Of a DNA stretch of 57,696 nucleotides, positions 1 to 57,696 are shown one piece after another (the stretch's first letter is position 1; each line of letters starts with the position of its first letter). Both the position numbers and the translations under genes were made by a program. The DNA comes from Pseudomonadota bacterium (GTDB lineage Bacteria; Bdellovibrionota_B; Oligoflexia; Oligoflexales; CAIYRB01): positions 1 through 57,696 of the forward strand of contig JAPLFX010000027.1 of assembly GCA_026390445.1 (NCBI GenBank), given 5' to 3'. The notes below the pieces were generated by a model. The model made no database searches. It saw nothing but the letters and a program-made list of their open reading frames with translations, and was not told where the DNA came from.

Positions 1-831
1 CATGCGGTCAACTACTTCTGAAATCGCGCCGGATGCGCTCAGATCCAAAGGGACCTTGGTGCTTAGTTCTAGCTCAAGCCATGCTGTTAAGGCGCCCAAG
101 TGCGACTCAAAACCACGCTGGGTCACCAAAACCTCGAGTTCGGCTGTCGAGTAGCCGGCGCGGATGATTTCCGGCAGCTTGGTCGTCGGGTAGCCTTGGC
201 GCTCGGCCAAAAGCGCTACGAAGCGGGCCAGGCCTGGGGATAGGTAACTGACGTAGATTGGGCCAGAGCCGAAAAAGCCGTCGTTGTTGTCCACTAATCG
301 CATCAGGGTGGAAAGATGCTCACCAAACCCTTCTGGTGCCTGAGACATAGCGATGAGGACACCCAGGATCATGTCGCGTGAAGTACTGCGAGAGCAGCGC
401 GGGTGGCGTAGCCAGCGGCCATCTGTTTGTGATTGCTCGATGGCCTGCCAAGCGCTTTTGGCCTGCGCATTAAGGTCGAGCTTTACCAAACTCACATAAC
501 GTAGCGACGAGAATAGCAAGCTATCGCATTGGTCCATCATATGGCCCCTGGCGCTTAAGTTCACGACCATGCCATCGACCAGGTGAGTGCGTTCGATCTC
601 CGCTTCGTAAAGCGCGGCGCGGCGGCGCGCCTCGGCCTTTAGCTGCACTTCGACCGCGGGGTCGACCTTGGGCTCCAAGCGCGCGGCTCGTCGCAATACT
701 TCATCGGAACGCGCGAGAAACCGGCTGTTGACAACCAGCTCAGAATACGCCGCCATTCCTCCAAACAAGAGGAACGACCAAAAAAGGGACATGACAAGCG
801 TACGCACGCCGGCTCCGACGACTGGGATCAT
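1..831 (-). CDS. Hypothetical membrane-anchored protein, partial (C-terminus outside window)
   Basis: The minus strand stays open from an ATG at 831 to the left edge, giving 277 codons without a stop. An in-frame stop lies a little upstream of the ATG, so the start is internal to the window; a second in-frame ATG 13 codons later (792) is an alternative. The N-terminus holds one hydrophobic segment (about residues 10-30), suggesting a membrane anchor or uncleaved signal. The rest is mostly helical and charged, with a segment rich in Arg, Glu and Ala near residues 45-75. I recognise no domain or catalytic motif, so no function is assigned. No clear ribosome binding site is visible. It lies downstream of the aldehyde dehydrogenase gene on the same strand, separated by an AT-rich gap of about 90 bases that could hold its own promoter. 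Confidence 0.65.
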   Translation of the reverse strand, partial: MIPVVGAGVRTLVMSLFWSFLLFGGMAAYSELVVNSRFLARSDEVLRRAARLEPKVDPAVEVQLKAEARRRAALYEAEIERTHLVDGMVVNLSARGHMMDQCDSLLFSSLRYVSLVKLDLNAQAKSAWQAIEQSQTDGRWLRHPRCSRSTSRDMILGVLIAMSQAPEGFGEHLSTLMRLVDNNDGFFGSGPIYVSYLSPGLARFVALLAERQGYPTTKLPEIIRAGYSTAELEVLVTQRGFESHLGALTAWLELELSTKVPLDLSASGAISEVVDRM

Positions 832-924
832 GGACTTTCGGTTCCAGATAGGTCGTCGGCAGAAGCCGGCTAGGGCTTAAGGGATGGCCTGGAATATCTT
901 GAAAAATATAATAATAATAGATTG

Positions 925-2493
925 TTACATCTTTATGCGAAAGTTTAAGTCAGGTTCAACATAGGCAGTGTCCAGCTGCGCCAGTTGGAGCTTGCCCGAC
1001 ATATCCCAATTGATAGCATGCCATTTGGTGAATTGATCGAGGACCCAGATACCAGATTGGCGGCCACCGTTGCCGCTTTTGCCATTGCCGCCGAAGGGGA
1101 GGTGCGCCTCGGCACCGGTCGTTGAGTTGTTGATACTCGACATTCCAGCGGTGATCTCCGTCTTGAATTTATAGATGGTTTGCGGATCGTTTGTATAGAT
1201 CGCGGAGGATAAGCCGTATCCATGACGATTGGCCATCTCCATGGCCTGATCGATGTCGTTCGACTTTAAGACGTTAAATAGCGGGCCAAAAGTCTCAGTC
1301 GAGTAGATGGCATCGTCCATGCGGACGTTCAGGACGATATTTGGACGAGCATATAAACCGTGTTTGGCATCGCCATCAAAGTGAGCCCATTCGACGCCGT
1401 GACCGATGTGGCCGCCGCGACCCAGCGGCAGTTCATGGTGCGCGGCGATAAGGGTGCCCAGATGACCAAGGTGATTGTCCAGAAAGCGTTTGCTGATCAT
1501 TGGCCCATAGGTGTTTTCGGCGGAAAAAGGCTCGCCGATACGCAAGGTCTCGGTGCGTTTGATGAGGCGCTCAATGAATTGATCATGGATTTTTTCGTCC
1601 AAGATGAGGTTCCCTAGTGAGGTACAACGCTGCCCTGCAGTGCCAAACCCTGAGAACAATGCGCCATCGACGGCGAGATCGATGTTGGCATCGGCGCAGA
1701 CGATCATCGGATTCTTCCCGCCCAGCTCGAGGCAAGGGGTTTGCAACGCTCGGCCACAGGCGGCGCCGATACGTCGACCTACTTCTGTCGATCCGGTGAA
1801 ACCGATTTTGTCAAAGACTCCTTCGTCAATGAGCTCCACCATAGACGCGCCAGTCGTTGGTCCTGCCCCAAAGACGGTGTTAAATACCCCATTGGGTAGG
1901 CCTGCCCTGGCCCACAGTTCAGTGGTGAAGTAACTGGTCAAGGGGGCTTCTTCGCTGGGCTTCCAAACGCAGGTATTGCCGGCGACCAGTGCTGGAATGA
2001 AATACCATGCTGGTACTGCGACTGGAAAGTTGCACGCCGTCATACAGCCGAAGACTCCGATCGGCCTGCGGTAAGTGAAGCATTCCTTGTTCGGCATTTC
2101 CGAAGGAATCGTTTGACCGTATAGGCGCCGACCCTCAGAAACGAAAAAATTCGCGGTATCGATAACTTCTTGAACCGAGCCCAGGGCTTCACGCAGCGGC
2201 TTGCCGATTTCTCTAGCAACGACTCTTGCTAGGGCATCTTTATTCGCTTCGACCAAGCGGCCAAAATTCTGAATCATCCCAGCGCGCACCGGCGCCGGCG
2301 TTGCTGCCCAACTTTTGTATGCTGCCTTGGCGGCATACGCGGCCTGACGCACCTGATCTTTACTGGCGTCAGCAAAAACACCGACCTCGTCGCGTAGATC
2401 GGCCGGGTTCAGAGATCGCAGAGCGGTACTTCCCTGCTGCCATTGTCCATCAATATACGCAGCGATCATCGCTGTGGGACCGTGTTTGCTCAT
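925..2493 (-). CDS. NAD(P)-dependent aldehyde dehydrogenase
   Basis: Full-length (522 aa) member of the aldehyde dehydrogenase superfamily, which oxidises an aldehyde to the carboxylic acid with NAD(P)+. The catalytic cysteine sits in GTAGQRCTS (Cys290), the general-base glutamate in LELGGK (Glu256), the oxyanion asparagine in ACNFP (Asn155), the cofactor-binding lysine in WKPSE (Lys178), the Rossmann motif FTGST at 232-236, and ETFGP near 400. All key residues are present, so it should be active. The TAGQRC context recalls the ALDH7/piperideine-carboxylate group, but substrate cannot be assigned from sequence alone. The ATG is preceded by a good AAGGAG at 2503-2508. It is divergent from the zinc-ribbon gene, and a perfect inverted repeat lies in the shared upstream region. 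No obvious metabolic partner is adjacent. Confidence 0.9.
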   Translation of the reverse strand: MSKHGPTAMIAAYIDGQWQQGSTALRSLNPADLRDEVGVFADASKDQVRQAAYAAKAAYKSWAATPAPVRAGMIQNFGRLVEANKDALARVVAREIGKPLREALGSVQEVIDTANFFVSEGRRLYGQTIPSEMPNKECFTYRRPIGVFGCMTACNFPVAVPAWYFIPALVAGNTCVWKPSEEAPLTSYFTTELWARAGLPNGVFNTVFGAGPTTGASMVELIDEGVFDKIGFTGSTEVGRRIGAACGRALQTPCLELGGKNPMIVCADANIDLAVDGALFSGFGTAGQRCTSLGNLILDEKIHDQFIERLIKRTETLRIGEPFSAENTYGPMISKRFLDNHLGHLGTLIAAHHELPLGRGGHIGHGVEWAHFDGDAKHGLYARPNIVLNVRMDDAIYSTETFGPLFNVLKSNDIDQAMEMANRHGYGLSSAIYTNDPQTIYKFKTEITAGMSSINNSTTGAEAHLPFGGNGKSGNGGRQSGIWVLDQFTKWHAINWDMSGKLQLAQLDTAYVEPDLNFRIKM

Positions 2494-2528
2494 CTAGGGG
2501 ATCTCCTTTGCAAAGGCCCTAAGTTCCT

Positions 2529-2549
2529 CACCTGAGAGTGGTTCAGGTG
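2529..2549. promoter_or_regulatory. Perfect inverted repeat in divergent promoter region
   Basis: CACCTGA and TCAGGTG arms of 7 bases flank a 7-base centre. The repeat lies 36 bases upstream of the aldehyde dehydrogenase start and within the 147-base region it shares with the zinc-ribbon gene. It could be an operator for a dimeric regulator or a leader hairpin of the dehydrogenase mRNA. There is no T-run, so it is not an intrinsic terminator. Confidence 0.4.
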
Positions 2550-2576
2550 GGTTCGGCTAGGGGCTAGTGAAAATGG

Positions 2577-2606
2577 CTGACGACGGGTGCTGGCAGGCCG
2601 CATAAT
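2577..2606 (+). promoter_or_regulatory. Putative sigma-70 promoter of zinc-ribbon gene
   Basis: A CTGACG -35-like hexamer is followed, after 18 bases, by CATAAT (five of six matches to the -10 consensus). Transcription would begin near 2613 and leave a short leader before the AGGGAGG ribosome site. This rests on motif matching only. Confidence 0.4.
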
Positions 2607-2640
2607 AGTCGGTGAACTCTGCCATTTAAGGGAGGCTATC

Positions 2641-2862
2641 ATGAACCGTCGCGAAGCTGAAAGGTGCCCTGTTTGTCAAGGACCTGCCGTGGCTGACTCT
2701 GGAGCGCCAGGCGGCCTGCGATGCCGATTGTCTACTTGCGTCCAAAATCACCAGGCGGTCTCCTGTCCCAGGTGCCGCCAAAGGGATCTGGAGTCGGTGA
2801 CCATCAAAGGTGGAAAGTTGCAGTATCGCTGCCGCGATTGCCAGATGGACTGGGAACTTTAG
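2641..2862 (+). CDS. Small double zinc-ribbon protein
   Basis: A 73-residue protein of unknown role with two zinc-ribbon-like knuckle pairs: CPVC at residues 9-12 with Cys27 and Cys32, then CPRC near 41-44 paired with Cys63 and Cys66. This spacing suggests one or two structural zinc sites, as in rubredoxin-like or transcription-factor ribbons that bind nucleic acid or protein. The ATG at 2641 is chosen because AGGGAGG at 2629-2635 has ideal spacing; a longer reading from a GTG at 2587 lacks this support. Its TAG stop overlaps the stop of convergent pilC by two bases, so there is no room for a terminator. The gene could equally be a regulator or a scaffold; nothing in the context decides. Confidence 0.65.
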   Translation: MNRREAERCPVCQGPAVADSGAPGGLRCRLSTCVQNHQAVSCPRCRQRDLESVTIKGGKLQYRCRDCQMDWEL

Positions 2863-4145
2863 CCGGGGCCCAGACTTGCCATGTCGAAAATCGGCAAATA
2901 CATCGCGATGACGATGAAGCCGACAATTCCACCGATGACCACGATCATGAACGGCTCGATCATGGACAGCAAGGTCTTGACGGCGACATCCACTTCATCT
3001 TCGTAAAACTGGCTCACTTTTACCAACATATCATCGAGAGCTCCGGTGGTTTCACCGACGGCAACCATGGAGATCACCATGGACGGAATCAACCCACCTT
3101 CAGCTAGGGTTTCCGAAAATTTTGCGCCCTGCTCGATCTTGCCCCGAACGCCAAGCACGAACTTCTCGATGGTCTTATTGCCCGAAGAGGCGGCACAAAT
3201 CGTCAGGGCTTCTAAGATGTTTAGCCCGGCCGTGAGCATGGTGGACATGGTATTGCAGAATCGACCGACGGCGAGTTTACGAAAGAGTATGCCAAACCCG
3301 GGAAGCCGAAGCAGACCGTCGTCGAGGATGGCCCGGCCCTGCGACGTCTTGAGATAGGCTCGAATTCCGAGTAACGTGCCGACGACACCTATGGCGATCG
3401 GTATAGCGTGCGTCGTGAGGAAGGTCGAGGCATTGACGACCATGGCAGTCATAAAGGGCAGTTCCTTACCCGAATCAGAATATTGCTTGGCAAAAATTGG
3501 TACGACGAAGACCAGCAAGACGGTGATCACGATGACGGCAACGGCGACGACCATCAACGGATAGAACATCGCGGACTTGACCTGGGATTTAATCTTTGCG
3601 GCCTTTTCAAGATAGACCGTTAAGGTTAATAAAATAGTGTCGAGATTACCGCTGGCTTCTCCTGCTCGGACCAGTGAGACATAGAGGCTTTCGAAAATCT
3701 TGGGATAGGCTTCGAGGCTCTCACTCAGTGTGGCGCCGTTTTCTACAGAAAATCGAATCCTATTCAAGGTTCGACCAAAAGAGGGTACAAGCTGCTGCTC
3801 GGCAAGTACGCCAATAGCTTGGACCAAAGGCACGCCGCTGCCGATCATCGTCGCAAATTGCTTGGTGAAGACGATGATGTCCTTGACACTCGGTGCCGAG
3901 GATCCAAGCTGGAGTTGGATCTTCCCGTCCTTGTCCTTAACAATCACATTGCCTAAAATAGGGGTAACTCCGTCGTCACCGTTGTCCTTGCCGCCGCTAC
4001 TATCCAACTTTGTCGTGGTGATTTGCAGGACGTTTAGGCGCATTCTAGTGATTAGTGCCCGGGCCTGGGCTTTAGAATGAGCGGTCACCTTGCCGGATCT
4101 GGTGCGGCCGGATGAGTCCTTGGCTTTATATTGAAATTCGGGCAT
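2859..4145 (-). CDS. pilC: Type IV pilus inner-membrane platform protein PilC
   Basis: PilC (428 aa) is the polytopic inner-membrane platform on which the PilB and PilT motors act during pilus assembly and retraction. Two T2SSF domains are visible at about 93-215 and 295-417, each with the Gly-rich amphipathic start (for example FTKQFATMIGSGVPL) and GEASGNLD/GETTGALD repeats. Membrane segments lie at about 196-217, 245-263 and 398-418. Residues 47-84 form a polar, Gly/Asp-rich insertion between the N-terminal tail and the first T2SSF domain, longer than the linker I expect in the family. It is the last gene of the pilB-pilT-pilC operon, starting 9 bases after pilT. A type II secretion F protein is the main alternative, made unlikely by the adjacent pilT. 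Confidence 0.93.
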   Translation of the reverse strand: MPEFQYKAKDSSGRTRSGKVTAHSKAQARALITRMRLNVLQITTTKLDSSGGKDNGDDGVTPILGNVIVKDKDGKIQLQLGSSAPSVKDIIVFTKQFATMIGSGVPLVQAIGVLAEQQLVPSFGRTLNRIRFSVENGATLSESLEAYPKIFESLYVSLVRAGEASGNLDTILLTLTVYLEKAAKIKSQVKSAMFYPLMVVAVAVIVITVLLVFVVPIFAKQYSDSGKELPFMTAMVVNASTFLTTHAIPIAIGVVGTLLGIRAYLKTSQGRAILDDGLLRLPGFGILFRKLAVGRFCNTMSTMLTAGLNILEALTICAASSGNKTIEKFVLGVRGKIEQGAKFSETLAEGGLIPSMVISMVAVGETTGALDDMLVKVSQFYEDEVDVAVKTLLSMIEPFMIVVIGGIVGFIVIAMYLPIFDMASLGPG

Positions 4146-4154
4146 TTTTTTGGC

Positions 4155-5288
4155 TTACGCCCCCTTTTTTGGAGTGTATCCGCGCTGCTGCTGTCCGGCT
4201 TTGCCTGGTGTGCTAGCGCGCAGGGCCCTTTTGTCGAGCATATCTTGGAGCTCCTCCGGCTCTGGCGACCGCTCCAGCGCGAGTTCGGCGGTGATAAAGC
4301 GGCGATCTATCAGATTCATTAGGGACTGGTTCATCGTCTGCATGCCGGTGGTGTCTTGACCAGTCAGCATCGATGAGTAGATTTGGTGCAGCTTATCCTC
4401 ACGAATGAGGTTGCGAATAGCCTTGTTCGGCAGCAGTGTTTCCATGGCCATGACGCGTCCACCGTTAACCGCTGGCAGTAGGGTTTGTGCGATGACCGCG
4501 CTTACCGACATGGCTAGTTGAATACGCACTTGTACTTGCTGGTGCGGAGGAAAGACGTCGATAATACGTGTCAGGGTTGAAATGCAAGAATTGGTATGAA
4601 GTGTCGCAAAGACTAAGTGCCCGGTTTCAGCTGCAGTCAATGCCAGGCTAATGGTTTCTAGGTCGCGCATCTCGCCGACTAAGATGACGTCTGGGTCTTC
4701 ACGAAGCACGCTTTTTAAAGCGCGGGCAAACGACGTCGTATCGCTACCGACCTCGCGTTGATTGACCATCGAATTTTTATGGGGGTGCATGAACTCAACG
4801 GGATCTTCGATCGTGATAATGTGGTCGCGGCGGGTTTCGTTGATGTGGTTAATCATCGCGGCTAGAGTGGTTGATTTACCAGACCCCGTCGGTCCTGTGA
4901 CCAAGACGAGGCCTTTGTTAGTGTTGCAGATATTCTTGATCGACGGCGGAAGGGCGAGCTCGTCAAGTGAATACAGCTTGAATGGGATGATGCGAAAGAC
5001 CCCCGCGACCTGGCCGCGCTGATGAAATACGTTGGCGCGAAAGCGGGCCATATTTTTCACTGAAAACGCGAGATCGATCTCCTTTTGGTTTTCGAAGTCC
5101 TTCTTTTGTTCTTCAGTTAGGACGCTATAGCATAATTGACGGGTGTCTTGCGGTGTAAGCGGAGGCAAGTCGAGTGGCAGTAGGCTGCCGTCGATGCGCA
5201 GTCTTGGCGGGGACTCCGTTGAGATATGTAGGTCACTGCCGCCTTGATCAAGTAGCGCTTTAAGCAGTTGGGGAAGGGTGTAGTTCAT
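4155..5288 (-). CDS. pilT: Type IV pilus retraction ATPase PilT
   Basis: PilT (377 aa) is the hexameric cytoplasmic ATPase that powers pilus retraction and twitching motility. An N-terminal PAS-like domain (1-110) is followed by the RecA-like ATPase with Walker A GPTGSGKS at 132-139, the Asp box EDPVEF at 161-166, Walker B near 200-209 (VILVGEMRD), and the His box with His224 and His231 (GHLVFATLHTNS). The AIRNLIREDK motif at about 290-299, required for retraction in the family, is present. The C-terminus adds a basic, Gln-rich tail. The start codon overlaps the pilB stop by four bases (ATGA), indicating translational coupling. Confidence 0.95.
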   Translation of the reverse strand: MNYTLPQLLKALLDQGGSDLHISTESPPRLRIDGSLLPLDLPPLTPQDTRQLCYSVLTEEQKKDFENQKEIDLAFSVKNMARFRANVFHQRGQVAGVFRIIPFKLYSLDELALPPSIKNICNTNKGLVLVTGPTGSGKSTTLAAMINHINETRRDHIITIEDPVEFMHPHKNSMVNQREVGSDTTSFARALKSVLREDPDVILVGEMRDLETISLALTAAETGHLVFATLHTNSCISTLTRIIDVFPPHQQVQVRIQLAMSVSAVIAQTLLPAVNGGRVMAMETLLPNKAIRNLIREDKLHQIYSSMLTGQDTTGMQTMNQSLMNLIDRRFITAELALERSPEPEELQDMLDKRALRASTPGKAGQQQRGYTPKKGA

Positions 5289-7006
5289 GCAGCTCCTGCC
5301 TTTTGACGGCCGTCGTCATCGCTATCGGGAGCCGTTGACTTGGTGACTTCCTGAGCATTGGTGATGCCTTGAGCCATCTTGTTGAGTGCCGATTGGCGCA
5401 GCGAACGCATGCCGTTGGCCATCGCGATTTTTTTGATCTTCATAGCCGGTGCATTGGCGAGGATCGCTTCGCGTACGGGATCGTTTAACTTTAAGACTTC
5501 ATGCACCGCGATTCGTCCTTTGTTGCCAGTACCACTGCAGGCATGGCAACCAGCGCCTTTAAAGGCCTGAACCCTGCTCGCATATTGTGGGTGGATGCCC
5601 AGATCAATCATCAGCTGCGGCGTGACGCTTTCGTCGACCATTCGGCATTTATCGCAAATCTTGCGCACGAGTCGCTGAGCCGTAACGCAGGTTAAGGCGG
5701 ACACCAAGTTGAAGCTTTCCACTCCCATGTTGAGAAGTCTTGAAATGGTGTCGGGTGCGCTGTTGGTATGCAGGGTTGAAAGTACCATATGGCCAGTGAG
5801 AGCGGCCTTGATACCGATCTCTGCGGTTTCCAAATCGCGGATCTCTCCGACCATGATGATGTCAGGATCTTGACGCAGAAAAGAACGCAGTGCTGCAGCA
5901 AAGGTCAGGCCGATATCAGACTTCATTTGGACTTGGTTTACGCCTTCGAGGTTGTATTCGACGGGGTCCTCGGCGGTCATAATATTGTCAGACTCTTTGT
6001 TCAACTCGGCCAGGGCCGAGTAGAGTGTCGTTGTTTTACCCGAACCCGTCGGGCCAGTGACTAGGACCATGCCGAAGGGTTGGTGGATCGAATCTTTGAA
6101 CTTTTTAAGCTCTTCAATATCAAAGCCCAACTGGGTCATGTCGGTTTGCAAGGCTGATTTGTCTAAAATCCGCATCACCGTTTTCTCGCCGTAGACTGTC
6201 GGAAGAGAGCTGACACGGAAGTCAACGGGCTTGCTGCCGATGGTGATGTTGATGGCGCCATCTTGCGGTAGCCTGGTTTCGGCGATGTCGAGGGAAGCCA
6301 TAATCTTAATCCGTGAGATTAACGCTGCCTTCATGCCGATCGGAGGGCGTGCGATCTCGTGCAGGACACCGTCTATTCTGAGGCGGATGCGGAGGTATGA
6401 TTCATACGGCTCGATATGGATATCGGACGCACGACGTTGTAAGCATTGAATGAGGACCTGGTTGACCAGCTTGATGATCGGGCCGTCACCCTTATCACTC
6501 GATGAAATATCTTGCCGTTCCTGTTTTTGATTTCTGGGGGCTAGGACTTCCTTGCTGTCGCCGAGGGAGTTCATATCAAGCGTCTTGCCGTAATACTTGT
6601 GTAGGGCTTCGGTGATGCGCTGCTCGCTGGCCAGTACCGGCTTGGGAAAGAATCCGACGGAGAAGCGGATGGCGTTGATGGCATCGAGGTTGCGCGGATC
6701 ACCCATGGCGACGATGATGTTGTTACCGGCGCGGTCGATCGGCACGACGCGGTGCTTGACGGCGAGATCCTTTGGAATCAAATCGATAATCGCTCTAGGT
6801 ACGTCCATCTCCGCCAAGTTGGTCCGAGGCAGACGGTAGAATTTGGCAAAGGCGTCGAGCAGCTTATCTTCCGCGACGACCTGGATGGATTCGATAGCGT
6901 GCATGATGGTGACGTTTTCTTTGGCGCTGACGGCTTCAGCGCGCTTGTAGTCAGCGTCGCTGATCAAGCCATTGCTTACGAGATAAGATTTTAGCGGATT
7001 GGACAT
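5285..7006 (-). CDS. pilB: Type IV pilus extension ATPase PilB
   Basis: PilB (573 aa) is the hexameric ATPase that drives pilus polymerisation. The N-terminal T2SSE_N domain (about 1-150) is joined by a charged linker to the ATPase core: Walker A GPTGSGKT at 318-325, Asp box AEDPVEY at 345-351, Walker B IIMVGEIRD at 383-391, and the His box with His406 and His413. A zinc-binding tetracysteine (Cys451, Cys454, Cys487, Cys490) marks it as an assembly-type GspE/PilB protein rather than a retraction motor. It is the first gene of the operon, with a G-rich ribosome site just before the ATG. Neither a pilin nor a prepilin peptidase gene is in the window. Confidence 0.94.
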   Translation of the reverse strand: MSNPLKSYLVSNGLISDADYKRAEAVSAKENVTIMHAIESIQVVAEDKLLDAFAKFYRLPRTNLAEMDVPRAIIDLIPKDLAVKHRVVPIDRAGNNIIVAMGDPRNLDAINAIRFSVGFFPKPVLASEQRITEALHKYYGKTLDMNSLGDSKEVLAPRNQKQERQDISSSDKGDGPIIKLVNQVLIQCLQRRASDIHIEPYESYLRIRLRIDGVLHEIARPPIGMKAALISRIKIMASLDIAETRLPQDGAINITIGSKPVDFRVSSLPTVYGEKTVMRILDKSALQTDMTQLGFDIEELKKFKDSIHQPFGMVLVTGPTGSGKTTTLYSALAELNKESDNIMTAEDPVEYNLEGVNQVQMKSDIGLTFAAALRSFLRQDPDIIMVGEIRDLETAEIGIKAALTGHMVLSTLHTNSAPDTISRLLNMGVESFNLVSALTCVTAQRLVRKICDKCRMVDESVTPQLMIDLGIHPQYASRVQAFKGAGCHACSGTGNKGRIAVHEVLKLNDPVREAILANAPAMKIKKIAMANGMRSLRQSALNKMAQGITNAQEVTKSTAPDSDDDGRQKAGAA

Positions 7007-7071
7007 AGGCCCCCAATTCTCCCTACCCCCGTTGTTCGGCTGTAAGTCGAGAAAAGTTGAGGACGGGTCGT

Positions 7072-7863
7072 CTAGTCCTTAATCGCTTGGTAGATCAATT
7101 TGGGGTGTACATGGCGATGACGGAGGTGACGAATCTGCACCGTAGCTAGGCGAGACAGCAGTGTTTTTGCCGTAAAATCGCCTTTCCCTCGCTGCTGTTT
7201 GACCCACCGCTTGATCAGCCAATTGGCTTTGTGGGGATGTATGACGATGCCGCTACTAAGTTGATGGGTATTGTCAAAAGGAAAGACGAAAGCTTGAAAA
7301 ATCGTTCTTTTCTCAAGGCCGCGGAAGGTTTCTAGTGGCTTCACTGTTACCGAGATCTTAGCGGGGGAGATCAAGTCCTGAATCACCATGGACTTGTCGG
7401 TCACCTTTAGGATCTGAAATAACGAATGACGAAAATCGCCGAAGCGCTGCATCCGTTTAATTAAATGCTGAGGCATGGCCTCCTGAAGCGTCGCGAGTTC
7501 GGCAAGAAGAAGCTCATGCGGCGTGATGCCTTCAGCTGTTCGGATTTGGATGGAGTTGCTGCTGACCCGGCGTTCAAAGATAAAGTGGTCAAAAAAGTAA
7601 GCAGTCCTAGCGTTATAAAAGCTGTCGTCATGGAAGACCTTGCCATGGTCAAGGTAGAAGCGCTCAGAACCATTGACGACCTCTGCGGTGCCAAAGGTCT
7701 GATGGGTCCAGGCGATGAACCACTCCATTAGGTCGTCGATGTTGACGGCCTCCCCCTCTAGTCGCGCGAGCAGCGGCCAGAGTTTGCCGCTCGCCTGCTG
7801 CCCGAGACGTAGCGTAGGTGGCGCACCATTTACACGTCGTTCGTCTGCGGTTTCCAACACCAC
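7072..7863 (-). CDS. Hypothetical protein (263 aa)
   Basis: I do not recognise this protein. It has no signal peptide or membrane segment and looks soluble, with a basic C-terminus (RHLRHRHVH near residues 244-252). Its central part has alternating hydrophobic strands and several aromatic clusters (YFFDHFIFE near 88-96). The proposed GTG start lies inside the 3' end of the preceding gene, overlapping it by 34 bases, and AAAAGG sits about 10 bases upstream; a later start that removes the overlap is possible. Coupling to the preceding membrane-anchored gene suggests the two products work together. It ends about 65 bases before pilB on the same strand, so joint transcription with the pil genes is possible. 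Confidence 0.6.
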   Translation of the reverse strand: MVLETADERRVNGAPPTLRLGQQASGKLWPLLARLEGEAVNIDDLMEWFIAWTHQTFGTAEVVNGSERFYLDHGKVFHDDSFYNARTAYFFDHFIFERRVSSNSIQIRTAEGITPHELLLAELATLQEAMPQHLIKRMQRFGDFRHSLFQILKVTDKSMVIQDLISPAKISVTVKPLETFRGLEKRTIFQAFVFPFDNTHQLSSGIVIHPHKANWLIKRWVKQQRGKGDFTAKTLLSRLATVQIRHLRHRHVHPKLIYQAIKD

Positions 7864-8219
7864 TCGATGACCTTTTCGCCGGCGATCGGCACATTGAATT
7901 TAAAGGGGAGCCAGACGAGTAGTTTACCCTGACCGCAAGCATTTTGCATGAGTAAAGAAGGGTCGTCGCTAGCCGCATTGGGTCCAGGCGCCGTGGTGAT
8001 ATCTTCCAGCGGCAGGTATACCGAATGGGCGAGGAAATGCCGCTGCACCTTGCGGCGCAACGCCAGGGTCTGGTTTTGATCTTGCCACTCCATCGGGCCA
8101 AGGCTCAGATTGGGGGCAGTGGCAATAGCCCACACGGTGAAGAAAGCTGGGTAGCAGCTCCAACACACCGCAGCTAGAAGGGGCAAAAGTTGCAAAAGGC
8201 GGCGGATCCATGCCCACAT
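7830..8219 (-). CDS. Hypothetical membrane-anchored protein (129 aa)
   Basis: A short protein with one N-terminal hydrophobic helix (about 8-32) after a basic start, followed by a roughly 95-residue domain that would face the periplasm. The helix holds two cysteines; two more occur at about 95 and 120. No family is recognised. The ATG has a GGGGG ribosome site seven bases upstream. It overlaps the next gene and follows ihfA by 83 bases on the same strand. Confidence 0.6.
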   Translation of the reverse strand: MWAWIRRLLQLLPLLAAVCWSCYPAFFTVWAIATAPNLSLGPMEWQDQNQTLALRRKVQRHFLAHSVYLPLEDITTAPGPNAASDDPSLLMQNACGQGKLLVWLPFKFNVPIAGEKVIEWCWKPQTNDV

Positions 8220-8302
8220 GTAACGCCCCCGTCAAATCGTCCTGCCACGGAAGGGCACGGCAAGATGCACTAGCATCTGGTGCTCGGCCACGTTTAATGG
8301 GC

Positions 8303-8611
8303 TTAAGGGGCTTCGTTCTCAAACGAGCGGTTGACGGAATCCCGCAGTTTATCCGACGGGTGAAACGTCACCACGCGGCGCGCTGAGATTTCGATGCGAT
8401 CGCCTGTGTGTGGGTTGCGACCTGGGCGCGAACGCTTTTCCTTGACCGTCCACTTGCCAAAGCCGGAGATCTTGACCTCCTTGCCTTCCTCCAACTTTAG
8501 CTTAATCTCTTCGAGGATGATCTCGAGGATTTCCTTTGCCTCTTTGACAGGATAGCCGACTTTGTCGCGAATCATCTCGATGAGAGCATCTTTGGTGAGC
8601 GTACCTTCCAC
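8303..8611 (-). CDS. ihfA: Integration host factor alpha subunit (HU/IHF family)
   Basis: A 102-residue HU/IHF-family DNA-bending protein. The DNA-inserting beta-arm signature GRNPHTGDRIEIS (about 65-77) with its apex proline is intact, followed by ARRVVTFHPSDKLR, which resembles IHF-alpha more than HU. The N-terminus has the expected helix pair after LTKDALIE. It would act in the nucleoid, bending DNA at promoters and other sites, normally as a heterodimer with IhfB, which is not in this window. The start is GTG at 8611, with AGGAG about 10 bases upstream. The acidic C-terminal tail (ENEAP) is minor variation. Assignment to alpha rather than beta or HU is likely but not certain. Confidence 0.85.
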   Translation of the reverse strand: MEGTLTKDALIEMIRDKVGYPVKEAKEILEIILEEIKLKLEEGKEVKISGFGKWTVKEKRSRPGRNPHTGDRIEISARRVVTFHPSDKLRDSVNRSFENEAP

Positions 8612-8790
8612 GATTTGTGTCTCCTGTCCTATGGAACGTGGTGGCCCTGGCTGCTAACCCAAGCCCTTACCGTCCGATGGTTAACTAACTCTTAAATATT
8701 AACAGGTTCTCGTCCTGGGGAGAAGATAGGCGGGTGATTTTTTTGTGCGGGGCAGCTATAGTCGGCCGTTCTACGCGACCTGGAGTGCCA

Positions 8791-9780
8791 ATGATCGAAC
8801 AGAAAAAGCGCGTTTTGACCGGTTCGAGACCATCCGGACTGCCTCACTTGGGTAATTATTTTGGCGCTTATAAGCCCCTGTTAGACCTGCAGGAAAGTTA
8901 TGATTTATTCTTTTTTCTCGCCGATCTGCATGCCCTTAACGGAGCTGATTCGGCGGCGGATCTGCGGCAACAGTCGCTCGTGATGATGGCGACCCTCCTG
9001 GCCTGTGGTCTTGACCCGCACAAAGGACTGTTGTACGCCCAGTCGGCCGTGCCCGAAGTCTGTGAATTAGCATGGATACTAGGCTGTCAGGCGCCTTTTG
9101 GCATGTTGACCAGGGCACATTCTTTCAAGGACGCTCAGGCCAAAGGCCAGGACGTGAATATGGGGGTCTTTAACTACCCCGTGTTGATGGCGGCTGACAT
9201 CTTGCTGTTTGATGCCGATGTCGTGCCAGTTGGTCAGGATCAGAAGCAGCATTTAGAGATGACCAGAGATTTTGCCCAACGCTTCAATCATCGTTATGGG
9301 TCCATTCTCCACCTACCAGAACCAAAAATTTCGGACGAGCTAGCTTTGGTGCCAGGCACCGACGGTGAGAAGATGAGCAAGTCGAAGAATAACGTGGTGT
9401 CGGTTTTTGCGACTGATGCAGAGTGGAAGCGGCAAGTGATGTCTATCGTCACCGGGACGCAGTCGCTGTCTGAACCCAAAGATCCGGTGACCTGCACTGT
9501 TTTTACGCTCTATAAGCTGATTTCAAGCCCGGATGAGTCGGCCGCCATGGCAGAACGCTACCGCGCCGGTGGCTATGGCTACGGGCACGCTAAGTTGGCG
9601 TTGATCGAGCAATTGAAGCTGGTCTTTGGTCCGATGCGAGAGCGGTATTTCGATTGGCTCAAGCGTCCCGACGATATGCGTGACCTGCTACTTAGTGGCT
9701 CGCGCTCGGCACGGGTACTGGCGCAACGTAAGCTTGAGCAGGTCCAAGCTGCCATCGGTGTGATCGGACGCCCCTTTTAG
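8791..9780 (+). CDS. trpS: Tryptophanyl-tRNA synthetase
   Basis: A class Ic aminoacyl-tRNA synthetase that charges tRNA-Trp in the cytoplasm. The 329-residue product has the HIGH-equivalent signature PSGLPHLGN at 14-22 and the KMSKS loop exactly at 194-198, both needed for tryptophanyl-adenylate formation. Length matches the bacterial family. The ATG at 8791 is preferred over an upstream in-frame start at 8734 because family members begin just before the KRVLTGSRPSG segment and TGGAG lies 6 bases upstream. It is divergent from ihfA and lies 124 bases upstream of the ABC cassette. Confidence 0.95.
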   Translation: MIEQKKRVLTGSRPSGLPHLGNYFGAYKPLLDLQESYDLFFFLADLHALNGADSAADLRQQSLVMMATLLACGLDPHKGLLYAQSAVPEVCELAWILGCQAPFGMLTRAHSFKDAQAKGQDVNMGVFNYPVLMAADILLFDADVVPVGQDQKQHLEMTRDFAQRFNHRYGSILHLPEPKISDELALVPGTDGEKMSKSKNNVVSVFATDAEWKRQVMSIVTGTQSLSEPKDPVTCTVFTLYKLISSPDESAAMAERYRAGGYGYGHAKLALIEQLKLVFGPMRERYFDWLKRPDDMRDLLLSGSRSARVLAQRKLEQVQAAIGVIGRPF

Positions 9781-9791
9781 CTGGCGACCGT

Positions 9792-9813
9792 CCTTGACTC
9801 CGAGGAGCCAAGG
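9792..9813 (+). repeat. Inverted repeat after trpS
   Basis: CCTTG and CTCC arms pair with GGAG and CAAGG around a GA centre, with one A-C mismatch. It lies 12 bases after the trpS stop. No T-run follows, so it may be a processing or pause hairpin rather than a full intrinsic terminator. Confidence 0.3.
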
Positions 9814-9904
9814 CCTAAGATGGGCTCTTATTGATATTTCATAGCTGATGAGAGAGCTTAGACTCTTCAACACGCGCGATCTTGGCAAGTGGGGGGATCT
9901 CTAG

Positions 9905-10831
9905 ATGATCGAGGTGAGCGGTCTATCAAAGCGCTATGGCGCAGTCCAGGCCTTGAACAACGTCTCTTTTAGCGTAGGTAAAGGTCAGATCGTCGGCTTC
10001 CTCGGCGCCAATGGCGCCGGCAAGACGACAACGATGGATATTATGTGTGGATGCATTGGTGCCGATGCGGGTACGGCCACGATCGCCGGCTATGACATCA
10101 CCGAGCAGCCACTTGAGGTAAAGCGCCGACTAGGTTACCTGCCGGATGTCGCGCCGTTGCATCCGGAGATGCGGATTGAGGAGTTCGTCACCTACGCCGG
10201 TCGGTTGCACAAGATCCCCGGCACCGAGTTGCAGCGGCGGGTTAGCGAGACCTTGGAGAAGTTGTCCCTTGGGGCCGTGCGGCGAAGGTTGATTGGTAAT
10301 CTGTCCAAGGGCTATCGCCAACGCGTGGCCCTGGCCCAAGCGATCGTACACAATCCCGACGTGCTTGTTTTGGATGAACCAACGGAAGGCTTGGATCCCA
10401 ATCAAATCGTGCAGATTCGAGAGCTTATCCGCTCGTTGGCAGGGCATCATACCATCATCTTGAGTTCGCATATTTTGAGCGAGGTGCAGAACACCTGCGA
10501 TCATCTAATCATTGTTCATAACGGCACGGTGGTGCAGACAGGGAGCTACGAAGACTTGACGCGGGCCATGAAGTCAGGTCGAACCTACCGCCTTAAGGTG
10601 GCAAGGAATGGTGCAGCTGCCGTGTCTGACCTTGCTGACTTGGCAGCGGCCGAACATCCGCGCTTGGTCGATGCGGCCGAACACGAGCTGGAGTTTAGTC
10701 TCGCTAGTGGCATCGACGAGGCAGTGCTAGACAACGTTGCTCGGAGGATGATCGACGGTGGGTTTGGCCTGCGAGAGCTAGCGGTTAAGACGAAGTCCCT
10801 GGAAGAGGTCTTCTTCCAGCTGACTCAATAA
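9905..10831 (+). CDS. ABC transporter ATP-binding protein, GldA-like
   Basis: The 308-residue cytoplasmic ATPase has Walker A GANGAGKT at 34-41, the ABC signature LSKGYRQR at 133-140, Walker B VLVLDEPT at 153-160 and an H-loop histidine near 188 (LSSHILSEV). After the roughly 220-residue ATPase domain comes a C-terminal accessory domain of about 85 residues, as in the multidrug/GldA subfamily. It opens a cassette with a six-helix permease, a GldG-like protein and a DUF4340 protein. In gliding Bacteroidetes the homologous GldA-F-G set supports gliding; elsewhere the substrate is unknown. A GGGGGG run about 9 bases upstream is the ribosome site. Confidence 0.9.
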   Translation: MIEVSGLSKRYGAVQALNNVSFSVGKGQIVGFLGANGAGKTTTMDIMCGCIGADAGTATIAGYDITEQPLEVKRRLGYLPDVAPLHPEMRIEEFVTYAGRLHKIPGTELQRRVSETLEKLSLGAVRRRLIGNLSKGYRQRVALAQAIVHNPDVLVLDEPTEGLDPNQIVQIRELIRSLAGHHTIILSSHILSEVQNTCDHLIIVHNGTVVQTGSYEDLTRAMKSGRTYRLKVARNGAAAVSDLADLAAAEHPRLVDAAEHELEFSLASGIDEAVLDNVARRMIDGGFGLRELAVKTKSLEEVFFQLTQ

Positions 10832-10835
10832 TCCA

Positions 10836-10852
10836 TTTGGCCATCGGCCAAA
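10836..10852 (+). repeat. Intercistronic hairpin
   Basis: TTTGGCC and GGCCAAA form a perfect 7-base stem with a 3-base loop, four bases after the ATPase stop and just before the permease ribosome site at 10858-10864. It could protect the upstream mRNA 3' end or tune the ATPase-to-permease ratio. No T-run follows. Confidence 0.4.
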
Positions 10853-10870
10853 AGTGTGGAGGAGTTGCGA

Positions 10871-11638
10871 ATGGGTGCAGTGTTGACGATTGCCTGGCGT
10901 GATATAAAAGCCAACTTTGCCTCGCCTAAGGGCAGCGCGATCTTTTTTCTCTTTCTTCTGCTGATGGGCCTGTTTTTTTATAACTTCCTCAATACCTTTG
11001 TCGAAATGACGCAAAAGGCGCCGATGTATGGTGGCGAGGCGCCGACCTTGGAGCAGCTTCTCAAGGCGCTTTTTTACAATCTGCATTTCATCCTCATCCT
11101 CGTGATCCCGGCCCTGACGATGTCAACCTTTTCCGAGGAGCGCCGCAATCAGACCATTCGCCTATTGCAAGTGTCGCCGATCACCCCGACCCAAATCGTT
11201 TTTGGCAAGTTCCTGGCGGTCGTCGGGGTACTTGCCTTGGTGCTGGTGTGCTCCGCGGTGTATCCGCTGTTTATAAAGGCCTACGGTAATCCCGATGTGG
11301 CGGTCATCCTGACTTCTTATGCTGGTGTGTTCCTGCTGATGTGCGCGCAGCTAGCCTTTGGCCTCTGGGTATCGTCGATGACGACGAATCAGTTCATGGC
11401 ATTTTTGTTCACTATGTTTGGCTTGTTTCTGCTGCTAGTTCTCAACTGGATTGCCCCTAGCATCAGCAGCACAGGCGGCTGGTGGGCCGGTACCTTGAAG
11501 TATTTGGCGTCCACCGATCACCTCGACATGTTCTTGAAGGGCGTACTGACGGTTAGCGATACCGTATATTTTCTCTGTTTTGGCGCCCTGTTTCTTTTCT
11601 TCACGAACGTCGTGCTCGACTCGCAGCGTTGGAGGTAA
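10871..11638 (+). CDS. ABC transporter permease, GldF-like
   Basis: A 255-residue integral membrane protein of the ABC-2 permease type with about six transmembrane helices. The first follows a short cytoplasmic start that includes AWRDIKANFASPKG, and others lie near residues 60-80, 110-135, 145-165, 175-195 and 230-250. The EERRNQTIRLLQVSP segment after helix 2 is typical of the GldF/NosY-like coupling region. The ATG at 10871 is preferred to the GTG at 10856 because GGAGGAG at 10858-10864 sits at correct spacing. It partners with the upstream ATPase and the downstream GldG-like protein. Confidence 0.88.
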   Translation: MGAVLTIAWRDIKANFASPKGSAIFFLFLLLMGLFFYNFLNTFVEMTQKAPMYGGEAPTLEQLLKALFYNLHFILILVIPALTMSTFSEERRNQTIRLLQVSPITPTQIVFGKFLAVVGVLALVLVCSAVYPLFIKAYGNPDVAVILTSYAGVFLLMCAQLAFGLWVSSMTTNQFMAFLFTMFGLFLLLVLNWIAPSISSTGGWWAGTLKYLASTDHLDMFLKGVLTVSDTVYFLCFGALFLFFTNVVLDSQRWR

Positions 11639-11644
11639 TTCCCA

Positions 11645-13279
11645 TTGAAACCAGGATTGCTCATTCTTCCGTTTTTGGCCCTCTTGATTGCAGCCATTGG
11701 CACCGCGGCGGGCTCAGCCCTAACAGAAATACGCTGGTTGACACCCATGGCGTGGGCCGTTGCGGTCATCGTCTTGCTTCTTTGGGTGGCTTTGGATCTC
11801 GAAAATTTCAAGGCCCTGTTTCGACGCAAGGGTGCCAAATACGGCGCCAGTTCGGGTCTAGCGATCGTTTTGGGCACGACTGCGATCATCGGGGTAGCAG
11901 TGATCGCCGCGAGGCCTCGGTTCAACAAGAGCATTGATGTCACCCGTGACAAGCTCAACACCTTGTCCGACCAGTCGACCAAGGTGATCGCCAGTATTAA
12001 GGGCTCCGGTCAGCCGGTGAAGGTCGATGTCTACGCCTCCGACGAAAAAGTGAACACCGACCTGCATGACTTGTTTGCGCTGTATCAGGCGAAAGGGGCC
12101 AATCTCCAGGTTGAGTACATCGACCCCCAAACCCATCCGACGCAGGCCATGGCTGCCAAGGTGACCGAAGCGAATACAGTTATCTTCCGTCACGGCAAGC
12201 AGGAGAAGCGTCTAAGTGCTTTCACCGAAGAGAAGATCACCAATGCTTTGGTCAATGTGCTTAAGGATAAATCAAAAAAAATCTACTTCATCAAAGGCCA
12301 TGGGGAAGGTGCTCTGAAAGGGGCCGATGCTAGCGGCTTCAATACCGTTGCCATGGACCTCGAAAATAATCGAAATAGTGTCGAAGAATTATCTCTTCTC
12401 GAGTCAGCCAAGGTCCCTGAAGATGCCGATATGATCGTCATCGCGGGCCCGAAATATGAATTCAAAGAGGAAGAGACCCGAATCATCGAGGACTACTTAA
12501 AGCGTGGGGGCTCGGTGCTAGCGATGGTTGGGGCGATGACCCCGACGCTGCAGCTAAATAGACTGCTCGGTAAATTTGGTGTGCAATACAACCAGGACCT
12601 GCTGATCCTCGCGCCAAACGATGTCCGCGCTCAGATGATCGGGCAAAATAACGCGATTATCAGTGAATTCGATGAATTCAATCCAGTTACAAAGGACTTT
12701 GCGCGGATGTCGCAAGTGCAGTTAGTCATGCGCAATACCCGCTCCCTCGGCGAGGTTAAGGATAACTCACAAAAGCTCAAAGTGACCCTTGCAGGCAAGA
12801 CCTCAAAAGAGATGATTCGTGTAAAAAACGTCACGGGTCCAGCTGACCTCGAGAATTTAACTGAAGATCGTTGGGAGATGGGTTCGTTTCCTGTGATTGC
12901 GGTCGCTGCCGGTAAGACCTTGCCACTGCCAACGGCAGATGCCTCTGTCGCGGCTAAGGACGCCAAGAGCGACGCTTCTCGCGGTGATTTGGGTGGGGGG
13001 AAAGGCCGTGAAACCCGGCTGGTGACGGTTGGTTCGGTTGAATTTGCCAACAACCAGGGAGCCCAGCTGGCGGAGAACAAAGATATGTTTGCCAACATCG
13101 TCAACTACCTGCTGCAGGACGAGGACTTTATCGCCATCCGACCGAAAGACCCGACCAAAAGCACGATTAATCTCGCAACACGCAGCAGTCAGGCAGTCCT
13201 AACCTTTCTCGTGCTGATTTATCCTCTCTTGTTTATCGGTGGCGGTACAGTGAGCTGGCTTAGGAGGAGAAGAGCGTGA
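11645..13279 (+). CDS. GldG-like ABC transporter auxiliary protein
   Basis: A 544-residue membrane protein of the GldG/ABC_transp_aux family. It starts with three hydrophobic segments (about 4-24, 34-50 and 68-88) and then a large extracytoplasmic domain beginning with the family motif DVTRDKLNTLSDQS. A FIKGHGE motif lies in the central domain, and a C-terminal transmembrane helix (about 515-537) is followed by RRRR. The start is TTG at 11645, with GGAGG at 11631-11635. The 3' end overlaps the next start by four bases (GTGA). It probably forms the extracytoplasmic arm of the transporter; the substrate is unknown. Confidence 0.85.
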   Translation: MKPGLLILPFLALLIAAIGTAAGSALTEIRWLTPMAWAVAVIVLLLWVALDLENFKALFRRKGAKYGASSGLAIVLGTTAIIGVAVIAARPRFNKSIDVTRDKLNTLSDQSTKVIASIKGSGQPVKVDVYASDEKVNTDLHDLFALYQAKGANLQVEYIDPQTHPTQAMAAKVTEANTVIFRHGKQEKRLSAFTEEKITNALVNVLKDKSKKIYFIKGHGEGALKGADASGFNTVAMDLENNRNSVEELSLLESAKVPEDADMIVIAGPKYEFKEEETRIIEDYLKRGGSVLAMVGAMTPTLQLNRLLGKFGVQYNQDLLILAPNDVRAQMIGQNNAIISEFDEFNPVTKDFARMSQVQLVMRNTRSLGEVKDNSQKLKVTLAGKTSKEMIRVKNVTGPADLENLTEDRWEMGSFPVIAVAAGKTLPLPTADASVAAKDAKSDASRGDLGGGKGRETRLVTVGSVEFANNQGAQLAENKDMFANIVNYLLQDEDFIAIRPKDPTKSTINLATRSSQAVLTFLVLIYPLLFIGGGTVSWLRRRRA

Positions 13280-14805
13280 ATGCTAAGCTTAGGTTGGTCG
13301 CGGCCCTGGCCTTTTTGGTTCTTCTGCTCGGTGGTCTAGCCACGTGGGACGAGTGGAAGACCAAGCAGGACAAAGAAGGGGAGAAGACCAAGAACAGGCT
13401 GGCTGATTTTAAGGTCGAGGACGTGCTGGAACTGGATTACTTCAGCAAGGCGGCCACCTCAGATCAAACCGAAGGCGAGAAGCTAGACGGGAGTCCGAAG
13501 CAGGACGCGCCATTTCAGGTTAGCGCAGTCAAGAAGGATGGCATCTGGCGGATGTCCAAACCAATCGATGCCCTTGCTGATAAGGCGACGATCGAGGGCC
13601 TGATCAATACGCTGCGTGATTACACCTACGTTAAAGTGGTGTCGACTAAGCGTGAGTCTTGGGGCGAGTACGGTCTGCTAGAGCCGGCCCGGCACATGAC
13701 GCTGCGCATTGGTGGTAATGCACCTCGCACCCTTACTATTTATCTAGGCAACAAGGCGCCGATCGGATACGACGCCTATCTGCGGACGAGTTCGGACGAT
13801 CGCGTCCTGCTTGGTGGTCAGCATATCCTTGTGTCCACCAGCAAGACGCTTAGTGATTTTCGCGATCGAAGTTTAGTGAAAATCGATGAGGCGAAGGTAC
13901 GCGTCGTTGGTATCCAGCGTCGCGGTGCTCCTGCGATTGAGCTTATCAAAGCAGACGGCAAGTACGCTATCACGCAACCTGAGAAGCTGGATGCTGACGG
14001 CCCGGCCATTCGCGAGTTTGTCGAGTCGCTCAATCAGCTAAAGGCCGAGGACTTTATCGACCGCCCCGATGCAGCTAGCATAGATCTTTTTGCCAAGCCT
14101 GATGAGATCATCAGCTGGCAGGAAGAGACCGGTGAAACATCGACTCTAAGGCTTGCTGAAAAAAACGGCAGACTCATGGCCGCATTTGATGCAAAGCAGC
14201 GCGTCTACGTGCTGCCGATCGATGCCAAAACCAAGCTGAAAAAGGAACTATTCGATTTTCGCAATCACCGTATCTTAGATCCCGATAGTCTCGACGCCAA
14301 GTCCATTGAAATTGACGGCCTGGTCTACAAGAACTTAGAGGGGACCTGGTATACTGCCTCCGACGCAGCTGGTTTTGATGACAAGGGTAAGTTTAAGGGT
14401 GCAGGTAAGGACAAGCCGAACGAGCAGGCCCATATCAGAGCGTTTATGGTCGATCTCGAGTTTGCTAAAACCGATCGCTACATCCCACTAGATGATCCAA
14501 GCCTCAAAGTTCTACCCCCAGCGCCATTGCATCGAATCGTCTTAAGCTATTTTGATCAGACCAAGAAGTCGGTGACGGTCGACCTGTTTGCAAATGCAGA
14601 AGACCCCGCCAAGTACCTTGTGAAGCGTTCTGGGTCACCATTTGTTTATCGTGTGGGCACCAGTGCTTTCAACAGCATGACCCCTGGTAAGAGCCCATCG
14701 TCCCCATTGGGTGGCGAAGCTAACCCGGGACTAGCGCCTTCCTTGCTGAATGACGATGACCCCGTGGAGTCACCTGATAGTCCTGCCGAGGAGAATCGCG
14801 ACTGA
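13276..14805 (+). CDS. DUF4340-family membrane-anchored protein
   Basis: A 509-residue protein with one N-terminal membrane helix (about 7-23) and a large extracytoplasmic region resembling the DUF4340 repeats that commonly accompany GldG-like genes. Tandem modules with WRMSKP and YAITQP-like strands support a repeated fold. The C-terminus is a low-complexity Pro/Ser/Asp tail. The GTG start overlaps the upstream stop (GTGA), so translation is coupled and the product should act in the same complex. No catalytic motif is visible. Confidence 0.8.
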   Translation: MNAKLRLVAALAFLVLLLGGLATWDEWKTKQDKEGEKTKNRLADFKVEDVLELDYFSKAATSDQTEGEKLDGSPKQDAPFQVSAVKKDGIWRMSKPIDALADKATIEGLINTLRDYTYVKVVSTKRESWGEYGLLEPARHMTLRIGGNAPRTLTIYLGNKAPIGYDAYLRTSSDDRVLLGGQHILVSTSKTLSDFRDRSLVKIDEAKVRVVGIQRRGAPAIELIKADGKYAITQPEKLDADGPAIREFVESLNQLKAEDFIDRPDAASIDLFAKPDEIISWQEETGETSTLRLAEKNGRLMAAFDAKQRVYVLPIDAKTKLKKELFDFRNHRILDPDSLDAKSIEIDGLVYKNLEGTWYTASDAAGFDDKGKFKGAGKDKPNEQAHIRAFMVDLEFAKTDRYIPLDDPSLKVLPPAPLHRIVLSYFDQTKKSVTVDLFANAEDPAKYLVKRSGSPFVYRVGTSAFNSMTPGKSPSSPLGGEANPGLAPSLLNDDDPVESPDSPAEENRD

Positions 14806-14820
14806 TGCTTTGCTTTCCGA

Positions 14821-15147
14821 TCAATTCGGGGCGCAGCTACTTTTAATATAGGGTACGACGTGCCTGTTATCTTCGTCGCCCCCGGTACCGACCGGGTAGC
14901 TAAGTCCGAGTTCGATTTGCGGGATCATGATCCGTCCCGCTTCGAATTCAGTTCCTGGGCGGCAGTACTCGTGTCGTACCTCGATGTCTGCGGGACCGGC
15001 CATTTTTAGAGCACCTGATTGGTCGATGACTGCCTGTTGCGTAGGTTGTGCTATGGGCTCTTCACTAACATGTGCCGCATTAGTCGAGGTGCATGCGCAG
15101 GCCCACAGGGCTTGTAAGCCAATCGCCAAACGTGCCAATTTGTGCAT
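14821..15147 (-). CDS. Small putative lipoprotein
   Basis: A 108-residue protein with a basic, hydrophobic N-terminus ending in ALWACACTS, an imperfect lipobox (cleavage before Cys17 or Cys19), then a polar domain. Two further cysteines (about 62 and 105) could form a disulfide. No family is recognised. GGAGAC precedes the ATG at good spacing. It lies 26 bases downstream of the CxxCH protein on the same strand, so the two probably share an mRNA and an envelope location. Confidence 0.6.
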   Translation of the reverse strand: MHKLARLAIGLQALWACACTSTNAAHVSEEPIAQPTQQAVIDQSGALKMAGPADIEVRHEYCRPGTEFEAGRIMIPQIELGLSYPVGTGGDEDNRHVVPYIKSSCAPN

Positions 15148-15173
15148 ATCTTACGTCTCCAGGTCGAAGGAAC

Positions 15174-16313
15174 CTAATTTGCCAGGTGACTCAGCTCGTC
15201 CAGTCGCTCACGAACGTCGTCAGCGTATACCATTGCGCCGGTTTTAGAGCGAGTATCTGCCAATTGCGCCATTTTGAAGCGCTCTAGGCACTGGCGCGCA
15301 ATCGCTGAGTGTGGAGACACCTTGATGCAGGCCTCAAAGTAAGAGTCTCGTAAGGTCCAGAGATTCAGCGACGCCAGCTGCTCGGCGGTGCGCCCGGCGA
15401 GGAATAGTGCATCAGCGTAAGGGGCGGCTTCACGGCGCAGGCTCAAATATTCATGTAGATCGGCAGAGGCGCGCAGAAAGGGAATGAGTCCGGCCTCACG
15501 CGAACCAGTCTTTGCTACCAAAGCTTCACCTTTTTCAAACTGTTCCTTACCGCGAACAAGTGGATCTGTCACTGAAGCCCCTTTGGTCGGCGTTGCAAGC
15601 CACTCCTTAACGCTCTCGCGCCAAATCGTTGCATCTCTTGCCAAGGATGCCGGCACCGTGTTGGATTGATGGATTTTTGCCAGTAGTTCCAGGGCTAAGC
15701 GGGGAGAGCTCTGCACTCTAACGACGATTGCAAGCATCTTTTTTGCAGCAAATTCCCAGCGATGAGGATATCGCTGGGCGAACCACTGGTCATTGAGCAC
15801 GGCTTCATAGTGAATGATGGCCTTCTCAAACTGGCGTGTTGCGGTATAGAACTCAGCAAGATCGAGCGCTGATAGCTCAACACCTGCGACTTTTGGCTCG
15901 ATGGCAATCGTCGCTGTGCCGCCAGCACTGCGCGTGTGGCAGCTGATGCAGTAGGCCGTGGCGTTGCGTATAAGGCTGCGTGCACGTCCGGTTTCTCCCC
16001 GTGCTAGGTCGGCGGCAGCCACCTCAAAGTTGCGAGAAAGCTTCACGGTGACAAAGCCGATGAGGGGATCGTCGTTGGTTACGGGAAGCTTGTATTCAAT
16101 CCGGTGCGCGGACTTGGCGAGGCTTCTCAGGCCAGTAAGAATCTTTCGCCGGCTTTCTGGTCGCTCAAAAGCGGTGTCGCTAATTACCAAGGGTAAGATT
16201 GCGCCAAGGTTCAAAGCCATGTTTTTCATCTCGACGCGAGGAATGACCTCCTCGGCCGGCGCCACTTGCGGGGTCATTGCCGCGATTGCCAAAACCAGAA
16301 AAAATGTCTTCAT
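15174..16313 (-). CDS. Secreted protein with CxxCH motif and helical repeats
   Basis: A 379-residue protein with a Sec-type signal peptide (1-20, ending APA before EE). A single CISCH motif at 122-126 fits covalent c-type haem attachment in the periplasm. About 100 residues of helix precede it, so the N-terminal half could be a four-helix cytochrome-c'-like module, although there the motif normally lies near the end. The C-terminal half (about 150-370) is helical and TPR-like, with the ALDLAEFYTATRQFEKAIIHYE segment the clearest repeat (cited here by its ends, residues about 151-172). The ATG at 16313 is chosen because GGAG lies seven bases upstream; a GTG two codons earlier is possible. Function unknown; haem binding is inferred from one motif. 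Confidence 0.7.
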   Translation of the reverse strand: MKTFFLVLAIAAMTPQVAPAEEVIPRVEMKNMALNLGAILPLVISDTAFERPESRRKILTGLRSLAKSAHRIEYKLPVTNDDPLIGFVTVKLSRNFEVAAADLARGETGRARSLIRNATAYCISCHTRSAGGTATIAIEPKVAGVELSALDLAEFYTATRQFEKAIIHYEAVLNDQWFAQRYPHRWEFAAKKMLAIVVRVQSSPRLALELLAKIHQSNTVPASLARDATIWRESVKEWLATPTKGASVTDPLVRGKEQFEKGEALVAKTGSREAGLIPFLRASADLHEYLSLRREAAPYADALFLAGRTAEQLASLNLWTLRDSYFEACIKVSPHSAIARQCLERFKMAQLADTRSKTGAMVYADDVRERLDELSHLAN

Positions 16314-16406
16314 CAGCACGCTCCGTGAGGTGAACTTGGCGAACCGCCTAGTTGATGCTTTTGGGGTTCAATGATCAAGCGTCCCGCGACGCCCATGTAT
16401 CAATTG

Positions 16407-16442
16407 GTACTATTCCGGTGCGAAATAGCACGATCATGTGCT
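16407..16442. repeat. Two adjacent inverted repeats between genes
   Basis: GTACTATT pairs imperfectly with AATAGCAC, and an overlapping perfect repeat AGCAC-N6-GTGCT follows. They lie between the HDOD gene and the CxxCH gene, both on the minus strand. They may be a weak terminator for the first or an operator for the second; neither has a clear T-run. Confidence 0.25.
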
Positions 16443-16471
16443 GGCAAAGTGCGGCCCACCGCGGTGTGACC

Positions 16472-17428
16472 CTAGGCGGAATCCGACTGTGGCTCGTCGC
16501 TCGGGTCGATGGCCTCGTAAAGTTGCCTTAATTCGTCTCGGCTCAACGCGTCCAGTAGCGGAATCATCAGCTCAATTTTATCAATTGGTATGCTCAAGGC
16601 TTGAGCCAGGCGGCCGACCCTTGAAGCCTCCATAACCTTGATCCGGTCCGTCGGGCTTAGGCTGATAAATTTGGTATTTTTGGTCATCTGCAAACTAAGT
16701 TCATCGGCGAGACTAATCAAGTTGACCAGTGCTGCGCTCTTTTGGTCCAGATGATGGCTTAAGTCTGGATTGGTGGAATGATGCAATTTATTCACAAGTG
16801 CCAATGAGTCTGGGAAATTCCAATTGCGACAGGCCAGCCAACCCAAAACACCGTGGTCAAAGCCGCAAATTTGCTGCTCTGCCGACACTAGCTCCGTACC
16901 CGTTGTCCAGTTGCTCTCGTTGACCTCGTCGACCTTGGCTGCTGAGGTGACCAACATGATCAGACGGCCCAGGTCGTGAAGAAGACCATAGAGGTAGGAT
17001 TCTTCGCCGCTAGGCCTAGGCTTAGGTAGTAGGTGGCTTAGCGCCTTGGCCGCCATCGCCACCTGCACCGAATGCAACCAAATGTCCCGCTGAGCATCCT
17101 GATTGACAAATGCGGGGCTTGATCTGTGCAGTCGGTCCATGCTTCCAATGACGGCATCGGATCCCGCAAGAACCATGATCGAGGCCAATGTGACGTCGCG
17201 ATGAGCAACGAAATTAAACGTATGATTTGCCACATAAAGGAGTCGAATCGCCAGGGCTGGATCCAGCCGCGCTAGCTGCTCGATGCGATCGGGAAGGTTT
17301 GGATCATGGCGAGGAATGACCTTGAGCGCCGCCTCCACCGCCGGTAACAACGGTAGGTCCTCGGCATAGCGGCTTAGGAGTCGAAGCGTTTTGCGACGGC
17401 GTTCATCGACGGTCAACAACACGGCCAT
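16472..17428 (-). CDS. HDOD domain signalling protein
   Basis: A 318-residue cytoplasmic protein made almost entirely of an HDOD domain, an HD-related output domain found in bacterial signalling proteins. The fold begins with LPLLPAVEAAL (about 25-35) and retains the histidine-aspartate pair in LLHDLGRL (His151-Asp152), followed by a DHGVLGWLACRNWNFPDSL-type helix typical of the family. HDOD proteins mostly lack hydrolase activity and act as protein or nucleotide sensors, so no catalytic role is claimed. There is no attached receiver or GGDEF domain. It stands alone between murJ and the CxxCH gene. Confidence 0.82.
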   Translation of the reverse strand: MAVLLTVDERRRKTLRLLSRYAEDLPLLPAVEAALKVIPRHDPNLPDRIEQLARLDPALAIRLLYVANHTFNFVAHRDVTLASIMVLAGSDAVIGSMDRLHRSSPAFVNQDAQRDIWLHSVQVAMAAKALSHLLPKPRPSGEESYLYGLLHDLGRLIMLVTSAAKVDEVNESNWTTGTELVSAEQQICGFDHGVLGWLACRNWNFPDSLALVNKLHHSTNPDLSHHLDQKSAALVNLISLADELSLQMTKNTKFISLSPTDRIKVMEASRVGRLAQALSIPIDKIELMIPLLDALSRDELRQLYEAIDPSDEPQSDSA

Positions 17429-17539
17429 AAGTCCTCCGCAGTTCCTAGGTAGTGATCAGATGAGCTGTACTAATTATGCAAGATCTATTCCCCTAACGTC
17501 TAGGCCCCCAGCTAGAGACCGATGAGTCAGGGTCTGGGG

Positions 17540-19129
17540 TCAACCTCTCCAACGCTTGAGTAAAGTGCGGCCCAAAGTTGCACCTTCACCCAATTGGAAG
17601 GTGATCGTTGCACCCAGGTAGATGATGCCATACAGGCCAAGGACCAGCGCGCCCCTGACCACGGGGTAAAGTGGTGGCAGCGACCATTTAAGCAAAAGCG
17701 CAGACGCTGCGGCAACTGCAGCTGTAAGCCAGAGTTTGGCGACAAAACTTAGCTGTAGGTCGAACACGCCGAGCCTTCTGCTCAGTGCGCGTTTTAGTAG
17801 CCAGAATTCAACCCAACCCGCCACCCCTGCCGTTGCTGTAAGCGATGCAGCGCCGAGTGCCTCCGAGTAGCCAAATGCCACTCGCAAGGGTAGGGCGAAC
17901 AAGTAGCCGGCTGCCGCGGTGATCACAACCCTGACCAACGCAAAGCGCAGCGGAGTGCGCGCGTCCCTTAAGGCATAAAACGCAGTGGAGCAGAGGCGGC
18001 CTTGAGTCGATGCTAGTAGCCCGACTGTAGAGCCCGCCAAGATCAACCAAACATCGGTGACATCCTCTGCCTTAAATTGCCCGGTCTGAAATATCGTTGC
18101 GACGACTACGTCACCCAACGCGGCCAATGCCACCACTGAGGGAATGACAAAGAAACAGACTCGACGTAGGGCTGCCTCAATCTTAAGGCGGATCTGCTGT
18201 TCGACCATGACGGTGCTACCGCTGACTGAGGACATTTCAGGCAGCTCAGCGGCTGAGATCGACATACCAAAGAGGGACACCGGTAGCAGATAGAGCTGCT
18301 GGGCATAGGCCAGGGCCGCCACCATCGGCGCACCGAGAAAACTTGCCAATATTTGGTCGATATAGGCACTCAGTTGCACGACACCGCGGCTAGTGACTAC
18401 TGGTAGGAAGTTGTGCAATACAGCACGTACTGATGCGCTGGTTATTGCCAGCTCGGGGCGGATTCCCCGAGTTAGCCGCAGTGCGGCAGGAAGCTGAATG
18501 CCAAACTGTAAGATGCAGCCAACGATGGTTCCCCAGGCAACATCCCGGGCCAGTACCTGCTGTCCATCAGGTGTTACCGGTCGAACATAGGCAGAGAGCA
18601 ACAGGGCCCCGATGATGCCAACGTTCCACAGCACAGGGGCCATGTAGGGGAGCAGAAATCGTCGATGGCTATTGAGTATGCCGAGGCACCAGGCTGAAAG
18701 CACCAGCAGCGCAACGCCCGGAAACATAATTTGCACTAATTGCACCGTCAGGGTGCGGTCTTCGCCGCTAAATCCGGGCGCTATGAGATTTATGATCCAA
18801 GGGGTTACCAAGGTGCCGATGGTGGCTAAGATGGTTACGGCAAGTGCTAGCAAGGTCGCTACAGTCCCTGCGACTTGCACCGCCTCCTGGTCACGTCCTT
18901 CGGCGCGAAGGCGCGCATAGACGGGTATAAACGATGCGGACAGGACACCTTCTCCGAACAGGTTCTGTAGAAAATTAGGGATCTTTAGCGCTGCCCGAAA
19001 GGCGCCGGCAGCATGGGAACTACCCAGATAGTAGGCAAAGACCCGGTCTCGAATCAGACCAGATAGCCGTGACAAAAGGATCCCGGTAGCTACCGCTAAG
19101 GCTGCACCAGATGACCGCACACGTCCCAT
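17540..19129 (-). CDS. murJ: Lipid II flippase MurJ
   Basis: MurJ (529 aa) flips lipid II across the inner membrane for peptidoglycan synthesis. The N-terminus shows the MATE/MOP-family start, with RLSGLIRDRVFAYYLG (about 21-36) and the conserved LFGEGVLSASFIPVY region (about 57-71) carrying the essential charged residues. About 14 hydrophobic helices follow, and length is typical. The alternative, another MOP-family polysaccharide exporter, fits the N-terminal motifs poorly. It is divergent from lgt, another envelope gene. Confidence 0.94.
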   Translation of the reverse strand: MGRVRSSGAALAVATGILLSRLSGLIRDRVFAYYLGSSHAAGAFRAALKIPNFLQNLFGEGVLSASFIPVYARLRAEGRDQEAVQVAGTVATLLALAVTILATIGTLVTPWIINLIAPGFSGEDRTLTVQLVQIMFPGVALLVLSAWCLGILNSHRRFLLPYMAPVLWNVGIIGALLLSAYVRPVTPDGQQVLARDVAWGTIVGCILQFGIQLPAALRLTRGIRPELAITSASVRAVLHNFLPVVTSRGVVQLSAYIDQILASFLGAPMVAALAYAQQLYLLPVSLFGMSISAAELPEMSSVSGSTVMVEQQIRLKIEAALRRVCFFVIPSVVALAALGDVVVATIFQTGQFKAEDVTDVWLILAGSTVGLLASTQGRLCSTAFYALRDARTPLRFALVRVVITAAAGYLFALPLRVAFGYSEALGAASLTATAGVAGWVEFWLLKRALSRRLGVFDLQLSFVAKLWLTAAVAAASALLLKWSLPPLYPVVRGALVLGLYGIIYLGATITFQLGEGATLGRTLLKRWRG

Positions 19130-19240
19130 GCCAAGCCCTCAACTTGTCGTACTTCATCGATTAGTTTAGCATATTTATGCGCAGCATCTGAGCTGTATGC
19201 CGCCTGAATCCAGGTTCGTGTGTCTGGAGCTACGCTAACG

Positions 19241-20041
19241 ATGCTACCGATTCTGATCCACTGGGGCCCGCTCGTACTCCCAGCGTGGCATACATTCTAT
19301 GTACTGGGAGCGTTGGCAGCCTTCGCATTGTTGCTATATCTAGCTCGGCGCCATGCTCCTGATTTGGACAGGCAGGTGTTATCTCGACTGTTCGCGGTCA
19401 GTTACGTCGCCGGCTACGTGGGAGCTCGGTTGTTGTCCATCTACATTGAGGAGCCGGCTGTTCGTGGCTTTACTGCGACTTTAGCGGCGTTGTTCAGCTT
19501 TGGGGCGATGACCTTTTATGGCGGAGCGATCGCGGCATTTCTGTCTGGCAGTGCTTATGCGCTAATCAATCGCCTGAAGATTCCAATTCTTATGGACCTG
19601 GCCATCCCGGCCGGACTACTTGCCCTGGCCCTTGGTCGAATTGGATGTTTTCTGAATGGCGACGATTATGGCAAGGCTATTCCCATAGTAGCAGGGTCAG
19701 AGCCGCCGGTTTGGTCCGTCACCCTGCCAAACCTGGCGGATGGGATTGCTCGCTATCCAGTCCAATTGATCGAAGCCGGATTGGTCAGCGCGCTTGCTCT
19801 CGGACTGTGCTTAGGCTTTAGCTACGTGCGTCGTCACGGCCGCGCTGGCATGGTGGGCTACCTTGGGATCATCGGTTATGCCAATCTGCGCTTTGGTATT
19901 GAGTTTTTGCGCGATGACTTCCGTGGCTTCGCCTTTGGCTCCTGGCTATCGACATCACAATTTATCAGCCTGATCATCCTTGCAGCATGTGCGGTGTCAA
20001 TACCGTTCTGGCTACGCAATGGACAGCCTGAGAGGCAATAG
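19241..20041 (+). CDS. lgt: Prolipoprotein diacylglyceryl transferase
   Basis: Lgt (266 aa) transfers diacylglycerol from phosphatidylglycerol to the lipobox cysteine of prelipoproteins in the inner membrane, the first step of lipoprotein maturation. The Lgt signature is present as GRIGCFLNGDDYG, with the essential arginine and asparagine, and FYGG, YPVQLIEA and GIEFLRDD segments are conserved. Seven hydrophobic helices are apparent. The ATG at 19241 is preferred to a GTG at 19220 because CTGGAG lies about 11 bases upstream and the N-terminus then matches the family. At least four putative lipoproteins in this window would be its substrates. It converges on nuoN with a 28-base gap. Confidence 0.94.
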   Translation: MLPILIHWGPLVLPAWHTFYVLGALAAFALLLYLARRHAPDLDRQVLSRLFAVSYVAGYVGARLLSIYIEEPAVRGFTATLAALFSFGAMTFYGGAIAAFLSGSAYALINRLKIPILMDLAIPAGLLALALGRIGCFLNGDDYGKAIPIVAGSEPPVWSVTLPNLADGIARYPVQLIEAGLVSALALGLCLGFSYVRRHGRAGMVGYLGIIGYANLRFGIEFLRDDFRGFAFGSWLSTSQFISLIILAACAVSIPFWLRNGQPERQ

Positions 20042-20069
20042 CTGCCCCCTCAGGCAACAAGATCTGAGC

Positions 20070-21590
20070 TTAGTGGGCCTTCGCGACCGGAGCTAGTTTG
20101 ACTTTCTTTGCAGCCACTTCTTGCGAAGTGCTGACCAGCGATTTGAGTAGATGCTCGGGTAATAAGGTGCCGAGAGCCAAGTTTGCTACCACGGCCGTTC
20201 CAAGGATGCCGCTGACCAGCCACGAACGATTAGGTACCAACGCCACGGCCACCCGAACCGGCTCCGACATATACATCCGGACAATGATCCGCAAGTAGTA
20301 GAACAGGGAGATGGCGCTGCCGACCAGGCCGATGATGACCAAGCTGTACAGTTGGTTGCTCAGTGCAGCATTAAAGACGAAGAATTTGCCCATAAAGCCG
20401 ACGGTGGGCGGCATGCCGGCGAAGCTGAACATAAACACCGCCATGGCAAATGCAGCCCAGGGATGCTTCTTGGCCAATCCGGCTAAGTCGTCGATCAGGA
20501 GGTTGTCGTTTTGGTCATTTTCCAGCCACATCAGCACGCTGAAAGCACCCAGTGAAATGATGGAATAACCGATCAGGTAGTAAAGCAGCGCCGCGACCGG
20601 AAAATCATTGCTCGTTCCGCCTAGTGCGCAGAGCGCGATGGCCATGTAGCCGCTATGGGCGACCGATGAATAGGCCAGCATACGTTTAACGCTGGCCTGG
20701 ACCAGAGCCATGACGTTGCCGACGATCATCGAAACCATGGCGAGAAACGTGGTTGCAGGCAGCCACACCTCGTACACGGCCCCCAAACTGCCAGCGAAGA
20801 AGCGTACGACGACGACCAACACCATCACCTTAACCGCCGTAGCCATGAGGGCTGTAATACCCGTCGGAGCAGCTTCATAGGTGTCGGGGGCCCAAAGATG
20901 GAATGGTGCTAAGCCGAGCTTGAAGCCAAGGCCGGAAAGGGCGAACAGGACGCCAAGGCGCACCCAGTTATGGTCGAGCAATTTGGGGAGAATTTGGGCC
21001 ATTTCACTGAGCCGCAAGGTCCCCGTCGCGACGTAAAGCAGCGCAAACCCAAACAGCAGAAGGGATGTGGCAAAGGCGCCGAGCACGAAGTATTTGATGG
21101 CGCCTTCTTGACTGCGGCGCGACGGGTTGATGTAGCCGACCAAGGCATAGAGCCCAATGGAAGAAAGCTCTAACCCGATGAACAGGGTGATGATGTCGTC
21201 GCTGGCTACCATAACCGCCATGCCGGTAACGACCATCAGAAAGAGCGACGTCACTTCACCGCGAAGAAATTTAGCCCTAAGGAACGTGGCGCTAAACATC
21301 AGCGTGACCACTAGGGCGATACCTAGGATCAACCCTTGTCCGACCCGGCCGAGGTCCCCGACCAGGTAACCACCGCTTAGGTATGAGGTCTCAACAGATG
21401 GAGCGCCGAAGAACACCCCGCCTAGCGCCCCAATCAGACTGAGCAAAAGGACCGCAAGGACCGCCTTATCGCTGCCAAAGCGCTTAGAAACGCCTTGCAG
21501 CATAGCGACCACGGAGCCGAGGCAAAGGCTGTAGACTGGCAGCGAAGCACCATAGAATTCACTGGTTAGAGTAGGGATCGTGACGTTCAA
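20070..21590 (-). CDS. nuoN: NADH-quinone oxidoreductase subunit N
   Basis: NuoN (506 aa) is one of three antiporter-like, proton-pumping subunits of the complex I membrane arm, in the inner membrane. It has about 14 transmembrane helices, the family TM5 glutamate segment (FIGLELSSIGLYALVGY) and the lysine-bearing GLGFKLGLAPFHLWAPD region. The VKRMLAYSSVAHSGYM motif is characteristic. Its ATG overlaps the nuoM stop by four bases. It is the last gene of the seven-gene operon. Confidence 0.95.
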   Translation of the reverse strand: MNVTIPTLTSEFYGASLPVYSLCLGSVVAMLQGVSKRFGSDKAVLAVLLLSLIGALGGVFFGAPSVETSYLSGGYLVGDLGRVGQGLILGIALVVTLMFSATFLRAKFLRGEVTSLFLMVVTGMAVMVASDDIITLFIGLELSSIGLYALVGYINPSRRSQEGAIKYFVLGAFATSLLLFGFALLYVATGTLRLSEMAQILPKLLDHNWVRLGVLFALSGLGFKLGLAPFHLWAPDTYEAAPTGITALMATAVKVMVLVVVVRFFAGSLGAVYEVWLPATTFLAMVSMIVGNVMALVQASVKRMLAYSSVAHSGYMAIALCALGGTSNDFPVAALLYYLIGYSIISLGAFSVLMWLENDQNDNLLIDDLAGLAKKHPWAAFAMAVFMFSFAGMPPTVGFMGKFFVFNAALSNQLYSLVIIGLVGSAISLFYYLRIIVRMYMSEPVRVAVALVPNRSWLVSGILGTAVVANLALGTLLPEHLLKSLVSTSQEVAAKKVKLAPVAKAH

Positions 21591-23158
21591 TGGGAGGCCT
21601 CCGCACGCTTGTCGCCTGCCTCGTTTAGAGCTGGGGCTTCGGCGACAATTTTATAGGACTTGTAGTTGTTGGCGAGGTTTTCAATCGACGGACGGATTTT
21701 GTCGAGAAAGAGATTTGGAAAGACGCCCATCACGATTGCCAAGATGGCCAGCGGTGTCAGATAGGCAAACTCCCGCGGAGTCAGATCGGATAGGCCTTTA
21801 TTTTCTTCGTGGGTGATCGGTCCAAAGAGAATTTTGCGGCATAGGGTCAGCATGTAGATGGCTCCGAGCAACACCCCGAGTGACGCGACTGAGCCCGCCA
21901 GTGGCGAGGCGATAAACGTGCCGAGTAGAATCAGGAACTCGCCGACGAAGCCGCCGGTGCCTGGGAGTCCGACTGAACTCAGCGTGGCGACGATGAGCAT
22001 CACGCCAAACCAGGGCATGACCTTGGCCAAGCCGCCGAAGTCAGCCAACAGTCTAGTGTGGCGACGTTCGTAGATAACACCAACCAAGAAGAACAGGGCG
22101 CCTGTACTGATACCATGGTTGATTTGCTGATAGATGGCTCCTGTCAGAGCCTCCGGCGACAGGGCCGCGCCACCTCCGACCAGCGCAAAGGAGCCAATGA
22201 CCACGAAACCCAAGTGCGACACCGAGGAATACGCGACCATGCGCTTGGCGTCGGTTTGCATCCACGCATTGAGGGCGCCGTAGACAATGCCAATGACCCC
22301 AAGCCCGACGATGAGCGGAGCGTAGCTAACGACTGCTTCCGGAAACAACGGAATAGCAAAGCGTACAAGACCGTATGTCCCAAGCTTGAGCATAACACCA
22401 GCCAGGATGACCGAACCTGCCGTCGGAGCTTCGGTATGGGCATCGGGTAACCATGTATGGAATGGAAAGACGGGTACCTTGATTGCAAAAGCTATGGCGA
22501 ATGCGGCAAACAGCCACATCTGGGTTGGGTAGGCTGGAGGTGCGCCGTATAGGTCCAGGAGGCTCGTGGTGTAGATGCCTGTTTGCTCGAAATGCAGGAT
22601 ATACAGCACGATCATCGCTGCGAGCATCAGCAATGACCCAGCGAAGGTATAGATGATGAACTTCGAGGTGGCATAGATACGGTTTTTACCGCCCCAAATA
22701 CCGATCAGGAAGTACATCGGGATGAGCATGGCCTCCCAGAAAATATAGAAGAACACCAGGTCAAAGGCGACCAGCGAGCCCAGCATGCCGCATTCGAGGC
22801 CCATGAACAGCGCGAGGAACGCCTTTTGCTTCGATCCGTCTACATGCCAAACGCTGAGCAGGATGAGCGGTGTCAGAAATGCCGTTAGCACGACCAAGAG
22901 TAGATTTAGTCCGTCCACGCCCATGATGTACTTGATGCCAAAGGTCGGGATCCAATTGTGGATCTCGGTAAACTGGAGCCCTGAAGTTTGGCCATCAAAG
23001 TAATACCAGACATGGATGCTGAACAAAAAAGTCAGCAAGGATCCAAGCATTGAAACCCAACGAGCTAGACCTAGCGAAGGCGACAGCAATACGGCAAATG
23101 CGGTCAGCAGCGGCACGAAGGTGAGGAGCGACAGAACGTGGTGATTGAGAAAATCCAT
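21587..23158 (-). CDS. nuoM: NADH-quinone oxidoreductase subunit M
   Basis: NuoM (523 aa) is an antiporter-like proton-pumping subunit in the middle of the membrane arm. The essential TM5 glutamate lies in FYIFWEAMLIPMYFLIG, and conserved lysine and histidine residues occur in AIKVPVFPFHTWLPDAHTEA. The DAKRMVAYSSVSHLGFV motif confirms the family. It starts 34 bases after nuoL and overlaps nuoN. Confidence 0.96.
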   Translation of the reverse strand: MDFLNHHVLSLLTFVPLLTAFAVLLSPSLGLARWVSMLGSLLTFLFSIHVWYYFDGQTSGLQFTEIHNWIPTFGIKYIMGVDGLNLLLVVLTAFLTPLILLSVWHVDGSKQKAFLALFMGLECGMLGSLVAFDLVFFYIFWEAMLIPMYFLIGIWGGKNRIYATSKFIIYTFAGSLLMLAAMIVLYILHFEQTGIYTTSLLDLYGAPPAYPTQMWLFAAFAIAFAIKVPVFPFHTWLPDAHTEAPTAGSVILAGVMLKLGTYGLVRFAIPLFPEAVVSYAPLIVGLGVIGIVYGALNAWMQTDAKRMVAYSSVSHLGFVVIGSFALVGGGAALSPEALTGAIYQQINHGISTGALFFLVGVIYERRHTRLLADFGGLAKVMPWFGVMLIVATLSSVGLPGTGGFVGEFLILLGTFIASPLAGSVASLGVLLGAIYMLTLCRKILFGPITHEENKGLSDLTPREFAYLTPLAILAIVMGVFPNLFLDKIRPSIENLANNYKSYKIVAEAPALNEAGDKRAEASH

Positions 23159-23192
23159 TGCGTATTAGCCTATCCACTAAGTTACCGGCGCC

Positions 23193-25136
23193 CTAAAAGA
23201 GCAGGACCGTGAGCATGCAGAGTATACCAACCAGCATCACCATACCGTGGCGATGCAAACTACCAGACATCCTGAAGCTGGTCAGCCCGCTGACCAGCAT
23301 ACAACCCTGGCTGACGCCGTTGACGATGCCGTCGATGATGGCGACATCGACGATTTTCCACAGGAAGTAAGACATGTCCTTGAGTGGAAGAACCACTGCT
23401 GAAGCATAGAACTCATCAACATAGTATTTGTTGCTAAGTGTCCTATGAATGCCTTGAAACCGTGTTGCCAGGGCCGTGCTTAGAGGCGAGAATCCTCGCC
23501 CATACAGGAAAATGGCAGAGAATGATGCTAGCAGCATGCCAAGAACTGAGACGGCCATGACGGCCCACTCTTCCCCAGCTTCGTGCTCGGCGTGCAGGTG
23601 TTCCCAGTGTTCCGCCGCTTGAGCTGGAATCGCCAGGACCGGTGCCAAGTACTCCTCAAAGAGGCCATGTTCAGGAAACGGAATGACATGTGGCACGTTG
23701 AGATACCCGCCACCGAAACTCAGAAGTGCCAAGACGACCAGAGGTCCCCACATGACGACGCTGGTCTCATGCAAATGCTCCCTGGTGTGATGATCGCTGC
23801 GGTTTGGGCCATAAAACGTCAGCATTAGGAGGCGCACCATATAGAATGCGGTGCAAACTGCAGCGATAGTGCCCATTCCCCATAGGATGTGAAAGCGGTC
23901 GCCTGCGGTCCATGCCTTCCACAGGATTTCGTCTTTTGAAAAGAAGCCAGAGAATCCCGGGAAGCCGATGATAGCCAGAACACCAATGAGCATGACCAGG
24001 TGGGTCACTGGCATATACTTGCGCAGGCCGCCCATTTCACGCATGTCCTGCTTGTGGTGCATCGCCGTAATAACACTGCCGGCGCCAAGGAACAGCAAGG
24101 CTTTGAAGCAGGCGTGGGTGAACAGGTGAAAGACCCCGGCCGTGTAGGCGCCGAGACCGCACCCTAGAACCATGTAACCCAGCTGGCTGACGGTTGAATA
24201 TGCGAGAACTTTCTTAATGTCGTACTGCACCAGAGCTATGGTGGCGGCAAATAAGGCCGTAGCCGCTCCGACGCTGGCGACGATCAGTTGTGTCGTTGGC
24301 GCAAGATAGAACAAAAAGTTCACTCGGGTCATCATGTAGACCCCAGCCGTGACCATCGTTGCCGCGTGGATGAGTGCTGACACGGGGGTCGGGCCGGCCA
24401 TCGCGTCTGGCAGCCAGACGTAGAGCGGTAGCTGGGCCGACTTGCCGCAAGCACCGACAAAGAGGGCCAGGGTGATCCAGCCGATGGCGTGAATCTGCTC
24501 TCCATTAAGGCTGGCTCCAGCCGTCAGGATGAGCTCCTTCAGCTGGCTGAAGGACACCGTGTGAAAGGTCTGAAAGGTTAGAAAGATACCGAGAAGAAAA
24601 CCGATGTCGCCGATGCGGTTGACCAAGAAGGCCTTCATCCCTGCGGCGGCATTGTCGTCGGACTCATACCAGTAGCCGATCAGCAGATAGGAGCATAGGC
24701 CGACACCTTCCCAGCCGATAAACATCACCAGCAGGTTGTCGCCCATGACCAGCTGCAGCATCATGAAGACGAAAAGGTTCAAGTAGGCGAAGAAACGGTA
24801 GGTGTTCCTCTCCTCATGCATGTAGCCGCCAGCATAGATATGGATCAAGCTGCCGATGCCGGTGATAATGAGGAGCATCATCCCTGATAAGCGGTCCAGG
24901 ATGTAATTGAACGGTGCCTTAAAGCTACCGGCGTCGATCCACTCCATCCCCGGAATGACCTGCGCGTGTCCACCTGAGCGCATGAAATCCAGGTAGGTCA
25001 AGAGCGCGCAAATGAAGGCACCCACCAACGCGGCGGAACCAACGATATGGGAGACGGTCTTGGAGGCGCGGCGCAGAACCAAGCCATTGAGTACCGCGCC
25101 AATTAACGGCAGAAACAGGATGAGCCAGAAGAGCAT
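23193..25136 (-). CDS. nuoL: NADH-quinone oxidoreductase subunit L
   Basis: NuoL (647 aa) is the distal antiporter-like subunit of the membrane arm and carries the long lateral helix HL in its C-terminal part. Conserved features are FIGWEGVGLCSYLLIGYW with the key glutamate, KSAQLPLYVWLPDAMAGPTP with the pump lysine, and HAATMVTAGVYM. The C-terminal 150 residues contain the amphipathic helix and a His/Glu-rich loop (AEHWEHLHAEHEAGEEW). Length is typical. Confidence 0.96.
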   Translation of the reverse strand: MLFWLILFLPLIGAVLNGLVLRRASKTVSHIVGSAALVGAFICALLTYLDFMRSGGHAQVIPGMEWIDAGSFKAPFNYILDRLSGMMLLIITGIGSLIHIYAGGYMHEERNTYRFFAYLNLFVFMMLQLVMGDNLLVMFIGWEGVGLCSYLLIGYWYESDDNAAAGMKAFLVNRIGDIGFLLGIFLTFQTFHTVSFSQLKELILTAGASLNGEQIHAIGWITLALFVGACGKSAQLPLYVWLPDAMAGPTPVSALIHAATMVTAGVYMMTRVNFLFYLAPTTQLIVASVGAATALFAATIALVQYDIKKVLAYSTVSQLGYMVLGCGLGAYTAGVFHLFTHACFKALLFLGAGSVITAMHHKQDMREMGGLRKYMPVTHLVMLIGVLAIIGFPGFSGFFSKDEILWKAWTAGDRFHILWGMGTIAAVCTAFYMVRLLMLTFYGPNRSDHHTREHLHETSVVMWGPLVVLALLSFGGGYLNVPHVIPFPEHGLFEEYLAPVLAIPAQAAEHWEHLHAEHEAGEEWAVMAVSVLGMLLASFSAIFLYGRGFSPLSTALATRFQGIHRTLSNKYYVDEFYASAVVLPLKDMSYFLWKIVDVAIIDGIVNGVSQGCMLVSGLTSFRMSGSLHRHGMVMLVGILCMLTVLLF

Positions 25137-25174
25137 CGGACTTTAGACCTCCCAAACAACACGGCGTGTCCGCA

Positions 25175-25477
25175 TTAACCGCGCAACATCCGAAGAAAAC
25201 TTGTCTCAACCGTGCCGTAGCGACGATACAATGCAATGACCATCGCCAAGCCAACCCCAGCCTCACAGGCGGCGACGGTGACGATGAAAAACACCATGAT
25301 CTGACCGTCAAGATTGTTCACTAGGCGCGATCCAGCGACGAAGACCAGGTTCACTGCATTCAGCATCAGCTCTACAGACATCAATACCAAAAGTAAGTTG
25401 CGGCGAAAAAGGACACCTAAGGTGCCACAAAGGAACATCACCGTTGCGAGGGCTAAATAGTGATTGATGCTAATCAT
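25175..25477 (-). CDS. nuoK: NADH-quinone oxidoreductase subunit K
   Basis: NuoK (100 aa) is a small three-helix membrane-arm subunit. The two membrane glutamates of the family are present in MSVELMLNAVNLVF and ACEAGVGLAMVIALYRRYG. The ATG at 25477 gives exactly the usual length; an upstream in-frame extension would add 15 unconserved residues. It overlaps the nuoJ end by 8 bases, suggesting coupling. Confidence 0.94.
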   Translation of the reverse strand: MISINHYLALATVMFLCGTLGVLFRRNLLLVLMSVELMLNAVNLVFVAGSRLVNNLDGQIMVFFIVTVAACEAGVGLAMVIALYRRYGTVETSFLRMLRG

Positions 25478-26003
25478 GGACCACCTGCTTTTTATCCTTT
25501 TTGGCGATAACGATGGCAGCAATCACTGCGAGCAAGATCAGTATCGAGGAGATCTCGAAAGGCCAAATAAACTTTGTAAAGAGCACCATCGCAATGGTGA
25601 AGGTGTTGCCCCCGTTTGTTTGGATCGCTTCGGGTGACCACTCACCGCCGACCCCAGGGGCTTGGCCGGTCAGAAGTAAGGTGCCAATGGTGGTGAACCC
25701 GATGATGGTTAGGACAAGAACTGCTAGCTCAGGTGCAGGGATGCGAAGATGCGCTTTACCCTCGGGGCCGAGATTGAGCAGCATGATGACAAACATAAAT
25801 AGGACGACGATGGCCCCGGCATAGACTAGGACTTGGATTGCAGCAACGAAGTGGGCGTCCAAACTGGCAAAAACAGCGGCCAGCAAAAATAAATCGCCGA
25901 CCAGGTAGATGGCGCTTACGACAGGGTTGCGGTTGGTGACAACCATCACCGAGCAGACTGTAATTAAAAACGCGGTAGCATAAAACATTAACTCTTGGCT
26001 CAT
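25470..26003 (-). CDS. nuoJ: NADH-quinone oxidoreductase subunit J
   Basis: NuoJ (177 aa from the second ATG) has five predicted helices; the third carries the family motif VYAGAIVVLFMFVIML, which holds the pi-bulge and links quinone reduction to proton channels. Starting at 26003 places GGGGA about 10 bases upstream; the ATG at 26012 is too close to it. The C-terminus is lysine-rich (AKKDKKQ). It follows nuoH directly, with no nuoI between them, unlike common 14-gene operons. Confidence 0.93.
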   Translation of the reverse strand: MSQELMFYATAFLITVCSVMVVTNRNPVVSAIYLVGDLFLLAAVFASLDAHFVAAIQVLVYAGAIVVLFMFVIMLLNLGPEGKAHLRIPAPELAVLVLTIIGFTTIGTLLLTGQAPGVGGEWSPEAIQTNGGNTFTIAMVLFTKFIWPFEISSILILLAVIAAIVIAKKDKKQVVHD

Positions 26004-26062
26004 ACCAAACATATCCCCATTGCGTATTCCTTAAGCGCCCGTGCAAGGCAGGCTACTGGCTT

Positions 26063-27169
26063 TCAGTGAAACTCCAACGCGGCCATCACCAAGGCTGTCA
26101 CCAACAGATTCACTAAGCCCACGGGAAGCATGAATTTCCAACCCAGGCCCATGAGCTGGTCGTAGCGAAAGCGCGGGAGTGTCCAGCGCACCCAGACGTA
26201 GACCCACATAAAGAAACTGGCTTTCAGGATCAGGACAGTAAAACCTATGATGGCTGCGATCCAGTTATAGCCGCCGACCAGTTTGACGATGGTCTCATAG
26301 GGTATGAAAGGCGCCTGCCAGCCCCCGAAGAAGATGGTTGATGCCAGGCATGAAAGCACAAACATAGACACGTATTCGCCGAGGAAAAACGCCGCAAATT
26401 TTGCCGAGTTATATTCAGTATGAAAACCTGCGACCAACTCGCTTTCGCCCTCGGCGAGGTCGAACGGGGCACGGTTGGTTTCGGCGAACATGCAGATCAA
26501 AAACAGCAGGAATGAAACCGGGGCGCGGACGACCCCCCAAGCCCAGGGAAAGGCGCCTTGGCTGACGACGATTTGGTTCAGATCTAGGGTGCCAAAGATG
26601 ACCACGATCGGCACCAGAGACATGCCGAGGGGGATCTCGTAGCTGATCATCTGCGCCGATGCCCGCAGCGAGCCGAGCAGAGCGTATTTGCTGTTGCTTG
26701 ACCACCCGGCGAGAGTGACCGTGTAGACGGCCAGGCTGGAGATCGCCAGGATGAAGAGAAATCCGACATCCAAGCGCACTACGCTTAGGCCGATTTTCTG
26801 GCCAAAGATCATCAGATCATTGCCAAAAGGGATGGCGCAGGCGATCAGAAGGGCGGTGAAAACGCCAAAAATGGGGGCCAGGTGATAAGCTACCTTATTC
26901 GCCCCTCTAGGCACGACTTCCTGTTTGAAGACCAACTTGACGGTATCAGCGAGCGATTGGATCAATCCATAGAGTCGCCACTGGAAGATGCCGACCCGGT
27001 TTGGACCTTTGCGTCGCTGCATCATGGCTGGAGCTCGCCGCTCGATCCAAACCATGACCGGTGGGACCTGCAGGCAAACGACAAGGACCACTAAAATTTT
27101 GATAACGGCGGCGATGATTTCGATGGCCGTGTCCGTCTTTAGCAAGGCCAACAACTCGTCTAATCCCAT
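26063..27169 (-). CDS. nuoH: NADH-quinone oxidoreductase subunit H
   Basis: NuoH (368 aa) forms much of the quinone-binding chamber and the first proton path at the junction with the peripheral arm. Visible signatures are QRRKGPNRVG, SLRASAQMISYEIPLG and AETNRAPFDLAEGESELVAG, with the conserved acidic residues of the E-channel. About eight transmembrane helices. The ATG overlaps the nuoA end by 10 bases. Confidence 0.96.
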   Translation of the reverse strand: MGLDELLALLKTDTAIEIIAAVIKILVVLVVCLQVPPVMVWIERRAPAMMQRRKGPNRVGIFQWRLYGLIQSLADTVKLVFKQEVVPRGANKVAYHLAPIFGVFTALLIACAIPFGNDLMIFGQKIGLSVVRLDVGFLFILAISSLAVYTVTLAGWSSNSKYALLGSLRASAQMISYEIPLGMSLVPIVVIFGTLDLNQIVVSQGAFPWAWGVVRAPVSFLLFLICMFAETNRAPFDLAEGESELVAGFHTEYNSAKFAAFFLGEYVSMFVLSCLASTIFFGGWQAPFIPYETIVKLVGGYNWIAAIIGFTVLILKASFFMWVYVWVRWTLPRFRYDQLMGLGWKFMLPVGLVNLLVTALVMAALEFH

Positions 27170-27510
27170 TCCAGCGCTCCGCGTTTCACCACGTAGATAT
27201 ATCCAGCGAACAGAATAACCAAGAAGACGATGATCTCTGAGATCCCGAACCAGCCAAGCTGTTTAAACGCCGATGCCCAGAGATACAGGAAAACGGTTTC
27301 AATATCGAATAGAATGAACAAGATGCCGGTGAGGTAAAACTTAACGCTCATCTTGTCGCGCTCGCCAGTCGCCGGCACGCCGCACTCAAAGGGGTCGGTG
27401 TTGACCTTGTTGAGCGGGCGTGGACCGATAAAGTGAGCGAGAGCGCTGAGGATGCAGCCCAGGCCGACGCCCAGTACAAGCACGATCAGAACTGGCAAAT
27501 ACGGATTCAT
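27160..27510 (-). CDS. nuoA: NADH-quinone oxidoreductase subunit A
   Basis: NuoA (116 aa) is a three-helix subunit at the interface of both arms. The cytoplasmic loop motif DPFECG and the following FYLTGILFILFDIETVFLYLW helices match the family (the second runs to about residue 83). It is the first gene of the operon, divergent from gpsA across 62 bases. No nuoB follows, although nuoB is the usual next gene. Confidence 0.95.
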   Translation of the reverse strand: MNPYLPVLIVLVLGVGLGCILSALAHFIGPRPLNKVNTDPFECGVPATGERDKMSVKFYLTGILFILFDIETVFLYLWASAFKQLGWFGISEIIVFLVILFAGYIYVVKRGALEWD

Positions 27511-27572
27511 CGCAGGCGGTACCTTATATAGTGTAGGGCCGAACAGCAGAGAGACTACAAAGAGGGAGCGTC

Positions 27573-28631
27573 ATGAACAACCAGCCGGATCACCATACCA
27601 TCACCGCCGGTGGTGACCATATTTTAGTGCTTGGAGCGGGCAATTTCGGCACCTGCCTCGGGCATCATCTTGCCGAAAAAGGCTACCGCGTCACCATTTG
27701 GTGCCGCTCTAAAGAGGTCGCCGACGCCATCCAGGCCTACCATAAAAATCCCAAGTATCTTAGTACCATTAACCTATCTAAGCGGCTATCTGCAACAAGT
27801 ATGATCAGCGCGGAGCTGCTGGCTTCCGTGCAGGTCGTGGTTCACGCCACACCATTGCAAACGATGCGTTCCGTTTTACAGCAGCTAGCCCCCTATTGGC
27901 GGCGAGATCTGCGCTTGGTCTGTGCTGCCAAGGGAATTGAGATTGGCAGTTTGGCGTTGCCGGGGCGGGTGGTGGCAGACGAGCTAGGCAGCCACGCGGC
28001 GCATCATACGACGATTCTGTCTGGTCCGACGTTTGCCAGCGAGATGATCGTCCATCAACCGACGGCGGTGACTGCGGCTAGCAAGGACCGCGCCAGTGCT
28101 AGGCGGATTCAGGATCTATTTCACGCCGAGCATTTTCGCGTCTATACCAGCGATGACCCGATTGGTCTCGAAGTGGCTGGCGCCCTTAAAAATGTTGTTG
28201 CTTTGGCGGCGGGAGCGGCCATCGGCCTGGGGTTCCAGATGAACACTCGGGCTGGGATCATCACCCGCGGTTTGGCTGAGCTGACGCGGTTCGGTGTCGC
28301 ACTTGGTGCCAACCCTCTGACCTTCAATGGTCTCGGTGGTGTGGGCGACTTGTTTTTGACCTGTACGTCAGACAAAAGTCGAAATTTTACCGTTGGCTTT
28401 CGCGTTGGACGCGGTGAGACCTTAGCCGAGGTGTTGGCAGCGGTTGGTGTGGCCGAGGGTGTCGCCACGGCGAAAGCGGCTTATGCCTTGGCCCACCAGC
28501 TTGGCGTCGACGCACCGATCACGGCCGCTGTGTTCGATGTGCTCTATCAGGGTAAACCGATCGATCAAGCGGTTCGCCAGTTGATGACTCGAGCCTCCAA
28601 AGACGAACACAATTGGAGTAGCCGGGAGTAG
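27573..28631 (+). CDS. gpsA: Glycerol-3-phosphate dehydrogenase [NAD(P)+]
   Basis: GpsA reduces dihydroxyacetone phosphate to sn-glycerol 3-phosphate, the backbone precursor of phospholipids, in the cytoplasm. The 352-residue product has the dinucleotide motif GAGNFG at 21-26 (GAGxxG), a HATP segment closing the cofactor site, CAAKGIE, LSGPTFA and the catalytic-lysine region GALKNVVALAAG at about 205-216. FNGLGGVGDLFLTCTS is also characteristic. An N-terminal extension of about 15 residues precedes the Rossmann fold. GAGGGAG upstream of the ATG is a strong ribosome site. Confidence 0.95.
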   Translation: MNNQPDHHTITAGGDHILVLGAGNFGTCLGHHLAEKGYRVTIWCRSKEVADAIQAYHKNPKYLSTINLSKRLSATSMISAELLASVQVVVHATPLQTMRSVLQQLAPYWRRDLRLVCAAKGIEIGSLALPGRVVADELGSHAAHHTTILSGPTFASEMIVHQPTAVTAASKDRASARRIQDLFHAEHFRVYTSDDPIGLEVAGALKNVVALAAGAAIGLGFQMNTRAGIITRGLAELTRFGVALGANPLTFNGLGGVGDLFLTCTSDKSRNFTVGFRVGRGETLAEVLAAVGVAEGVATAKAAYALAHQLGVDAPITAAVFDVLYQGKPIDQAVRQLMTRASKDEHNWSSRE

Positions 28632-28653
28632 AATGAGGGCCCTGCTCGGGACC

Positions 28654-28689
28654 TGACGCCCTTCTAGCGATGGCCGTCACCTATTTTTT
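28654..28689 (+). terminator. Putative intrinsic terminator after gpsA
   Basis: TGACG and CGTCA form the base of a stem extended by CC/GG after one mismatch, with an 11-base loop, then CCTA and a run of six T. It lies about 23 bases after the gpsA stop. The stem is modest, so efficiency is uncertain. Confidence 0.45.
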
Positions 28690-28776
28690 GTGTCGCCCGC
28701 CGCAACGCTTCGCGGCAGTATCTAGGGTATAGACAAGAGATGTCCTGCATACAGTGATACCAAAGGATCATCAGTG

Positions 28777-29229
28777 ATGAACGACCAAGACTTCTATCAA
28801 GCGATCAGTCGATTTAACCGCATGTACAAATTGCACGCAAATGATCAGCCGACCTTGCTAGGTCCGGAGCGGGTCGGTAATTTTCATGCCATCCTCCTCG
28901 AGGAGGTCGAAGAAGGCCTGGACCTCATGAAGAACTATGAGGCTGCACAGGCCGAGGGCGCCGGCATGCTCAGCGAGGATCAACGCTTAGCGATCCTGAC
29001 TGAAATGAGCGATTGGCTTGGAGACATCGTCGTTTACTGCGCTAGCGAGGCGAAGCGCTGGGGCTTGCCGTTGAACAAAATCTTGGGCGTCATTATGGAG
29101 TCCAATTTTTCGAAGCTTGGCGCCGATGGCCAACCCATTTACGATGATCGCGGTAAGGTCATGAAAGGACCAGGTTATTGGAAGCCTGAGCCACGGATTC
29201 GCGAGCTCCTTTCGTCGCCTCTAGGCTGA
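28777..29229 (+). CDS. MazG-like nucleotide pyrophosphohydrolase
   Basis: A 150-residue all-alpha protein of the MazG/PRA-PH type, which hydrolyses nucleoside triphosphates or related nucleotides to monophosphate and pyrophosphate. The metal-binding pattern is visible: LLEEVEEGLD (Glu42, Glu43, Glu46) and EMSDWLGDIVVY (Glu76, Asp79, Asp83). The C-terminal SNFSKLGADGQ and KVMKGPGYWKPEP segments occur in single-domain MazG relatives. The ATG at 28777 has AAAGGA 9 bases upstream; a GTG one codon earlier is possible. A housecleaning role is plausible; the substrate is not determined. Confidence 0.75.
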   Translation: MNDQDFYQAISRFNRMYKLHANDQPTLLGPERVGNFHAILLEEVEEGLDLMKNYEAAQAEGAGMLSEDQRLAILTEMSDWLGDIVVYCASEAKRWGLPLNKILGVIMESNFSKLGADGQPIYDDRGKVMKGPGYWKPEPRIRELLSSPLG

Positions 29230-29297
29230 TCCGGAGCTGGATTCAAGTTCCTAGGTCTGTCCACCGATATCCTAGCAATAGGCTATGTGGAGGATCT

Positions 29298-30302
29298 ATG
29301 TCGGGCGCAGTCCCTAGAGTTAGGGTCAAGAGTCGTTGGTACTGGGCTTGGGGTTTGACCGGTCTGATTGCCGTGGGCGCTACGGTCGCCGCGGTTCTTG
29401 GTCACAAGGTCGGCCTGCCGCTGGCCTTTGCGGTGTCAGTGCTAGCGGCGATGGCCTTTCCGTATATGGCGCTCGCTACGACGTCGGTGCGGCGGGACAT
29501 CACGCAATGGTTTGACCGGGTGGGCGCGATTGGGCTGGCTTGGTTAGTCCTAGGCTTTCTGCTCTGCTATACGGTTTATGCCTGCGGTACTGCGGTCTTT
29601 AGTCCCGTCGCATTGGTCCGGGTCGCAGTCTATGCGGCTCTGCCAGCCGCGTGTGCGTGGAGCGCAGGCCGCGATGGTCGCGTGAGATGGCAAGACTGGT
29701 GTGCAATCGCCTGTATATGGTTACCCTTTAATTTTGGCTTGCTGGATGGAATTTGGGAATGGCCGGAGGGGCAGGCTGGTTACATCATGAACACGCCGTT
29801 TGCCATGAATGTGGGTCTTTTTACTTTTATCGGCTACCGCCGCTTTGCAGCAGTGCCATTCCGCTTCACTTTCAGGCGCCAGCACTTGCCATTGATCGGT
29901 GCCATGCTGGTCGGCTTTATGGCGATCGCCTTGCCCATTGGGCTTGGCACTGGTTTCTTGGCATTCCACCCGCGTCTAGAATGGGTCAAGCTGGTGGGGT
30001 CCCCTCTGGCGATCTTTTTCTTTATCGCCGTACCTGAGGAGTTTCTTTTCCGCGGCTTGATCCAAGGGATGCTGCTGCAACACTTGGGCCGCCCCGTTGT
30101 AGCGATTGCTGCGACCTCGCTGCTCTTTGGAGTTTCTCACTGGCATAATCCTGGGTTACCTGACTTTCGGTACCTTGGGCTGGCGGCGATTGCCGGATGC
30201 TTCTACGGCTACACCAGCTGGCGCACAGGTAGTCTTACGGCTTCGGCGCTGCTGCACACGGCCGTCGATACCCTCTGGGATTTGTTCCTTCATGCTGGCT
30301 GA
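29298..30302 (+). CDS. CPBP (CAAX/Abi) family intramembrane protease
   Basis: A 334-residue polytopic membrane protein with about eight helices. The CPBP metalloprotease motifs are in order: EEFLFRG (Glu247, Glu248, Arg252), FGVSHWHN (His near 284) and a final HTAVDTLWD (His near 320). These form the glutamate/histidine site of Rce1-like proteases, which cleave within the membrane. Some bacterial members process peptides or modify envelope proteins; the substrate here is unknown. It lies 68 bases after the MazG-like gene and upstream of top6B, with about 240 bases between. Confidence 0.85.
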   Translation: MSGAVPRVRVKSRWYWAWGLTGLIAVGATVAAVLGHKVGLPLAFAVSVLAAMAFPYMALATTSVRRDITQWFDRVGAIGLAWLVLGFLLCYTVYACGTAVFSPVALVRVAVYAALPAACAWSAGRDGRVRWQDWCAIACIWLPFNFGLLDGIWEWPEGQAGYIMNTPFAMNVGLFTFIGYRRFAAVPFRFTFRRQHLPLIGAMLVGFMAIALPIGLGTGFLAFHPRLEWVKLVGSPLAIFFFIAVPEEFLFRGLIQGMLLQHLGRPVVAIAATSLLFGVSHWHNPGLPDFRYLGLAAIAGCFYGYTSWRTGSLTASALLHTAVDTLWDLFLHAG

Positions 30303-30540
30303 CCCTGTTTAGGGTTTGGATGAATTATTATAAATAAATTAGACCGTTACAATATCATTGCGAGATATTGCCTGGGTTGGGATGGACATCTTCGCGGCAG
30401 TTGTTGAACACTCTTGACTGGCGCAATAGATCTGCTCGATGGTTTGCGCGCATCCCTTGCTTTCATCCATGAGGGTGCGGCTGACCGGCCGTTTTGGCCG
30501 CCAGGTGGCTTTATCTCTGTTTCTCAAAAGTTCGGGATCC
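30303..30540. other. Intergenic region upstream of top6B
   Basis: The 238 bases start with a small ACCCT-GTTT-AGGGT hairpin overlapping the CPBP stop, a possible weak terminator. An AT-rich stretch follows at 30319-30345 that could hold a promoter, then a CGGCC-GTTTT-GGCCG hairpin at 30486-30500 in the likely leader of top6B. The top6B frame is open back to an ATG at 30439, so part of this region could encode an N-terminal extension, which I consider less likely. No RNA gene is recognised. Confidence 0.4.
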
Positions 30541-32490
30541 ATGGCAAAAAAAGCAAAATCGTCCAAATTATCGGCTGACGACGAGGCCACCGGCGAGGTG
30601 ATCGCCAAGGTCCGTAAGTCTGCCAAGCAGATCACCACTAGCAGCACTGCGGAGTACTTTTCAAAGAACCTGCAGCAGGTGGGCTTTTCGTCGCCGACCA
30701 AAGCGGTGCTCACGACGCTTAAGGAGGCGGTTGATAACTCCCTCGACGCGTGCGAGGACGCCGGTATTCTTCCGGACTTGAAGATTCGCGTCGAAAAGGT
30801 TGGATCCGGGTCGATGAAGAACACCGACCAGATCATCATTCGGGTCGAAGACAACGGGCCGGGCATCGATCCTGACGATGTACCGAAGGTCTTTGGGGAG
30901 TATCTTGCCTCGTCGAAATTTGGTCGAGGGCGCTGCTCACGGGGCCAACAGGGCATAGGCATTTCGGCTGCGACCACCTGGGCTATGCAGACGACGGCGA
31001 CCGGTGCGCGCGTTACGACAAAGAAGAAGGGGGCCCGCAAGGCCTTCACTTGCATCGTCGACATGGACCTGAAAAACAACAAAGGTGTGCTGCGATCTAA
31101 AGAATCGATCGAATGGAAGCCGGCCCATGGCACGGCGGTCGAATTCACTCTCGACGGTCGCATTCAACTCAATGGCGAGGGAGGGCTCCTTAACTACATT
31201 CGCAGTAGCGTTTTGTTGAACCCGCATATGTCGCTCAGCTACAACATCAGCGACGTTGCGCCTGCATCGATCGAGCGCGTGGTTAAGGACCTTCCTGTCG
31301 TTCCGGAGGCGACCGAGCCGCATCCGCATACGATGAAACTTGGCGAATTTATGTCGCACAGCCGCCTTTTCGGTAAGGTCAAAGCTAGTGTGTGGCTAAA
31401 GAAGGGTTTTTCCCGAGTCAACGACGCCGTACTAAAGGACCTGGTCACCAAGCAAAAGCTTAAAGCTGCAGTGCTCGATAAGAATATCGACACCATGCCG
31501 GATGGTGATTTCAAGGCGCTTTTTGCCGCACTGCAAGACGCGACCCTGCCGCCTCCAGCGACAACGTCGGTGTTGTCGGTCGGTGAAGACGGGTTGGCCT
31601 TAAGTATCCGTCGGTTGGGCGACATCGACTTCTTCGCGGTGCTCAGTCGAAAGCCATGTATTTGTGACTTTAAGCCCGTTCAGGTTGAAGTGGCCATTGC
31701 CCGGCTGCGCGATCGTCGTGGCGACGACAATGAAGAGCCGGTGCAGGTACTACGCTTTGCCAATCGGGTCCCACTGCAATTCGATAAGGCATCTTGCGCC
31801 ATCGTCAAGGCAATCACTTCGGTCAATTGGCGCTCCTATGGCCTCAAGCAACCTCGGGCTTCCTTGCCGCTTGGTCCATACATCGTCGCCGTCAGTGTCG
31901 TGTCGCCCTTTATCAAGTTCAAGAATGCATCCAAAGAAACAATTGATGCTTCCGATGAGTTGGTTGAGGAATTGCGGCGGGCATTGATGCAGACCGGTCA
32001 GCGCTTGTCGCGTTACTTAAGTCGCGAGCACAAAGCGGACGAACTTGAACAACGAGTGCAACACATCGAGCAGTTTGGCCCCATCCTGGTCGAAACCCTT
32101 GCGCGGATCCTACAAGCACCGCCGGAACGAAAGGCTTTGGCCACCGCTGGATTGGCTAAGTTGCTCGAGCGCGATACCAAGGGCATTAAAAAGGACCTAG
32201 AGGCAGCGGAAGACCGCCTGGCCAGCTATTTGGACGAGAAGAAGCAGCGTCTTTCGGAGTTTTTTGGTTCGATCGAGGAAGAAGAACAGGCAAGCAAGGC
32301 CGAGCGTAAAGCGGCGGCCGCTGCAGCAGCTGCCGCCGTTGCGAATCAGCCGGCAAAGGGCAAGGCTTCAGTTGCTGTCGCTGCGACGCCGGCAGCGACC
32401 TTGATCAAAGGGGCAAAGGGTAAGGCGAAGGCGCAGTCGGTCACCAAAGGTAAAGCGGCAGCAACCGCTGCCACGAAGAGTAAGGCGTAA
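30541..32490 (+). CDS. top6B: DNA topoisomerase VI subunit B
   Basis: The ATPase subunit (649 aa) of type IIB topoisomerase VI, which passes one DNA duplex through another. The GHKL ATPase holds the N box KEAVDNSLDACED (Asn66), the G1 box DNGPGID (104-110) and the lid SRGQQGIGISAA (133-144). An H2TH-like part (about 265-345, ending LSVGEDGL) follows, then the transducer with NRVPLQFDKASCAIVKAI (408-425) and a SPFIKFKNASKE segment with switch-lysine candidate Lys465. Residues from about 585 form an Ala/Lys-rich, histone-H1-like tail. The 30541 start is chosen because upstream residues look unconserved; GGGA lies close before it. It ends two bases before top6A, as expected for an A2B2 enzyme. 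Topo VI is mainly archaeal and plant; bacterial copies are rare. Confidence 0.93.
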   Translation: MAKKAKSSKLSADDEATGEVIAKVRKSAKQITTSSTAEYFSKNLQQVGFSSPTKAVLTTLKEAVDNSLDACEDAGILPDLKIRVEKVGSGSMKNTDQIIIRVEDNGPGIDPDDVPKVFGEYLASSKFGRGRCSRGQQGIGISAATTWAMQTTATGARVTTKKKGARKAFTCIVDMDLKNNKGVLRSKESIEWKPAHGTAVEFTLDGRIQLNGEGGLLNYIRSSVLLNPHMSLSYNISDVAPASIERVVKDLPVVPEATEPHPHTMKLGEFMSHSRLFGKVKASVWLKKGFSRVNDAVLKDLVTKQKLKAAVLDKNIDTMPDGDFKALFAALQDATLPPPATTSVLSVGEDGLALSIRRLGDIDFFAVLSRKPCICDFKPVQVEVAIARLRDRRGDDNEEPVQVLRFANRVPLQFDKASCAIVKAITSVNWRSYGLKQPRASLPLGPYIVAVSVVSPFIKFKNASKETIDASDELVEELRRALMQTGQRLSRYLSREHKADELEQRVQHIEQFGPILVETLARILQAPPERKALATAGLAKLLERDTKGIKKDLEAAEDRLASYLDEKKQRLSEFFGSIEEEEQASKAERKAAAAAAAAAVANQPAKGKASVAVAATPAATLIKGAKGKAKAQSVTKGKAAATAATKSKA

Positions 32491-32492
32491 TC

Positions 32493-33671
32493 ATGGCAAA
32501 GTCCCCGGTCGTCACCAAGCGCATTCGGAAGAATGACACTGAGATTATTCGTATGGGGCGGGAGCTCTGTGAACGAATGTTGGCAGATCTGGAGCGCGCC
32601 AAGCGGCCCTTGTTGCAGGCAACCAAGTGCGCCCTTGATAACTCCTTTTACAATTCCAAGGTTGGTTATTTGACTCCTGGCAGCAAGAAAGTCTCTTCCG
32701 AGCTCAATGTCAGCTCGGTGAAGAAGATTTCGCGTGCGATCTTTATGTTAGAGATCCTTCTGCGCAATGTCGAGATCTCCAACATCAATACCAAACGTGA
32801 GCTTTATTATGTGGCTAAAGGCCTGGTAAAGCATGAGACGATGCTGCGGCCGCTCGACTTTCAAGACCAAGACGAATCCGATTCCGTAATCGATTTTCTA
32901 TGTGAAATGATGGAGGCCTATCGGGAGGAGTTTAATTGCGTCGCTGATGACCGCGGCGGTCAAACCTACTCCAAGCAACTCATCGTCCAGGAAACGGAGC
33001 TCGACGGAAACGTCGCCACCGTTGATCTGTCGACTCTTGGGACCGCGCCGTATCAGCCGCGCAATCGCCCCCAGAACCTACAGCTTTCAACTCGCAGCAA
33101 GGTTGACTTTTGCTTGGTCATCGAGTCTCAGGGCACGGCCAACACCTTGGTCGCGAATGGCTTTACCAAGCGGCACAACTGCATCCTGATCGGTGCTCAG
33201 GGTGTCCCTTCCAACGCCGTGCGGGGCTGGGTACGACTGATCCAGGAGCAATTGAGCATCCCCCTATATTTCTTCGGCGACCTCGACGCCTATACGATGC
33301 AGAATATTTTCCGGACTCTCAAGGCAGGGTCTGCAGCCTCGCTCATCCGGAATTCAGACTTCTGTGCCCCTGAGGTGAAGTTCCTTGGTGTCTTGCCGGA
33401 AGATATCAAAAAATATGATTTGGTCGACTATCCGGTTAAAGAAAACGATGTTCAGGAAGCACGCGCCTTAAAAAAGGCCCGGGATGCCCTCGCTAATGAC
33501 CCCTTTTTCAAGGATAAGCGCAATAAGGAGTTAAAGGCGGTCTTGGAATGGTTGGTGAAGAACAAGCGCCGCTGTGAGCAACAGGCGTTCATCTCGGTGG
33601 ATCCACGCGACCCACAGATGATGGAAAAGATCATTATCGACAAGATTAAGTCGGGCGTTTACATCGAGTAG
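32493..33671 (+). CDS. top6A: DNA topoisomerase VI subunit A (Spo11-like)
   Basis: The DNA-cleaving subunit (392 aa), homologous to eukaryotic Spo11. The winged-helix (5Y-CAP) domain has the catalytic tyrosine motif NTKRELYYVAKG (Tyr105/Tyr106), which forms the 5'-phosphotyrosyl link. The Toprim domain has its acidic residues in CLVIESQG (Glu211) and FGDLDAYTM (Asp263, Asp265), which bind magnesium. The usual proline after the DxD motif is alanine here, and the canonical VEK after the first strand is IES; these look like lineage divergence rather than inactivation. Separated from top6B by two bases and from mfd by 8, so an operon is very likely. Confidence 0.93.
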   Translation: MAKSPVVTKRIRKNDTEIIRMGRELCERMLADLERAKRPLLQATKCALDNSFYNSKVGYLTPGSKKVSSELNVSSVKKISRAIFMLEILLRNVEISNINTKRELYYVAKGLVKHETMLRPLDFQDQDESDSVIDFLCEMMEAYREEFNCVADDRGGQTYSKQLIVQETELDGNVATVDLSTLGTAPYQPRNRPQNLQLSTRSKVDFCLVIESQGTANTLVANGFTKRHNCILIGAQGVPSNAVRGWVRLIQEQLSIPLYFFGDLDAYTMQNIFRTLKAGSAASLIRNSDFCAPEVKFLGVLPEDIKKYDLVDYPVKENDVQEARALKKARDALANDPFFKDKRNKELKAVLEWLVKNKRRCEQQAFISVDPRDPQMMEKIIIDKIKSGVYIE

Positions 33672-33679
33672 CTCTCTCT

Positions 33680-36600
33680 ATGACCTCCGTATTCAGTATT
33701 CGCAGCCTGATGCGGACAGCAGCCGTTGATCTTTATGCTGGGCGTCAGGTGCAGATTGCTGGTGTTTCCGAGTCCCTGTCTCAGCTGTTGCTGGTGCAGC
33801 TGGCCCTTGGCGATGGGGAGCATGCGGGTCGGCAGGTCGTGGTCGTTGTTCCTACCGCAAAGGATCTGACGCCATGGCTACACGCCATGGCTACACTTGC
33901 AGGTGCGGTATCGAAAACGGCCACCTTCAGCGCCGCAGTGCTGCCATCTATTTCACCCTATGGCAATGACCGCTTCATCAATCATCATCTGTCGCGGCGC
34001 CAGCGATTATTCGCACTAGCGCACTTGCTCTATCCAGCAGGCCCCACGGTCATCTTGACCACTGCGGTCGCTTTGGCACAGATGACACTTCACCCGCGGC
34101 TACTTCAAGGCGCCAGTTTACAGCTTAAAGCGGGCGCAGAGCTGGACCAAGATCAGCTTTTGGCGGCGCTAGACGATTTGGGTTACTTGCCAGCAGCTAG
34201 TGTAACCGAGGAGGGTACTTTTGCAGTGCGCGGCGGCATCGTCGATATCTTCCCCCCGAACCTAGAGGGTCCGATCCGCCTCGAGTTTACCTTTGATCAG
34301 CTGGCGTCGCTCCGAGCTTTCTCAGCGGTTGATCAGAAGTCTACGCGCACCCTTGGTGAAGTCCTGGTCATACCGGCTGATGAATCTCTGGTGCTCAGCC
34401 GTGAGCGTAAAGCGGACGCGCAGAAGCTGTTCAATCTGCTTCTGGAGCAACAGGTGAACCCTGCCGATCGTGATGGCATGCTGTCGCAGTTCCAGCAAGG
34501 GCTGAAATTTAGCGGTTTTGATATGCTTGCGCCGCTGTTTCGGCCCGATGCATCCCCTACCCTAGATAGTCTCGGGCCTCATGCAACGCTGCTATTTCCG
34601 CAAAGCATCGAGCGCTGCATGGAATCCTATCGCGCCTTCTATGCTGCTACAGAGCAATCACTGGAGCAAGACGTCGCACGGCATCGGCCAACGCTGCCGA
34701 TTTCCGCGCATTTCATGCAGCCCGATGATTTCCTTGCCAAGCTTCGCGCAGTGGGTTCGGTGCTGGAGTTTGGCAATCCTTTTGCGACCCCGGAGGCCTT
34801 GTTTTACCGCCTCGATGCTAAGTTAAGTCTGCCGGGGGCGCCGCTGGCCTCGTCTCCCGGCACTGAATTGTTCGACAAGTGGACCCAGGTTTTGGCTCGC
34901 TACACCGCCGAGGAAGGCGGCAAGGTCGCGATCCTAGCGCCGCATGCAGAGCAGATCGAGCGAGTTGTGAACCTGCTGCAGCACCGCGGCCTGAGCCCAG
35001 TCGTCGAGGACGGTTTAGTCGTCCGCCTGGTCCAAGGGAGGAGTGCTGCTCAGTCCTTAAGTGTTGGTCTGGGTGAACTAGCTGGACCATTATGGTTTGA
35101 AGAAGAGGGACTTCTTGTCCTGCCAGACACGGCGCTTTTTGGTCCCCGCCCGCGCAGAACCAAGCCCGCTGCGCAAAAATTGCAGAATTTTCTTAATTCC
35201 TTTGCCGACCTTAAGACCGGAGATTTGGTCGTGCACGTCCAGCATGGGATCGGGCGCTACAACGGCCTGACCAGTTTGGCTGTGGCAGGTCTAGCCAGTG
35301 ATTTTCTTCTGATTGAGTATGCTGGTGGCGACAAGGTCTACCTACCTGTCGATCGCATGAACTTGCTGCAGCGCTACAATACAGGTGGCGAGGGTGGCGC
35401 TCAACAGCTTGTCGATAGACTCGGTGGCCCCGCCTGGGAGCGGCGCAAGGCCAAGGCCAAGGGCGCCATCCACGACATGGCAGAAGAATTGCTGAAGCTA
35501 CAGGCACAGCGCGCCATTGCACCAGGTCATGTTTTTGCTCCGCCCGACGCCGCTTACCTCGAATTTGAAGCAGCATTCCCTTACGATGAAACTCCTGACC
35601 AACTTCGGGCGATCGCCGATGTTGACGCCGATCTGGTCTCGGGCAAGCCGATGGATCGACTGATTTGCGGCGACGTGGGCTTTGGCAAGACCGAAGTGGC
35701 ATTGCGAGCGGCCATGCGCACCGTGCTTGAAGGCATGCAGGTGTTGATCCTGGTCCCGACCACTGTCCTCTGCTATCAGCATTATCGGACCTTTTCCCTG
35801 CGCCTGGAGCGCCACGGCGTGCGGGTGGCGCAGGTGAACAGGTTTGTCAATGCTGTGGATACCAAGCAGGCCCTTGCCGGGCTAAGTTCTGGACAGGTGG
35901 ATATCCTTGTCGGGACGCACCGGATGCTATCAAAGGACATCAAGCCCTCTCGTCTGGGCTTGCTGGTGGTCGATGAAGAGCAACGCTTCGGGGTTAGTCA
36001 CAAAGAAAAGCTCAAAGAACTCAGGGCAGGGGCCCATGTGCTCACGCTGACTGCCACGCCGATTCCTCGGACCCTTCATATGGCTATGATAGGAATGCGC
36101 GATATATCGATTATCGCCACTCCCCCAGAGGCGCGGCTCGCGGTAAAGACTTATATTACCAAGGCCGACGACGTCCTAATCAAAGAGGCGATTGAGCACG
36201 AAGTGCGCCGGGGCGGCCAGGTCTTCTATGTGCATAATCGCGTCGAAGACATCGCTGAGGTCGGGCTGTATATCAAGAGCCTCGTGCCTTTTGCCGAAGT
36301 GCGTGTGGGTCACGGTCAAATGCCCGAGCACCAGCTTGAAAAGGTCATCGTCGATTTTATCGAGCAAAAGTTTCAGGTGCTCGTCTGCACTACGATCATC
36401 GAGTCCGGCATCGATATGCCTAATGTCAACACCCTGATCGTCAGTCATGCGCATCGCTTTGGTCTGGCGCAGCTATATCAGCTGCGAGGTCGAGTCGGTC
36501 GGGCCAACCTTCAGGCTTTTGCCTATTTCCTGACGCCTGGGCAGGAGCGGCTGTCGCCGGAAAGCTGGAAACGTTTGGAGGTGCTCGGTGCTCATCAGGA

Positions 36601-37234
36601 GCTTGGCGCAGGATTCCAAATCGCAAGCCACGACTTGGAGCTGCGCGGCGCCGGTAATTTGCTCGGTGGCGAGCAGTCTGGGTACGCAACGTCAGTCGGG
36701 CTAGAACTCTATACAGAGATGCTTGAGGACGCGATTCATGCCTTGCGCGGGGAGCAGGTTCCCGAGCGTTTTGATACCGAGATCAAGATTCCCGTGTCGG
36801 CCTTTATCGCTGCCAGCTTTGTGCCGCAGGAAGCGCAGCGCTTGCAATTGTATAAGCGTCTGTTTGCGGCCGACGGCGAAGAGGCGCTGCGTGGACTCCG
36901 GCGGGAAATAGTCGACCGCTTTGGCGAGCTGCCGCCTGAATTGGTCTTATTATTTAAAGTGGCGCGCATCAAGCAGCAGCTTAAACAGATTAACGCGATC
37001 CGTTTGACTGCTGGCAAAGGAGTCTTCGAGATACGTTGCGCACCACTTTCGGACCAGCGCATTGACCGCGTCCTAAAAGTGGTGGCCCACCAGCCGGGGC
37101 GCTACAAGTTGGCTCCCGATGGGCGCATTTTACTGTTTCATGACTTTTCGCTCCAGCCGTCGCTCGCTGAACAAGATGCCATGCTAACGGCCCTGGTGGG
37201 TCTGATAAGTCCGCTGACCGAGGCCTTCGAGTAG
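33680..37234 (+). CDS. mfd: Transcription-repair coupling factor Mfd
   Basis: Mfd (1184 aa) is a DNA translocase that pushes stalled RNA polymerase off damaged DNA and recruits UvrA. In order: a UvrB-like N-terminal part, the RNA-polymerase-interacting domain with HVQHGIGRYNGL near 518, and the RecG-like translocase with Walker A GDVGFGKT at 664-671, DEEQRFG at 765-771, TATPIPRTLHMAMIGMRD and RGRVGRANLQAFAYF. The C-terminal TRCF domain closes it. The length is complete. The ATG has only a weak GAG-type ribosome site, so expression may depend on coupling with top6A, 8 bases upstream. Confidence 0.96.
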   Translation: MTSVFSIRSLMRTAAVDLYAGRQVQIAGVSESLSQLLLVQLALGDGEHAGRQVVVVVPTAKDLTPWLHAMATLAGAVSKTATFSAAVLPSISPYGNDRFINHHLSRRQRLFALAHLLYPAGPTVILTTAVALAQMTLHPRLLQGASLQLKAGAELDQDQLLAALDDLGYLPAASVTEEGTFAVRGGIVDIFPPNLEGPIRLEFTFDQLASLRAFSAVDQKSTRTLGEVLVIPADESLVLSRERKADAQKLFNLLLEQQVNPADRDGMLSQFQQGLKFSGFDMLAPLFRPDASPTLDSLGPHATLLFPQSIERCMESYRAFYAATEQSLEQDVARHRPTLPISAHFMQPDDFLAKLRAVGSVLEFGNPFATPEALFYRLDAKLSLPGAPLASSPGTELFDKWTQVLARYTAEEGGKVAILAPHAEQIERVVNLLQHRGLSPVVEDGLVVRLVQGRSAAQSLSVGLGELAGPLWFEEEGLLVLPDTALFGPRPRRTKPAAQKLQNFLNSFADLKTGDLVVHVQHGIGRYNGLTSLAVAGLASDFLLIEYAGGDKVYLPVDRMNLLQRYNTGGEGGAQQLVDRLGGPAWERRKAKAKGAIHDMAEELLKLQAQRAIAPGHVFAPPDAAYLEFEAAFPYDETPDQLRAIADVDADLVSGKPMDRLICGDVGFGKTEVALRAAMRTVLEGMQVLILVPTTVLCYQHYRTFSLRLERHGVRVAQVNRFVNAVDTKQALAGLSSGQVDILVGTHRMLSKDIKPSRLGLLVVDEEQRFGVSHKEKLKELRAGAHVLTLTATPIPRTLHMAMIGMRDISIIATPPEARLAVKTYITKADDVLIKEAIEHEVRRGGQVFYVHNRVEDIAEVGLYIKSLVPFAEVRVGHGQMPEHQLEKVIVDFIEQKFQVLVCTTIIESGIDMPNVNTLIVSHAHRFGLAQLYQLRGRVGRANLQAFAYFLTPGQERLSPESWKRLEVLGAHQELGAGFQIASHDLELRGAGNLLGGEQSGYATSVGLELYTEMLEDAIHALRGEQVPERFDTEIKIPVSAFIAASFVPQEAQRLQLYKRLFAADGEEALRGLRREIVDRFGELPPELVLLFKVARIKQQLKQINAIRLTAGKGVFEIRCAPLSDQRIDRVLKVVAHQPGRYKLAPDGRILLFHDFSLQPSLAEQDAMLTALVGLISPLTEAFE

Positions 37235-37287
37235 GCGGGAACATGCTATCATTGAGGCATTCGATTCCTTCCGGAGGCGACGGCAGC

Positions 37288-38301
37288 ATGCGTAGATATC
37301 CGTATTTACTCGTAGGGTTGGCGTGTTTTGGCATTGGGGCGTATGCCTGGAAGGTACAGAATTTGGGGTTCTTTGCTGCTGACGAGGGCCCGGTGCCGCC
37401 GGCTCTTATTGCTCAGCCCAAAGAACTCGGCACCCCTTCGGTGGTCAAGGTCGGTGATGAGCGTATTTCCCAGGATGATATTGACTGGGAATACAACCTT
37501 CTGACCGAAGGGGTTTTTGACAAGGAAAGTCTGACTCCCATCCCCGACCTGGGACCCCATTACCATGAAGAACTCAGCGCCTTGAGGCGCTCGCTGGTGA
37601 GTACAATGATAGAGCGAAAGATGCTTTATCAGCTGGTCAAGCGTGACCATGAATTTAACGTCCTCGACCCCGCTCGCTACACATCCTGTATGACTGCATG
37701 GCAGCAGGCGCTGCAATCGGCGCCATTCCTAGACTCGCCTAAGGCCAGTCGAGACCGTCTCAAGACTCGGCTTTGCGAACGTGCCCTGGTCGACCAGTAC
37801 TTGAGTGAGCGTCTTTATTCCGGCATCGAAATCCGCCATGACGAGGTCGTCGAATATTACAAAAACTACTCGGGCGACTTCAAACTACCTGAGCGGGTCA
37901 CCATCAGGCATATCCTTTTAGGTAGTGAGCAAGAGGCCCGCAAGTGGCGCCTACAGCTGAATGCGCATAATTTTGAGACTATTGCTCGGCAGCAGTCATT
38001 GGCACCTGAGGGTGTCAGCGGAGGGCTTATCGGCCCTTTTGGCAGGGGGCGCATGCCGGCCGTCTTTGAGGTCGCCTTTCGTCTAGAGCCTGGCAGTATT
38101 AGCGAGGTGCTAAAGTCCGACTACGGCTACCACGTTGTGATGCTGGTACAGCGCCTGCCAAAGCAGCAGCTTAGCTTGGATGCTGCAAAGCCGAAGATCG
38201 CTGCGATCCTGCGCAAGCAAAAGGAAGAACAAAGCTATAGCAAATGGGTTGAAAAGGCCCTGTCGCAAACCGATATCAGCACCCAAACGGCTAACTGGTA
38301 G
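37288..38301 (+). CDS. Parvulin-type peptidyl-prolyl isomerase
   Basis: A 337-residue membrane-anchored or secreted protein. An N-terminal hydrophobic helix (5-20) is followed by a SurA-like chaperone region and one PpiC parvulin domain at about 203-293, with IRHILLGS, SLAPEGVSGGLIGPFGRG and DYGYHVVML matching the family. It would assist folding of exported proteins in the periplasm. ATG 37288 is used because GGAGG at 37272-37276 precedes it; a longer reading from 37243 lacks a ribosome site. It lies 53 bases after mfd and 73 before surA, and is paralogous to it. Confidence 0.88.
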   Translation: MRRYPYLLVGLACFGIGAYAWKVQNLGFFAADEGPVPPALIAQPKELGTPSVVKVGDERISQDDIDWEYNLLTEGVFDKESLTPIPDLGPHYHEELSALRRSLVSTMIERKMLYQLVKRDHEFNVLDPARYTSCMTAWQQALQSAPFLDSPKASRDRLKTRLCERALVDQYLSERLYSGIEIRHDEVVEYYKNYSGDFKLPERVTIRHILLGSEQEARKWRLQLNAHNFETIARQQSLAPEGVSGGLIGPFGRGRMPAVFEVAFRLEPGSISEVLKSDYGYHVVMLVQRLPKQQLSLDAAKPKIAAILRKQKEEQSYSKWVEKALSQTDISTQTANW

Positions 38302-38374
38302 GTGCGGCTATCGCCTTGCCACCGTCCTCGTTAGGCCATATCCTCAGGGTCTGATATAGCCACTGGAGGTATCG

Positions 38375-39412
38375 ATGCGGGTGCTAAGGTTTTTAGGAGC
38401 GACCTTGTTCATTTGGTCGACTGTGGCCCGAGCCCAAGTCCATGCCAAGGATGCGTCCGTGGTGCCGGGTGCGGCTGTTTCAGGTACTGCTCCCGCGGTC
38501 GCTGCTGGCGGCGAGACGCTGCTAGAGAGGGTCGCAGCCGTTGTTGACGGCCGTCCGATTCTTTATAGCGAAATCAAAACAAAAGTCGATAAGGGACCCT
38601 TGGTCGTCGTCACCGAATTTCCTCTCGATGAATCGGCTCCGGCTTTTGATCGGGCGCTTCGGGATTCGATCAATTTTGAGCTAGTTCTCGGTAAGGCCAA
38701 GGACCTCGAGATCGACGTGCGCGACGACGAAGTCGAGGCCGATATGAAGAGCTGGCTTGAGAGCCGCAACCTAGATCGTGCTGGTCTACTGGAGCATTTG
38801 GCCCAATCCGGAATGAGTTTTGCGGACTATAAGAAGGACTTTAAGGATCAAATGATCTTGCGTAAGTTCCAAGGCCGCGTGATCGCCCCATTGGTTAAGA
38901 TCACAGATAAAGACGTTGAAACCTACTATATGAAGAAGGCGGGGACATCGACCGACTTACTTGAGTTGGTGCTGCGCCAAATTTTGATCGGGGTGCCAAA
39001 CAACGCCGCTCCCGAGGTGCTTGATGCAAAGCGAAAGCTAGCGCAGGAGGTGCATCAAAAGGTGACCGACGGCACACCTTTTATTGAATCAGTAAAGATC
39101 TACTCTGATGAACCAGGTGCTCGTGAATCCGGAGGGCTGATGGCTCCGGTCAAGGCCCGGGACCTCGCGGCCAATATTCGCACCGCAGTGGAGGGTCTTG
39201 AGGTTGGCCAATTTACTCAGCCAATCAAGACATCGCTTGGCTATCATATTTTTCTTTTGCAGGAAAAGAAGTTGGCAACCAGCGATGACTACATTGCCAA
39301 AAAGAAGCAGCTGGAAATGGAGCTGCGCACCAGCGAGCTCATGGAACAGACTCGTCGCTGGATTTCGGAACAACTCCAGAAAACTAAAGTCGAGGTACTG
39401 CCAAACCCTTAA
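38375..39412 (+). CDS. surA: Periplasmic chaperone SurA
   Basis: A 345-residue periplasmic chaperone/prolyl isomerase that helps outer-membrane protein biogenesis. A signal peptide (1-20, VARA) precedes a low-complexity Ala/Val linker, then the SurA_N motif ERVAAVVDGRPILYSEI (51-67). The N-domain helices and one parvulin domain (about 199-298, ending GYHIFLLQEKK) follow. Only one PPIase domain is present, against two in E. coli SurA. GGAGG lies 9 bases before the ATG. Its stop overlaps the convergent lipoprotein gene's stop by two bases. Confidence 0.88.
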   Translation: MRVLRFLGATLFIWSTVARAQVHAKDASVVPGAAVSGTAPAVAAGGETLLERVAAVVDGRPILYSEIKTKVDKGPLVVVTEFPLDESAPAFDRALRDSINFELVLGKAKDLEIDVRDDEVEADMKSWLESRNLDRAGLLEHLAQSGMSFADYKKDFKDQMILRKFQGRVIAPLVKITDKDVETYYMKKAGTSTDLLELVLRQILIGVPNNAAPEVLDAKRKLAQEVHQKVTDGTPFIESVKIYSDEPGARESGGLMAPVKARDLAANIRTAVEGLEVGQFTQPIKTSLGYHIFLLQEKKLATSDDYIAKKKQLEMELRTSELMEQTRRWISEQLQKTKVEVLPNP

Positions 39413-40215
39413 GAACGGTTTTTGGGCAATTTAAACGGCAGGCGCTCTAAGATCTCGATGGCTAGGAAGGTCGGTTTGCCGAACAGGTCGCTCATAAAGT
39501 CGTACGTCGTGTGTGGTTTAAGTGAGTTGCCATCCAAGCCATTCAGCCTGGCGCAAATCCCGCCTTTAATCTTCTCGGCTTGAGCTTTATCCAGGGTTCT
39601 CGTGCGAATCCGCAGTTTCACGAGCTGAGCCTCAGACCCAGGCAGCGGCTGGCTTTCCAAGGCAAACATCTCCTGTGAATTACCAAAAAACGTCCAAGGA
39701 CAGACGGTCTTGAGAGGCCCCAGTCCGACCGGTTTAATCACCCGTCGCAGCTTGAATGTCACACCACTCATAAAGCTATCTCCGGTCCCCCTCTCGTAGC
39801 CTCGATGCAACTCTGCTGTGAATCCGGGGAAACCCTCCCCGGGCGACCTGTGTGGCGCTTGAAGCCGCCTCAGGGCGAGGTGCTCAGCCACCACCGTATA
39901 GACCGATTCTCCGGTCACTTCCCCATCATAAACATAGGCTTGGGTGAGGTTCTCGCCGTCTTTCCAAAGACTAACCTCAGCAATTAGGGGCCACTCCCCT
40001 TTTGCCGCCGATTCCGGAGCTTGCACCAAATAGGCTGGCTCTCGTCCAATTAAACCAAGGCGATGTTCCGACTCGAGGTCTCTCGCAACAACGGCCTCAT
40101 GCTTGGGGGCGCTACCTATGCCCTCTGGTCCACCAGTCGTGCAGCCAAGCGACGAGCAAAAAAGGGCGCTAAGCCAACAATTTACACCGGTGTATCTTTT
40201 CTTTTGGATAAGCAT
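39409..40215 (-). CDS. Putative lipoprotein (268 aa)
   Basis: An uncharacterised envelope protein. The N-terminus is basic and then hydrophobic, ending SSLGCTTGG, a near-lipobox with Cys25 as lipidation candidate. The mature domain is mostly beta-prone with a central segment rich in Gly, Arg and Pro and two further cysteines near 171 and 223. I recognise no family. It is convergent with surA and sits directly upstream of, and divergent from, the ribosomal S10 cluster; the -35 element of the rpsJ promoter candidate touches its start codon. Confidence 0.65.
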   Translation of the reverse strand: MLIQKKRYTGVNCWLSALFCSSLGCTTGGPEGIGSAPKHEAVVARDLESEHRLGLIGREPAYLVQAPESAAKGEWPLIAEVSLWKDGENLTQAYVYDGEVTGESVYTVVAEHLALRRLQAPHRSPGEGFPGFTAELHRGYERGTGDSFMSGVTFKLRRVIKPVGLGPLKTVCPWTFFGNSQEMFALESQPLPGSEAQLVKLRIRTRTLDKAQAEKIKGGICARLNGLDGNSLKPHTTYDFMSDLFGKPTFLAIEILERLPFKLPKNRS

Positions 40216-40243
40216 TGACAGTCCAGTCTGGTTGTTTTACTTA
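40215..40243 (+). promoter_or_regulatory. Putative sigma-70 promoter of the S10 cluster
   Basis: A perfect TTGACA is followed after 17 bases by TACTTA, a weak -10. It would give a leader of about 150 bases before rpsJ, long enough for the autoregulation common in ribosomal operons. Motif-based only. Confidence 0.45.
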
Positions 40244-40288
40244 CACATCCCTCAGGTAAGCCTGCAAACGCAAGCCTATGCCGAACCT

Positions 40289-40307
40289 CTGGTTTCCCAA
40301 AAACCAG
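40289..40307 (+). promoter_or_regulatory. Leader hairpin upstream of rpsJ
   Basis: CTGGTTT and AAACCAG form a perfect 7-base stem with a 5-base loop in the predicted leader, about 90 bases before the rpsJ start. In E. coli, L4 binds a leader structure of this operon; whether this hairpin has such a role cannot be told from sequence. Confidence 0.35.
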
Positions 40308-40398
40308 TATTTCTGCATACCCCCTTGCGCCATCAGTCAAATCTAGAGCATCTGTTTATAGAGTACCTTTCCGGTAACTAACTGGGAATATGGAAACT

Positions 40399-40710
<312 letters not shown>

Positions 40711-40801
40711 TTTCATCTTATTAGAGCGCGTGCATTAACCCCAGGAGCAGGCTGTGCCTTTACGGAGGCGCCTTGCTCGAACGAAGTGACAGGTTGCAGG
40801 A

Positions 40802-41479
40802 ATGACTACAGCTGGACTCATTGCCAAAAAGATCGGAATGACCAGAATGGTGGACGGCGAAGGTCAAATGACCGCCGTCACCTTGCTGCAGGTTGAGACG
40901 CAGAAGGTTACCAAGATTCTGTCCGAAGAGCGCGATGGCTACGTCGGTTTTCAGGTTGGCTATTTCGCTAAAAAAGAAAAGCACCTGAACAAGCCCGATC
41001 TAGGTCGCCTTCGCAAGGTGAATATTCAAGAAAACTACAGTCGATTCAAAGAGTTTCGCCTAGATACCGTGCCAGCCGACCTGGCGCTGGGTGCTCCTCT
41101 TGAGTTTGGCAAATTTTTCGAGGGTGTTACTTCTGTCGACGTCACAGGGATCACCAAAGGCCTCGGCTTTATGGGAGCTCATGTCCGTTGGGGCGCAGCC
41201 GTCGGACGTCGTTCCCACGGTGCCCGGGCTGGACGCCAGCCTGGATCCCTGGGAATGCGGACAACGCCAGGTCGCGTGTTTAAAGGTAAGCACCAGCCTG
41301 GTCAAGAGGGTAACACCCAGACCACGGTGCAGAATCTCCAAGTCTTGGACGTGGACCAGGCAAACAACGTGGTGGCGGTCCGTGGCTCTGTCCCCGGTCA
41401 CCGCGATGGCTTCCTCATACTGAAGCCGTCGATCAAAGCTAAAGCTCTGAAACAACCAGCCGCTGCGCCTAAGAAGTAA
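40802..41479 (+). CDS. rplC: Ribosomal protein L3
   Basis: Large-subunit assembly protein L3 (225 aa), binding 23S rRNA near the peptidyl-transferase centre. GLIAKKIGMTRM at the start and the RRSHGARAGRQPGS and GRVFKGKHQPGQEG loops are conserved. The C-terminus has a short Ala/Pro/Lys tail (about 215-225) beyond the usual end. It lies 18 bases before rplD. Confidence 0.97.
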   Translation: MTTAGLIAKKIGMTRMVDGEGQMTAVTLLQVETQKVTKILSEERDGYVGFQVGYFAKKEKHLNKPDLGRLRKVNIQENYSRFKEFRLDTVPADLALGAPLEFGKFFEGVTSVDVTGITKGLGFMGAHVRWGAAVGRRSHGARAGRQPGSLGMRTTPGRVFKGKHQPGQEGNTQTTVQNLQVLDVDQANNVVAVRGSVPGHRDGFLILKPSIKAKALKQPAAAPKK

Positions 41480-41497
41480 TACGGGAGACGGATTGAT

Positions 41498-42136
41498 ATG
41501 GAACTGCAGGTTTTTAACATTGACGGCAAAGCGATTCGCAAGATTCAAGTGCCCGATGATATATACGGCGTCGAAATGAACGGTCCTGTCCTGCATATGG
41601 TCGTGAAGGCCTATCAGGCCAATCGCCGTCAGGGTACCCACGCTACAAAAACCAAAGCTATGGTTTCTGGCGGCGGAAAGAAGCCATTCAAACAAAAGGG
41701 ATCCGGTGGTGCACGCCAAGGATCCACGCGTAACCCGCACATGCCAGGTGGCGGTGAATCCCACGGGCCTCAGCCACGTGACTATCGCCAATACACCCCA
41801 AAGAAAACCCGCCAACTGGCGTTGAAGATTGCCTTATCCGACAAGGCACGCCACGGCAAACTCTTTGTCGTCGATGATTTTGCCATCGCCAAGTACAGCA
41901 CGAAACATGTACTTAAGGTTCTCAGTAGCCTGAAAACAAAAAAGGCACTGTTAACAGACGAGCGTAAGGACGATGTCCTCTACAAGTCAGCTCGCAACAT
42001 TCATGGGGCGACTGCGGTCCTACCCTCCGAATTGAACGCAGAGTCCGTACTTCGGTATGAGAATTTGATCATCAGTGAAACCGCGTTGACAACGTTGCAA
42101 CAACGGTTCGAGGAGAACAAGCGTGAATCCGTATAA
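41498..42136 (+). CDS. rplD: Ribosomal protein L4
   Basis: L4 (212 aa) lines the peptide exit tunnel and, in E. coli, represses its own operon. The long tunnel loop (about 45-95) is recognisable from NRRQGTHATKTKAMVSGGG and KKPFKQKGSGGARQGS. Length is typical. The last 14 bases overlap rplW, implying tight coupling. Confidence 0.97.
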   Translation: MELQVFNIDGKAIRKIQVPDDIYGVEMNGPVLHMVVKAYQANRRQGTHATKTKAMVSGGGKKPFKQKGSGGARQGSTRNPHMPGGGESHGPQPRDYRQYTPKKTRQLALKIALSDKARHGKLFVVDDFAIAKYSTKHVLKVLSSLKTKKALLTDERKDDVLYKSARNIHGATAVLPSELNAESVLRYENLIISETALTTLQQRFEENKRESV

Positions 42137-42410
42137 CGTATTGGTGAAGCCGCTCCTTTCCGAAAAGAGCAACCGAGCCCGCGAAAGCGCTAATAAGTAC
42201 TCCTTCAAAGTCGACCTAAAGGCCACGAAGGGCGACGTCCGCAAGGCCATTGAGACTCTCTTTGACGTGAAGGTCTCGGCGGTGCAAACCCTGATCACCC
42301 GCGGCAAGATCAAGCGCCGCGGCAATCAAGTTGGTCATCTATCCAACACCAAGAAGGCGATTGTCACCTTGGTTGATGGCGCAAAAATTGGCCTATTTGA
42401 CGCCCTCTAA
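42123..42410 (+). CDS. rplW: Ribosomal protein L23
   Basis: L23 (95 aa) sits at the exit of the peptide tunnel and docks trigger factor and SRP. NPYNVLVKPLLSEKS and the KYSFKVDLKATKGDVRKAIE core are conserved. The start is GTG at 42123, within rplD. Confidence 0.96.
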   Translation: MNPYNVLVKPLLSEKSNRARESANKYSFKVDLKATKGDVRKAIETLFDVKVSAVQTLITRGKIKRRGNQVGHLSNTKKAIVTLVDGAKIGLFDAL

Positions 42411-42448
42411 GGGACTGATGGCGAAGCAGATTTATAAGGGACAACCAA

Positions 42449-43285
42449 ATGGCAATTAAAATATATAAACCAACCTCAGCGGGCCGCCGCGGCATGTCTG
42501 TGGTCGACTATAGTGAGCTCGACAAAGTGGAGCCACTGGCTTCCTTGCTTGCGACCAACCAGAACCATGCAGGTCGCAACAATCACGGCAGGATCACGAC
42601 GCGCCACCAAGGTGGGCAGCAGCGGCAGAAATACCGCATCATTGATTGGAAGCGCAACAAGCTGGATGTCGTCGGTATCGTTGAAACCCTCGAGTATGAT
42701 CCAAACAGAACCGCTTTTATCGCCAGGGTCCTTTACAAAGATGGCGAGCGTCGCTACATCCTTGCGCCAGATAAGCTCAAGCAGGGCATGGAGGTCATCG
42801 CATCCGCCAAGGCTGACGTCAAAGTTGGTAACGCAATGCCGCTAAAGTCGATCCCTTTTGGGACCGACATTCACAATATCGAAATGAAGCCAGGGCGCGG
42901 CGGTCAGCTCGTGCGCTCCGCTGGGACCAGCTGCCAGCTTGTCGGGCGGACCGATGGTTGGGCCCAGATTAAAATGCCCAGTGGCGAAATGCGCCGGGTC
43001 CAAGAGACATGTATGGCTACGGTAGGCTCGGTCAGCAACGCTGACCATAGCAATGTCAGTATCGGCAAAGCGGGTCGCGCACGTCATATGGGTGTACGGC
43101 CAACCATTCGCGGCGTCGCCATGAACCCAGTCGATCACCCTCATGGTGGTGGTGAAGGTAAGACCTCCGGTGGTCGTCACCCCGTGTCGCCTTGGGCTGT
43201 GCCGACAAAGGGCTACAAAACGCGTAAGAACAAGCGCACTGATAAAGATATCGTTCGTCGTCGTAATAAGAAATCTGGCGGCTGA
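42449..43285 (+). CDS. rplB: Ribosomal protein L2
   Basis: L2 (278 aa) is a universally conserved large-subunit protein needed for subunit association and peptidyl transfer. The [22 protein letters not shown] N-terminal region (here [10 protein letters not shown]) and the C-terminal [20 protein letters not shown] loop with its key histidine are present. Length is normal. Confidence 0.98.
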
Positions 43286-43311
43286 AGATAGCGGATTTAT
43301 GGGAGGTTTCC

Positions 43312-43602
43312 TTGGCTCGTTCAATTAAAAAAGGTCCTTTTCTCGACCAGTACCTGCTCAAAAAAGCAGAGCAGTCGAAGCAAGATAAGAAGCCGATCAA
43401 GACGTGGTCACGTCGGTCGACCATTATCCCGGACTTTGTCGGCTTGACCTTTGCGGTCCACAATGGCAAGAAATTCGTCCCCGTATATGTGACTGAAAAC
43501 ATGGTAGGGCACAAGTTAGGCGAGTTCTCGCCTACACGCACCTTCATGGGTCACTCCGGAGACCGTAAGGTCAAGAAGCCCGCCGGTGGCGGCGCAGCAT
43601 AA
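43312..43602 (+). CDS. rpsS: Ribosomal protein S19
   Basis: S19 (96 aa) binds 16S rRNA in the head of the small subunit. [15 protein letters not shown] and [20 protein letters not shown] are conserved. The start is TTG at 43312, with GGGAGG five bases upstream. Confidence 0.97.
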
Positions 43603-43628
43603 GTTTAAGGCAGAGAGGGACTATAGCC

Positions 43629-43967
43629 ATGGCAGAGGCTTCTCGGGTAGTGTTACGAAATATCAGGATCGCACCACGTAAAGTGCGTCTGGTCGTTGAA
43701 TTGGTCAAAGGCAAGCGGGTTCAGTACGCTCTTGATCTACTCAAATTGACCAACAAGCGCGCGGCTCCGATCGTCTACAAGATGATCCAGTCTGCGATCG
43801 CCAATGCGACGAACAAGGCGACAGTCGACGTCGATCGTTTGATCGTCTCAGAGGGTTTCGTCGATGGCGGCACCACGCTGAAAAGATGGCTACCACGTGC
43901 GCAGGGACGGGCCACAGGCATCCTTAAGCGATCGTCGCACGTCACCATCAAATTGAAAGAGATTTGA
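43629..43967 (+). CDS. rplV: Ribosomal protein L22
   Basis: L22 (112 aa) contributes a beta-hairpin to the exit tunnel. IAPRKVRLVVELVKGKRV and the hairpin segment TTLKRWLPRAQGRATGI are conserved; macrolide resistance in other species maps to this hairpin. Confidence 0.97.
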   Translation: MAEASRVVLRNIRIAPRKVRLVVELVKGKRVQYALDLLKLTNKRAAPIVYKMIQSAIANATNKATVDVDRLIVSEGFVDGGTTLKRWLPRAQGRATGILKRSSHVTIKLKEI

Positions 43968-43992
43968 TCTCAGATAAGGGAAGGGTGAGTCT

Positions 43993-44637
43993 GTGGGACA
44001 GAAAGTAAATCCAATTGGGTTCCGCCTGGGAACAACTCGTACTTGGTCTTCGCGCTGGTTTGCATCCAAGCGCGATTATCCGCAGAACCTTATGGAAGAC
44101 GTGCGCATCCGCAAGTTTATCAATAAGAAGTTCGATTCTGCCGGGATCTCCAAGGTCGAGATCGAGCGGGCTGCGAAGAACCTGACGATCAATATCCACT
44201 CCAGCCGTCCCGGTATCATTATCGGTAAGAAGGGTGCTGGTGCGGAGAGCCTTAAGGCAGAGTTGACCAAAATCTGCAAAATCACGTCTGGTGAGCCGGT
44301 TCTCAACGTCTTTGAGATCAAGAAGCCTGACCTTGAGGCTCGCCTCTTGGCTGACAGTATTCGTCAGCAGCTTGAGCGCCGCGTCTCCTTTCGTCGGGCC
44401 ATGAAGAAAGTTCTTAGCTCGGCGACAAAGGCTGGTGCAAAGGGCATTAAGATTCAGTGTTCCGGTCGGTTAGGTGGCGCTGAAATGTCACGAACCGAAC
44501 GCTATATGGAAGGGCGAGTGCCGCTGCATACCCTTCGCGCCGATATCGATTATTCCACCGCTGAAGCGATGACGGCTTATGGCCTTATCGGTGTCAAGGT
44601 GTGGGTATTCCGCGGCGAGATCTTCGATACGGTTTAA
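43993..44637 (+). CDS. rpsC: Ribosomal protein S3
   Basis: S3 (214 aa) lies at the mRNA entry channel. [12 protein letters not shown] at the start, the KH domain with [15 protein letters not shown], and the C-terminal [12 protein letters not shown] region are conserved. The start is GTG at 43993. Confidence 0.97.
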
Positions 44638-44666
44638 TGTGATCTAAGGATCAAGGAGATAGGCAG

Positions 44667-45089
44667 ATGCTCTCGCCAAAGAAAATGAAACACCGTAAGT
44701 CCCAAAAGGGCCGGATCAAGGGTCACGCACAGAAGGGCGCTGACTTGAAGTTCGGTGACTTCGGAATTATGTCTACTGAAAATGGGCGCATCACAGCGCG
44801 CCAAATCGAAGCAGCTCGAATTGCCATGACCCGCCATATCAAGCGTGGTGGGCAGATCTGGATTAAGGTATTCCCTCATTTTCCCGTCTCCAAGAAGCCG
44901 GCGGAAGTGCGGATGGGTGGCGGTAAAGGAAGTGTGGACCGTTATGAGGCTAGGGTTCGCGCTGGTCGCATCATGTACGAGATGAAGGGCGTCGACAAAG
45001 AGACGGCAACTCAGGCTTTGGCCCTGGCCGCCTCAAAGTTGCCACTCAAAACGAAGTTGATTATCCGTGGCCTCGACCCTTGGGCTTGA
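44667..45089 (+). CDS. rplP: Ribosomal protein L16
   Basis: L16 (140 aa) contacts the A-site tRNA elbow. MLSPKKMKHRKSQKG begins it, and the RHIKRGGQIWIKVFPHFPV and RMGGGKGSVDRYEARV segments are family hallmarks. GGAG lies 9 bases before the ATG. Confidence 0.97.
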   Translation: MLSPKKMKHRKSQKGRIKGHAQKGADLKFGDFGIMSTENGRITARQIEAARIAMTRHIKRGGQIWIKVFPHFPVSKKPAEVRMGGGKGSVDRYEARVRAGRIMYEMKGVDKETATQALALAASKLPLKTKLIIRGLDPWA

Positions 45090-45124
45090 GTCTTTGCGAG
45101 AATGAATAACTAGGAACTGGCGCT

Positions 45125-45433
45125 ATGGAACTCTTTAAATTGACGGCAGACGAACTAAAAGGTTATGACGCGGCAAAACTGCGGGAGACCGAAAAGGACA
45201 TCCGCCGTGAGCTCGTGAATATCAGAATGGACATCTACACGCCCTTAAACCAACATACGGGTAAAATCCGCGGGTTGCGCAGGTCGTTAGCGCGTCTACT
45301 GACTGTCAAGGGCCTCCTAGGGAAAGCACCTTTGCAAGCAAAGGCAAAAGTGGCAACGGCACCAACGGTTAAAAAAGTGGCGGTGGCGAAGGCTAAGCCG
45401 GCAACAAAGACCAAAACGGCAACCAAGAAGTAA
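45125..45433 (+). CDS. rpmC: Ribosomal protein L29 with basic C-terminal tail
   Basis: L29 sits beside L23 at the exit tunnel. The two-helix core (about 1-65) is recognisable from DEIR-like KDIRRELVNIRMD and the GKIRGLRRSLARLLTV segment. Residues 66-102 form an extra Ala/Lys/Thr/Val tail (for example AKAKPATKTKTATKK), so the protein is 102 aa against about 65 in the family. The tail resembles histone-like or rRNA-binding extensions. Its role is unknown; note the missing L24 gene nearby. Confidence 0.92.
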   Translation: MELFKLTADELKGYDAAKLRETEKDIRRELVNIRMDIYTPLNQHTGKIRGLRRSLARLLTVKGLLGKAPLQAKAKVATAPTVKKVAVAKAKPATKTKTATKK

Positions 45434-45446
45434 TAGGTAGGCTTAC

Positions 45447-45719
45447 GTGAGCGAGAAAGACCACAAAGAGAAGAAGAGTCGGCCGGTTCGTGTTGTCGTC
45501 ACAAGCGACAAAATGAATAAGTCCCGCGTGGGTACTGTCGAGCATCTCGTCAAGCACCCTCGTTACGGCAAGTATATCCGGCAGCGTTCTAAGCTGATGT
45601 TCCATGATGAAAAGAATGAGTGCCGAGCCGGCGACATCGTGTTAATCACGCAGACCCGGCCCTTGAGCGCTCGGAAGAAGTTCACGCTCCTGTCGGTCGT
45701 GCGCAAAGGCGAAGTATAA
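45447..45719 (+). CDS. rpsQ: Ribosomal protein S17
   Basis: S17 (90 aa), an OB-fold primary 16S rRNA-binding protein. VVVTSDKMNKSRVGTVEH and the HDEKNECRAGDIVLITQTRP core are conserved. The start is GTG at 45447, 13 bases after rpmC. Confidence 0.96.
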   Translation: MSEKDHKEKKSRPVRVVVTSDKMNKSRVGTVEHLVKHPRYGKYIRQRSKLMFHDEKNECRAGDIVLITQTRPLSARKKFTLLSVVRKGEV

Positions 45720-45759
45720 GCAGCCCCAGGTTGCCTAAAGGTTAAGGGAAGAGACGACC

Positions 45760-46131
45760 ATGATTCAGATGGAAACAGTCCTACAAAGTGCAGATAACTC
45801 TGGCGCAAAGCGCGTCAAGTGCTTCAAGGTTATCGGTGGCAGTAAACGCCGCTATGCTTCCGTTGGCGATATTATCGTCGTCTCGATCAAAGAGGCCCTG
45901 CCTAACAGCAAGGTTAAGAAGGGCACGGTCCACAAAGCTGTGGTTGTGCGTACCAAGAAGGAAATTCAACGCGACGATGGTTCGACCATTCGCTTCGACG
46001 AGAATGCCTGCGTTCTGATCAAGGGCAAGGAAAATGAGCCTGTAGGGACAAGGATTTTTGGACCAGTCGCCCGCGAGGTTCGCGTTAAAGGTTACGGCCG
46101 GATTGCCTCGTTGGCGCCGGAAGTTCTCTAG
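45760..46131 (+). CDS. rplN: Ribosomal protein L14
   Basis: L14 (123 aa) lies at the subunit interface. [17 protein letters not shown] starts it, and [14 protein letters not shown] and [13 protein letters not shown] are conserved. Normally rplX follows; here rplE begins 33 bases later. Confidence 0.97.
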
Positions 46132-46164
46132 TTAAAAGGCAGTAGTGTCATACTGTTTGGGAAG

Positions 46165-46725
46165 ATGGGGATAACGGTGAAAAACGAGCCGACATTAAAG
46201 AAGCATTACAAAGGGCAGGTTGCTGCTCTTAAGTCCGAGCTGGGTCTGACTAACCCTATGCGTATTCCGGCGCTCAAAAAGATCGTAGTCAACATCGGTC
46301 AAGGCGACGCGACGCAGAATATCAAGACGCTTGAAGGCGCGATCAACGACTTGACTGCGATTACTGGGCAAAAGCCGATTACGACCAAGGCCAAGAAGAG
46401 CATCGCGACGTTCAAGCTGCGTGAGGGCATGCCCATTGGGGCTGCAGTCACTTTGCGCGGTGATAGGATGTACGAGTTTCTTGATCGGTTCATTAATATC
46501 ACGGTTCCTCGCATCCGTGACTTCCGCGGTTTTTCTGCCAAGGCATTCGACGGCCGCGGCAACTACAACGTCGGTATTAAAGAACAGATCATCTTTCCTG
46601 AAATCGATTACGACAAGGTCGACCGGGTTCGTGGTCTTGGTATCACGATTGTAACATCCGCTAAGTCCGACGTTGAAGCGAAGGCGCTACTAGATAAGTT
46701 CAATTTCCCATTCAGGAAGACCTGA
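46165..46725 (+). CDS. rplE: Ribosomal protein L5
   Basis: L5 (186 aa) binds 5S rRNA and the P-site tRNA. The [35 protein letters not shown] and [19 protein letters not shown] segments are conserved. A GTG at 46177 four codons inside is an alternative start, with GGGG near it. It follows rplN directly, without rplX. Confidence 0.96.
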
Positions 46726-46752
46726 TTAGGGTATCGATAGGAGTCTGATTGA

Positions 46753-47022
46753 ATGGCTAAGCAAGCCCTCATTGAGAAGTGCAACAATGTCAACCGCAAG
46801 GTCACCGTGCGGAAGGAAGCATTGCGCACTGAAATGAAGGAAAAGAAGCTCAAATGGCGTGATGTCAAGAGCGGGCTTCAATTCTCAACACGTGCCTACA
46901 CCCGGTGCAATAACTGCGGCCGTCCAAAGGCGGTTTATCGTAAGTTTGGTATTTGCCGGATCTGCTTCCGCTTGATGGCACTTAAGGGCTTGCTGCCAGG
47001 TGTAACCAAGGCTTCCTGGTAA
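46753..47022 (+). CDS. rpsN: Ribosomal protein S14, zinc-binding long form
   Basis: S14 (89 aa) of the small-subunit head. The C-terminal half is the zinc type: Cys52, Cys55, Cys68 and Cys71 in a CX2C-X12-CX2C arrangement (RCNNCGRP and GICRICFR), ending LPGVTKASW. The N-terminal half (1-45, [16 protein letters not shown]) is the longer form usually seen in proteins that lack zinc. Short zinc forms are about 61 aa, so this is an intermediate architecture. Confidence 0.95.
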
Positions 47023-47057
47023 TTTGACGATATATTGATAACCGGAGTTTCTGTTCG

Positions 47058-47456
47058 ATGAACATCACCGATCCTATCGCCGACCTTTTGACCCGAGTCC
47101 GTAATGCGCAGCATGCTGGGCTTGAAGTTGTCAACGTTCCGGCCTCGAAGATGAAAATCGGCTTGACGCACCTTCTTAAAGAAGAAGGCTACATCCGCGC
47201 CTACAAGTGCGTTCGCGACGACAAGCAGGGTATCCTGAAAATCGCGCTGAAGTACACCGACGAGGGTAAGGGCGTGATTGCAGGGCTAGAGCGTAAGAGC
47301 CGCCCAGGCCGCCGCTTTTATGTTGGCGCCGATAAGATCCCATTTGTTAAGAACGGGTTCGGTTTCGGAATTTTGTCTACTTCCAAGGGGCTCCTTACCG
47401 ATCGGCAGGCACGTGAAGCCCGCATCGGTGGTGAGTATATTTGCTCGATCTACTAA
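47058..47456 (+). CDS. rpsH: Ribosomal protein S8
   Basis: S8 (132 aa), a primary 16S rRNA binder and, in E. coli, the spc-operon repressor. DPIADLLTRVRNAQ at the start and the C-terminal FGFGILSTSKGLLTDRQARE are conserved. Confidence 0.97.
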   Translation: MNITDPIADLLTRVRNAQHAGLEVVNVPASKMKIGLTHLLKEEGYIRAYKCVRDDKQGILKIALKYTDEGKGVIAGLERKSRPGRRFYVGADKIPFVKNGFGFGILSTSKGLLTDRQAREARIGGEYICSIY

Positions 47457-47479
47457 GTTAAGTGTAGGCGGATTTAAGA

Positions 47480-48022
47480 ATGTCACGCATTGGAAAAAAG
47501 CCGATCAACCTGCCAAAAGGGGTTGAGATTAAAGTTAGCGGATCGACTATCAACGTCAAGGGACCAAAGGGTGCTTTGTCGCGTCAGTTCAATGAACACG
47601 TCGATGTCAAGGTTGAAGGTCAAGTCCTTACGGTCGTTCCTAAAAGTGACGCCATTGAGCTGCGTCGCTTTCATGGTCTGACACGAACCTTGCTGAGCAA
47701 TATGGTCACTGGGGTGACTGAGGGTTTTAGTCGCAGGCTAAAATTGGTTGGGGTCGGTTATCGGGCGGCCCCTCAGGGGAAGGGGCTGACGATGAGCTTA
47801 GGCTATAGTCACCCGGTTTTATTCGATGCTCCTGCCGGCATCGAGCTCAAGGTTGAAGCCCAGACCACGATCGTGGTAAGTGGTGCGGACAAAGAAATGG
47901 TCGGGCAAGTTTCGGCTAAGATCCGAGGATTCCGTCCACCCGAGCCATACCATGGCAAGGGCGTTCGTTATGAAGATGAGAAGATTGCGACTAAAGTCGG
48001 TAAGGCCGCTGGCAAGAAGTAA
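47480..48022 (+). CDS. rplF: Ribosomal protein L6
   Basis: L6 (180 aa) lies near the factor-binding site. SRIGKKPINLPKGVEI and the C-terminal IRGFRPPEPYHGKGVRYEDE are conserved. Typical length, 23 bases after rpsH. Confidence 0.97.
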   Translation: MSRIGKKPINLPKGVEIKVSGSTINVKGPKGALSRQFNEHVDVKVEGQVLTVVPKSDAIELRRFHGLTRTLLSNMVTGVTEGFSRRLKLVGVGYRAAPQGKGLTMSLGYSHPVLFDAPAGIELKVEAQTTIVVSGADKEMVGQVSAKIRGFRPPEPYHGKGVRYEDEKIATKVGKAAGKK

Positions 48023-48048
48023 CGGCTAACTAGAATCAGGAACGAATC

Positions 48049-48405
48049 ATGGCAAAGACCTCAGCAAAAGCAGTGCTGCGCGAGCGGCGTAAGAAGCGGA
48101 TCAGAAAGAAGATCTCTGGGACAACGGAGCGTCCTCGTCTGTCGGTATTCCGGTCGGATCGGCACGTTTACGCTCAGGTGATCGATGATATTAAGGGCGA
48201 GACCCTCGCCTGTGTTAGCTCCTTTGAAAAGGGCCAGCACCGCAGAGCCAACATCGGCGTCTGTGTGGAGTTGGGTAAGGCGTTGGCCGATCGCTGTAAG
48301 GCGAAGAATATCGGTTCTGTTGTTTTCGATAAAAACGGGTTCACCTACCACGGGCGCGTTAAGGCGCTCGCAGAAGGCGCCCGCGAAGGCGGGCTCCAGT
48401 TCTAG
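48049..48405 (+). CDS. rplR: Ribosomal protein L18
   Basis: L18 (118 aa) binds 5S rRNA in the central protuberance. RPRLSVFRSDRHVYAQVIDD and the C-terminal YHGRVKALAEGAREGGL are conserved; the N-terminus is rich in Arg and Lys. Confidence 0.97.
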   Translation: MAKTSAKAVLRERRKKRIRKKISGTTERPRLSVFRSDRHVYAQVIDDIKGETLACVSSFEKGQHRRANIGVCVELGKALADRCKAKNIGSVVFDKNGFTYHGRVKALAEGAREGGLQF

Positions 48406-48441
48406 GACTTAGTAGTCGACTCAATTTAGTGGGGATATAAA

Positions 48442-49020
48442 GTGGCACGCGAACAAAGAGCGGAATCCGATCCATTACAGGACCGAGTCATCCATATAGC
48501 CCGGGTGGCGAAGGTCGTGAAGGGCGGTCGCCGCTTCAGCTTTAGCGCTTTGGTCGTCGTCGGGGACGGCAAGGAGCGCGTTGGCTACGGATTAGGAAAA
48601 GCGGGTGAAGTTCCAGATGCAATTCGCAAGGCATCGGAGCAGGCTAAGAAGAACATGGTGAAGATACCTAACTTTGAGGGTACCATCCCCTACGAAGTCG
48701 TTGGGCGCTACGGTGCCTGCAGTGTGCAAATGCACCCTGCCCAAAAAGGTAAAGGCATCATCGCAGGTGGCGCGGTTCGAGTCCTCACCGAGCTGGCCGG
48801 AATTAGGGACATTGTGTGTAAGGTCCACGGGACGAAGAACGCTGGTAGCGTTGTTCGGGCCACCATCAATGGTCTGCTTCAATTGCAAACTATTGAAGAG
48901 TACGCCGCAGCCCGCGGTGTCGATCCTGCCCATGCGCAACAAAAGCGCGATGAGTTCGATACAAAGAAGCGGTCTAAGACCGAGAAGGCCAAAGCTAAAG
49001 CTGAGGCATCAGTCCAGTAA
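48442..49020 (+). CDS. rpsE: Ribosomal protein S5
   Basis: S5 (192 aa) affects decoding accuracy. [19 protein letters not shown] and [19 protein letters not shown] are close to the family. The C-terminus carries a charged Lys/Ala tail (about 170-192). GTG start at 48442 with GGGGA upstream. Confidence 0.97.
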
Positions 49021-49031
49021 GGAGCATTGGC

Positions 49032-49214
49032 ATGGCAGAGATTCATGTTACCCAGACTCGCAGTTTGATCAGCGAGCCAGAGAAACTCCGCAAGGTAGTT
49101 AAGGCCCTTGGCCTTGGCCGCATTGGCTTGGTTGTTGTTCACAAGGACAACAATTGTATCCGCGGGATGATTAACAAAGTAAAGCACCTAGTCAGCTACG
49201 AGCTGAAGAGCTGA
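49032..49214 (+). CDS. rpmD: Ribosomal protein L30
   Basis: L30 (60 aa), a small large-subunit protein. VTQTRSLISEPEKLRKVVKA followed by the LGLGRIG and GMINKVKHLV segments identifies it. GGAG lies 8 bases before the ATG. Its stop overlaps the rplO ribosome site. Confidence 0.95.
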   Translation: MAEIHVTQTRSLISEPEKLRKVVKALGLGRIGLVVVHKDNNCIRGMINKVKHLVSYELKS

Positions 49215-49224
49215 GGATTTGGAC

Positions 49225-49707
49225 ATGGCTAAGGATAAAGAATTGGGCGAGTTGGCTTCGCTTGGAAATCTCAGCCCGGGCGCTGGCTCACACCGGACCC
49301 GTAAGCGTCTCGGCCGCGGTATCGGCTCCGGCCTAGGTAAAACAGCCGGTAAGGGTCACAAAGGCCAGCGGGCCCGCAAGAGCGGTAACGTTCGTCCCGG
49401 CTTTGAGGGCGGCCAGATGAAGCTCTACATGCGTTTGCCAAAGCGCGGCTTCACTAACAACTTCCGCACCGAATACAACGTGATCAACCTAGAATCGTTG
49501 GCATCCTTTGCTGATGGCACCAAGGTGGATTTAAAGGCTCTGCATCAGGCTGGCCTGGTTCGTAACGCCGATTTGCCAATTAAGCTACTCGGACGTGGCG
49601 AATTGACAAAGCGCTTGGACATTTTTGTCGATCGGGCGAGCGCTTCGGCCCAAGCAGCTGTTGAAAAAGCCGGTGGATCCCTTAAGCTTACGGGACAAGT
49701 CCGCTAA
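49225..49707 (+). CDS. rplO: Ribosomal protein L15
   Basis: L15 (160 aa), a late assembly protein. RKRLGRGIGSGLGKTAGKGH and the GGQMKLYMRLPKRGF segment are conserved. ATG 49225 is used because GAGGA at 49212-49216 fits; a TTG two codons earlier is less likely. Slightly longer than usual at the N-terminus. Confidence 0.96.
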   Translation: MAKDKELGELASLGNLSPGAGSHRTRKRLGRGIGSGLGKTAGKGHKGQRARKSGNVRPGFEGGQMKLYMRLPKRGFTNNFRTEYNVINLESLASFADGTKVDLKALHQAGLVRNADLPIKLLGRGELTKRLDIFVDRASASAQAAVEKAGGSLKLTGQVR

Positions 49708-49732
49708 GGAATTGCAACGGTCGCAAAAGGGG

Positions 49733-51067
49733 ATGGGCGTGGGTCAAAGGATTGCGAAACTGCCTGAAGGCACACTCAATCATTTACAGAAGAAGATTCT
49801 GTTTACGTTGGGGTTCCTGGCACTGTACCGGATCGGCGTTCATATTCCGATCCCCGGCGTAGACACAGCGGCGTTGTCTGATTTTTTCAAGAATCAGGGA
49901 GCAAACCTTTTTGGCATGTTCAACATGTTTTCTGGGGGTGCGCTGCAGCGCTTCAGTGTGTGCGCTCTCGGTATTATGCCGTATATTTCTGCTTCAATCA
50001 TTGCTCAGCTGCTGACGGTAGTGGTCCCTCATCTGGAGCAGCTTTCCAAAGAGGGCGATGCGGGCCGCAAAAAGATCACGCAGTATACTCGCTATGGGGC
50101 GGTAGTGCTGGCGATCGTACAGGGCGTGATGATCGCGAATACGCTCGAGAGCTCAGCTCTTGGCGGGCGCGGAATGGTGCTCAATCCGGGACTTGTATGG
50201 AAATTCGTGACGGTTTTGTCACTCGCCGCAGGGACGGCTTTCATCATGTGGTTGGGCGAGCAGATCACTGAGCGCGGCGTCGGCAATGGTATGTCTCTGA
50301 TCATTTTTGCTGGTATTGTGGCGACAATTCCGAACGTGATTACCAGTACGTATAAGCAGTATGCGAATGCTGAAATGGATGCCGGGCGAGTTCTTTTGAT
50401 ACTCGGTGTGTGTCTGGCGGTGACAGCGGGGGTCGTGTTCATTGAGCAGGGCGCTCGGCAAATCCCGATTCAATACGCGAAGCGGCAGGTTGGGAAGAAA
50501 GTTTATGGTGGGCAAAACTCTCACCTACCGGTGCGTGTCAACAGTGCTGGGGTGATTCCACCCATCTTTGCTAGTTCTCTCTTGCAGTTTCCGGTCACTA
50601 TCCAGGGACTATGGCCCGATACGCCGATTGGCAGCGCTTTGAGCTTGCTGTTTCATCCGGGCGGTTGGTTTTACAACTTGGTATACGTGGTCATGATTGT
50701 ATTTTTTGCCTTCTTCTATACCTCGATCACCTTCAAGGCTGACGATATTGCGGAGAATCTGAAGAAGCACGGCGGGTTTATACCCGGTATTCGTCCAGGG
50801 GCGAGGACCTCGGAGTTTCTCGACAAAGTGGTTAGCCGTTTGACCCTGACTGGGGGGCTGTACTTAGCTGCGCTTTGTGTTCTTCCCGCCTTGCTGACGA
50901 GTCAATTCAATATCCAATTTTATTTTGGTGGGACAAGCCTCCTGATCGTGGTGGGGGTGGCGCTTGAGACCTTTCGCCAAATCGATGCCCACCGCCAGTC
51001 ACTGCGTTATGATGCGTTCCTAAAGGGAACTGCAATTCGGAGCAGAACCGGAGGCAGCAGGATATGA
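49733..51067 (+). CDS. secY: Protein translocase subunit SecY
   Basis: SecY (444 aa) is the channel of the Sec translocon in the inner membrane. Ten hydrophobic helices are apparent; GVHIPIPGVD near the start, ALGIMPYISASIIAQLLT and the cytoplasmic loop with GFIPGIRPGARTSEFL are signatures. The start is uncertain: ATG 49733 gives a normal length, but AAAAGGGG is so close that the GTG at 49739 may be used. The stop overlaps adk by four bases (ATGA). Confidence 0.96.
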   Translation: MGVGQRIAKLPEGTLNHLQKKILFTLGFLALYRIGVHIPIPGVDTAALSDFFKNQGANLFGMFNMFSGGALQRFSVCALGIMPYISASIIAQLLTVVVPHLEQLSKEGDAGRKKITQYTRYGAVVLAIVQGVMIANTLESSALGGRGMVLNPGLVWKFVTVLSLAAGTAFIMWLGEQITERGVGNGMSLIIFAGIVATIPNVITSTYKQYANAEMDAGRVLLILGVCLAVTAGVVFIEQGARQIPIQYAKRQVGKKVYGGQNSHLPVRVNSAGVIPPIFASSLLQFPVTIQGLWPDTPIGSALSLLFHPGGWFYNLVYVVMIVFFAFFYTSITFKADDIAENLKKHGGFIPGIRPGARTSEFLDKVVSRLTLTGGLYLAALCVLPALLTSQFNIQFYFGGTSLLIVVGVALETFRQIDAHRQSLRYDAFLKGTAIRSRTGGSRI

Positions 51068-51705
51068 TCATCGTTCTGACAGGGGCTCCCGGGGCCGGTA
51101 AAGGCACCCAGGCTGAACTGCTTGCCAAGCGCGAGGGCTACCGCAAGGTGTCGACAGGCGATGCTTTGCGCAAGCATGTCAAACTGGGTACCGAGATCGG
51201 CAAGATAGCCCACTCGATCATGGAGCGTGGGGAACTTGTCTCGGATGAGATTCTCTTTCAGGTGCTGAAGGAGGAACTTCTGACCTCGGCTCCTGAGGAT
51301 GTCATTTTGCTCGATGGCTATCCGAGAAATATAGATCAGGCCAGGACTTTGGAGTCGCTCGGGGATGCCCAGTGCGTCAAAGCCGTGGTGCAATTGGAAG
51401 TGCCTCGGGCTGAGTTGATAGCTAGGCTGAGTGGCCGAAGAGTTTGCGGTGGGTGTGGGGCGACCTATCACCAGACAGAAAACCCTCCCACTCGGGCTGG
51501 CATCTGTGATAAGTGCGGGGGCATGGTAGCGCAGCGGGTCGACGATCGGCCTGAAGCAGTTGCGGTTCGCTTGGATGTTTATGTCCGCAGTACGGCCCCA
51601 GTTGTCCAATATTATAGGGAAAAGGGCCTGGTCAAACAGGTTTCTGGAGTCGGGGAGCTAGAGTCGATTTATAAGGATCTCAGGGGGGTAATCGGGGCCC
51701 TTTGA
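51064..51705 (+). CDS. adk: Adenylate kinase
   Basis: Adk (213 aa) interconverts ATP+AMP and 2 ADP. The P-loop GAPGAGKGTQ is at 8-17, followed by the AMP-site STGDALR and LLDGYPRN segments. The LID domain carries a CX2C...CX2C zinc site (CGGC and CDKC near 130-155), the zinc-containing form. It is coupled to secY, as is usual; the often adjacent map gene is absent. Confidence 0.96.
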   Translation: MIIVLTGAPGAGKGTQAELLAKREGYRKVSTGDALRKHVKLGTEIGKIAHSIMERGELVSDEILFQVLKEELLTSAPEDVILLDGYPRNIDQARTLESLGDAQCVKAVVQLEVPRAELIARLSGRRVCGGCGATYHQTENPPTRAGICDKCGGMVAQRVDDRPEAVAVRLDVYVRSTAPVVQYYREKGLVKQVSGVGELESIYKDLRGVIGAL

Positions 51706-51805
51706 GGTATCCTAGGCCTCAGGTCTGCAAGTCCTTGCCGATTTGAGTTAGTTAGGGTAGGTTGCTGCAACATTTTTAAACCCGATTAAGGGACTGTGGT
51801 TACGC

Positions 51806-52024
51806 ATGGCAAAGGAAGACGTTATTGAAGTTGAGGGCACCGTCAAGGAGCCACTCCCGAATGCCATGTTTATGGTGCAATTAGAGAATGGGCATGAGGT
51901 TCTGGCGCACATTAGCGGTAAGATGAGAATGCATTTCATTAGAATCTTGCCTGGCGATAAAGTGAAATTAGAGATCTCGCCATACGATCTAACCCGTGGG
52001 CGAATTGTTTACAGGACCAAGTAA
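51806..52024 (+). CDS. infA: Translation initiation factor IF-1
   Basis: IF-1 (72 aa), an OB-fold protein that binds the ribosomal A site during initiation. [20 protein letters not shown] and the C-terminal [11 protein letters not shown] are conserved. A 100-base gap after adk could carry an internal promoter; none is obvious. Confidence 0.97.
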
Positions 52025-52044
52025 GAGCGTAATAGAGGGTAGTC

Positions 52045-52158
52045 ATGAAAGTTCGCGCGAGCGTGAAACCGATGTGTGATAAGTGCAAAGTGATCCGTCG
52101 GTCCGGTGTGGTACGCGTCATTTGCGAAGTTAAGAAGCACAAGCAACGTCAGGGATAA
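52045..52158 (+). CDS. rpmJ: Ribosomal protein L36
   Basis: L36 (37 aa) is the smallest large-subunit protein. The frame reads [14 protein letters not shown] at the start and ends KHKQRQG. Zinc ligands Cys11, Cys14, Cys27 and His32 are intact, so this is the zinc form. GAGGG precedes the ATG. It lies between infA and rpsM, its canonical place. Confidence 0.95.
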
Positions 52159-52186
52159 TTCTGCCTGACTGATAGGAGTTCTAGAA

Positions 52187-52567
52187 ATGGCACGGATAGC
52201 TGGTGTCGACCTTCCGAACAATAAGCGTATCGATATCGCCCTTCAGTCCATCTATGGCGTGGGGCGGCTGGTTAGCCGGAAGATCGTTGAGACTGCAGGT
52301 CTCGATCCGAACATGAAGGCTGGAGATCTCGATCCGAATCAAGTTAATGAGATCCGCAAGGCACTTGACGCCTTTACTGTTGAGGGTGACCTTCGTCGGG
52401 AAGTCGCTCTTAATATTAAGCGCTTGGTCGATCTCGGGTGTTACCGTGGGATCAGGCATCGTCGGGGTCTGCCGGTTCGCGGACAGCGTTCCAAGACGAA
52501 TGCTAGGACCCGTAAAGGTCCGCGTAAGACGGTCGCTGGCAAGAAGAAAGCACCGACTTCTAAGTAA
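52187..52567 (+). CDS. rpsM: Ribosomal protein S13
   Basis: S13 (126 aa) contacts the large subunit and P-site t[22 protein letters not shown] and the C-terminal [19 protein letters not shown] are conserved. TAGGAG lies before the ATG. Confidence 0.97.
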
Positions 52568-52614
52568 TAGAGCGTCTAGTTTTGGTTTGAGAATTTCTGA
52601 GAGGATTGCTGCCC

Positions 52615-52998
52615 ATGAAGGCACCGGTTAAAAAGAAGAAGATTAAGCGCAATGTCCCAAACGGAGTTGCTCATATCAAGGCCACGTTCAATAATACGAT
52701 TATCACTATCACTGATGTGAATGGCGACGTCGTTGCTTGGTCTACCTCCGGTGCCAAGGGTTTCAAAGGGTCTCGTAAGAGTACCCCATTTGCGGCTCAG
52801 GTTGCGGCTGAAGAGGCTGCTCGGCGAGCCATGGACTCAGGTATGAGGTCGGTTGCGGTTCTCGTAAACGGTCCCGGGGCGGGGCGGGAGAGCGCGGTTC
52901 GGGCAATTGCTGCTGCAGGTATGAAAGTCACTCTCCTCAAGGATGTGACGCCTATTCCACACAATGGTTGCCGGCCGCCGAAAAGGCGCCGTGTTTAA
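52615..52998 (+). CDS. rpsK: Ribosomal protein S11
   Basis: S11 (127 aa) lies on the platform of the small subunit. [18 protein letters not shown] and the C-terminal [16 protein letters not shown] are conserved. ATG 52615 has GAGAGGA about 10 bases upstream; a TTG three codons earlier is less likely. Confidence 0.97.
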
Positions 52999-53047
52999 TT
53001 TCTGTTCGATGTAATATTCGTTTCAGTTCGTAACTGGAGGATTGGCT

Positions 53048-53674
53048 TTGGCCAGGTACACAGGTCCCGTTTGTAGATTTTGCCGCCGCGAGGGTATGAA
53101 ACTGTTCCTCAAAGGCGAGCGTTGTATGACTGACAAGTGCGCCTTCGAGCGCAAAGGTTACGCTCCTGGCCAGCATGGTCAGCGTCGCGCGAAGGTTTCA
53201 GAGTACGGTAGTCAGCTTCGTGAGAAGCAGAAGGTCAAGCGCGTCTATGGCCTCCTTGAGCGGCAGTTCCGCCTAACCTTCGAGCATTCGGTGCTCGAGC
53301 GTGGCGTGACAAGCGAGATTTTCTTCAGGAATCTTGAGCTGCGTCTGGACAACGTTGTATTCCGCATGGGCTTTTCGCGAAGCCGCAATGAGGGACGGCA
53401 AGTTGTGCGGCACAATCATGTGTTGGTCAATGGTAAGCGCTGCAACATCCCGAGTGCCCGCCTGAAAGTCGGGGACGTCGTGACGGTCGCCCAAAAGAGC
53501 CAGTCAAAATCGCAGTTTAAGTCGTCTGGCGAGCTATTTGCTCGGCGCTTGGCGTTGCCTTGGGTTCAGGTTGACCATGGCAAGGCAACTGGTAAGGTTG
53601 TCGCTCAGCCTACACGTGACGATATTGGGTTGCCTGTTAAAGAGCGTCTGATCGTCGAGCTCTACTCGAAGTAA
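53048..53674 (+). CDS. rpsD: Ribosomal protein S4, zinc form
   Basis: S4 (208 aa) nucleates small-subunit assembly. [15 protein letters not shown] starts it, and Cys9, Cys12, Cys26 and Cys31 form the zinc site of the C+ type. An S4 RNA-binding domain (about 98-160) is present. The start is TTG at 53048: GGAGGA at 53036-53041 has correct spacing to it and none to the TTG at 53042. Confidence 0.96.
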
Positions 53675-53726
53675 GGCAGTGCTCCTCCTTGGTCTGTTAC
53701 CGCTTTTGCGTATTAACGGGGATTCT

Positions 53727-54737
53727 ATGCATCGTAACTGGCAAGATCTAATTCGTCCTAAGAGCCTTGAAGCGGACGTCCTGAGCGAGACTTATGGCAA
53801 GTTTGTGGCCCGTCCATTGGAGCGGGGCTATGGATTGACGCTTGGTAACAGTCTGCGGCGCGTCTTGCTGTCCAGTATTAATGGGGCAGCGATTGTGGCT
53901 GTTCGGATCCAAGGTGTCGATCATGAGTTCTCGACGGTGCCTGGTATCAAGGAGGATGTGACTGATATTATCCTCAATCTGAAGCAGGTGAATCTGCGCT
54001 ACCTTGGCGACGATGATGCAACTCTTAAGCTTGAGGCGTCGGGTCCTAGGGTTGTGAAGGCCGGAGATATTCAGACGGATGGTGACGTTGAGGTTTTAAA
54101 CCCAGATCAGGTGATTGCGACCATTGACGATGGTGGCAAACTGAGCATGGAAATGATCGTTCGTCACGGTCGTGGTTATGTTTCGGCTGATGCTAACCGC
54201 ACCGACGATTTGCCCACCGGGGTGATCGCTATCGATTCGATCTTCGCGCCGGTCCGGCGAGTCGCGTACAACGTATCCAACGCGCGTGTTGGTCAAATGA
54301 CTGACTACGACAAATTGACCGTCGAGGTCTGGACCAATGGTGCTGTGCGTCCAGATGATGCGGTCGCATATGCTGCTAAGATTCTTAAAGAGCAGCTGAC
54401 GATCTTTGTTAATTTTGACGAGGCGGAAGAGGAGGAGGTTAAGTCCTTCGACGATGGTTCCGGTAAGGCTAGCTTGAACGAGAATCTGTTCAAGACGGTT
54501 GATTCCCTTGAGCTGAGCGTTCGGGCTGCGAACTGCCTCGAAAATGCGAATATTAAGTATATTGGCGAGCTTGTGACGAAGTCCGAGGCTGAAATGCTGA
54601 AGACAAAGAATTTCGGTCGTAAGTCGCTGAATGAGATCAAGGATATACTGAGTGAGATGGGCTTGTCGCTTGGTATGAAAATTGACGGGTTTGATCCGTC
54701 GACGCTACGTAAACAAGATGAAGATCAGAAGCAATAA
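53727..54737 (+). CDS. rpoA: RNA polymerase alpha subunit
   Basis: RpoA (336 aa). The N-terminal domain drives polymerase assembly ([20 protein letters not shown] near 32-51), and the C-terminal domain (about 255-320) binds UP elements and activators, with [20 protein letters not shown] flexible acidic linker ([13 protein letters not shown]) joins them. ATG 53727 has GGGGA five bases upstream; a longer reading has no support. Confidence 0.97.
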
Positions 54738-54746
54738 GAGGCAGAT

Positions 54747-55172
54747 ATGCGCCACCTTAAGGGCTACCGGAAATTAGGTCGAGTTACATCCCACCGCTTG
54801 GCTATGTTGCGAAACATGGCCACTTCGCTGGTGTTGCATGAGCGAATCGAAACGACAGTGCCGAAGGCTAAGGAGCTTCGCGGGATTGTTGATCGGATGA
54901 TCACTTTGGGCAAACGTGGGGATCTTCACGCGCGCCGTCAGGCGCTTAGTTACCTCTACGATGATGCGGCCGTGAGTAAAGTTTTCAGTGATCTCGCCGA
55001 GCGCTTCAAGACTCGTCCAGGTGGTTACACGCGAATTCTGAAAAAGGGCTTCCGGTTCGGAGATGGGGCAGATATGGCCTTCTTAGAGCTGGTAGACTTC
55101 CAAGGTGCGAAGCAGGTCGCTGCTACGCCAGAGGCAAAGGCGCCTGTCGGCAAGAAGAAGGCTAAGTCCTAA
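54747..55172 (+). CDS. rplQ: Ribosomal protein L17
   Basis: L17 (141 aa), last gene of the cluster. [20 protein letters not shown] and [22 protein letters not shown] are conserved. The tail (about 122-141) is Ala/Lys-rich. It begins 9 bases after rpoA. Confidence 0.97.
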
Positions 55173-55213
55173 GGGGCTTGCGCCTCTAGTAGATGCCGTG
55201 TCCACGCACTATG

Positions 55214-55254
55214 AACCCGCTTATCGGCTGTAGCCGAGAGCGGGTTTTGCTTTT
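55214..55254 (+). terminator. Intrinsic terminator of the ribosomal cluster
   Basis: AACCCGCT pairs with AGCGGGTT, and an inner CGGCT-GT-AGCCG stem continues the hairpin. TTTT, GC and TTTT follow directly. It lies 41 bases after the rplQ stop and ends the S10-spc-alpha unit. Confidence 0.9.
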
Positions 55255-55306
55255 CGGTGTATCGTTAGGCTGTGATAGACTTGGACTTTATGGCGCGGGG
55301 GGGCTC

Positions 55307-55741
55307 ATGAACAGATGGGCAGGTCTGGTTGGCCTGGTGGGGTTATTGGGAGGCTGCAATCGTAGCCTGTCCTCTCAGGCAGATGATGTGCTTTTTCAGC
55401 GCTGGGGTAGGACGGTGCTTTCCCACCCAGAGACTTTGACTTTAAAGGAACTTCATCTGGGGTCTGGGGCCTATACTGGTCGCGATGTGATTGCGGTCGG
55501 CAAGGTGGTGCAGTTGAGTGAGCACGGTACCTATGCTGTGATCAGCGATGATGAGGCGCGGATATTAGTCGTACTGACCGACCTGGGGGGTGAAGCGGTT
55601 GGTCTCACTTCGGGTGAGGCCACATTTGTGCGAGTTTTGGGAACGCTAGAGCGAGGGAGAAAGGGTTTGCCGGTGCTCCGGGCGCATGCGGTCAGCGTTC
55701 GTGAGGGGGCTGTTCGGCTTGGACTAGACGGTAAGGCATGA
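55307..55741 (+). CDS. Lipoprotein coupled to lptG
   Basis: A 144-residue putative lipoprotein: MNRWAGLVGLVGLLGGC has a clean lipobox (LGGC), making Cys17 the lipidated residue. The mature part contains a beta-rich segment (about 60-125, RDVIAVGKVVQLSEHGTYAV) that resembles an OB-fold of the kind found in tRNA_anti-like proteins; this is only a resemblance. ATG 55307 lies after a G-rich ribosome site; a longer reading would remove the signal peptide from the N-terminus. Its stop overlaps the lptG start by four bases (ATGA), so the two are translated together. Confidence 0.72.
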   Translation: MNRWAGLVGLVGLLGGCNRSLSSQADDVLFQRWGRTVLSHPETLTLKELHLGSGAYTGRDVIAVGKVVQLSEHGTYAVISDDEARILVVLTDLGGEAVGLTSGEATFVRVLGTLERGRKGLPVLRAHAVSVREGAVRLGLDGKA

Positions 55742-56826
55742 AGTTTTTCTTCTATATTCTCAAAGATTATTTAAAGTATGTTTTGGGTGCTGTGACCTTA
55801 ACGGTTTTTCTCTTCGTACTGTTTGATTTTATTGGGAAGTCTTCGAGGGAATTTGCAGAGTACGCTCCTTTACCCCAAGATATTTTTCGCTACTACCTGT
55901 TTCAAATCCCTGGCCAAGTGATTCAGGCGTTGCCGATTGCAGGACTTTTGGCCTCGGTCATTGCGATGATTCTGCTTAGTCGTACCAACGAGATCACGGC
56001 CATGAGGTCGGCTGGGATGGGGCCTTGGCAGATTGGTGCACCGCTGGCCTGCGGCGGTTTTTTGATGAGTCTAGTGTCTTTGGGGCTTGGCGAATTTTGG
56101 ATTCCTAGCCTAGCGCAGAAGGTTCATTACATCCACGAAGTACAGATGCGTAAGGAGCGTGACGATCAGATTTCCGGTGATACGAAGTGGCTGCGGCAAG
56201 GGCAGACGTTGATTAATTTTCAGGATTTCGAGCCACTTACCAGCACGTTGAGTCATGTTAAAATGGTCGAAGTGCGGGCTAATTTTCGGCCGCTGCAGTC
56301 GACAGAGGCTGACTCTGCGACATACGCTGCTGATACCAGGACGTGGTATCTGAAGGGTATCAAAATCCTCCACTTTAAGCGCAACGGCACCTTGGATCAT
56401 TTGGATTATGCTGACACTCTTGCCGTAGCGTTGCCGATTGAACCAAAGAAGTTAAAGAAGGATCGGCGCAATCCTAACGAATTGAGTATCGGTGAGTTGG
56501 CCGAAAAGGTTGAGCGTGGCGAACAGCAGGGTATGGACACGATCAAGTATAAGGTCGAGTTGCATGGAAAATTGGCCTACCCATTTGCGGCTTTCGTCGT
56601 CAGTCTCATTGGACTCAAGTTTGGTTACAAGTCTGAGCGCGCAACGGAAACTACTAAGGGCGTGCTAGTCGCCTTTTTTATTGGAATTAGTTATTGGTTT
56701 ATCATGAGTGCCGGGAGGGCTTTGGGCCTGCGCGGCACGATACCTCCCGTGGTGTCGGCCTGGATGGCGAATTGTGTCATCTTGGGGATCATTAGTTTTG
56801 ACGCTTGGATGAGTCGAAAGCTCTGA
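55738..56826 (+). CDS. lptG: LPS export permease LptG
   Basis: LptG/LptF-family (362 aa) inner-membrane permease of the LPS transporter LptB2FG, which extracts LPS from the inner membrane. Three helices occur in the N-terminal 120 residues, a periplasmic jellyroll domain at about 125-275, and three helices at the C-terminus. The coupling-helix region NEITAMRSAGMGPWQI and the P-rich ALPIAGLLASVIAM helix match the family. LptG is favoured over LptF by the start, but the distinction is not secure. No lptF is adjacent. Confidence 0.88.
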   Translation: MKFFFYILKDYLKYVLGAVTLTVFLFVLFDFIGKSSREFAEYAPLPQDIFRYYLFQIPGQVIQALPIAGLLASVIAMILLSRTNEITAMRSAGMGPWQIGAPLACGGFLMSLVSLGLGEFWIPSLAQKVHYIHEVQMRKERDDQISGDTKWLRQGQTLINFQDFEPLTSTLSHVKMVEVRANFRPLQSTEADSATYAADTRTWYLKGIKILHFKRNGTLDHLDYADTLAVALPIEPKKLKKDRRNPNELSIGELAEKVERGEQQGMDTIKYKVELHGKLAYPFAAFVVSLIGLKFGYKSERATETTKGVLVAFFIGISYWFIMSAGRALGLRGTIPPVVSAWMANCVILGIISFDAWMSRKL

Positions 56827-56829
56827 GAG

Positions 56830-56858
56830 TTGACCGGGTACTGGCGGTCACTTAGGAT
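56830..56858 (+). promoter_or_regulatory. Putative sigma-70 promoter of SH3 lipoprotein gene
   Basis: TTGACC, a 17-base spacer and TAGGAT lie just downstream of lptG. A TGACCG/CGGTCA inverted repeat spans the -35 and the spacer, which could act as an operator or as the upstream gene's stem. The start would be near 56865, about 45 bases before the gene. Confidence 0.45.
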
Positions 56859-56910
56859 TAGTAACGTTAGTCCCTGGGCAATTTTTTGTGATGCTTTGGA
56901 GGCCTTCTAA

Positions 56911-57339
56911 ATGGTTTTGCGACTTGGTGCAGCTTTGGCTTTGGTGATGGTTTGGTCCTGCGCTGGCGACGGTGAGGTCGCTGGTTCCGAACCTGTCGGT
57001 GCAGTGCAGGAGGCGGCGAAGATTCCCGACGCACCTGGGAGTGACACTGGCGAGGCTCCGGTACAGGCTTCGGTTGGGCAGGTTGCAGCAACTCCGGTCG
57101 CTGCTCCGGAGGCGACGACACCGGCCGACGCAGAGAGATCGGTTCAGGCGAGTGGCGGGCCGGGGCTTTTGGTCAAGGTGAAAAATTTAAATGTGCGCCA
57201 GGGACCTGGGACCGATCACCCTGTGACACGTATGTTGAAGAAGGGTGATCTTGTGACGCCGGTGGGGTGTGAACGGCAGTGGTGTAAGCTGGGCGAGGGT
57301 GAGTTTGTCGCTCAGAAGTATTTAGGTAAGGGGCCCTGA
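56911..57339 (+). CDS. SH3-domain lipoprotein
   Basis: A 142-residue putative lipoprotein. The N-terminus is hydrophobic and ends VWSCAGDG, an acceptable lipobox (Cys17). An Ala/Pro/Glu/Thr-rich spacer (about 20-85) leads to a bacterial SH3b domain at about 88-140, with LNVRQGPGTDHPV, KKGD and WCKLGEGEFV matching the family. SH3b domains bind peptidoglycan or peptides, so the spacer may span the periplasm to the cell wall. GGAG lies about 8 bases before the ATG. Confidence 0.8.
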   Translation: MVLRLGAALALVMVWSCAGDGEVAGSEPVGAVQEAAKIPDAPGSDTGEAPVQASVGQVAATPVAAPEATTPADAERSVQASGGPGLLVKVKNLNVRQGPGTDHPVTRMLKKGDLVTPVGCERQWCKLGEGEFVAQKYLGKGP

Positions 57340-57441
57340 CATAGCCAGGGCCTATAAGTGACTAGAAGTAATGGGGTAATGGTGTTCGGCTCAAGATTTC
57401 CTCTGGTTTGCCGAAAGGCTTGAAGCAGTTGGAGGCAGGTG

Positions 57442-57696
57442 ATGAGCACGATATCCACAGCGCCCATGGTGACCAAGGAATATTCTTTTTACGGGGTTGA
57501 TAGACTAGTTGATAATTCGGTGACGGATTTCGACTTGTTTATCAGCCTTGAGCGGCATTTTATCCTTTATAGCGGATCGGGTTATAAGTGGAATCGCACG
57601 GAGCTCAATGAGCTTCTCAGGGCTGGCCACGATCAGCTTTATATACGAAGTCAGGACTTGGCCAAGGCCGCGATGTATGAGGCGGTCGTCAAGTTA
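57442..57696 (+). CDS. Hypothetical protein, partial (N-terminus only)
   Basis: An open frame of 85 codons from an ATG preceded by GGAGG at 57431-57435 and running off the right edge. The segments DLFISLERHFILY (about 34-46) and NELLRAGHDQLYIRSQD (about 56-72) resemble the small N-terminal domain that precedes HD or HD-GYP phosphodiesterase domains in some signalling proteins. The catalytic part, if any, is outside the window, so the call is tentative. Confidence 0.6.
   Translation, partial: MSTISTAPMVTKEYSFYGVDRLVDNSVTDFDLFISLERHFILYSGSGYKWNRTELNELLRAGHDQLYIRSQDLAKAAMYEAVVKL

What the first reader, a model, noticed from the sequence alone, without database searches (positions are those of the whole stretch)
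30541..33671. Topoisomerase VI (A and B) in a bacterium
Both subunits are full length, two bases apart, and carry the ATPase, Tyr and Toprim residues. Topo VI is characteristic of archaea and plants and is rare in bacteria, which usually rely on gyrase and topo IV. This may be transferred or ancient, and may have a specialised job such as decatenation.
Basis: partly seen in the sequence, partly recalled or inferred. Interest (0 to 1): 0.8.

Follow-up and report, generated by a model that had tools for sequence, protein, structure and literature searches.

The report
Topoisomerase VI in an Oligoflexia bacterium
This bacterium really carries both genes of topoisomerase VI, an enzyme best known from archaea and plants; that is already known for its wider group, where the enzyme probably does the DNA-untangling job usually done by topoisomerase IV, but this bacterial form lacks some DNA-gripping residues of the archaeal enzyme, and a relative turned up in a giant virus of bacteria.

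Summary
Top6B (30541-32490, +) and Top6A (32493-33671, +) are complete, two bases apart, and match topo VI by Pfam, NCBIfam, PDB sequence and fold, with every checked catalytic residue present. It is not contamination: all 7 genomes of its family carry it, and three families of its order keep it between gpsA and mfd. The genome is Oligoflexia-like and has one gyrase and no ParC/ParE. Topo VI in this wider group (Bdellovibrio) is already published, so the headline is known.

Best reading: gyrase supercoils and topo VI decatenates in place of topo IV. In the sister phylum at most 2 of 172 topo VI-plus genomes have a second type IIA enzyme, against 87 of 119 without topo VI; but this is mostly one deep split, and a tree-aware pair test is not significant.

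Less expected: (1) all 80 Top6B sequences examined from this lineage lack the basic KGRR loop essential in the archaeal enzyme, and 79 of 80 lack stalk R457; (2) many carry a lysine-rich tail; [quoted passage not shown] (4) a 482-kb T4-like phage contig carries top6BA among its replication genes.

The parts
30541..32490 (+). top6B, topo VI subunit B (GHKL ATPase, H2TH, transducer)
   Evidence: fold match to 2q2e_B/9o0g_B, E 1e-27 to 1e-38
30736..30960 (+). GHKL ATP-binding motifs: N66, DNGPG 104-108, RGQQGIG 134-140
   Evidence: invariant in 33 homologues; aligned to M. mazei and S. shibatae
31159..31185 (+). loop R207-G215 (RIQLNGEGG) at the place of the archaeal KGRR T-segment loop; basic residues replaced
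   Evidence: R188->G in 80/80 and R189->E/D in 80/80 lineage sequences; a loop between strand 197-206 and helix 216-226 in the model
31555..32055 (+). Topo-VIb transducer domain, with VNWRSYG (WKxY motif) and switch Lys465
   Evidence: PF09239 150 bits
32218..32487 (+). C-terminal tail of Top6B; last ~50 residues Ala/Lys-rich and predicted disordered; no Ig-like archaeal domain
   Evidence: +11 net charge in the last 60 residues; pLDDT <50 at 599-649; variable tails in relatives
32493..33671 (+). top6A, topo VI subunit A (winged helix + Toprim)
   Evidence: fold match 1d3y, E 4e-17
32808..32810 (+). catalytic Tyr106 (second Tyr of RELYY)
   Evidence: aligned to S. shibatae Y106; invariant
33123..33287 (+). 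Toprim acidic residues E211, D263, D265
   Evidence: invariant in 20 homologues; aligned to M. jannaschii
33680..37234 (+). mfd, 8 bases downstream of top6A; synteny partner
   Evidence: conserved beside or near top6A in the genus and in families f3 and f11 and related MAGs
27573..28631 (+). gpsA, upstream synteny anchor

Best explanation
A complete, probably active type IIB topoisomerase (A2B2), long resident in the Bdellovibrionota/Oligoflexia lineage. ATP closes the Top6B dimer on a second duplex, Top6A Tyr106 cuts the first duplex, and the second is passed through. In this organism gyrase is the only type IIA enzyme found, so topo VI most likely does the decatenation and chromosome unlinking that topo IV does elsewhere. 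Shown here: gene integrity, residues, fold, absence of detectable topo IV, conserved synteny. Inferred: enzyme activity, the decatenation role, and possible compensation for the missing basic loop by other contacts such as the basic tail.
For: Families, residues and folds. One GyrA with GyrA box QRRGGKG and one GyrB, no second type IIA enzyme in the genome nor in the other six genomes of its family. Sister phylum: a second type IIA enzyme in 87 of 119 topo VI-minus genomes, against 6 of 172 topo VI-plus; 4 of those 6 are gyrA genes split by contig ends or frames. M. mazei topo VI is a preferential decatenase (PMC8837201), and it is reported, as unpublished data, to complement an E. coli parE-ts strain (PMC11302465). 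Synteny conserved over families f1, f3, f11.
Against: On a GyrA tree of 159 genomes the topo VI/topo IV exclusion is mostly clade-driven: of 12 independent supported pairs only about 3 differ in topo IV, and the sign test is not significant. Many relatives have neither enzyme (all 14 genomes of family f13), so gyrase alone can suffice. Family f10 has both. The genome is a 93% complete MAG. The KGRR loop, essential in M. mazei, is not conserved, so archaeal biochemistry may not carry over fully.
Confidence: 0.75

Rival explanations
1. Topo VI does a specialised job (for example unlinking multiple chromosomes before filament division in predators, or recombination) while gyrase alone does bulk decatenation.
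For: Genomes with neither topo VI nor topo IV exist (20 of 57 in its phylum); family f10 keeps all three enzymes.
Against: Conserved in all genomes of its own family; in the sister phylum the genomes with neither are a minority (31 of 118 topo VI-minus genomes with a type IIA hit, some of them very small assemblies).
Confidence: 0.2
2. Recent horizontal transfer or contaminating archaeal DNA.
For: The family is archaeal in origin; a different, Methanococcales-like topo VI (54-58% identical to M. jannaschii Top6A) occurs in six sampled Bdellovibrionota genomes.
Against: The window proteins are only about 34% (A) and 32% (B) identical to the nearest archaeal chains (values for L002, which is 98-99% identical to the window), form a fully supported clade with other bacterial ones, and sit at a conserved chromosomal site.
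Confidence: 0.03
3. A retooled enzyme that cuts DNA (Spo11-like or defence nuclease) rather than a strand-passing topoisomerase, since the KGRR loop and stalk Arg457 are lost.
For: Neutral or acidic replacement of KGRR abolishes productive strand passage in M. mazei (PMC5922973); the loss is fixed in this lineage.
Against: All catalytic, ATPase and transducer elements are kept and strongly conserved; the replaced loop is itself conserved (NG[ED][AG]G), as expected of a retuned rather than dead part.
Confidence: 0.05

Closest known systems
Topo VI of Bdellovibrio bacteriovorus (Bd2864 and neighbour; PMC11318664, PMC11302465)
   Same: Same enzyme and same wide lineage; gyrase present, topo IV absent according to PMC11302465. 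The relative Bdellovibrio sp. qaytius is 66% (A) and 61% (B) identical to the window.
   Different: The window belongs to another phylum-level group, has top6BA at a gpsA-mfd site not seen in the Bdellovibrionota loci, and has a longer Ala/Lys-rich Top6B tail than qaytius.
Methanosarcina mazei topo VI (2Q2E, 9O0G)
   Same: Same folds, catalytic residues and domain order; that organism also has gyrase.
   Different: M. mazei Top6B has the KGRR loop, stalk R457 and an Ig-like C-terminal domain; the window has LNGEGG, Gln and a disordered tail.
Bacterial topo IV (ParC/ParE)
   Same: Presumed cellular job.
   Different: Type IIA, unrelated breakage subunit; not found in this genome.
Actinobacterial TopA lysine-repeat tail (PMC7398561)
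   Same: Topoisomerase with a basic C-terminal region that raises processivity.
   Different: Type IA enzyme; for Top6B the effect of the tail is untested.

Membership tests
DNA topoisomerase VI (type IIB) | Paired A and B subunits | tested here: met
   Adjacent complete genes
DNA topoisomerase VI (type IIB) | Top6B GHKL + H2TH + transducer, switch Lys | tested here: met
DNA topoisomerase VI (type IIB) | Top6A winged helix with catalytic Tyr and Toprim E...DxD | tested here: met
DNA topoisomerase VI (type IIB) | Basic KGRR loop in the T-segment cavity (functional in M. mazei; not a definition of the family) | tested here: not met
   R188->G and R189->E/D in 80/80 of this lineage. S. shibatae and haloarchaeal loops differ in letters but stay basic
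DNA topoisomerase VI (type IIB) | ATP-dependent decatenation/relaxation with 2-nt staggered breaks | not testable with these tools
   needs purified enzyme
Spo11 / Top6B-like meiotic complex | Top6B-like partner without H2TH | tested here: not met
   H2TH-bearing archaeal Top6B chains are the best fold matches, aligned over 472-520 columns; H2TH region aligned
Topo VIII | Carried on free or integrated plasmids | tested here: not met
   Conserved chromosomal site with mfd/gpsA; plasmid hits only to three haloarchaeal records at 25-27% identity

The most novel reading that the evidence does not exclude
Bdellovibrionota/Oligoflexia topo VI is a distinct bacterial subtype in which T-segment sensing has been rebuilt (acidic NGE/D loop for KGRR, Gln for stalk Arg457, often a basic disordered tail), which serves as the resident decatenase beside gyrase, and which a 482-kb T4-like phage has captured as its own replicative type II topoisomerase in place of the T4-type enzyme.
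Probability: 0.35. Interest if true: 0.65.

Novelty: new member of a known kind. Interest (0 to 1): 0.4.

Why it matters
Why bacteria keep topo VI is an open question (PMC11302465). [quoted passage not shown] A phage-borne copy would be a tool and a possible transfer route.

Tried and rejected
Topo VI versus topo IV exclusion first looked overwhelming (Fisher p 1e-38), but a GyrA tree and independent pairs showed it to be mainly one deep split; I do not claim correlated evolution. Looked for remnants of top6 in the 0.67-kb gpsA-mfd gap of topo VI-minus genome G004: none. Placement of the lineage among archaea could not be resolved: only 3-4 archaeal sequences were at hand and the stem branch is very long. 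Other bacterial topo VI (Myxococcota, Planctomycetota) could not be fetched, so whether they share the loop change is unknown. Named phages in INPHARED have no topo VI-A match. No paper linking topo VI with huge phages or describing topo VI in Oligoflexia was found in the library.

Full report
OBSERVATION. Top6B runs 30541-32490 and Top6A 32493-33671, both on +, two bases apart; mfd starts 8 bases after top6A. Pfam and NCBIfam give topo VI B and A over full length; the A subunit falls slightly under the NCBIfam curated cut-off, as may be expected of a divergent member. Best PDB relatives are all topo VI, and AlphaFold models made from lineage alignments match 1d3y/9o0g (A) and 2q2e/9o0g/1mu5 (B). 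The models are of moderate confidence (pLDDT 72 and 68), so they are used only for fold and for the position of loops. The catalytic Tyr, Toprim acids and GHKL motifs are invariant in the lineage.

ORGANISM AND SETTING. The window lies in a 4.17-Mb, 93% complete MAG. The neighbourhood nuoH-nuoA / gpsA-(mazG)-top6B-top6A-mfd-ppiC, or much of it, is kept in the genus and in families f3 and f11. In topo VI-minus relatives gpsA lies next to mfd directly (family f13) or with a 0.67-kb gap without top6 remnants (G004), so top6BA was inserted into, or cleanly lost from, this site. This is resident chromosomal DNA, not contamination.

TYPE II TOPOISOMERASE INVENTORY. The genome has one GyrA (GyrA box QRRGGKG) and one GyrB, and no ParC/ParE match. 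In its phylum (58 genomes held) topo VI is in 30. Of the 57 genomes with data: VI+IV- 23, VI+IV+ 7, VI-IV+ 7, VI-IV- 20. [quoted passage not shown] Allen and Maxwell (PMC11302465) reported that combination only in Pseudomonadota and Terrabacteria, so this extends it. In f10 genomes G026, G029 and G032 the topo IV and topo VI genes lie 12-18 kb apart on one contig. In Bdellovibrionota proper (291 genomes sampled) topo VI is in 172. A second type IIA A-subunit occurs in 87 of 119 topo VI-minus genomes but in at most 2 of 172 topo VI-plus ones, once gyrA genes split over contig ends or frames are removed. A GyrA tree shows that this is chiefly one large VI+IV- clade and one large VI-IV+ clade; at least 16 changes of topo VI and 15 of topo IV occur on the tree, and an independent-pairs test gives no significant opposition. 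Substitution of topo IV by topo VI is therefore the best reading of the present state, but not a demonstrated evolutionary rule.

ORIGIN. All 90 (A) and 80 (B) lineage sequences, two phyla together, form one fully supported clade on a long stem. Six other Bdellovibrionota genomes carry a separate, Methanococcales-like topo VI, 54-58% identical to M. jannaschii Top6A. This agrees with the multiple archaea-to-bacteria transfers proposed in PMC11302465 and shows two of the types within one phylum.

WHAT IS UNUSUAL. In M. mazei the KGRR loop (K186, R188, R189) and the stalk/WKxY residues (K399, K401, R457) are needed for strand passage (PMC5922973), and R457 and K401 touch DNA in the cryo-EM structures (PMC13040014). 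In 80 of 80 lineage Top6B sequences R188 is Gly and R189 is Glu/Asp (consensus [GA]R[IV]Q[LVM]NG[ED][AG]G); in 79 of 80 R457 is Gln and K399 is Asn; K401 stays Lys/Arg and H2TH K268 stays basic. K399 is not conserved among archaea either, so only the loop and R457 are clear differences. The Methanococcales-like Bdellovibrionota copies keep a basic RGR/KGR loop and R457. One Arg just before the loop (R207) remains, so the cavity is not stripped of all charge, and gap placement inside so short a loop is uncertain by a residue. Many Top6B proteins end in disordered Lys/Ala/Thr-rich tails of very variable length, up to about 200 residues in f10-like sequences; the window's tail has +11 net charge in its last 60 residues. 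A role in raising DNA affinity or processivity, as reported for actinobacterial TopA (PMC7398561), is a guess.

PHAGE COPY. The only topo VI found among 2.9 million viral contigs is on IMGVR_UViG_3300028558_000016 (482,156 bp). That contig has a Gp23-type major capsid protein, prohead protease, terminase, tail sheath, tail fibres and several tRNA clusters, at an even G+C of 36-39%. Top6B and Top6A (62% and 67% identical to the window) lie between the two halves of a split T4-like DNA polymerase and upstream of a UvsX recombinase. No GyrA/B or ParC/E match and no other GHKL motif was found on the contig; a divergent T4-type enzyme is not strictly excluded. Top6A has no PHROG match, and the phage proteins nest inside the Bdellovibrionota part of the tree, with moderate support. 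The same loop change is present (GRIQANGELGL). One contig only; chimerism was not tested with reads.

VERDICT. The headline finding is real but known in kind. The added value is the inventory in the group, the lineage-wide loss of the KGRR loop, the three-topoisomerase family and the phage copy.

Noticed in passing
L297:9030-11856 (G349, IMGVR_UViG_3300028558_000016, about 251.0-253.9 kb): Complete top6B-top6A pair on a 482-kb T4-like huge phage contig, between halves of a split DNA polymerase and near UvsX; only match in 2.9 M viral contigs, none in INPHARED.
   Followed up: partly
L302:6757-9273 (same phage contig): 838-aa protein with Major Vault Protein shoulder and vault repeat domains, unexpected in a phage.
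   Followed up: no
L300:8020-8092 and 18276-18349 (same phage contig): Two predicted tRNAs with CTA anticodon (called tRNA-Pyl by ARAGORN), possible amber suppressors; TAG recoding in part of this phage was not tested.
   Followed up: no
[quoted passage not shown]
   Followed up: partly
L260, L261, L262, L275, L276, L277: Second, Methanococcales-like topo VI in six Bdellovibrionota genomes, an apparently separate transfer.
   Followed up: partly
G062, G071, G087 and G093, G111: Topo VI-minus Bdellovibrionota with unusual second type IIA A subunits: near-GyrA scores (about 500 bits, 713-778 aa) in three, short 477-480 aa forms in two.
   Followed up: no
G044-G057 (family f13): None of 14 genomes has topo VI or a ParC match; apparently gyrase-only (G046 has an isolated ParE-like match).
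   Followed up: no
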